A stretch of 32,406 bases of DNA from Lachnospiraceae bacterium (GTDB taxonomy: Bacteria; Bacillota; Clostridia; Lachnospirales; Lachnospiraceae), in NCBI GenBank assembly GCA_017635395.1, contig JAGBLN010000027.1, positions 1 through 32,406 of the forward strand, read 5' to 3'. Shown one piece after another: positions 1 through 32,406 of this stretch (positions within the stretch are counted from its first letter, which is position 1; each line of letters opens with the position of its first letter). The notes beneath the pieces are model-generated. The model saw only the letters and a list, made by a program, of their open reading frames with translations, made no database searches and was not told where the DNA came from. The translations under genes were made by a program, and so were the position numbers.

Positions 1-2
1 AT

Positions 3-665
3 GAAGTTGGCTACAGGCTTGCGGATGACGGTACCGGATATAACGACACATATGGTATGGAACGCATATCAAAATATGCGGCTGAATTTGGCCTGGGAGA
101 TCCTTCAGGCGTAGAGATTGCTGAATCAACACCTGAGATATCTGACCAGTACCCGGTTGCGTCAGCCATCGGACAGGGTACCCACAACTATACCACTGCC
201 GGACTGGCGAGATATGTCAGCGCTGTGGCAAACAGGGGGACAGTCTATGACCTGACCCTTATCCATGAGATCAGGAATTCATCCGGCGTGACCACATATA
301 CTGCAAAGCCTAAAATCAGGAACCAGGTAATACTTTCTCCTGAACTTTGGAATACCATACATACCGGAATGAAAGGCGTGGTTTCTGACAAGGTATATTT
401 CAACAATATTGACATGATATGCGCGGGCAAGACCGGAACCGCACAGGAGTCCGCAAACAAACCTAACCATGCGCTCTTTGTAGGCTTTGCTCCGGCAAAT
501 GCGCCGCAGATTGCACTTGCAGTGCGTATCGCTAACGGATATTCATCCGACTTTGCGGCCCAGATGGGGTGCGATGTGATAAAATATTACTTTGATCTGG
601 AAGAACACAGCGACCTTATTACCGGTAACGCATCCGACGCAACAGCAACGTCCGCCGGAGACTAA
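3..665 (+). CDS. mrdA: Class B penicillin-binding protein (PBP2-type transpeptidase), C-terminal part
   Basis: This is the 3' end of a peptidoglycan D,D-transpeptidase acting on the outer face of the membrane. The reading frame is open from base 3 through the first ATG at 57, and the upstream residues (EVGYRLADDG...) continue the family sequence, so the gene starts outside the window. The KTG triad of the transpeptidase fold is visible as KTGTAQ at 429-446, and the segment IGQGTHNYTTAGLARYVSAVAN is the usual stretch ahead of it. The catalytic SxxK serine lies upstream of the window. The next gene is rodA 22 bp downstream, which supports the elongasome PBP2 (MrdA/PbpA) rather than the division PBP FtsI. 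The subfamily is inferred from context. Confidence 0.9.
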   Translation, partial: EVGYRLADDGTGYNDTYGMERISKYAAEFGLGDPSGVEIAESTPEISDQYPVASAIGQGTHNYTTAGLARYVSAVANRGTVYDLTLIHEIRNSSGVTTYTAKPKIRNQVILSPELWNTIHTGMKGVVSDKVYFNNIDMICAGKTGTAQESANKPNHALFVGFAPANAPQIALAVRIANGYSSDFAAQMGCDVIKYYFDLEEHSDLITGNASDATATSAGD

Positions 666-687
666 GGAGTAAGTCAGAAAGAATAAA

Positions 688-1842
688 ATGAACCAGAAAT
701 TACAGCTAAAGAACTATAACGTCTTTCTAGTGCTGCTTATCATTACGATAAACATAATCGGGATAATGGCCATAGGCAGCGCAAAAGAATCCGTCCAGTC
801 CAGGCAGGTAGCAGGGATGATACTGGGCGTGTTTCTGATGTTTTTTATATCCTTCTTTAACTACAATCTCATCCTGAAGTTCCACTGGCTGATTTACGGC
901 CTGAATATTGCGCTGCTTCTTCTGGTGGAAATTTTCGGTGATTCAGCGAATAACGCCCAGAGATGGCTTATGATCCCTTTTATTGATATAAAGTTCCAGC
1001 CTTCAGAACTGGCCAAGATTTTATTGATACTTTTTTATGCCAAGTTTATAATGGACAATAAAGAGAACCTGAACACCTTGAAAAGCATACTGATAATGCT
1101 TGCACTTCTGGCGCCTGTGCTTATCCTGGTTGTAAAACAGCCGGATCTTTCCACGACGATACTTTTAGGCGTGGTATTCTGCATGCTGATCTATATCGGC
1201 GGGCTCAGCAGGAAGATAATAATGGGCGTGCTTGCAGTCACGATACCGGCGGCGGCAATTTTCCTCTTCCTTGTGCTTCAGCCTGACCAGCACCTGATAA
1301 AGGATTACCAGCAGCGAAGGATTCTGGCGTGGCTTGATCCAGAGGAATACGCCCTGACCGATGCATGGCAGACGGAAAATTCCATTACGGCCATCGGATC
1401 CGGCAAGCTTACCGGCAAAGGGCTTGATAATAACGAGGTTTCGTCCGTTATAAACGGAAATTATATATCAGAGGCACAGACCGACTTCATCTTTGCGGTA
1501 ATAGGCGAAGAAATGGGCTTTATAGGCTGCGCGTCCGTCATAATGCTTCTAATGTTAATTTCCGGCGTCTGTTTCTATATGGGGATAAAAGCCGGTGACA
1601 CTGCCGGGGAGCTGATATGCTTTGGTGTGGGGACCATTGTTGGGGTCCAGAGCTTCCTGAATATATCCGTTACCACAGGGCTGACTCCGAATACCGGCGT
1701 GCCGCTTCCATTCGTAAGTTACGGCCTTACATCCCTTGTAAGCCTTTATATAGGAATGGGGTTTGTATTAAGCGTAGGCCTGCACCGCAAGGATCCGCCC
1801 AGGAAAACAACAGAATTAGGACAGATTAGTTCAGAGATATAA
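688..1842 (+). CDS. rodA: RodA/FtsW family peptidoglycan glycosyltransferase
   Basis: This is a polytopic SEDS-family glycan polymerase that works with a class B PBP to build lateral wall. It has 384 residues, the usual length for RodA. Family signatures are present: NAQRWL followed by QPSELAK near residues 89-108, KQPDLSTT near 150, and the C-terminal block GLTPNTGVPLPFVSYG. About ten hydrophobic segments can be seen. An AAGGAG overlaps the stop of the preceding PBP gene, but it is about 18 nt from the ATG, so coupled translation is likely. The PBP-rodA pair is the conserved elongation module. FtsW is the alternative, but the neighbours favour RodA. Confidence 0.93.
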   Translation: MNQKLQLKNYNVFLVLLIITINIIGIMAIGSAKESVQSRQVAGMILGVFLMFFISFFNYNLILKFHWLIYGLNIALLLLVEIFGDSANNAQRWLMIPFIDIKFQPSELAKILLILFYAKFIMDNKENLNTLKSILIMLALLAPVLILVVKQPDLSTTILLGVVFCMLIYIGGLSRKIIMGVLAVTIPAAAIFLFLVLQPDQHLIKDYQQRRILAWLDPEEYALTDAWQTENSITAIGSGKLTGKGLDNNEVSSVINGNYISEAQTDFIFAVIGEEMGFIGCASVIMLLMLISGVCFYMGIKAGDTAGELICFGVGTIVGVQSFLNISVTTGLTPNTGVPLPFVSYGLTSLVSLYIGMGFVLSVGLHRKDPPRKTTELGQISSEI

Positions 1843-1877
1843 AACGGCCGTTATATTTTATGGCAGAAAGGATAAAC

Positions 1878-2276
1878 ATGAAGATCGCTTTAATCGCTCA
1901 TGACGCAAAGAAAAAACTAATGCAGAATTTCTGTATTGCATACAGGGGAATACTTGGAAAACATGAGATATATGCCACCGGTACCACAGGCCGGCAGATA
2001 GAGGATGTTACCAATCTTCAGATACACAAGTTCCTTGCCGGACATCTTGGCGGAGGCCAGCAGATCGCAATGCAGATAGAGCATAACCAGATAGACCTGG
2101 TTATATTCCTTAGGGATCCGTTAAATCCCATGTCCCACGAGGTGAATGCCAATAATCTCCTGCAGCTTTGCGACATGCATAATATTCCTTTGGCGACTAA
2201 TCTTGCGACGGCAGAACTGCTTATAAAATCACTGGACAGGGGAGACATGGATTTCCGTGAAATGTATAAAGAATAA
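1878..2276 (+). CDS. mgsA: Methylglyoxal synthase family protein with altered active site
   Basis: This belongs to the family that converts dihydroxyacetone phosphate to methylglyoxal and phosphate in the cytoplasm. I chose the ATG at 1878, not the in-frame ATG at 1860, because GAAAGGA stands just before 1878 and family members begin MKIALIAHD. The fold markers are present: IALIAHD with the conserved Asp, YATGTTGRQIED for phosphate binding, and RDPLNPMSHE with the active-site His. Compared from memory with E. coli and B. subtilis enzymes, the catalytic Asp71 in GGDQQ is Gly here (HLGGGQQ) and Asp101 is Asn (SHEVNAN). The protein may therefore be a weak or repurposed enzyme. The gene lies between rodA and a D,D-carboxypeptidase gene and overlaps the latter by 20 nt. 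Confidence 0.88.
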   Translation: MKIALIAHDAKKKLMQNFCIAYRGILGKHEIYATGTTGRQIEDVTNLQIHKFLAGHLGGGQQIAMQIEHNQIDLVIFLRDPLNPMSHEVNANNLLQLCDMHNIPLATNLATAELLIKSLDRGDMDFREMYKE

Positions 2277-3288
2277 AAAACTTTATACTGCCATACCGGT
2301 TCTGTCTTCATTATTCATCCTGGCATCCTGTACGGCCTCTGATATAGAACTGCCCTATGGCAGCATGGAAAACGACCAGAGCTTTACATTGAATCCCGTG
2401 GATGAATATGACACGCTCCCACTTTTTGCTGAAGACATAGCTGCTGTTTCTGATAATCTCATAACTGCTTCGCTTTCAGAAGAAGATGCGGTCTTTTCTG
2501 CTGCTGTCTACAATGAGGATGATGCTGAAGTTCTGTATTCCCTGAATGCTACCGAAAGGACATCGCCGGCATCCCTGACAAAGCTTATGACAGCGCTGAT
2601 CATTTTCGAAAAGTTTGGCGACAGGCTGGATGATTCAGTCACTATCGGCGAAGTATCCATAAAGGAAGAGGGGGTACAGCGGTTCGGTCTGAAAGCCGGA
2701 GACAAGCTGACCATAAGGCAGCATCTGGAGATAACCCTGATTCAGTCAGGAAATGACGCGGCACTTGCACTTGCACAGTATGCCGGAGACAGCACTGCCG
2801 GAAGCAGGCTTGAGGAAGATGGTGAGATCACCGGTGAAGAACGCTTTGTACAGATGATGAATGAAAAGGCGGCCAGCTTAGGATGTACGGGTACCCACTA
2901 TGTGAATCCCCACGGCCTTGACGCCGCTGAGCACTATTCTACAGCCTATGACCAGTACCTGATATTCAGGCAGCTTCTTGCATATCCTGAATTTCTGGAG
3001 ATAATCAATACGCCGTCGGTCCAGATAAGCTATAATACGGCTGACGGAACCGTAAAAACAAAGACAATAATGAATACTGACATGTTTGTTAACGGTGGAA
3101 AGGATGTGCCGGAAGGCGTTACCGTAATAGGCGGAAAGACGGGCAGTACAGCCACGGCTGGAAAGTGCCTGATACTCCTGGCAAATGACATGTCCGGCAG
3201 GTCGTACATAGCAGTTGTAATGGGCGCAAAAGATGAGGGAACACTTTATAATACACTGTCTGAGCTATTGAAAATAGCAGACTCTTAG
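2257..3288 (+). CDS. D-alanyl-D-alanine carboxypeptidase (S11 family), predicted lipoprotein
   Basis: This is a low-molecular-weight PBP that trims the terminal D-Ala from peptidoglycan stem peptides outside the cell. It has 343 residues. The active-site motifs are SLTK (residues 106-109), SGN (164-166) and KTG (294-296). The N-terminus has a basic stretch (KCIKNKK), a hydrophobic core, and then LASC with Cys25, which is a lipobox. It is therefore predicted to be anchored by lipid, whereas DacA/DacF enzymes usually use a C-terminal amphipathic helix. A 55-residue linker with many Asp, Glu and Ser follows the Cys. The start overlaps the end of mgsA by 20 nt, so expression is probably coupled. 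A promoter for the next operon lies inside the 3' end of this gene. Confidence 0.92.
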   Translation: MKCIKNKKLYTAIPVLSSLFILASCTASDIELPYGSMENDQSFTLNPVDEYDTLPLFAEDIAAVSDNLITASLSEEDAVFSAAVYNEDDAEVLYSLNATERTSPASLTKLMTALIIFEKFGDRLDDSVTIGEVSIKEEGVQRFGLKAGDKLTIRQHLEITLIQSGNDAALALAQYAGDSTAGSRLEEDGEITGEERFVQMMNEKAASLGCTGTHYVNPHGLDAAEHYSTAYDQYLIFRQLLAYPEFLEIINTPSVQISYNTADGTVKTKTIMNTDMFVNGGKDVPEGVTVIGGKTGSTATAGKCLILLANDMSGRSYIAVVMGAKDEGTLYNTLSELLKIADS

Positions 3289-3296
3289 GGTATAAT
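3268..3296 (+). promoter_or_regulatory. Predicted sigma-A promoter for the P-loop/HlyD/yggS operon
   Basis: TTGAAA (3268-3273), a 17-nt spacer and a perfect TATAAT (3291-3296). The -35 lies inside the end of the carboxypeptidase gene and the -10 just after its stop. Transcription would start near 3303, about 43 nt ahead of the next ATG, which is preceded by CGGAGG. Confidence 0.7.
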
Positions 3297-3345
3297 GAAA
3301 ACGGTAAATTTTTACTAAAAAATTCACTTTCGGAGGTATTTTGAT

Positions 3346-3759
3346 ATGGTTAAGCTTATAATCGGAAATGAGGGGACAGGCAAGACACTTAGGTTACTGG
3401 ATCTTGCCAACAATGCAATCAAGGACGCAAACGGACATCTCGTATACCTGGACAAAAGCACAAGGCATATGTACGAGATCAACAACAAAGTAAGGCTTAT
3501 TGATGTTTCTGAATTCAATTTTTCTTCGATAGATGAATTTTATGGTTTTGTCTGTGGGATAATCTCCCAGGATCGCGATATAGAGCAGTTATATTTCGAT
3601 AGTTTCAAGAAGTTGGGCAAGTTCGACATATCTGAAGTAGGTGCTGTTTTGGATAAGTTTGACAAGCTCAGTGAGAAGTGCGGAATCACCTTTAATATGG
3701 CAATGTCTGTAGACGAGGCTGATATCCCTGACAGCTATAAGGACAGCATACTTAAGTAA
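3346..3759 (+). CDS. Small P-loop (Walker A) protein of unknown function
   Basis: I do not recognise a named family for this 137-residue cytoplasmic protein. Residues 7-14 read GNEGTGKT, a good Walker A motif close to the N-terminus, and HLVYLD near 31-36 could serve as a second beta strand. It is much shorter than a typical ATPase and no clear Walker B/sensor set follows, so it may be a minimal nucleotide-binding or kinase-like fold. The ribosome binding site CGGAGG is strong. It lies first in an operon with a membrane HlyD-like protein 2 bp downstream and then yggS, next to sepF. That context suggests an envelope or division role, but this is inference. Confidence 0.75.
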   Translation: MVKLIIGNEGTGKTLRLLDLANNAIKDANGHLVYLDKSTRHMYEINNKVRLIDVSEFNFSSIDEFYGFVCGIISQDRDIEQLYFDSFKKLGKFDISEVGAVLDKFDKLSEKCGITFNMAMSVDEADIPDSYKDSILK

Positions 3760-3761
3760 AA

Positions 3762-5219
3762 ATGAGACGCGGCCAGAGGTCAAAAAAAGTCAGAGCTGCG
3801 AAAAAAACGGACCGGCAGGATAAAACTAAAGTTTCCGAAAAAGCAGCTTTAAAAAAGAGTATAAGATTTTACGGAGGAGGATTTCTTGTTATCATCATTG
3901 CAATCTTCCTCTTTTATTTAATTGTACTTTTTACCCAGATAGTCGACAAGAAGAACATCACTTCATATATGGTCAGGAACGGTTCCCTGGCAATCAACAA
4001 CACTTACAGAGCGCTTATTCTCAGGGGCGAAAAAAATTACACGGCGCCAGTTTCCGGAACCCTTATATGCTTTTCCGGAGAAGGCGAGCATGTAGGCATT
4101 GGATCGCCGGTATATGCAGTGGATGAACGCGGGACCCTTATCGGTGCAACAGGAGAACTAAGCACCGAGCTGTCGAAGGAAGACCAGAGCAGGCTGAAAA
4201 TGGAGATAGGCGATTTTGCGGGACAGTTTAAGCCGGAGGATTTCCGTACGAATTACGATTTCCTGCATGATATAAGCTCCAGCATATTGTCGATATCCGC
4301 AGCGGGACTCAGGGCTCAAATCGAATCCGGAACTTCCGGCACGGCAGCAATAATGTATTCCGACCATAATGGCTATGTCGCTTTTTATACGGATGAATAT
4401 GACAGCGTTTCAGCAAATGACCTGACTCTTTCACTTCTGGAAGGAGCAGGATATCAGAAAAAACAGCTGATGACCGGGGATCTGGTTGACCAGGGGGATT
4501 TTGTATACAAACTCATTAATTCCGAAAACTGGAGCGTTGCCTTTTCGGCTGATGACGAGTATGCGTCGATGCTGTTAGGCCACGGTTATGTGCCTGTAAG
4601 GTTCAGGCGCAACAATGAGGTGCTGAACGGAAAAGTGTCTGTCATAGAAGTTGACGGTGACAAGGATATAGTGACCCTTGGTTTCAATAATTCCGTGCTG
4701 AATTTCTGCTCAGAAAGGTTTACGGACATTGAGATTGTCACCGACGGCATCACCGGGCTCAAAGTGCCTGCGTCTTCTGTTGCGACAAAGCAGTTCTTTA
4801 CTGTTCCTGTAGAATTTGCGGTAGGCGAATCAGAGGATGAGGAAAACGGCAGTTCAGACATAAAGACCTTTATGAAGCAGGTGTACCTGGAAAGCGGCGA
4901 GGCCACCGTCATGCCGTTAGATATAAATGTTTATTCTGAAAAGAACGATCTTTACTATGTGGATAATACCCAGCTTAAGTACGGCGACGTGCTTATCCGG
5001 GAGGATACCCAGCAAAAGTTTGTCGTGCAGGATACGGATTCGCTTTTAGGAGTCTATAATATCAACAAGGGATATGCGCAGTTCTGCCAGATTCATATTC
5101 TTGACCATAATGACGAGTATACCATCATAGCCCCGGATACCGTGTACGGCCTGAGGGAATACGATTATATAATACTTGATGCGGAATCCGTGGTGGATGA
5201 CGAATTTATATATGAATAA
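3762..5219 (+). CDS. HlyD-like membrane-anchored protein of the yggS-sepF cluster
   Basis: This 485-residue protein starts with a very basic cytoplasmic segment (about residues 1-32, rich in Lys and Arg). A single transmembrane helix follows (about 36-60: FYGGGFLVIIIAIFLFYLIVLF), then a long extracytoplasmic part. The segment YTAPVSGTLICFSGEGEHVGIGSPVYAV resembles the biotinyl-lipoyl-like barrel of HlyD/membrane-fusion proteins. No ABC transporter or outer-membrane partner lies nearby, so an efflux role is doubtful. Similar proteins are, from general knowledge, often found beside yggS and sepF in Clostridia. The ATG is 2 bp after the upstream stop with no clear ribosome binding site, suggesting translational coupling. 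Confidence 0.75.
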   Translation: MRRGQRSKKVRAAKKTDRQDKTKVSEKAALKKSIRFYGGGFLVIIIAIFLFYLIVLFTQIVDKKNITSYMVRNGSLAINNTYRALILRGEKNYTAPVSGTLICFSGEGEHVGIGSPVYAVDERGTLIGATGELSTELSKEDQSRLKMEIGDFAGQFKPEDFRTNYDFLHDISSSILSISAAGLRAQIESGTSGTAAIMYSDHNGYVAFYTDEYDSVSANDLTLSLLEGAGYQKKQLMTGDLVDQGDFVYKLINSENWSVAFSADDEYASMLLGHGYVPVRFRRNNEVLNGKVSVIEVDGDKDIVTLGFNNSVLNFCSERFTDIEIVTDGITGLKVPASSVATKQFFTVPVEFAVGESEDEENGSSDIKTFMKQVYLESGEATVMPLDINVYSEKNDLYYVDNTQLKYGDVLIREDTQQKFVVQDTDSLLGVYNINKGYAQFCQIHILDHNDEYTIIAPDTVYGLREYDYIILDAESVVDDEFIYE

Positions 5220-5288
5220 CGCAGGTGTCCGTATAGGCTGAAAGCGTTGCTGTGAATAAAGAAAATACAAAGGACTGAAAGGAGAATT

Positions 5289-5984
5289 ATGATTTCAGAA
5301 AACATAAAGTCAGTTAGCGAAAGAATCCAGGAGGCCTGCAAAAAATCCGGCAGGAATCCTGAAGAGGTAACCCTTATAAGCGTCAGCAAGACTAAGCCTT
5401 TGGAAATGCTTAAAGAGGCCTATGCTGCAGGGAGCAGGGATTTCGGCGAGAATAAAGTGCAGGAATTGTGCGACAAGATCCCTGAAATGCCCGAAGATGT
5501 CAGATGGCATATGATAGGGCATCTGCAGACAAACAAGATTAAGTACATAATCGGAAGAACAGCTCTGATCCATAGCGTGGATACCCTGCATCTGGCGGAA
5601 GCAATAGAGAAAGAAGCGACAAAAAGAGAAATAACTGCTGATATCCTGGTAGAAGTTAATGTTGCTGGTGAAGACAGCAAATTCGGCACTTCGGATATGG
5701 AAGCAAATAAAGAACTGATACGCAGCATATCTGAACTTCAGCATTTACGACTCTGCGGGCTGATGACAATTGCTCCCTATACTGATGATCCGGAGACTAA
5801 CAGGCCTTATTTCAGGACCCTCCGCGAACTGCTCTATAGTGATGAAATGAGGGGATTCTTCCCGGAAAGGCCGGTGCTTTCCATGGGTATGAGCGGGGAC
5901 TATGAGATAGCTGTAGAAGAAGGAGCTACCCATGTGCGAGTAGGGACAGGAATATTCGGCGAGAGGGATTATTCCGTTAAGTAA
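5289..5984 (+). CDS. yggS: YggS/YlmE family pyridoxal-phosphate homeostasis protein
   Basis: This is a single-domain alanine-racemase-fold protein that binds PLP and influences vitamin B6 and amino-acid balance without a known catalytic reaction. It has 231 residues, normal for the family. Lys34 in VSKTKP matches the PLP lysine (Lys36 in E. coli YggS). Other family blocks are FGENKVQEL, WHMIGHLQTNK, GLMTIAPY and LSMGMSGDYEIAVEEGATHVRVGTGIFG. AAAGGAG precedes the ATG. The order yggS then sepF is conserved in Firmicutes (ylmE-ylmF). A strong terminator follows, so sepF is transcribed separately here. Confidence 0.95.
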   Translation: MISENIKSVSERIQEACKKSGRNPEEVTLISVSKTKPLEMLKEAYAAGSRDFGENKVQELCDKIPEMPEDVRWHMIGHLQTNKIKYIIGRTALIHSVDTLHLAEAIEKEATKREITADILVEVNVAGEDSKFGTSDMEANKELIRSISELQHLRLCGLMTIAPYTDDPETNRPYFRTLRELLYSDEMRGFFPERPVLSMGMSGDYEIAVEEGATHVRVGTGIFGERDYSVK

Positions 5985-6051
5985 GGCAGTGACCAGCTGT
6001 CTGAGCCAAAAAGGAAATTGCTGAATAATGTCATGATTTTTTAATCTATTT

Positions 6052-6086
6052 AAAAGCGTGTGCATGAAAAAGGCACACGCTTTTTT
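6052..6086 (+). terminator. Rho-independent terminator after yggS
   Basis: A perfect 12-bp stem, AAAAGCGTGTGC (6052-6063) with GCACACGCTTTT (6073-6084), has a 9-nt loop and ends in TTTTTT. It closes the operon that begins at the 3268 promoter. Confidence 0.92.
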
Positions 6087-6148
6087 CATCTTTGAGGAAA
6101 TATACACGCTGTAAAATATGCTTTGGTTAACGTAATGGGGCAGAGCAG

Positions 6149-6239
6149 TTTACATAACATTTTTAGTGGTTTACATAAATCAGTTAACATAACATCTGCA
6201 TAAGTTTACATAAATAATTTACATAAAATCTTTACATAA
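6149..6239 (+). repeat. Iteron-like array of TTTACATAA repeats upstream of sepF
   Basis: Five exact copies of TTTACATAA start at 6149, 6170, 6205, 6218 and 6231. One variant, TTAACATAA, starts at 6184. All are in the same orientation. The start-to-start distances are 21, 14, 21, 13 and 13 nt. The array lies in the 440-bp gap between the yggS terminator and the sepF promoter, about 100 bp upstream of the -35. The rest of that gap (6087-6148 and 6240-6337) is AT-rich without other clear features. A single further copy occurs at 13792-13800. The function is unknown; a regulator-binding array is the simplest idea. Confidence 0.8.
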
Positions 6240-6337
6240 AAGTATTAACTTTAACCGCTTTTCAGCCGATATAAAAAAAACGTACGGTATATCAACACTT
6301 TTTTTAATAGTACGGAAAATTTTTCACAAAAATTGTG

Positions 6338-6366
6338 TTGACATAAAGTACAAAATATTGCATAAT
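6338..6366 (+). promoter_or_regulatory. Predicted sigma-A promoter of sepF
   Basis: TTGACA (6338-6343), a 17-nt spacer and CATAAT (6361-6366). Transcription would begin near 6373, about 53 nt ahead of the sepF ATG at 6426. Confidence 0.75.
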
Positions 6367-6425
6367 GTGGATGGTTGTTTTTTTACACAAAAAATCTTTT
6401 TCAAGGCAGAGGAGGAACAAGAACA

Positions 6426-6926
6426 ATGGCATTTCCTATTTTTTCACAGCTGGCTGAAAAGCTTAACATCAATGGTCAGGATTATGAGGATGACTACGAG
6501 GACGATTACGAGGATGATTACGAGGATGTAAGACCTGCAAAGAAGACAAAGGCACCTGCAAAGATCTCTTCTTTTATAAGCAGAAAGCCCATTGAGTCTG
6601 AATACCAGGCAGGCAGCGTAGTTGTTAAGGTTAAGCCTGAGAAATTCAATGATGTTCAGAAGGTTACAGATATGCTTCGTGAGGGATACACTGTTATTCT
6701 GAATACAGAGTCATGCGACGAAGAGCTCGCTCAGAGGATCATTGATTTCTGCTGTGGTTCAGTATATGCATTAGATGCTCATTTTGAGCCGATTTCAGGT
6801 TCTGCAGTTGACGGATCTCCTTGCGGCCTGTTCACATGCACACCGGAAGAAGTTCCTGTTTATTCAGAAGACGACTATGCAAACGACATAGAAGAAGAGG
6901 CACCTAAGAAGAAATCACGCCGTTAA
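6426..6926 (+). CDS. sepF: Cell division protein SepF
   Basis: SepF binds FtsZ and the membrane and helps shape the Z ring. I chose the ATG at 6426, which has AGGAGG about 10 nt upstream, over the upstream in-frame TTG at 6375. That gives 166 residues. The N-terminal MAFPIFSQLAEKLN can form the membrane-binding amphipathic helix. An acidic linker follows, made of four DYED units (residues 19-34), encoded by a 12-bp tandem repeat. The SepF core (about 60-140) begins GSVVVKVKPEKFNDVQKVTDMLREGYTVILN and includes RIIDFCCGSVYAL. The tail is acidic and then basic (KKKSRR). The gene is monocistronic, between its own promoter and a terminator. Confidence 0.95.
   Translation: MAFPIFSQLAEKLNINGQDYEDDYEDDYEDDYEDVRPAKKTKAPAKISSFISRKPIESEYQAGSVVVKVKPEKFNDVQKVTDMLREGYTVILNTESCDEELAQRIIDFCCGSVYALDAHFEPISGSAVDGSPCGLFTCTPEEVPVYSEDDYANDIEEEAPKKKSRR
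6480..6527 (+). repeat. 12-bp tandem repeat in sepF encoding DYED x4
   Basis: Four tandem copies of a GAT-TAY-GAG-GAY unit encode the acidic linker between the membrane helix and the SepF core. Third-position differences between copies show that it is not a very recent duplication. Confidence 0.85.
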
Positions 6927-6983
6927 TCACAAGATAGTAAAATGTTTTTCCTTTTCTGAAAGATATTTGATAAAAAGATTAAT

Positions 6984-7011
6984 AAAAAGGCACCTAAACA
7001 GGTGCCTTTTT
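6984..7011 (+). terminator. Rho-independent terminator after sepF
   Basis: AAAAAGGCACCT (6984-6995), loop AAAC, AGGTGCCTTTTT (7000-7011): a perfect 12-bp stem ending in T residues. The A and T tracts on both sides could let it work in both directions. Confidence 0.92.
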
Positions 7012-7013
7012 CG

Positions 7014-7042
7014 TTGCTTTAAGGGACGTGATGTATTATAAT
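7014..7042 (+). promoter_or_regulatory. Predicted promoter of the REC-GGDEF gene
   Basis: TTGCTT (7014-7019), a 17-nt spacer and a perfect TATAAT (7037-7042). It starts immediately after the sepF terminator and leaves a leader of about 50 nt before the ATG at 7098. The site GAGGGGG lies about 11 nt before that ATG. Confidence 0.65.
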
Positions 7043-7097
7043 TAATTCAAAGTATTGTCTTGGGTTAATTGTCTTTTTTGAGGGGGCTTTTAAGATC

Positions 7098-9191
7098 ATG
7101 GCTGAAAAATCATTGAAGAAAATTCTGATAGTTGATGACGAAAGCATTAACTTGTCCTGTGCCCGTTCCGCGCTCAAGGATCAGTGCGAAGTTGCAACTG
7201 CAATTTCAGGTTCTCAGGCGCTCCGTTATCTTGATTCTAATGTTCCTGACCTTATTCTTTTGGATATAGATATGCCCATAATGAGCGGCATCGAAGTCAT
7301 GAAAAGCATCCAGAAGAAAAAGGAACTGAAGGACATTCCGGTAATCTTTCTTTCAGCAAATGCAAATGCTGTTACGGAGAGCGAATGCCTTAATATGGGG
7401 GCTGTGGATTTTATTGCCAAGCCCTTTGTTCCCAGCGTCCTTTCAAACCGTATAAATAAAGTGCTCGAAAACGAGATCAAGCATAAAGTCCTTACAGACG
7501 AGCTTAACGAACGCATACGGGAAATGGCTGATATCAAGGACAAGTCCCAGAAGGACGTTCTTACAGGGCTTTATAACAGGGAATACACCGAAAAACTCGC
7601 CAATGAAAAGCTGGCTCATACCGGCAGGGGATCCCTGTTTATGATAGACATGGATAATTTCAAGGCCATAAATGATACTTACGGTCATATGGCCGGTGAC
7701 GCCGTGCTCAAGATGCTGGCAGAAACCCTGCAGAAGGAATCTGATGAATGCGATATCGTGTGCCGTATAGGCGGCGATGAGTTCATCATGTTCTTTGAAG
7801 GCGAAACTGACAAGAATATCCTTAGCAGAAAAGCGTCCGCAATCATTGCTGATATCTGCAATAAGCTCGACGAGAATAAATATGACACCAATTCATCCAT
7901 ATCCGTCGGCATTGCGCAAGCCCCGGATGACGGCTCAGATTTCAGCAAGCTGTATAATGCTGCAGATAAGGCGCTTTACCATGTAAAGCAGAACGGCAAG
8001 AATTCTTTCCATTTTTTCTCTGATTCAGCCAAGTCTGACAGAAAAAGATCAGAAAACCTTGCGGACATTAACTATATCAGCGAGACCATTAAGCGTTCTG
8101 ACAGTGACGCAGGCGCTTATATGATGGATTTTGATGCCTTTCCCCATGTGTTTAAGTTTATCGCAAGGTATTTTAGCCGCTATGGCAATAATGCAGAGGG
8201 CATACTGCTTACGCTTATGCCGGTAGAGGGGACTTCGCCCACCGAAGCAGATAATGATATTGCCATAGAGAAACTTGAGCAGGCCATATCGGTTTCCCTG
8301 AGGAAGTCCGATGTTTCATCCAGATATTCCACGAGACAGATTTTCCTTGTGCTGCTCAATACCAATGATGACAATGTGCTGACAGTAGTTGAAAGAATTA
8401 ATTCAAATTTCTTCAGCTTTTATTCCGGCGGAAAATATACTATCGCTTATGATTTCCTGCATATCACTGATGAGCATTCATCGGAAACACAGAGGGCAGG
8501 CGGCACTGCTGCAGCAAAGAGCAGCGTTACTGATACTGCTGCATCGAATGACACAGACAAGGATTATTCAAAGGCGCATATATCATCGAATTATGCCGTT
8601 AACGAAGTTTCGTCCGTGAACACTGTTGCCGCGGAGGAAGCGCCTGCAGAAAAAGAGAATATAACTGCTGCGCCTGAATCACCGAAAGAGATTGTCAGTG
8701 CAGTTGCAGAAAAAACTGAAGATGCGCCTGCTGCAGCAGATTTTTCTGCTTCTGACGGCATGGATACAGCAACGGCAAATGAACCTGTACCTGCTGAAAA
8801 TGAGGTGCAAAAGGCAAAAGCAGATTCTGCATCCAAGGCGGCCAAGAGTTTTCTTGGTTCATATGACGATGACGAGCAGGACAGGGATAAAGCTTTTGAC
8901 CCGGTATTTAACAACCGTTATGAGGGTGACACTCCTCAGAGCAGCTCAGATGTTGCAGACAAAAAATATGAACAGATGTCATACGCAGGACTTTACGGCG
9001 AAGCGCCGCGCACGATGCCAAACGACCCTTATAAATACAACAATAAACGGCCTGCATCGAAGAAAGAAAACGAAAAAGATGAATTTAAGGTCACCAGAGG
9101 CAGTTTTAAGCCTGTAGGTGAGCCTGACAGAACCCGTAAAACCTTGGAAGAAACCCAAAAAAGTGAATCGGGTAAAAATAAAAAGAAATAA
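7098..9191 (+). CDS. Response regulator with REC, GGDEF, degenerate GGDEF-like domain and long acidic tail
   Basis: This is a likely cytoplasmic diguanylate cyclase controlled by phosphorylation. The REC domain (about 6-125) has acidic Asp13-Asp14, phosphoacceptor Asp56 (LLDIDMP), Ser86 and Lys108. The GGDEF domain (about 150-307) has an intact GGDEF at 225-229, DxxGLYN and FMIDMDNFKAINDTYGH, so it looks active. The inhibitory RxxD site just upstream is absent. Residues about 325-457 (YMMDFDAF..., LRKSDVSSRYSTRQIFLVLL) resemble a second GGDEF domain in which the signature is STRQI, so it would be inactive. Residues about 458-697 are rich in Ala, Glu, Ser and Asp and probably disordered. The 697-residue length is unusual for a REC-GGDEF protein. 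aroB follows 13 bp downstream. Confidence 0.88.
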   Translation: MAEKSLKKILIVDDESINLSCARSALKDQCEVATAISGSQALRYLDSNVPDLILLDIDMPIMSGIEVMKSIQKKKELKDIPVIFLSANANAVTESECLNMGAVDFIAKPFVPSVLSNRINKVLENEIKHKVLTDELNERIREMADIKDKSQKDVLTGLYNREYTEKLANEKLAHTGRGSLFMIDMDNFKAINDTYGHMAGDAVLKMLAETLQKESDECDIVCRIGGDEFIMFFEGETDKNILSRKASAIIADICNKLDENKYDTNSSISVGIAQAPDDGSDFSKLYNAADKALYHVKQNGKNSFHFFSDSAKSDRKRSENLADINYISETIKRSDSDAGAYMMDFDAFPHVFKFIARYFSRYGNNAEGILLTLMPVEGTSPTEADNDIAIEKLEQAISVSLRKSDVSSRYSTRQIFLVLLNTNDDNVLTVVERINSNFFSFYSGGKYTIAYDFLHITDEHSSETQRAGGTAAAKSSVTDTAASNDTDKDYSKAHISSNYAVNEVSSVNTVAAEEAPAEKENITAAPESPKEIVSAVAEKTEDAPAAADFSASDGMDTATANEPVPAENEVQKAKADSASKAAKSFLGSYDDDEQDRDKAFDPVFNNRYEGDTPQSSSDVADKKYEQMSYAGLYGEAPRTMPNDPYKYNNKRPASKKENEKDEFKVTRGSFKPVGEPDRTRKTLEETQKSESGKNKKK

Positions 9192-9204
9192 AGGAGTTTT
9201 ATAA

Positions 9205-10314
9205 ATGTCCGACCTGATAACAGTCAACATGAACAAAAAACCGATATACGATATCTGTATCGAATCGGACTTTTCAGGACTCGCAGCAAAGATCAAAGAC
9301 CTTGGATTCGAAGGCAAGAAATTCATGGTCATCACTGACAGCAATGTTGAACCTTTATATGCAGAAACAATAAAGGAAGAGCTGAAAGATGTATGTTCAG
9401 CTTTCTTTTTATACTCATTTCCGGCAGGTGAATCCAGCAAGAATCTTGATACTGTCACTAAGATCTTAAGCGAAATGGTTGCAAATAAGATCAACCGTCA
9501 TGATCTTGTGATTGCCCTTGGCGGCGGTGTAGTAGGCGATACGGCGGGTTTCTGTGCGGCAATTTATCAGCGAGGAATTGCCGTTGTACAGGTTCCGACC
9601 ACATTATTGTCCCAGGTAGACTCTTCTGTAGGTGGAAAAACCGGCGTTGATTTTGACGGGTACAAAAATATGGTAGGGGCATTTAAAATGCCTTCACTGG
9701 TCTATATAAACACTTCTACGCTTAATTCACTGGACAGCAGGCAGTATTATTCCGGAATGGCAGAGGTAATGAAGTACGGGCTTATCATGGATGCGTCTTT
9801 CTATGAGTGGATACTGTCGAATATGTATGAAATCCATGATAAAAAGCCGGAAGTTCTTGCTGATATGGTTAAGACCAGCTGTATATGCAAACAAAAAATA
9901 GTAGAGCGCGACCCCTTGGAAAACGGTGACCGCGCACTGCTGAATTTCGGGCATACAATAGGGCATGCCATAGAGAAATATAAGAATTTTGAGCTGATGC
10001 ACGGTGAGTGTGTAGCTCTGGGATGCGTAGCCGCAGCGTATATTTCCTGGCAGAAGGGCAAGCTTTCCAAGGATGAATATTATGAAATAAGGGATATGTT
10101 TGTTCCTTTTAACCTTCCAATATCCATTGATGATATTGATCCGGATAAGGTGCTGGAGCTTACTAAATCTGACAAAAAAGCCATCGATAAAGGCATAAAG
10201 TTTGTATTATTAAAGAGAGTCGGCAAGGCATATATTGACCAGAATGTTACTGACGAAGATATGATCGGGGGGATCAGAGAAATCTATTTTTCTGAGGAGG
10301 ATGAAAAGGAATGA
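9205..10314 (+). CDS. aroB: 3-dehydroquinate synthase
   Basis: AroB catalyses the second step of the shikimate pathway, converting DAHP to 3-dehydroquinate with NAD and a divalent metal. The 369 residues match the family length. The NAD-binding glycine loop is LALGGGVVGDTAGF-like at about 105-116, followed by PTTLLSQVDSSVGGKTGVDF (131-150). The probable metal ligands are Glu187 (GMAEVMKYG), His250 (NFGHTIGHA) and His266 (MHGE). The ribosome binding site is AAAGGAG. The stop overlaps the lspA start (ATGA), so the two are co-translated. The pairing with a signalling gene upstream and a membrane protease downstream appears to be a linkage of convenience. Confidence 0.97.
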   Translation: MSDLITVNMNKKPIYDICIESDFSGLAAKIKDLGFEGKKFMVITDSNVEPLYAETIKEELKDVCSAFFLYSFPAGESSKNLDTVTKILSEMVANKINRHDLVIALGGGVVGDTAGFCAAIYQRGIAVVQVPTTLLSQVDSSVGGKTGVDFDGYKNMVGAFKMPSLVYINTSTLNSLDSRQYYSGMAEVMKYGLIMDASFYEWILSNMYEIHDKKPEVLADMVKTSCICKQKIVERDPLENGDRALLNFGHTIGHAIEKYKNFELMHGECVALGCVAAAYISWQKGKLSKDEYYEIRDMFVPFNLPISIDDIDPDKVLELTKSDKKAIDKGIKFVLLKRVGKAYIDQNVTDEDMIGGIREIYFSEEDEKE

Positions 10315-10967
10315 TATCCCTGACCGCTGATTCACTGATAGTTATTGGTTTTATGCTGTTTTTGGCTGTTTCCAGCATAGTTTTTGCGTTTCTTTCAAGG
10401 TCTTCCATAGCTGATAAAAAGATATCGAAATACAGGAGTTCTTTATTTGTGTGCGATATCGTGACATTTTTATCACTTCTGTATGTAGATTATTTCAGCA
10501 AAGTAAGAGTCCGCGAGAATATGGAACTGGGAGAATCAATAGACCTGATTCCCAGAGTACTGCAGATCTGTTATTTCGAGAACACAGGAGCAGTATGGGG
10601 AATACTTAAAGGAAAAAGCGTTTTTCTGTTAATAACTACGGCCATAATAATGGCAATATGCATATATGTATTCATAAAGGTTCCGGCAGACCGGAAATAC
10701 GCTGCATTTCATGTAGCGCTGACGCTTGTCCTTATAGGAGCTGTCGGTAATATGATCGACCGCTGCATTAAGCAGTCTGTAACCGATTTTATATATGTAT
10801 CTTTAATTGATTTTCCGATTTTTAATGTTGCGGATATCTGTGTAGTTATCGGCGTATTTCTTTTAATGATTTTATTCTTGTTCGTTTACAAAGATTCTGA
10901 CTTAGATTTTCTTAAGCCAAAGTTCATGAAAACTGCAAAAATTGATGAAAATCCGGCAGAAAAGTGA
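10311..10967 (+). CDS. lspA: Lipoprotein signal peptidase (signal peptidase II) with N-terminal extension
   Basis: LspA is a membrane aspartyl protease that removes signal peptides from prolipoproteins. Family blocks are present in order: VDYFSK, LGESIDLIPRVLQICYFENTGAVWGIL, IGAVGNMIDR with the first catalytic Asp, and VTDFIYVSLIDFPIFNVADICV with the second. The protein is 218 residues against the usual 150-170. The extra roughly 50 residues at the N-terminus contain one more hydrophobic helix (about 7-28). The start overlaps the aroB stop by 4 nt and no good internal start would give the standard length. In Clostridia lspA commonly precedes the rluD-like gene on the same strand, but here the rluD-like gene is convergent. 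Confidence 0.93.
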   Translation: MISLTADSLIVIGFMLFLAVSSIVFAFLSRSSIADKKISKYRSSLFVCDIVTFLSLLYVDYFSKVRVRENMELGESIDLIPRVLQICYFENTGAVWGILKGKSVFLLITTAIIMAICIYVFIKVPADRKYAAFHVALTLVLIGAVGNMIDRCIKQSVTDFIYVSLIDFPIFNVADICVVIGVFLLMILFLFVYKDSDLDFLKPKFMKTAKIDENPAEK

Positions 10968-10979
10968 CATAGGGGGCCA

Positions 10980-11023
10980 CATATAACTATTCGCAAAATA
11001 AAGGTTTTACGAATAGTTATATG
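10980..11023. repeat. Perfect 14-bp inverted repeat after lspA
   Basis: CATATAACTATTCG (10980-10993) pairs with CGAATAGTTATATG (11010-11023), and the inner AAAA/TTTT can extend the stem. It begins 13 bp after the lspA stop. There is no long T tract on either strand, so it is only a possible terminator between convergent genes. It could be a transcript-stabilising hairpin or a protein site. Confidence 0.7.
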
Positions 11024-11163
11024 GGAAAAAGCCCATAAATAGGCGCTTTTCCTGATTCTGGTGCTTTTGGGCTTATCCAATCCAGATCCGGTATATCTGA
11101 TAATATGATGTGAAATCTGAAGATGCTTCAAAAGAATTTGATTAAAAAAATTTACCCTATCGA

Positions 11164-11187
11164 TATTTAAAAAATATTTTTTAAATA
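11164..11187. repeat. 24-bp perfect A/T palindrome between lspA and the rluD-like gene
   Basis: Every base from 11164 to 11187 is A or T, and the segment equals its own reverse complement (centre TATTTTTT/AAAAAATA). It lies 50-75 bp beyond the stop of the rluD-like gene on the minus strand. It may help termination. Otherwise the 10968-11239 gap shows no gene. Confidence 0.65.
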
Positions 11188-11239
11188 ATTTATTACAAAT
11201 TTATTCTTTGAAAATTTCACCTTATATACGGCTTAAATT

Positions 11240-12160
11240 TCAGCCTTCCAGATCCTTTAATATTTTCACGAAATATTCGGGCAGTTCTGAATCAAACTGT
11301 ATCCATTCATCGCTTCCTGGATGCTTAAATCCTATGGATTTAGCGTGCAATACCTGACCGCCGGTTTTTTTGTACTTATTTTCGTGGATTCCGTAAAGTT
11401 CGTCGCCAATTAGCGGATGGCCAATATGAGCCATATGAACACGGATCTGATGAGTGCGTCCAGTTTCCAAATTGCACTTTATGTATGAATATCCGTTAAA
11501 TTCCTTAAGAACTGTATAATGAGTTACGGCAGATTTACCGGAAAGCCGGTCCACAACAGCCATTTTTTTACGGTCTGATGCCGATCTGCCGATATTGGCA
11601 TCCACGGTACCGAACTCTTCGTTAAATCTTCCGTGGACTATGGCGTGGTAAGTCCTTTCTATTGAATGGTCCTTTAGCTGTGCCGCTATTTTCCTGTGGG
11701 AATTATCATTTTTGCATATTATAAGAAGACCTGATGTATCCTTGTCAATCCTATGGACTATGCCCGGTCGCAGGATTCCGTTGATTCCGGACAGGTCTTT
11801 ACAGTGATAAAGAACAGCATTTACAAGGGTTCCGGACAGATGCCCAGGTGCCGGATGCACCACTACCCCTTTCTGTTTGTTGATTATCAGCAAATCACTG
11901 TCTTCATACACTATGTCTATAGGGATATTTTCAGGAACGATTTCCGGAACAACAGGTTCCGGAAGATTGAATATTAATTCATCACCGGCTTCAGCTTTTT
12001 GTGATGATTTAGTGACAGCAGTGCCGTTTTTTGTCACGGCACCGTCCTTTATGAGTTTCTGGATAAAAGTCCTGGAACAGTCCGGCATAAGCTCGCTCAG
12101 GAGTTTGTCGAGCCTTTTGCCGTCGGATTCATCTTCTGTGATAAATTTATACTGAGGCAT
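11240..12160 (-). CDS. RluD-family 23S rRNA pseudouridine synthase
   Basis: This enzyme isomerises uridine to pseudouridine in large-subunit rRNA. The 306 residues match the family. An S4 RNA-binding domain occupies about 14-70 (KRLDKLLSELMPDCSRTFIQKLIKDGAV). The catalytic block RPGIVHRIDKDTSGLLIICKND carries Asp139. The C-terminal block TGRTHQIRVHMAHIGHPLIGDELYG is typical. In Clostridia an RluD-like gene usually follows lspA. The exact target uridines (RluD, RluB or RluC type) cannot be told from sequence alone. It is transcribed convergently to lspA and lies downstream of the AI-2E permease gene with a 113-bp gap. Confidence 0.95.
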   Translation of the reverse strand: MPQYKFITEDESDGKRLDKLLSELMPDCSRTFIQKLIKDGAVTKNGTAVTKSSQKAEAGDELIFNLPEPVVPEIVPENIPIDIVYEDSDLLIINKQKGVVVHPAPGHLSGTLVNAVLYHCKDLSGINGILRPGIVHRIDKDTSGLLIICKNDNSHRKIAAQLKDHSIERTYHAIVHGRFNEEFGTVDANIGRSASDRKKMAVVDRLSGKSAVTHYTVLKEFNGYSYIKCNLETGRTHQIRVHMAHIGHPLIGDELYGIHENKYKKTGGQVLHAKSIGFKHPGSDEWIQFDSELPEYFVKILKDLEG

Positions 12161-12273
12161 ATGGATCCTTATTGTGATTCAAAATTACATCCGTTTTATT
12201 CTATTAGACTGAAGTTATCGCTGTTATTGTTTACGCCGTTCAAAAATCCTTCGGTTTCACCCTTAGACAGCAT

Positions 12274-13734
12274 TCAGTCTGTTGAATCAGACTTCGTATT
12301 ATTTCCGTCGGACGGCTGAACAGCTGCTGATTTTTCGGCTGATGTGTTTTTCTCTGCTGTCTCGTTTTCAGCTATATCATCATCTTCGTCATGATTTTTT
12401 CTTCTGGCAAGAATCTCTTTAAAAGTTCTTCTTGATACGATATTCTGTACCTCATTTTCCGGAAGCTTTACGAACTTGCCGTTCTCGTCAATATAATCCA
12501 CATGAACATATTCTTTGGTATTGTCCGGCAGTTTCCTTTGCTTGATGGCAGAGGCTATCCATGCGCTGAAGGCTGTATAAATAACAGCAAACAGAGGCAC
12601 GCCCACCAGCATTCCTACAACGCCCCAGAGTCCTCCGAAGAACGTTATGGCAAATATTACCCAGAACGCGGAAAGGCCGGTTGACTGGCTGAATATCATA
12701 GGGCCAAGTATATTTCCGTCAAACTGCTGAAGCAATAAGATCATTATGATGAAATACAGCCCCTGTTTCGGGTCTACCATAAGTATCAGTATTGCACTGG
12801 GGATGGCGCCGATAAAAGGGCCAAAATAAGGAATGATATTTGTAACGCCTACGATCATTGCAATCAGCGGTGCAAAAGGCAGTTTCATGATGCTCATGAT
12901 GATGTAGCAAAGAATACCGATAATAAAGGAATCTATCAGCTTCCCTGAAAAGAAACCTAAAAATGTTTTATTGGTAAAGCGCACATTATGGATAAATGCA
13001 TTAGCGCTTTCCCGTCTCATAATTGCATATATTATTTTCTTGCCCTGGCCGATGAAGAGTTCCTTACTGTTAATGACATAAATGGATATCAGTATGCCAA
13101 GAACCAGGTTCATGATCCATTTTACAAGGCTGAAAACCCCGTTAGAAAGCCCAAGGGCCACATCCTTGCCACGGCCGATTATGTTTGTAGCAACCCAGCT
13201 GTTGATGTCATCCTGATGCTCTGTCAGCAGTTCCTGGAATTTCTCCTCAAGCTGGGGATATTTCATCAGCATAGTATTTATCCAGTTGATAAAATTCTCG
13301 CTGTATTCCGGGAACTGGTTAACAATGTTTTCTATGCTTTTTACGACTTCAGGTATTACAAATGAGAAAAACAGATAAAAAAGCCAAATAACAAAGGCAT
13401 AAACAATTACTATAGAATAAACACGGAGTCTTTTGTGTACCCTGGCTTTTTTAGCCTGGCTTATTTCTCCACCATTTTTTCTGTCTTTGTATATCCATTT
13501 TTTGGTCTTTTCATTAAGTATTATCCGTTCTATGCCATCAATAAGAGGACTTAAGAGATATGCAATAACAAAACCGTTGACTACAGGCATTATTATTTTG
13601 AAGAATTTTCCTATTGCCCCGATCACTACCGGCAGATTGAATATTGTATACCCAATTAAAATAATTATAGTAACGGAAGAGACTATGGTAAGTCCCCAGT
13701 ACAGATATTTCTTTTTTTCCTCGTCAAATCTCAA
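12274..13734 (-). CDS. AI-2E family transporter (PerM-like permease)
   Basis: This polytopic membrane protein belongs to the AI-2E/PerM family, whose members export small molecules or act in ion or osmotic tolerance. The substrate here is unknown. The start is probably the TTG at 13734, which has GGAGG 8 nt upstream and gives MRFDEEKKKYLYWGLT. The ATG at 13749 overlaps that ribosome binding site, and the longer frame to 13863 would run into the divergent recombinase gene. About seven or eight hydrophobic segments are visible. The C-terminal half has IIPYFGPFIGAIPSAILI and FFGGLWGVVGMLVGVPLFAVIY, the family hallmarks. The last 45 residues are acidic and polar, probably a disordered cytoplasmic tail. 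Confidence 0.9.
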   Translation of the reverse strand: MRFDEEKKKYLYWGLTIVSSVTIIILIGYTIFNLPVVIGAIGKFFKIIMPVVNGFVIAYLLSPLIDGIERIILNEKTKKWIYKDRKNGGEISQAKKARVHKRLRVYSIVIVYAFVIWLFYLFFSFVIPEVVKSIENIVNQFPEYSENFINWINTMLMKYPQLEEKFQELLTEHQDDINSWVATNIIGRGKDVALGLSNGVFSLVKWIMNLVLGILISIYVINSKELFIGQGKKIIYAIMRRESANAFIHNVRFTNKTFLGFFSGKLIDSFIIGILCYIIMSIMKLPFAPLIAMIVGVTNIIPYFGPFIGAIPSAILILMVDPKQGLYFIIMILLLQQFDGNILGPMIFSQSTGLSAFWVIFAITFFGGLWGVVGMLVGVPLFAVIYTAFSAWIASAIKQRKLPDNTKEYVHVDYIDENGKFVKLPENEVQNIVSRRTFKEILARRKNHDEDDDIAENETAEKNTSAEKSAAVQPSDGNNTKSDSTD

Positions 13735-13778
13735 GATCCCGTCCTCCATGTATGACAGTATGAAAAACACCACATTAA

Positions 13779-13787
13779 AGTATAACA
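13779..13787 (-). promoter_or_regulatory. Possible extended -10 promoter for the AI-2E gene
   Basis: On the minus strand the site reads TGTTATACT (TG-N-TATACT) about 38 nt before the predicted TTG start. No convincing -35 is present, so this is a weak call. A lone TTTACATAA copy at 13792-13800 lies just upstream. Confidence 0.4.
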
Positions 13788-13856
13788 CTAATTTACATAA
13801 TATGGTACAATAAACTGACAGGAAAATTATACTATACAATAAAGGTTTCCGAAATA

Positions 13857-14921
13857 ATGGCAAATTATTCTAACAAAAGCTATCATGAACAGGTCAAAAT
13901 AAAAAACATAGAGAAACTCAGGCAGCTTGAGGCCGATATGCCGCCTTATTGCCATGTTTTTTTTCGTGGCATATCAGACAATACAAGCAACCGTACAAAA
14001 GTAGCCTATGCCTATGACCTGCAGATATTCTTCAAATTTGTTAATGACCATATAGTCGATACGCCCTATCCTGCCATAAAGGACATTCCCCTTTCAGTTA
14101 TCGAAAAGATAGAAAAATTAGATATTGAGTCATACATGGAATATCTTTCATGGTATGAGGGGCCTGACGGCGTTGCGCACAGTAATGATGAGCGTGGAAA
14201 AAGCAGGAAGCTTTCTGCCCTTAGAAGTTTTTATTCATATCTATATGAGTCGGAGTTATTGAAATCAAATCCAGCGTCCATAGTCCATATGCCCAAGATT
14301 CATGAAAAGAATATAATACGCTTAGAACCTGACGAAGTTGCCAAGCTTTTGGATATAATCGAAAACGGTTCTGAAAGCGAGAGCGGGCATCAGATGAAAT
14401 ATCATGCACGTACTATGCAGAGGGATCTTGCGCTTATTACCCTTCTTCTTGGTACCGGCATCCGAGTTTCGGAATGTGTGGGTCTGGATATTAAGGATAT
14501 AGATTTCGATAATGGAGCCATAAGGATAGTCAGGAAAGGCGGAAACGAGGCCAAAGTTTATTTTGGCGAGGAAGTTGAAGAGGCACTCACGAACTACCTT
14601 GACGAGCGCATGGGAACCGTCGCTCTGCCCGGACATGAGAATGCGCTCTTTCTCTCTATCCAGAACAAGCGTATCACCGTCCGCGCTGTTGAGAACCTGG
14701 TGAAAAAATATGCATCTCAGGTTACTTCATTGAAGAAAATCACTCCGCATAAACTGCGTTCCACCTACGGCACCGAGCTGTATAAGGAAAGCGGCGACAT
14801 CTATCTGGTTGCCAGTGTGCTGGGTCACAAAGATGTTAATACCACCAGAAAACACTATGCCTCAATGAACGATGAGCAGAAACGCAAGGCGGCAGATATG
14901 GTTAAATTACGCAAGGACTGA
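13857..14921 (+). CDS. XerC/XerD-like tyrosine recombinase
   Basis: This is a site-specific recombinase or integrase of the XerC/D type with 354 residues. The N-terminal SAM-like core-binding domain spans about 25-140. The catalytic domain has all six expected residues: Arg203 (GTGIRVSECVGL), Lys227 (RKGGN), His298 and Arg301 (TPHKLRSTYGT), His324 (LGHKDVNTTRKHY) and nucleophile Tyr334. It is somewhat longer than classical Xer proteins, and the first roughly 35 residues form an extension. The ribosome binding site is weak (AAAGG). There are no phage genes beside it, so a housekeeping chromosome-dimer or SOS-linked role is more likely than an element integrase. It ends 12 bp before the convergent LysM gene. 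Confidence 0.93.
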   Translation: MANYSNKSYHEQVKIKNIEKLRQLEADMPPYCHVFFRGISDNTSNRTKVAYAYDLQIFFKFVNDHIVDTPYPAIKDIPLSVIEKIEKLDIESYMEYLSWYEGPDGVAHSNDERGKSRKLSALRSFYSYLYESELLKSNPASIVHMPKIHEKNIIRLEPDEVAKLLDIIENGSESESGHQMKYHARTMQRDLALITLLLGTGIRVSECVGLDIKDIDFDNGAIRIVRKGGNEAKVYFGEEVEEALTNYLDERMGTVALPGHENALFLSIQNKRITVRAVENLVKKYASQVTSLKKITPHKLRSTYGTELYKESGDIYLVASVLGHKDVNTTRKHYASMNDEQKRKAADMVKLRKD

Positions 14922-14932
14922 CTCAGTGCCGC

Positions 14933-15373
14933 TTATCTGAACTCCTTATCATAATAAGGGATGATTATTCTCTGGCCGGAAACGATATGATCTCTGTCTA
15001 TATCATTGATCGTGCATACTTCGGAGATGTACTCCTCGTCTGATTTGATTTCTGCTATATTATAAAGATCTGCATAAGCGCTCAATGTGTCGCCGGACTG
15101 AACGATAATGCTTGTGAAATACTTATAATATCCGTTATATGTACCGTGATCCTCTGACTCTGCCTTTGCCCTGTTGCCGAATAAAATAAGGAGGCTGAGC
15201 AGCATTGCTGCGGCAGTAAGCAGCAACAAGGAAAAATTCCTGCTGTCGCCAAAAGGCCGTGCTGAAACTCTAGAACGGCTGCGTGAACGCTGTTTTCTCT
15301 GGTCAGCCATCCTGTCAGCCCTTCTGCACTTGCTTATATAATTTCTTCTGCTTGAATATCCCTTTCTTCTCAT
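14933..15373 (-). CDS. LysM-domain membrane protein, YneA-like SOS division inhibitor candidate
   Basis: This 146-residue protein has a strongly basic cytoplasmic head (residues 1-45, many Arg) and one transmembrane helix (about 48-67). An extracellular LysM-like domain follows (about 88-140: SIIVQSGDTLSAYADLYN... HIVSGQRIIIPYY). The ATG at 15373 was chosen because GGGGAGGA stands 9 nt before it; the in-frame TTG at 15379 is too close. It is divergent from lexA and its promoter spacer is filled by a LexA-like box. In B. subtilis the divergent neighbour of lexA is yneA, which encodes a small TM-LysM protein that halts division during the SOS response. The same role is inferred here, though the head is longer than that of YneA. 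Confidence 0.82.
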   Translation of the reverse strand: MRRKGYSSRRNYISKCRRADRMADQRKQRSRSRSRVSARPFGDSRNFSLLLLTAAAMLLSLLILFGNRAKAESEDHGTYNGYYKYFTSIIVQSGDTLSAYADLYNIAEIKSDEEYISEVCTINDIDRDHIVSGQRIIIPYYDKEFR

Positions 15374-15466
15374 TTTCAAATTCCTCCCCGGCTAACCTTT
15401 TTATGTTGCTTTTTTTTATTTGTTTTTATTAATGCAGTTTGTTTGATTACGCTTTTTTGCTTTTTT

Positions 15467-15480
15467 CGAACATTGTTTCG
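15467..15480. promoter_or_regulatory. LexA-box-like site 1 (imperfect)
   Basis: CGAACATTGTTTCG, one mismatch from the Firmicute CGAAC-N4-GTTCG operator. It lies downstream of the predicted start of the LysM gene transcript. Confidence 0.55.
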
Positions 15481-15482
15481 TG

Positions 15483-15496
15483 TGAACAGCTGTTCG
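15483..15496. promoter_or_regulatory. LexA box 2 (perfect GAAC-N4-GTTC)
   Basis: TGAACAGCTGTTCG contains the perfect palindrome GAACAGCTGTTC. It lies at the predicted transcription start region of the LysM/YneA-like gene, a classic repressing position. Confidence 0.85.
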
Positions 15497-15506
15497 CCAT
15501 ATTTGT

Positions 15507-15535
15507 AGTATATCGAACAGTTGTTTTTATGTCAA
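15507..15535 (-). promoter_or_regulatory. Predicted promoter of the LysM/YneA-like gene
   Basis: On the minus strand TTGACA (15535-15530), a 17-nt spacer and TATACT (15512-15507). LexA-like box 3 fills most of the spacer. The leader would be about 125 nt. Confidence 0.78.
15514..15527. promoter_or_regulatory. LexA-box-like site 3
   Basis: CGAACAGTTGTTTT, a near match to CGAAC-N4-GTTCG, lying between the -35 and -10 of the LysM gene promoter. Confidence 0.7.
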
Positions 15536-15544
15536 GAGAAAATT

Positions 15545-15558
15545 CGAAATTTTGTTCG
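15545..15558. promoter_or_regulatory. LexA-box-like site 4
   Basis: CGAAATTTTGTTCG, one mismatch from CGAAC-N4-GTTCG. It lies between the two divergent promoters. Confidence 0.6.
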
Positions 15559-15571
15559 GAAAATTTGTTCT
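15558..15571. promoter_or_regulatory. LexA-box-like site 5 (weak)
   Basis: GGAAAATTTGTTCT has a perfect right half (GTTC) and a left half GAAA. It abuts site 4, so the two may be a tandem pair or one may be chance. Confidence 0.4.
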
Positions 15572-15581
15572 GAAAATATGT

Positions 15582-15610
15582 TTGCTTTTTTAGCGAACAT
15601 ATGTTATGAT
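15582..15610 (+). promoter_or_regulatory. Predicted lexA promoter
   Basis: TTGCTT (15582-15587), a 17-nt spacer and TATGAT (15605-15610). LexA-like box 6 covers the end of the spacer and touches the -10, so autoregulation is expected. Confidence 0.7.
15594..15607. promoter_or_regulatory. LexA-box-like site 6 in the lexA promoter
   Basis: CGAACATATGTTAT: perfect left half and GTTA right half. It overlaps the spacer and first bases of the -10 of the lexA promoter. Confidence 0.7.
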
Positions 15611-15671
15611 TTTCATAGCTGATCAGACTGAATCTGACCATAACAATATAAAATATTCAGGAGGATACAAA

Positions 15672-16289
15672 ATGGCATTGGAAAAACTCACAGAAAAACA
15701 GCAGCTGATATATGATTTTATAAAGGACTGGACCAAAAGGAAATCCTATCCGCCGACTGTACGTGACATATGCGCAGGCGTAGACCTTAAATCAACATCA
15801 TCTGTGCACGCGCATCTTGCTACTCTTGAAAGAAAAGGATATATACACAGGGATCCTTCCAAAACCAGGGCTATTGAAATAATAGATGAATCATATCAGG
15901 TTATGCGCCAGGAAGAGCTTACTTCCATCCCGGTAGTCGGAAGAGTTGCCGCAGGACAGCCCATACTTGCTACTGAAAATGTTGAGAGCTATTTTCCCCT
16001 TCCTATGGCCATAACACCTAATGCAGAATGTTTTATTCTTAATGTAAAAGGCGAAAGCATGATAAACGTCGGCATATTTGACGGCGACATGGTATTTGTA
16101 GAACAGTGCAACACTGCCAGGAATGGCGATATTGTGGTTGCCCTGATTGACGATTCGGCTACGGTAAAGACTTTCTATAAGGAAAACGGCCACATAAGGC
16201 TTCAGCCTGAAAATGACACCATGGAGCCGATAATTGTTGAAGAATGCGTTATTTTAGGCAAGGTTTTTGCTATATTCAGAACAATCTAA
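15672..16289 (+). CDS. lexA: LexA repressor, SOS regulator
   Basis: LexA represses DNA-damage genes and cleaves itself when RecA is activated. I chose the ATG at 15672, preceded by AGGAGG, over the upstream in-frame codon at 15606; this gives 205 residues. The N-terminal winged helix (1-70) includes YPPTVRDICAGVDLKSTSSVHAHLATLERKG. The cleavage site is Ala94-Gly95 (VAAGQP). The catalytic dyad is Ser129 (KGESMINVGIFDGD) and Lys166 (ATVKTFYKE). The intergenic region upstream carries up to six LexA-like boxes, so the gene is predicted to be autoregulated together with the divergent LysM gene. Confidence 0.97.
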   Translation: MALEKLTEKQQLIYDFIKDWTKRKSYPPTVRDICAGVDLKSTSSVHAHLATLERKGYIHRDPSKTRAIEIIDESYQVMRQEELTSIPVVGRVAAGQPILATENVESYFPLPMAITPNAECFILNVKGESMINVGIFDGDMVFVEQCNTARNGDIVVALIDDSATVKTFYKENGHIRLQPENDTMEPIIVEECVILGKVFAIFRTI

Positions 16290-16295
16290 GCAAAG

Positions 16296-16710
16296 TCAGT
16301 TTCTTTGTTTAAAAAATGTATCCAGTTTATTCAGCAAAGTGGCTTTATCAATAGTTTTAAGCAGATAATCTTCTGGATGAAGCCCTGCTACGGACAGCAC
16401 GCTTTCCCTGTCACCTTTTCCGGTAAGGAACATGACAGGGATATGGCCTGTCTCGGAATCAGTCTTTAACATTGAAAGCACCTGGGGCCGTTTGCCCCAG
16501 GCATTTCATAATCCAGCAGCACCAGATCCACACTGTTCTTTGTAAGATAGCTTATGGCCTGCACGCCGTTTGCAGCCATTCGTAAACAGTCCTCATGTAT
16601 GTGATGTCATCATATACTATAAGTATGTTCTTTTTGCGCTTTTCCCCTGTGTTTTCTTCTAAATACACGCAGACTTTTTTTACTAATTCATCTATGCCCA
16701 AGGGCCTCTT
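16296..16710 (-). pseudogene. Decayed response-regulator receiver-domain gene
   Basis: Three frames of the minus strand together spell a receiver-domain protein. First comes KRPLGIDELVKKVCVYLEEN, the tail of one REC domain, and then KKNILIVYDDITYMRTVYEWL, the start of a second. A jump in frame, with about ten codons apparently missing, leads to AANGVQAISYLTKNSVDLVLLDYEMPGANG. Another jump of one base leads to VLSMLKTDSETGHIPVMFLTGKG...TFFKQRN, which ends at 16296. A stop precedes the first part. Key residues have also drifted: IVYDD in place of IVDDD, and KT in place of the conserved KP. It lies 76 bp downstream of the large hybrid kinase gene on the same strand and may be the remains of a partner regulator. 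Confidence 0.85.
16481..16501. repeat. 8-bp perfect hairpin at the pseudogene frameshift
   Basis: CCTGGGGC (16481-16488), 5-nt loop, GCCCCAGG (16494-16501). The one-base frameshift of the receiver pseudogene falls in the run of Cs of this hairpin (minus strand), a likely slippage site. Confidence 0.7.
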
Positions 16711-16786
16711 AAACCAATTCCAAAATTATCCATTTTTACCTTCACGAAGGGATTACGCTTACTCGGTCCTGTCTGTGATAATACCA

Positions 16787-19700
16787 CTAATTGCCAAGCT
16801 GGGACAGCACCTTAGAAGTTTCATTATACAGTTTAAGCATTTCCTGAACCTTTGACTTTATCAGTTCCATATTTTTTTCTCTGCCTGCCGTTTCAAGCTT
16901 TTCTGCCAGCAAAGACAGTTCCGTGGCGCCTATTATCCTGGCAGAGCTCTTAAGCGCATGTACCTTGACCGTAAAATTCTCCAGGTCAGAGTCTTCAAAA
17001 TATTTCCGTATTTCCTTTTCCTTGTATTCAGCAGTTTTATGGAATGTTCCCAGTACTGCCAGATACCCGTCTGCTGAACCGCAGTTCTTTAGGCCTGTAT
17101 CTGTGTCAATGGTTTCCAGGGCAACCAGCCAGTCAGGAAGGACGGCAGCATCCCCTATAACAGCTGAATCATCCTTGGCCGGAGATGAAACTGATATGGA
17201 AACTCTTTCCTCTGCCGGATTAACCCAAAGCCTGTCATATTCTTTCCATATCCAGGCAATATCAGCAGTCTCATTCATCCGGTATTCCTTATCTTCATCG
17301 ATCATTGCCAGCATTACATCGGCAATCACCGGATCGAACCAGGTGTTTTTGCACTTTTCAATCTCAGCCCTTACCTCTGACTGCTTTTTGGGCACGGAAT
17401 ACGTTCTTGTGCTTGTCATGGCATCGTAACAGTCGGCAACACAGACGATGCGTGCCGCTTCAGGTATGTCATTCCCGGCAAGCCCGTCAGGATAGCCTTT
17501 TCCGTTAAAGTGTTCATGATGCCATCTGGCACCTTCACGGAGGCGGGGCATATCCGTGATTTCCTTCAGGATTTCATCGCCCTTAAGGGTATGTGCCCTT
17601 ATTTCAGAAAACTCATCGTCCGTTAGACGTGTTTCCTTGTGGATGATGTCTTCGTGAACGCCTATCTTTCCGATATCATGCAATAGCCCTATCTCAAATA
17701 TTTCTACCTGCTCGTCAGCCGTTTTTCCAAGCCTTCTGGCTATTTCCGCAGCCATTGCAGCCACGCGCCTGGAATGACCGTCAGTATAGTGATCCTTGGT
17801 ATCAACGGTTTTGGAAAGAGCAAGCATCATTTCCCTGGATAAACGCTCGCTGCGGCTAGTCTGTTTCAGGACTTCGTCTTCAATGGACCGCTGGTAGTGG
17901 TACAGTTCTATGATCCTCTTAGTTCTCTGCTTAAGTATGTCCGGAGCAAAAGGTTTCCTGATAAAATCTGATGCACCACGCCTGAATGCATTTTCCTCGG
18001 TCTGGGTGTCATCGTCTCCAGTAATAAGCAGTATGGGAATAGCGGCAGTCTGGTCTTCTTTTTTCAGGCTGTCCATAATTTCAAAGCCGTTTCCGTCAGA
18101 AAGATGGATGTCCAGTAAAACAAGGTCGGGACTATATTCGCTTATCCTTTTTACAGCATCCGAGCCTGTCAGGCTTAGCTCTATTTCGTAAAGAGGCGAC
18201 AGTATGCTGTCTATTGTGGAACATACAGTTTCATCATCATCAATAACAAAAATCCTCGGCCTTTCAAGCGAGCGTTTTTCCTTAGCGGCACTGCTGTCTT
18301 CTGTTGCTTTTTTTAGCTTATCCTTCGGTATGTATGTATAAAGCATTTTCTCCAGCAGTGAACTGTCAACAGGTTTAGACAGATAGTCAGAAAAACCTGA
18401 ATTAATATAATTATCCCTTGCGCCTGATACTGCATTTGCAGTAAGGGCCACAGCGGCAGTGCTCTGATTCATCTGAGTTTCACGGATATTCTTAAGTGTC
18501 TCTATTCCGTCCATATCCGGCATCATATGATCAATGAAAAGAACATCATATTTATTTACCGTGGCAAGGGTTATGGCATCCTTTCCGGTGGATGCTGTAT
18601 CTATCCTGATCTGCGTCTGCTTAAGAAGGCTCTGCATTACGGTCAGGTTCATCTCTGTATCGTCAACCACAAGTATTCTTGCGTCGGGGGCGTGGAAAAG
18701 CTCTCGGTAAATATGGTCTTTTTCTTTTTTTTCAGAGAACCTTTGGGCATAGTCTCCAATCTTGTCAGGATCGATTATTTTCTGTTCTACAGCAAATTTA
18801 AAAGTAGAGCCCTTGCCGTATTCGCTTTGGACCTCAAGTTCGGTCCCCATAAGGTCAAGCAGCTGCCTGGTGATGCTCATACCAAGGCCTGTTCCTTCGA
18901 TTGCCCTGTTTCTTTCTTCTTCTATGCGCTGGTACGGCTGGAATAGTTTTTCAATATCCTCTTCCTTCATGCCGATTCCCGTATCAGAAACAGTGAACTG
19001 AAGGTAGATGTTCTCCCAGTCCTTTTCCCTGTAATCGATCTTCAGCGAAACCGAGCCTTTTTCGGTATATTTTACGGCATTGGTAAGTATGTTCAGGGCG
19101 CACTGCCTTATGCGCATCTCGTCGCCGAAAAGAACATGGGGAATATTTTCGTTGACTTCTACATTAAACTTAAGGCTTTTTTTGACAGCCCTGTCGCTTA
19201 TCATATTCACAAGGTCATTGATAAGGGTGGCAAGCTCATACTGTACCGGGACTATTTCCATCTTGCCTTCTTCAACTTTCGAAAGGTCAAGAATGTCATT
19301 TATGAGAGAAAGCAAGGTCTTGCCGGCGGACATTATGTCAGAGGCGTAAGAACGTATCGTATCTTCCCTGCTCTCACGAAGTATCATTTCATCCATGCCC
19401 AGTACCGCGTTTATGGGAGTCCTTATCTCATGGGACATGTTGGCAAGGAATCTGCTCTTTGCCGCATTTGCGTTGTCTGCTATATCCCTCTGTTCCTGCA
19501 GCTCCGCCATATACCTTATGTGTTCTGTTTCATCCACAAGCGCATATATTGTCCCAAATACCTTTCCGTCATGTACCAAGTCATTATCCTCGGGGCTGTA
19601 TATCCTGTCATTGCGCTGGATGTTTCCGTCCGCTGCGATGGCATTCGTGATTTCCGCAGGAACTGTCGTTGTATTATTTGCAAGTTCAGGAAACAGCTCA

Positions 19701-20500
19701 AGGGCAGGTTCGTTGTAATATCGGATTATGCCATCGTTGTCAACTGCAATTATTCCTTCAGAGATCCTGTCTACAATGAAGTCCTTGGCAATCTCCCGTG
19801 TTCCAAGAAGATCATAAGAAAAAATTGCGATCAGCATTATTATTGTGCCAAAGAAATAACCAAGAAGAGTAACATCAAAAACATTTGTTACAGGAAGCAG
19901 GTTAAATAGCTGTATGATAAAGAAAAGGCTTTCCACAAAGATAGCCAGCATTATTATAAAATACCGTTTTCTGGTAAATTTATTTTTTTCCTTATGCAGT
20001 GCACGCAGCAGCATGCCTAATCCTATCACGATATAGCCAATCTGGATCACCATAAATACGTGATGAACAGGGCCGTTGCCGTGAACGATCTTTGGAACAG
20101 GACCGTCAGATTCAAAATATAAAGATGAATAATACAGACCATGATATTGCACAGTCATAATAACCATGAATATTGCGGCATGCAATACGATCAGAAACCT
20201 GGTTATCAGGCTCGGAATTTTAATCCTGAACAGTTCGGCCAGGAATAGGAACATGAAAAAAGCGTACCACACCCGTCCAAGATAAGAAAATTTTAATGAA
20301 GAAATATATGCATCCAGGGATACCGACCGTAATTCAAGGAGGTACCCCAGGTTGTTGACAAGAGCTGCAAGACAGCTTAACAGCAGAAAGGTATGGACAT
20401 TATTTTTCCACTTGCGGATAATTACCCAGCTCTCAATAAAAAGACCAAAGATACAGACATACTGTATTATAAGCAAAGTATTATACAGCCCGATATCCAT
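16787..20500 (-). CDS. Giant hybrid sensor protein: 7TM-PAS-HisKA-HATPase-REC-REC-HD-GYP-Hpt
   Basis: This single 1237-residue protein has several signalling modules. Residues 1-230 form a 7TM histidine-kinase sensor region and about 240-330 a PAS-like domain. HisKA carries the phospho-His357 (SHEIRTP). The HATPase domain has the N box around Asn474, DTGIG (506-510) and GTGLGM (536-541). REC1 has Asp613-Asp614, phosphoacceptor Asp657 and Lys709. REC2 has Asp754-Asp756, Asp797 and Lys849. The HD-GYP phosphodiesterase domain spans about 885-1070 with HD at 941-942 and HHEHFNGKGYP at 994-1004, all intact. The C-terminal Hpt domain carries His1181 (VHALKSSARIIG). It thus holds all phosphorelay parts plus a likely cyclic-di-GMP hydrolase. 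The ribosome binding site is GGGGGGAAG. The gene lies 52 bp downstream of rsfS, with a receiver pseudogene after it. Confidence 0.95.
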   Translation of the reverse strand: MDIGLYNTLLIIQYVCIFGLFIESWVIIRKWKNNVHTFLLLSCLAALVNNLGYLLELRSVSLDAYISSLKFSYLGRVWYAFFMFLFLAELFRIKIPSLITRFLIVLHAAIFMVIMTVQYHGLYYSSLYFESDGPVPKIVHGNGPVHHVFMVIQIGYIVIGLGMLLRALHKEKNKFTRKRYFIIMLAIFVESLFFIIQLFNLLPVTNVFDVTLLGYFFGTIIMLIAIFSYDLLGTREIAKDFIVDRISEGIIAVDNDGIIRYYNEPALELFPELANNTTTVPAEITNAIAADGNIQRNDRIYSPEDNDLVHDGKVFGTIYALVDETEHIRYMAELQEQRDIADNANAAKSRFLANMSHEIRTPINAVLGMDEMILRESREDTIRSYASDIMSAGKTLLSLINDILDLSKVEEGKMEIVPVQYELATLINDLVNMISDRAVKKSLKFNVEVNENIPHVLFGDEMRIRQCALNILTNAVKYTEKGSVSLKIDYREKDWENIYLQFTVSDTGIGMKEEDIEKLFQPYQRIEEERNRAIEGTGLGMSITRQLLDLMGTELEVQSEYGKGSTFKFAVEQKIIDPDKIGDYAQRFSEKKEKDHIYRELFHAPDARILVVDDTEMNLTVMQSLLKQTQIRIDTASTGKDAITLATVNKYDVLFIDHMMPDMDGIETLKNIRETQMNQSTAAVALTANAVSGARDNYINSGFSDYLSKPVDSSLLEKMLYTYIPKDKLKKATEDSSAAKEKRSLERPRIFVIDDDETVCSTIDSILSPLYEIELSLTGSDAVKRISEYSPDLVLLDIHLSDGNGFEIMDSLKKEDQTAAIPILLITGDDDTQTEENAFRRGASDFIRKPFAPDILKQRTKRIIELYHYQRSIEDEVLKQTSRSERLSREMMLALSKTVDTKDHYTDGHSRRVAAMAAEIARRLGKTADEQVEIFEIGLLHDIGKIGVHEDIIHKETRLTDDEFSEIRAHTLKGDEILKEITDMPRLREGARWHHEHFNGKGYPDGLAGNDIPEAARIVCVADCYDAMTSTRTYSVPKKQSEVRAEIEKCKNTWFDPVIADVMLAMIDEDKEYRMNETADIAWIWKEYDRLWVNPAEERVSISVSSPAKDDSAVIGDAAVLPDWLVALETIDTDTGLKNCGSADGYLAVLGTFHKTAEYKEKEIRKYFEDSDLENFTVKVHALKSSARIIGATELSLLAEKLETAGREKNMELIKSKVQEMLKLYNETSKVLSQLGN

Positions 20501-20552
20501 TATCTCTGTCTTCCCCCCTTTTTTAATTTAAATCATCCTTTGCAGCCTGCCG

Positions 20553-20900
20553 TCAAAGGCCTTCTGCCCCAATTTCTTTTCCGTCCTTCCAGATGCGTTC
20601 CAGATTGTAAAAAAGCCTGTTATCCTTATCAAAAACGTGGATTATGACATCACTGTAGTCCATAAGTATCCAGCCGGCATTACGGTAGCCTTCCACATGG
20701 GCAGCAGTTACGCCCTGTCGTCCAAGCCTTTCGTCTATTTCGTCAGTAATTGCCTGAACCTGGCTTATGTTTGAGCCGTTGCAGATTATAAAATAATCAC
20801 CAATGGAAGAAACCTCTGATATTTCGATAACCCTTATATCCTCAGCCTTTTTGTCTTCCATTGCGCTGACTGCTATTTTTGCTTTTTCTCTTGCGTCCAT
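20553..20900 (-). CDS. rsfS: Ribosomal silencing factor RsfS
   Basis: RsfS binds ribosomal protein L14 and blocks 30S-50S joining when nutrients run low. It has 115 residues, typical. The family signature ISSIGDYFIICNGSN-like block appears as VSSIGDYFIICNGSNISQVQAITDEI, and the C-terminal block is GYRNAGWILMDYSDVIIHVF. AAAGGA precedes the ATG. It closes the rplU-to-rsfS gene series, directly after yqeK, which is the usual Firmicute order nadD-yqeK-rsfS. Confidence 0.96.
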   Translation of the reverse strand: MDAREKAKIAVSAMEDKKAEDIRVIEISEVSSIGDYFIICNGSNISQVQAITDEIDERLGRQGVTAAHVEGYRNAGWILMDYSDVIIHVFDKDNRLFYNLERIWKDGKEIGAEGL

Positions 20901-20968
20901 AATTAAATCCTTTCATATGCTTAAATCTTTTATCAGTACGTGGCAACGCTGTCGGGCGCTGCCGTGTC

Positions 20969-21685
20969 TTATCTTGCGTTTATCTTATTTCTGTAGTACT
21001 CCGCTGCCTGCATTGAATATTCGTCTATGGCCTGGCCTTTATGCTCCAGGTGTACAAGCGTCTGCTCAAGTATAAGGCATAAAGCCATATCCATGTCACT
21101 AAATATTATACTCCTTATTTTGGGAAGGCATATAAGCGGTTTTCTGTTCGGCTCAATAAAATCTGCCGAAAAGATTATTGCTTCCAGCATGGTCATATCC
21201 GGTCTTCCGGTAGTATGCCATCTGATGGCAGACAGTATCTCCGGATCTTCTACTCCGTATTTTTCCTTTGCCAGCACTGCCCCTAATTTCGCATGTATCA
21301 GGAACGGGTGGTCTTTTTCAATCTGTGTGAGCTCCACATTATATTTTTTGCAGCATTCATCCCTTTCCACGTCATCAAGGCACTTGGCACAGTCATGAAG
21401 GACGCCTGCGGTATAAGCCTTTATCATGTCTTCACCGTATGCCATTGCAAGGGATGCTGCAGTATAAGCTACCCCCATGGAATGCTCATACCTTTTCGGA
21501 TCCAGCTTTTTAGCAAGACGCTTTTTCATTTTTACAAAATCATAAGCATCATTTAAGGAAACTGCATCCTTTAGTATATCAGTACCTGGGATGGCTACAG
21601 GATCCTTGCCGTAGCTTTCGGCGGTAGGAAACGGGATTTCCCCGGCATCTGCCGGTTGTTTTGTTTTCTTTTTAGTATCAGGCAT
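20969..21685 (-). CDS. yqeK: YqeK-type HD-domain hydrolase (diadenosine tetraphosphatase)
   Basis: YqeK hydrolyses Ap4A symmetrically to ADP, a stress-nucleotide clean-up reaction, using a di-metal HD domain. HD ligands seen are His68 (RYEHSMG), His97-Asp98 (GVLHDCAK), the HPFLIHAKLGA block and IRWHTTGRPDMTMLEAIIFSADFIEPNR. The core starts near residue 53. The first roughly 50 residues (MPDTKKKTKQPADAGEIPFP...) are polar and not part of the family, an extension whose start is uncertain because the ribosome binding site is weak. The gene lies between nadD and rsfS, as in B. subtilis. Confidence 0.93.
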   Translation of the reverse strand: MPDTKKKTKQPADAGEIPFPTAESYGKDPVAIPGTDILKDAVSLNDAYDFVKMKKRLAKKLDPKRYEHSMGVAYTAASLAMAYGEDMIKAYTAGVLHDCAKCLDDVERDECCKKYNVELTQIEKDHPFLIHAKLGAVLAKEKYGVEDPEILSAIRWHTTGRPDMTMLEAIIFSADFIEPNRKPLICLPKIRSIIFSDMDMALCLILEQTLVHLEHKGQAIDEYSMQAAEYYRNKINAR

Positions 21686-21729
21686 AATCTTATCTTATTA
21701 AAAGTATACTGCTGTTTAATGCAGAAGTC

Positions 21730-22518
21730 TTATTTATAGAGCATTTTATCATTAATATATTTATACGCGGACGGCATGATCTTTTCTGCAGCGTCAATGC
21801 CGGACCGTATGTCTTCCTTGATGGATGATGATGACATATCCTCGTCAAAACGCATTATATGTATCTCAGCGGGATACTGTTTCATAAGCCGTGCCTGAAG
21901 GTCTTCCAGGCGTTCGATCTGTGCATTGTAATTCTGAGCCCCGTCATAAATCTCATGCCCTTCCTGGTCAAAGTTCTGTCCCCTTCTGGCAGGTCTGGCA
22001 GCAGTTATGACGATGCATCCGGCAAACACTATCTGCGGCTCACGCCATGTTTCCATGCTTCTTAATGTATCCTCGCCTACAAGGAAATATATGCCGTAGT
22101 CAGGAAACTGAGTCCTCAGGGTCTCTATGGTCTCATAGGTATAGGTTTTGCCTTCCCTTTTTACTTCCAGGTCGGAAACAGACCATTCGCAGCCTGCAAG
22201 CGATTCTCTTATCTCTGGCATTCCTGAATAATCCTGGACAGAAAGCCTGCATATCTCAAGCCTGTCTTCTGCGCTGCTTACCCCTGTCTTGAAGTACGAC
22301 TCGCCACTTGGCATGAAAAACATCCTGTCTAAGGAAAATGTCCTGCAGGCCTTTAAGGCCATATCCAGATGTGCCCTGTGCATAGGATCAAATGTACCGC
22401 CAAATACACCGAGCCTTTTCTTAGGGGCGGCAGAATAAGAGATACCGCTGCCGGATGTATGCGGACCGGCATCTGCAGTCTTGTCATTATTTTTCTTTTT
22501 AAAGAAATTTAGTCCCAT
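21730..22518 (-). CDS. nadD: Nicotinate-mononucleotide adenylyltransferase
   Basis: NadD joins nicotinate mononucleotide and ATP to form deamido-NAD in NAD biosynthesis. The nucleotidyltransferase motif GGTFDPMHRAH is at 40-50, with His47 and His50 as the T/HxGH-type pair; the middle is RA rather than the common xG. The downstream motif SSSSIKEDIRSG near 234-245 matches the usual ISSTxIR. YFLVGEDTLRSMETW is the other conserved block. The protein has 262 residues because of a 33-residue polar N-terminal extension (MGLNFFKKKNNDKTADAG...) before the usual start. No good ribosome binding site was seen. Confidence 0.95.
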   Translation of the reverse strand: MGLNFFKKKNNDKTADAGPHTSGSGISYSAAPKKRLGVFGGTFDPMHRAHLDMALKACRTFSLDRMFFMPSGESYFKTGVSSAEDRLEICRLSVQDYSGMPEIRESLAGCEWSVSDLEVKREGKTYTYETIETLRTQFPDYGIYFLVGEDTLRSMETWREPQIVFAGCIVITAARPARRGQNFDQEGHEIYDGAQNYNAQIERLEDLQARLMKQYPAEIHIMRFDEDMSSSSIKEDIRSGIDAAEKIMPSAYKYINDKMLYK

Positions 22519-22559
22519 GTATTAATTCTGTTTTTCTGCTACGCAACAATACAGCAATA

Positions 22560-22904
22560 TTATTTCGGCAGCTTTATCCGGTTGGCATACTTTTTATCCT
22601 TTTTATCACTGCTTTCCTTAAAGGGCTTGTACAAAACAAGTTTCCTGCCTATGTTGCACACAAGTACAGCCCCCGTGCGCTCTGCAAGTATTTCACCGAT
22701 ATTTCTGAGCCCTTCCTCGTCCTGCTCATCAGCAGTGCTTTTCAGGATATTTACTTTTATTATCTCACGGTTCGCAAAAGCCTCTGCAACGGCATTGGTT
22801 ATCTCCGGCGTCAGGTTGCTCTTGCCTATGGAAAATATAGGTTTCTCGGTAGAAGCAAGGCCTCTTAAATATGCCCTCTGCTTGCTTGTAAGTGTTATTG
22901 CCAT
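22560..22904 (-). CDS. yhbY: CRS1/YhbY (CRM) domain RNA-binding protein
   Basis: This is a small RNA-binding protein associated with large ribosomal subunit assembly. The CRM domain covers about 1-95: LTSKQRAYLRGLASTEKPIFSIGKSNLTPEITNAVAEAFANREIIKVNIL, with the GxxG-like loop SIGKSNLT. A lysine-rich tail follows (KESSDKKDKKYANRIKLPK). Its place between obgE and nadD in Clostridia is standard and fits a ribosome-biogenesis operon. Confidence 0.95.
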   Translation of the reverse strand: MAITLTSKQRAYLRGLASTEKPIFSIGKSNLTPEITNAVAEAFANREIIKVNILKSTADEQDEEGLRNIGEILAERTGAVLVCNIGRKLVLYKPFKESSDKKDKKYANRIKLPK

Positions 22905-22928
22905 AATTCCTTCTTTCTGCTTTGTTTA

Positions 22929-24269
<1,341 letters not shown>

Positions 24270-24335
24270 CTATATATAAAAATGTATTAACGATTTGCTT
24301 CGTTTCTGTCGAAACTCCCGCAATTCGAAACCACA

Positions 24336-24454
24336 TTCGCAATCCGCTGTGTAGCATGCTTTGCATGCGTCTCGCAGCTTGCTCATGCGGTTTGGGTTGC
24401 GAACGGAAAAAATTCGCTAATGCAAGCGTTGCTCATTTTTTTCGCTCGCAACCC
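24336..24454. repeat. GC-rich structured intergenic element between rpmA and obgE
   Basis: The 24261-24560 gap contains no gene but is unusually GC-rich for an intergenic stretch. GGGTTGCGA (24394-24402) can pair downstream with TCGCAACCC (24446-24454, 9 bp perfect). It can also pair upstream with TTCGCAATCC (24336-24345, 10 bp with one G-U). The two pairings exclude each other, as in an attenuator. GCATGC-TTT-GCATGC (24354-24368) and GTTTC-TGTC-GAAAC (24302-24315) form small hairpins. It shares the words GCTGCGAGACG and TTGCGAATG with the element at 29828-30044. Confidence 0.6.
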
Positions 24455-24461
24455 TTAATAT

Positions 24462-24511
24462 AACAAACAAAAGCCGCTACGATCTGCGCGCATGCACAAA
24501 CCGGGCGGCTT
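24462..24511 (-). terminator. Possible terminator after rpmA
   Basis: On the minus strand AAGCCGC (24511-24505) pairs with GCGGCTT (24477-24471) and is followed by TTTGTTTGTT. The loop is long (27 nt) and contains GC-rich self-complementary words. It may separate rpmA from obgE, or allow read-through. Confidence 0.45.
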
Positions 24512-24560
24512 GTAAATTAACAGTTATATTAACCGTTGTGACGATTCTTCCCCGTAGGAT

Positions 24561-24851
24561 TTATTTCTCCTCTTCCCTGGGATAAACGCTTGCCTGCTTC
24601 TTATCGCGGCCTAAACGCTCAAAACGAAGAATTCCGTCAGCTGTAGCAAATAATGTATCATCGCCGCCGCGTCCGACATTAAGTCCGGGGTGGATCTTAG
24701 TGCCACGCTGTCTGTAGATGATATTGCCGGCTTTTACGAACTGTCCGTCCGCTCTCTTTGCTCCAAGCCTCTTGGATTCGGAATCTCTGCCGTTCTTGGT
24801 GGATCCCACACCCTTCTTATGAGCAAAGAACTGAAGGTCTAATTTCATCAT
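24561..24851 (-). CDS. rpmA: 50S ribosomal protein L27 with cleavable N-terminal extension
   Basis: L27 sits near the peptidyl-transferase centre. The 96-residue protein starts [30 protein letters not shown]. The LQFFAHKKG motif is the Firmicute extension that Prp protease cuts after Phe-Phe, exposing the AHKKG terminus that functions in the ribosome. AGGAGG stands 8 nt before the first ATG. The prp gene lies 13 bp upstream, which supports this processing. Confidence 0.98.
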
Positions 24852-24864
24852 GGCTTTCGCCTCC

Positions 24865-25197
24865 TTATTCTTTCACTTCTGTCAACTTCACATATTTATT
24901 GCCATATTGCTTTTCTATAGCTCTGATGCCTAAAAGCATCGAATCTATAAGCAATGTGGCATCTTCTGCCGTCCCCTCCGGAAAAATCACGGATGCACGA
25001 CCACTTGCTGAATCTTCCTCTGCTTCTATGACCTTGCAATTTGTGAAAGTTTCTATGGAATTAACAGTATTGATCACCAGTATGGAAACCGATGCGCAAA
25101 CTATATCCTTCCCGTTTTCATCAAACCCTGCATGCCCGCTGCAGTCTATCCTTCTATAGGAATGTTCGCCACAGCTTGTAACACATACATCGATCAT
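24865..25197 (-). CDS. prp: Ribosomal-processing cysteine protease Prp (YsxB)
   Basis: Prp removes the N-terminal extension of L27, an essential step in Firmicute ribosome maturation. The 110-residue protein has catalytic residues His22 (CSGHAG) and Cys34 ([10 protein letters not shown]), at the same positions as described for S. aureus Prp. It lies between rplU and rpmA, the defining context. The spacing to both genes is short, so the three are one operon. Confidence 0.96.
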
Positions 25198-25212
25198 AGT
25201 GCGACCTCAGAT

Positions 25213-25518
25213 TCAGGCTTTGATAGAATCGATCTTAACCTGCGTAAATGCCTGTCTATGACCGTTCTTCTTGTGATAACCTGTCTTGGGCTTATACTTG
25301 TAAACAACTACCTTCTTGTCTCTGCCCTGAGAAACAACTGTAGCGCTTACCTTAGCACCAGACACATCACTGCCAACCTTTAAAGTACCATCGGATACTG
25401 CAAGTACATTATCAAAAGTAACGGTCTCACCTGCCTCAGCTGACAGCTTCTCAACCTTTATTACATCACCTTCGGAAACTTTGTACTGCTTTCCGCCTGT
25501 TGCAATAATTGCGTACAT
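25213..25518 (-). CDS. rplU: 50S ribosomal protein L21
   Basis: The 101-residue protein starts [18 protein letters not shown], the L21 signature, and ends in [27 protein letters not shown], the rRNA-binding tail. GGAGG precedes the ATG. It is first in the rplU-prp-rpmA operon, behind a strong promoter and a leader. Confidence 0.98.
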
Positions 25519-25602
25519 AGGACTACCTCCTTCTTCCAGTCTCGCTGACTATGGTGTCCTGCCTGTAAAAGGCAAAATCTTCTACCTCGCCATGCGGCAT
25601 AC
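25519..25602 (-). promoter_or_regulatory. Probable L21 leader (ribosomal protein autoregulatory 5' UTR)
   Basis: The roughly 85-nt leader between the predicted start of transcription and rplU can form a TGCC-TTTTACA-GGCA hairpin (plus strand 25557-25574) and a GCC-GCAT-GGC hairpin near 25590-25598. An L21 leader is known ahead of rplU in Firmicutes, by which the product is thought to limit its own synthesis. I assign it by position and hairpins only, not by a covariance model. Confidence 0.55.
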
Positions 25603-25608
25603 CGTAAA

Positions 25609-25637
25609 ATAATATCATTAGAGAGTTTTTATGTCAA
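25609..25637 (-). promoter_or_regulatory. Strong predicted promoter of the rplU operon with A/T upstream tract
   Basis: On the minus strand TTGACA (25637-25632), a 17-nt spacer and TATTAT (25614-25609). Upstream of the -35, plus-strand positions 25640-25680 are almost pure A/T and contain a repeated ATATATTATAAA-like word, resembling an UP element. Confidence 0.8.
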
Positions 25638-25690
25638 GCAAAATATATATTATAAACATATATTATAAATATATATATGATTTACTAAAG

Positions 25691-26494
25691 TTATTCCGCT
25701 TTCGCCAGCATTTCGTCTTCAATTTTTTTTACAAGCTCAAAAGGATAACCGCAAAAATCCACAATCTCATCCACGCTCTTGCCACGATGGAGCATGTCCC
25801 TTATACGCTCATTATCGCGAATATCACCGCCTTCTTCCCTGGCATCCTGTATAATCACCCATTCCTTCATATACTGAGTCCTCCATATTGCGTTTTTTCG
25901 TCCCTTATTTACTGCGCATTCTATTCTTTTGGTCAAATCATTATCTGTTTTTCCAGACAGTACATAATCGTAGAGTTTTCTAAGATTATCCGATATGTCC
26001 GCGCCTGTATATGTACAGTTATAAAATATCTTTGTGGTACCATCCTGAAGATATAAGCCTGATTTTTCTACACAAGACTCCCTGAATGTATATTGCGATA
26101 GTCCGTCACCTATAGGATCAAATGTACAGATGAAAAGCACAGTACTATTTGGCAATAATTTGTATGAATTCCCTTTGTCCATAAAGTCTACATCCATGGA
26201 GCTTTGGTAAAACCGGCTTCTTTTAGGCAGCTGAAGAGACTCTATGTTTTTTTTGTTGAGATTCTGCATCTCCGCATCATATATATTGCCGGTGGCATCT
26301 ACATTATATACATCCAGCCTTATTGGTTTTCCATCTGCAGTATACTTAAATTCACTCTGGGTCTGCAACTCATTCAAATTACCAGCATCTTCCTGTAGCA
26401 GACAGCTTAACACATCTCGGCATAGATCCTTGTCTTCCATGACCTTACCAAACATAAAGTCATCCCTGAAGGATAGTTCTTCATAATTCTTCAT
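25691..26494 (-). CDS. Rpn family PD-(D/E)XK nuclease (putative transposase-like protein)
   Basis: This belongs to the Rpn/PDDEXK_2 group, named for recombination-promoting nucleases and often annotated as putative transposases. The 267 residues begin with the family opening ELSFRDDFMFGKVMEDKDLCRDVLSCLL. The nuclease core has Asp61 (IRLDVYNVD) and Glu75-x-Gln77 (YDAEMQ), and the typical SMDVDFMDKGNSYKLLPNSTVLFICTFDPIGDG follows. A C-terminal segment (GKSVDEIVDFCGYPFELVKKIEDEM) resembles a helix-turn-helix. GGAGG precedes the ATG. No inverted repeats flank it. It lies between the rplU operon and the aminopeptidase gene as an accessory insertion in an otherwise core stretch. Confidence 0.85.
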   Translation of the reverse strand: MKNYEELSFRDDFMFGKVMEDKDLCRDVLSCLLQEDAGNLNELQTQSEFKYTADGKPIRLDVYNVDATGNIYDAEMQNLNKKNIESLQLPKRSRFYQSSMDVDFMDKGNSYKLLPNSTVLFICTFDPIGDGLSQYTFRESCVEKSGLYLQDGTTKIFYNCTYTGADISDNLRKLYDYVLSGKTDNDLTKRIECAVNKGRKNAIWRTQYMKEWVIIQDAREEGGDIRDNERIRDMLHRGKSVDEIVDFCGYPFELVKKIEDEMLAKAE

Positions 26495-26955
26495 TTCTTT
26501 TTACCTCCATATTTTCTGTTGTTCAAGCAGGAAATACAGTCCGTAAAAAGCTTTACGTTTTCCGTTCCTGCCTATAAAAAAAGTGATTTATAAGCAAGAA
26601 TTTCTGAATCGTAAGATTTGATTTTAGACGAATTAATACATATCTGACTTATGAAAAACTGCTTACCTTGTTATTTTAACAGTATTTTTTGTCATATGTA
26701 AAGTAGATATTTGTAAATAGAAGAAGAGTGCACTTGTGCAGGAACTTATTGCAGCAGGAAACAAATTGGCAGCTATAACACATAACGTCGCCATCATAAA
26801 AGCATCAGATACTTTTTTGATAACGTACGCTTGTGCAACATATTGCACTATTACATTTAATAATTCTGGTCTTGTAATACGGCTTACTTTCATCAGGCTT
26901 GATGGATAAAGCTGCCGATTCAAAAAAGATAATTCCAATACATTGATAATATATA

Positions 26956-28797
26956 TCAGATCTCTCTCGTAGCATCCTTAAGCCAGGCGATGTCATCCCC
27001 CTCCATAAACGGCATCAGCTTCTTCCTGACAGCCTTATGGTAAGCATTGAGCAAAGCCTTGTCCCTAGGCTCCATCTCATCCGGAAGTATGCCGTCTAAA
27101 TCAATGGGCACATATGTAAGCGGTTCAAAAGTAAGGAATCTGCCGTCATCATTCTCCGCAACTTCCTTGCAAAGAAGAATGTTCTCTATCCTTATGCCGT
27201 GGCTGCCGGCAACATATACTCCGGGCTCGTCAGAAACAATCATCCCTGGCTTAATAGGCTCTTCCTTGCCTTCTCCCGGACGCCAGCGTATGGAATGAGG
27301 CCCCTCGTGGACATTCAGCATATAGCCTACGCCATGCCCTGTGCCGCACTTGTAATCCATGCACAGTTCCCAGACTGGTTCCCTGGCCATAATATCCAAG
27401 TTCCTGCCGGCACATCCTTCCAAGAATATGGCATTCTGCAGCCTAAGCATACCAATGACAACTCTGGTAAACTGTCTCTTTATCTCGTTCGAAACCTTGC
27501 CCAAAACCAGCGTTCTGGTCACATCCGTAGTGCCGCCGTCATACTGTCCGCCCGAGTCAACAAGATACAGGCCGTTTGCTTCTATTTTGGCATGGTCAGT
27601 CTCTGTTGCTTCATAATGCATCATGGCAGCATTTGGTCCGAAAGCGCTGATTGTCGGGAAAGAAAGGTCATTAAAGCCTTCTATCTGCGAGCGCATATTG
27701 TCAAGCATCATGGCAGCATCATATTCATTTAAGTCCCCTGATTTCGCATTTTTCTTTATATAATGCAGGAAGATAGTTAGTACGGCACTGTCAAGGACAT
27801 ATATATCCTTCATATTTGCAATCTCGCGTTCGTTCTTTATGGCTTTCATAAGCCCTGTGGGATTGCTACGCTCGACGATCTTTCCCTTCTTCCGTATCAG
27901 CTGATATGCACGGTAATTGATTTTTTCGGGATCAACTGTAACAGGCGTTGTTACAGGACCTTTCTCAAGGTCTGCGTAAAAATTATCATAATTCCGGACA
28001 TTTACATTCAGGCTGCCGAAATAATCCTTTACCATCGGAGAAACCGGTTCCTTTAAGTATATGCTGACATTCCGGCCGTTTATCACCGTGTACGCATATG
28101 CAACCGGATTGCATTCAATGTCACAGCCCCTTATGTTAAATAGCCACATCTGGTCATCAAGCGATGTGATGACATGAGAATTGGCACCTGCCTCACGGAT
28201 TTTCGATGAAAGAGCGCTAAGCTTAAATGCCGCATTCTTGCCTGTTAGTTTATCCGGAAGTATCGTGATCTCTCCTGCGCTGTCAGCAGGCCTGTCCGTC
28301 CATAACCATGCTGACGGGTCTTCCTCTGTCAGGAATATGGCGCGTTTTTTCTTAAGTATCTCTGCAATTTTGATACCGTCGGCAGCCTTTAACAGCCTGC
28401 CATCCGTCACAAGGCGTTCACCGGCACCTACGCGGCTTTTTATATATTCCGTGAGCTTTGGCGTATCATCATCGCCCATCTTCATCATTTTTATGCCGGT
28501 TCCAGCAAGTTCTTTCTCCGCCTGCACAAAGTACCTACCGTCAGTCCAGAGCAAAGCATCTGACAGGCCTACCAGCAGGTCACCGTTAGAACCTGTAAAG
28601 CCTGAAAAAAAGCGTCTGCTTTCATAACAGGCATTAATATACTCAGAACCATGCGGGTCGGAAGTCACAAAAAGGCACCCGTTAACCTGCTTTTCCTCCA
28701 TTACTTTCCGCAATGCAGCAAGTCTTTCCTGAATGACTGTATTTTCCACAGCCTTTTCTTTTCCGTCGGAATTTTGTTTGTTATCGATACCGATCAT
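26956..28797 (-). CDS. Xaa-Pro aminopeptidase (M24 family, APP1-type)
   Basis: This is a cytoplasmic metallopeptidase that removes an N-terminal residue preceding proline. It has 613 residues with two creatinase-like N-terminal domains and a C-terminal M24 pita-bread domain, as in the long APP1 type. The metal ligands are visible as Asp414 (LVDSGGQY), Asp425 (GGTTDVTRT), His488 (GTGHGVGYMLNVHEGP), Glu524 (SDEPGVY) and Glu538 (RIENI). The opening block is IQERLAALRKVMEEKQVNGCLF, and the first 20 residues are polar. GGAGG precedes the ATG. The 461-bp gap between this gene and the Rpn gene (26495-26955) is AT-rich with only short frames, none convincing. Confidence 0.95.
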   Translation of the reverse strand: MIGIDNKQNSDGKEKAVENTVIQERLAALRKVMEEKQVNGCLFVTSDPHGSEYINACYESRRFFSGFTGSNGDLLVGLSDALLWTDGRYFVQAEKELAGTGIKMMKMGDDDTPKLTEYIKSRVGAGERLVTDGRLLKAADGIKIAEILKKKRAIFLTEEDPSAWLWTDRPADSAGEITILPDKLTGKNAAFKLSALSSKIREAGANSHVITSLDDQMWLFNIRGCDIECNPVAYAYTVINGRNVSIYLKEPVSPMVKDYFGSLNVNVRNYDNFYADLEKGPVTTPVTVDPEKINYRAYQLIRKKGKIVERSNPTGLMKAIKNEREIANMKDIYVLDSAVLTIFLHYIKKNAKSGDLNEYDAAMMLDNMRSQIEGFNDLSFPTISAFGPNAAMMHYEATETDHAKIEANGLYLVDSGGQYDGGTTDVTRTLVLGKVSNEIKRQFTRVVIGMLRLQNAIFLEGCAGRNLDIMAREPVWELCMDYKCGTGHGVGYMLNVHEGPHSIRWRPGEGKEEPIKPGMIVSDEPGVYVAGSHGIRIENILLCKEVAENDDGRFLTFEPLTYVPIDLDGILPDEMEPRDKALLNAYHKAVRKKLMPFMEGDDIAWLKDATREI

Positions 28798-28857
28798 TTT
28801 AATCCTCCGTATTATATGTCGGTTTATAAAACATCATGATTTAAACGCTTTTCAGCA

Positions 28858-29742
28858 CTAATTTCCTCTGTAAATATGAGTCTGGTTCTTGCCCGTCTGT
28901 TTGATGTAATACATTGCCATATCAAGCTTGCGGCTTAAGGTATCATAGTCCGTTCCGTGCTGCGGTGCCAGGGCTATGGCAATTGATGCAGTAAGCCTTG
29001 TATCTGATGATGACGCAATGTTCGCTTCCTGCATGGACACTTCCCTTATGTCGGTGCAGAGTCCCATCATTTCTATCTCGTTTAGGTTATATGGTATGAA
29101 AATAAGAAATCGGTCTTTTCCAAGGCGGCCTAGTATTGAGCCATTAGGAACTATCTTTTTTAAGCTGTCACAGAACCTGATGATGACACCGTCTGCATTG
29201 CTGCTATGTCCTGTAGCCATAGCCAGCCTGAAGTCGTCAAAATCCACCTGCATAAAAGTAGCGCCGTTATCTGCAATATGTTTTAGCTGAGAATTGATCT
29301 CGTTTTCAAGATAATCCGGTTTCCAGAGATCTGTCAAAAGATCCTTCTGTGCAGAGCTCAAGATATTCTTGCGCATATCCTCCATCTGAAGGACTTTTTC
29401 AATCCTTCCCAGCATGGCTTCAGCTTCAAAGGGCTTGGTGATATAGTCCACGGCACCCATCTTCATGCCGCGGATCTCGCTTTCACGTTCACCATCTGCG
29501 GTCAGAAAGATTATGGGGATATTGGCAGCCTTAGGATTAAGTTTGATCTGCTCCATGGTTTCATAGCCGTCCATATCCGGCATCATGATATCAAGCAGTA
29601 TCAGATCCGGGCGGTTCTTTTTAAGAAAATTCAGCGCCTGCTTGCCTGACTTTGCCATGGAAAGATGATAAAAAGGCTGCAGGACTTCGGCAGCGCTTTT
29701 CAGATTTGTGGTCACATCATCGACCATCAGGATATGTTTCAT
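28858..29742 (-). CDS. Response regulator with REC and degenerate GGDEF domain
   Basis: This 294-residue protein has a REC domain (1-120) with Asp8-Asp9, phosphoacceptor Asp51 (LLDIMMP) and Lys103. The C-terminal half (about 130-292) has the GGDEF fold (DLLTDLW, FMQVDFDDFRLAMATGH, YYIKQTGKNQTHIY), but the active-site signature reads GKDRF (208-212). It probably cannot make cyclic-di-GMP and may instead act as a receiver-driven binding protein. It resembles the GGDEF protein at 7098-9191 in organisation. The ribosome binding site is only moderate (GGGG). The gene lies upstream of the aminopeptidase gene and downstream of the structured element after thrC. Confidence 0.9.
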   Translation of the reverse strand: MKHILMVDDVTTNLKSAAEVLQPFYHLSMAKSGKQALNFLKKNRPDLILLDIMMPDMDGYETMEQIKLNPKAANIPIIFLTADGERESEIRGMKMGAVDYITKPFEAEAMLGRIEKVLQMEDMRKNILSSAQKDLLTDLWKPDYLENEINSQLKHIADNGATFMQVDFDDFRLAMATGHSSNADGVIIRFCDSLKKIVPNGSILGRLGKDRFLIFIPYNLNEIEMMGLCTDIREVSMQEANIASSSDTRLTASIAIALAPQHGTDYDTLSRKLDMAMYYIKQTGKNQTHIYRGN

Positions 29743-29827
29743 AAGTAACCCCGTTTAAATAATCCATCAACACCGTTATCTTTAGTATATGCTTGTATGG
29801 CTTAGTAGCCCTAATTATATTAGTGTA

Positions 29828-30044
29828 TTTGTCGGTTGCGAATGCCGCCTCGCATTTGCTTCCGAACAGTCCGATGCGGCCGAGGGAAAATCCGACGCTT
29901 ACAGCCCGTTATCATGCGACGCAGGGCTGCGAGACGGCGCTTTTTCGGCTCGCATGCGGCGGATGATTAAGGGCTGTTAGCGGCTAGTTTCCCGCGGTAA
30001 AGCATCGGTTCGGAAGCAAAGTGAGGGGCGTTCGCCCGCACAAA
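29828..30044. repeat. 217-nt nested long hairpin between thrC and a regulator gene
   Basis: The 29743-30079 gap contains a nearly full-length imperfect palindrome. Paired arms, outside to inside: 29828-29832/30040-30044, 29833-29835/30036-30038, 29838-29842/30031-30035, 29844-29846/30027-30029, and 29848-29851/30023-30026. Then come 29855-29867/30008-30020 (TTTGCTTCCGAAC, 13 bp perfect), 29872-29877/30002-30007, 29880-29889/29988-29997 (one mismatch) and 29896-29907/29971-29982 (one mismatch). The innermost arms are 29911-29915/29963-29967 and 29928-29933/29949-29954. All arms are nested in order. It is GC-rich compared with other gaps and encodes no convincing protein. It could be a structured RNA, a miniature inverted-repeat element or a folding unit at the end of thrC. 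Confidence 0.8.
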
Positions 30045-30079
30045 CATTTGGTAACAATAATCGCTATACGTAAATACGA

Positions 30080-31609
30080 TCAAACGCATAGGAACTCCTT
30101 CACCTGTGCAGGCATATCTTCCTTGTCGCAGACAATGTCGTGAAGAACGGCTGCGGAACGGATATCCTCGATAGCCTGAGGAATATTTGTGTTGGAAATC
30201 TCGCAGAGCTTGTCAATAAGCTTGAAATCGTCCTCGTTTGCGTTTGCGGAATCTATGGCTGTCATTACTGTCTTTGCAAACTTATAGGGGCTTGCTGTGG
30301 ATGCGATAACAGTTACGGTATCGTCACCGCTTGTTGCCTTATATTCATCATATACTGCACCAGCAACAGCAGTGTGAGTATCGATCACATAGCCTGTCTC
30401 GTCATACAGTGATTTTATCTTATCTGCTGTCTTCTTTTCATCCGCATAACCGCTTTCGAAACCTTCAAGCGCAGCTTTCATGCTGTCATCAATGGTATAT
30501 GCGCCCTTTGATGAAAGATCAGCCATAAGCGCTGCATTCTTCTTTGTATCTGCGCCTGCGACGAAATAAATAAGTCTCTCAAGGTTGCTGGAAATAAGAA
30601 TATCCATGGAAGGTGAACCGGTGAGCATGAACTTTCTTTCGTTTGTGAAAGCCTTGCTGGATTCCTCCATTTCGTGGTTCTTATCATATGTGCCGGTGCT
30701 GAAGAAATCATAAAGCACACGGTTGGTATTTGAAGCACAGATAAGCTTGTTTACAGGCACTCCCAAGTTCTTTGCATAATATGCAGCCAGGATATTACCG
30801 AAGTTTCCTGTAGGAACCGTGAAATTAATCTTGTCGCCTTTGGAAAGCTTGCCGTTCTTTAAAAGCTGAACATATGCATATACATAATAAACTACCTGGG
30901 GAACCAGACGTCCGATGTTGATTGAATTTGCTGATGAGAATACAAATCCTTTAGCCTTAAGCTCTTCAGCAAGCTTCTCATCGCCGAACATATTCTTTAC
31001 GCCGGTCTGGGCATCGTCAAAGTTACCGGTTATACCGATAACCCTTACATTCTGTCCCTTCTGGGTTACCATCTGCTTTTCCTGCACAGGTGAAACGCCG
31101 TTCTTAGGGTAAAATACCACAATACGGGTACCGGGCACATCAGCAAAACCTGCAAGGGCGGCCTTGCCAGTATCACCGCTTGTAGCCGTCAGGATGACTA
31201 TTTCTTCCTTAAGGTCATTCTTCTTGGCCGCAGTAGTCATAAGGTATGGCAGTATGGAAAGAGCCATATCCTTGAATGCAATGGTTGCACCATGGAAAAG
31301 CTCAAGGTAATATGCTCCGCCTGCAGATACAAGGGGCGCAATCTCCTCTGTGTCGAATTTGGAATCATAGGCATGCTCTATGCAGTACTTGAGTTCTGCC
31401 TCTGTGTAGTCAGTAAGGAAAAGCTTCATTACCTCATAGGCGGTCTGCTTATAATCCATCTTCTTAAGCTCATCAAAGCTTACATCAAGCTTCGGAAGTT
31501 CTTCCGGCACAAAGAGTCCGCCGTCATCCGCAAGCCCCTTTAAAACTGCCTGGGATGCAGTAAGCATTTTTTCATTATCCCTGGTACTGTGGTATAAAAT
31601 GTTTTTCAT
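30080..31609 (-). CDS. thrC: Threonine synthase
   Basis: ThrC converts O-phosphohomoserine to threonine with PLP, the last step of threonine synthesis. The 509 residues match the longer (E. coli/yeast-type) threonine synthase. The PLP lysine is Lys113 (FHGATIAFKDMALS). The phosphate-cradle block TATSGDTGKAALAGF follows. GAGG precedes the ATG. The leuS gene ends 21 bp upstream on the same strand, so the two may be co-transcribed. A structured element lies just after the stop. Confidence 0.96.
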   Translation of the reverse strand: MKNILYHSTRDNEKMLTASQAVLKGLADDGGLFVPEELPKLDVSFDELKKMDYKQTAYEVMKLFLTDYTEAELKYCIEHAYDSKFDTEEIAPLVSAGGAYYLELFHGATIAFKDMALSILPYLMTTAAKKNDLKEEIVILTATSGDTGKAALAGFADVPGTRIVVFYPKNGVSPVQEKQMVTQKGQNVRVIGITGNFDDAQTGVKNMFGDEKLAEELKAKGFVFSSANSINIGRLVPQVVYYVYAYVQLLKNGKLSKGDKINFTVPTGNFGNILAAYYAKNLGVPVNKLICASNTNRVLYDFFSTGTYDKNHEMEESSKAFTNERKFMLTGSPSMDILISSNLERLIYFVAGADTKKNAALMADLSSKGAYTIDDSMKAALEGFESGYADEKKTADKIKSLYDETGYVIDTHTAVAGAVYDEYKATSGDDTVTVIASTASPYKFAKTVMTAIDSANANEDDFKLIDKLCEISNTNIPQAIEDIRSAAVLHDIVCDKEDMPAQVKEFLCV

Positions 31610-31630
31610 AGTTTTTCCTCTGTATTATTC

Positions 31631-32406
31631 TTATTTCGCAACGATATTAACTATCTTATTAGGTACATAGATTTCCTTCACAATGGTCTTGCCCTCTATG
31701 GCAGCAGCCACATTTGAAAGCTCCTTAGCCTTGGCAATAGCTACATCCTTATCGGAATCTACAGGGATTGTTATTGTACCTTTGAGCTTGCCGCAGATCT
31801 GTACTGCAATCTCAATCTCTGCATCTACGCACTTGCTCTCGTCATACTCAGGCCATGCGGACAGTGAAAGCAGTCCCTCGCCGCCTAAGCTCTCCCAGAT
31901 TTCCTCGCAGATATGAGGTGCTACAGGGCACATAAGCTTTATAAAAATCACAAGCTCATCCTTTGTAATGCTGCCCTTTGCATAGATCTCATTTAAAAGC
32001 TCCATAAGCGCAGCAATCGCGGTATTGAACTTCATCTCCTCGATGTCATTCGATACCTTCTTGATGGTCTTGTGGAATGCAGACTCAAGGTCGCTGCTCA
32101 TTCCCTCACCCTGAATCATATCCGTAAGAGCTGCTATCCTGTCTATGAAACGCTTGCATCCGCGAACGGAAGAATCATTCCAGGGAGCTGCATCGCCGTA
32201 GTTACCCATGAAGAGAATGTACGTCCTCAGCACATCTGCTCCATACTGCTCTACAACATCCAGAGGATCTACAACATTGCCTCTTGATTTACTCATCTTC
32301 TCGCCGTCAGCCCCAAGGATCATACCCTGGGCTGTACGCTTTGCATAGGGCTCATCAACCGGCACGCATCCGCAGTCATAAAGGAATCTGTGCCAGAATC
32401 TTGAAT
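31631..32406 (-). CDS. leuS: Leucyl-tRNA synthetase, C-terminal part
   Basis: The minus-strand frame is open to the window edge and continues above the GTG at 32365 (SRFWHRFLYDCGCVPVDEPYAKRTAQGMILG), so the gene is partial at its 5' end. The class I signature KMSKS appears in GADGEKMSKSRGNVVDPLDVV. The anticodon-binding domain follows, with the C-terminal domain ending KTIVKEIYVPNKIVNIVAK. It charges tRNA-Leu. About 258 residues of the usual 800 or so are present. Confidence 0.96.
   Translation of the reverse strand, partial: SRFWHRFLYDCGCVPVDEPYAKRTAQGMILGADGEKMSKSRGNVVDPLDVVEQYGADVLRTYILFMGNYGDAAPWNDSSVRGCKRFIDRIAALTDMIQGEGMSSDLESAFHKTIKKVSNDIEEMKFNTAIAALMELLNEIYAKGSITKDELVIFIKLMCPVAPHICEEIWESLGGEGLLSLSAWPEYDESKCVDAEIEIAVQICGKLKGTITIPVDSDKDVAIAKAKELSNVAAAIEGKTIVKEIYVPNKIVNIVAK

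Follow-up and report, generated by a model that had tools for sequence, protein, structure and literature searches.

The hairpin beside thrC

What is the long hairpin that separates thrC from a REC-GGDEF-like gene in a 32,406-nt stretch of DNA (the window) from a Lachnospiraceae bacterium? The initial annotation had noticed a nested array of paired segments at 29828-30044 that seemed improbable by chance, and had offered three readings: a structured RNA, a long MITE-like palindrome or a 3′ regulatory element. The array is indeed where it was placed, between thrC at 30080-31609 and the gene of the REC-GGDEF protein at 28858-29742, both on the minus strand. When the two strands of 29815-30060 were folded and compared with dinucleotide shuffles, the plus strand gave a minimum free energy of −129.1 kcal/mol (shuffles −84.63, sd 4.8; z = −9.26) and the minus strand −113.2 kcal/mol (z = −7.97); on each strand none of 200 shuffles folded as well. 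A T tract is absent from the sequence on both sides of 29828-30044, so the structure is no simple intrinsic terminator, in line with the initial annotation.

The hairpin can be divided into parts, all given here on the plus strand. A conserved core (29859..30016) covers all 169 positions of a covariance model, R1, with 142.7 bits (E = 2.3e-32), a score obtained with a model built from 18 copies of which the window copy is one. The fold and the flank comparison place outer arms on either side of it, a 5′ arm at 29829..29858, which is not common to the copies with IS4-type ends described below, and a 3′ arm at 30017..30046. The core carries a conserved internal loop, AUCC/UAG, with the ATCC side at 29890..29893 and the TAG side at 29985..29987. 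A U-rich loop of about 6 nt that is seen in other copies is absent from the window copy; according to the alignments its site is 29870..29881.

A dispersed family in Lachnospiraceae

The further copies that the initial annotation had proposed to look for were found by blastn and by covariance model. With 29810-30060 as query, blastn returned 13 matches in the genome of origin (G000), 11 of them at other places and the remaining two being the hairpin and its reverse strand. Across 30 genomes, the own one included, the window hairpin was found by blastn in three. R1 gave 24 matches in the own genome, that is 13 places and 11 reverse-strand echoes, and detected the core in 10 of 35 genomes of the window's genus and in at least 21 of 397 genomes, or at least 20 of 334 genera, of the family (own included). 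A second model of 134 positions, R2, found shorter relatives of the core in at least 24 of 299 Lachnospiraceae genomes; over 391 genomes of the class it gave at least three positives, all Lachnospiraceae and one of them the own genome. The counts for family and class are lower bounds, since scans of this size score only a few candidates in each genome. In the two genomes that were scanned fully, both from one genus, 49 and 40 matches were listed. A strict pattern retrieved 36 stretches from the genome contigs, 35 MAG records and the isolate AB2028, all Lachnospiraceae. The palindrome family is known here only from this family of bacteria. Its core measures roughly 105-195 nt across copies and genera, and the copies with called neighbours are intergenic.

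A phage or plasmid vehicle was considered and rejected: the window hairpin and a copy from L188 had no blastn match in phage and plasmid collections, and the strict pattern had no match in viral contigs. Some copies carry further structure. At L036 and L038 (G003/G033) another long palindrome lies inside the element at the apical arm, and at L033 and L086 (G003/G033) one lies in the 5′ arm.

The thrC site in related genomes

In the close relatives G033 and G003 only 49-50 bp lie between the matched flanks of the thrC site, compared with 336 bp in the window. The gap is 24-57 bp in the more distant G002, G004, G041 and G045; in G030 it is 131 bp and includes an arm-like remnant. Insertion of the window copy is the simpler reading of these site comparisons, and loss in the relatives would be possible. 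A role as 3′ regulator of thrC was rejected: thrC and the regulator gene are present without the element in G033 and G003, and the gap is short in G002, G004, G041 and G045. Moreover, copies adjoin many different genes in mixed orientation, so that 3′ regulation of thrC is not supported. Among the three readings of the initial annotation, this one finds no support, and the MITE-like palindrome is supported by the dispersed copies, the 7-bp target duplications at some relatives and the missing element at the thrC site of close relatives. The signs of a structured RNA would also fit single-stranded DNA.

A conserved fold, apparently of one strand

None of the outcomes that the initial annotation had named as refuting came about: shuffled sequence does not fold as well, further copies exist, and the pairing is conserved. 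Among 39 copies, of which 36 are distinct, both partners have changed in 44 of 57 pairs, and 95.8% of the cells remain paired. The covariation score is 0.499 compared with 0.178 in shuffles (0 of 500 as high), and pairing falls to 31-45% when the partners are shifted by 1-3 columns; this alignment was fitted to the covariance model. In a MAFFT alignment of 20 distant copies from 13 genomes, found with R1 and with the structure derived from that same alignment, 30 of 38 pairs have double changes and 95.5% are paired; here one of four covariation-type measures, the number of further pair types, was weak (54, compared with 51.0 in shuffles and reached by 81 of 500). Kept pairs are favoured in both sets because structure models were used to find the copies. 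In the distant sequences the A, U, C and C of the loop AUCC/UAG are invariant in 20 of 20, as are U and G on the other side, where A is present in at least 90%. The window copy has this loop and lacks the U-rich one. The fold of one strand is kept across Lachnospiraceae copies while the sequence changes.

Which strand is kept may be read from the mismatches. G-U exceeds A-C by 125 to 11 overall and by 42 to 11 when pairs whose commonest type is G-U are left out (17 versus 9 pair positions). A count that is free of the fold, in which the left half was set against the reverse-complemented right half and isolated mismatches were scored, gave G-U:A-C ratios of 40:16 in 45 sequences of the window's genus (115 other mismatches) and 51:30 in 70 other sequences (174 other mismatches); per copy, G-U is more frequent in 50 and A-C in 22. 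The bias is moderate, and the counted copies are related to one another. One strand of the element looks selected, and the G-U excess would fit RNA or single-stranded DNA. Together, covariation, fixed loop and moderate one-strand bias likewise fit either molecule, as far as can be told from sequence. Replication strands were assigned by GC skew to 39 of the 40 G147 matches on 20 stretches, one partial match being dropped: 24 elements are lagging and 15 leading, with halves of 16:3 and 8:12. This is no consistent replication-strand bias in G147, and a lagging-strand mechanism with single-stranded DNA might show one.

Core constraint and apparent exchange between copies

Eight comparisons at the same locus, with 350-bp flanks that include coding DNA, allow the rate of change in the core to be set against its surroundings. 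In six of them the identity of the core is above that of both flanks (0.988, 0.982, 1.0, 0.971, 0.983 and 1.0); two of the six, L031/L039 and L039/L107, share one locus. L124/L062 has no change in 166 core positions while 8% of the left flank differs. The core is not slower in L043/L068 (0.959 versus flanks of 0.963 and 0.926) or in L041/L051 (0.775 versus 0.635, a flank that is hardly alignable, and 0.884). Five pairs between G147 and G438 have too few changes to judge, or their core has recombined.

Parts of the core apparently move between loci. The pairs L327/L303 and L317/L302 have matching outer arms but differ in the subtype of the apical half, and at L329 the right half of the L324 locus is joined to a different left half. 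The flanks of L301, L194, L319 and L320 are rearranged. These core swaps and rearranged flanks fit conversion and rearrangement between copies. It was also observed that the flanks of L301 and L320 (G438) and of L194 and L319 (G147) are combined differently between the two species, as after inversion through copies.

Of 66 scored copies, five have the right arm repeated past their 3′ end and none has such a repeat on the left side; this set excludes copies that have short flanks or no arm close to the core. These repeats suggested that the arms are copied from the target site, a reading that is not supported: at one such locus the matching place in G438 (L329) has the same right half and a single arm, so that the repeat arose later or was lost there.

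Transposon ends in the window's genus

Ends that resemble ACTTCCC and GGGAAGT are present on both sides in 15 of 47 copies of the genus, and seven more have one or a degraded end, as judged by eye. The string GTGGGAAGTTT occurs 30 times in G000, 65 times in G003 and 114 times in G033. At L112 in G033 a 1.6-kb element with such ends encodes a 471-residue transposase with DDE domains, which matches the NCBIfam model IS4_4 with 560 bits (cut-off 250); in G000 the last 123 residues of the transposase stand at a contig end and are 100% identical. By sequence and flank comparison, the window copy lacks the ends CTAAAACTTCCC / GGGAAGTTTTAG of this IS4-family element. Exact 7-bp target duplications were found at 6 of 19 end pairs, compared with 0 of 342 mismatched pairs, and duplications of at least 6 of 7 bp at 7 of 19 compared with 9 of 342; the 19 end pairs include some of other MITEs. 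Four of the exact duplications surround a core (L034, L036, L048, L101) and two do not (L113, L122). L113, L121 and L122 (G000, G030, G033) hold a different MITE, about 260 nt long, which has the same IS4-type ends around an unrelated inner palindrome; two of these three loci show exact 7-bp duplications.

The IS4 transposase was rejected as a general partner of the family. Among 299 genomes, 29 have a match below 1e-20 and 24 have the core, and these overlap in three (about 2.3 expected); with matches at E up to 0.001 (51 genomes) the overlap is four (about 4.1 expected). What the IS4-family element would explain is limited to the movement of some copies in a single genus; elsewhere the presence of the family is unrelated to the transposase.

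Arms and tails in other genera

For 37 copies in four genomes the arms were walked automatically. In 11 of them the walk gave arms of 22-68 bp in which no more than one base is unpaired; the remaining walks overran the ends or ran into mismatches, and no arm is present at L269. Fourteen of the 37 walks end exactly at GTCC, and 13 of these have CA before the 5′ arm; such tails are not seen in the sequence at the window copy. Cores are more alike than arms: the median likeness is 0.74 versus 0.25-0.3 in G147 and 0.77 versus 0.3 in G071, and L264 and L267 have cores that are 0.98 alike and arms that are 0.1 alike. In G276 and G343 the arms are still related (0.6; 0.78 and 0.6). Where the distance between two copies is below 600 bp, they diverge in 12 cases, point the same way in three and converge in none. 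A wider inverted pair was noted at L231 (G306:C22), where elements at 3121-3274 (minus) and 4390-4543 (plus), the sole two listed copies of that genome, lie about 1.1 kb apart around small ORFs. Just past the 3′ end of the element, a TTGACA-type promoter-like sequence was seen by eye in 5 of 11 copies of G071 (L283, L284, L287, L288 and L290).

Comparison with known elements

Integron attC sites are palindromes of variable sequence in which the folded single strand matters, with the R boxes RYYYAAC and GTTRRRY at their ends. The present elements are likewise variable palindromes whose folded single strand would matter, but the variable part is the outer arm and not the tip, and the end boxes were not seen when the ends were read by eye.

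A known RNA family was rejected, too: Rfam 15 had no match at gathering score over the element in the window, and at eight loci with copies, searched at E up to 1, the sole match above gathering was a tRNA that is not part of the element. Two matches that overlap an element scored 25 (gathering 64) and 23.3 (gathering 56.4). Elsewhere in the window a Clostridiales-1 RNA (RF01699) lies at 24283-24462 on the minus strand, with 85 bits and a gathering score of 48; it is the only Rfam family there.

Closest in kind are MITEs and CGTC-tagged REPs. Like MITEs of an IS4-family element, the present elements are short and non-autonomous, share inverted ends with a transposase gene found within the genus and show 7-bp target duplications at some copies. 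Unlike in MITEs, it is the inner fold and not the ends that is conserved, the window copy and the copies of other genera lack IS4 ends, and presence does not follow the transposase. CGTC-tagged REPs, as described in the available text of PMC3733652, are dispersed intergenic palindromes without a known transposase, with stems of 8-9 bp, loops of 4-5 nt, an unpaired CGTC and CCA-like tails; their oriented dimers are frequent and tandem pairs rare. Intergenic dispersal and oriented pairs are shared, and the GTCC- and CA-ending tails seen in other genera may be comparable to CGTC and CCA, orientation left aside. The Lachnospiraceae elements differ in having about 200-290 nt and internal loops, and the window fold extends over more than 200 nt and has internal loops in place of a stem of 8-9 bp and a loop of 4-5 nt. 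Because these defining features fail, the element is filed as neither. The available text of PMC3733652 makes no mention of Firmicutes, Clostridi or Lachnospir, and Lachnospir is likewise absent from the main text, as far as available, of PMC8040213, which deals with palindromic candidate RNAs. Among open PMC papers no title or abstract describes this palindrome family, which is weak evidence of absence.

Nature of the element

We favour, with reasonable but limited confidence, the reading that the window hairpin is one inserted member, altered in part, of a dispersed family of non-autonomous palindromes whose single-strand fold, be it RNA or single-stranded DNA, is under selection. Copies with IS4-type ends would be moved in trans by the IS4-family element, selection on the family as a whole would act on the fold of one strand, and the fixed loop or loops may be recognised by a putative protein that lets the elements spread or persist. 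Since it has neither IS4-type ends nor one of the conserved loops, the window copy is probably a relic, and one without particular importance to thrC. Several observations weigh against this reading: the chance-like overlap of transposase matches and cores in 299 genomes, by which no general partner protein was found; matching sites that could be losses where site comparison suggests movement; the moderate G-U bias among related copies; the weak measure in a distant set which, like the other, was found with structure models; the two comparisons, L043/L068 and L041/L051, without a slower core; and the inconsistent replication strands.

Bacterial dispersed palindromes are usually very short, as REPs, or defined by their ends, as MITEs. 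In the present family it is the inner fold that persists from genus to genus and the ends that vary, and this points to a step in which the folded single strand is recognised. With 40-49 matches per genome in the two fully scanned genomes, apparent recombination between copies and a distribution so far confined to Lachnospiraceae, the family provides a clear way to test for a new RNA- or single-stranded-DNA-binding partner in gut and rumen bacteria.

The same covariation with a fixed loop, the one-strand G-U bias and the core identity above both flanks in six of eight loci, as in L124/L062, would also be expected of genes for trans-acting structured RNAs that had multiplied through duplication and as passengers of transposon ends, with selection for the RNA rather than for mobility. 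We regard this as a tentative alternative and rather unlikely, since divergent pairs and a number of matches that reaches 40-49 in a genome are more typical of repeats, Rfam has no such family at gathering score, and the five G147/G438 pairs show no clear constraint.

It is tempting to go beyond the favoured reading and to speculate on a new class of mobile element, in which the conserved single-strand fold (RNA or single-stranded DNA) with fixed internal loops is the spreading unit, its own perfectly paired arms are gained at each insertion, cores are exchanged between loci, and a dedicated partner protein acts on elements that can borrow passing transposon ends, such as those of IS4 in the window's genus. 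As each insertion would acquire its own outer arms, the arms would be locus addresses. We consider this extension unlikely as it stands.

Neutral palindromic MITEs, whose arm complementarity is kept by template switching at hairpins and whose fold is not selected, would explain that copy-specific arms pair almost perfectly, that core parts are exchanged and flanks rearranged between copies, and that the U-rich loop of the window copy is missing on one side. Template switching should remove the internal loops as well, yet these are fixed across genera; it predicts no strand bias, yet G-U exceeds A-C; and the core is slower than the flanks in six of eight comparisons. This origin is quite improbable.

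That the element acts on 3′ ends of neighbouring genes, as insulator or on transcript end or stability and with its own 3′ end toward that of the gene, is very improbable. In its favour, the gene on the 3′ side is turned toward the element in 27 of the 33 copies that could be assigned (37 examined, four genomes) and in 28 of 46 in the window's genus (47 examined, same-locus copies included), and divergent pairs fit convergent genes. Against it, the better-folding strand is antisense to the facing gene, the window copy has no T tract, other contexts occur, and genes were called as simple ORFs.
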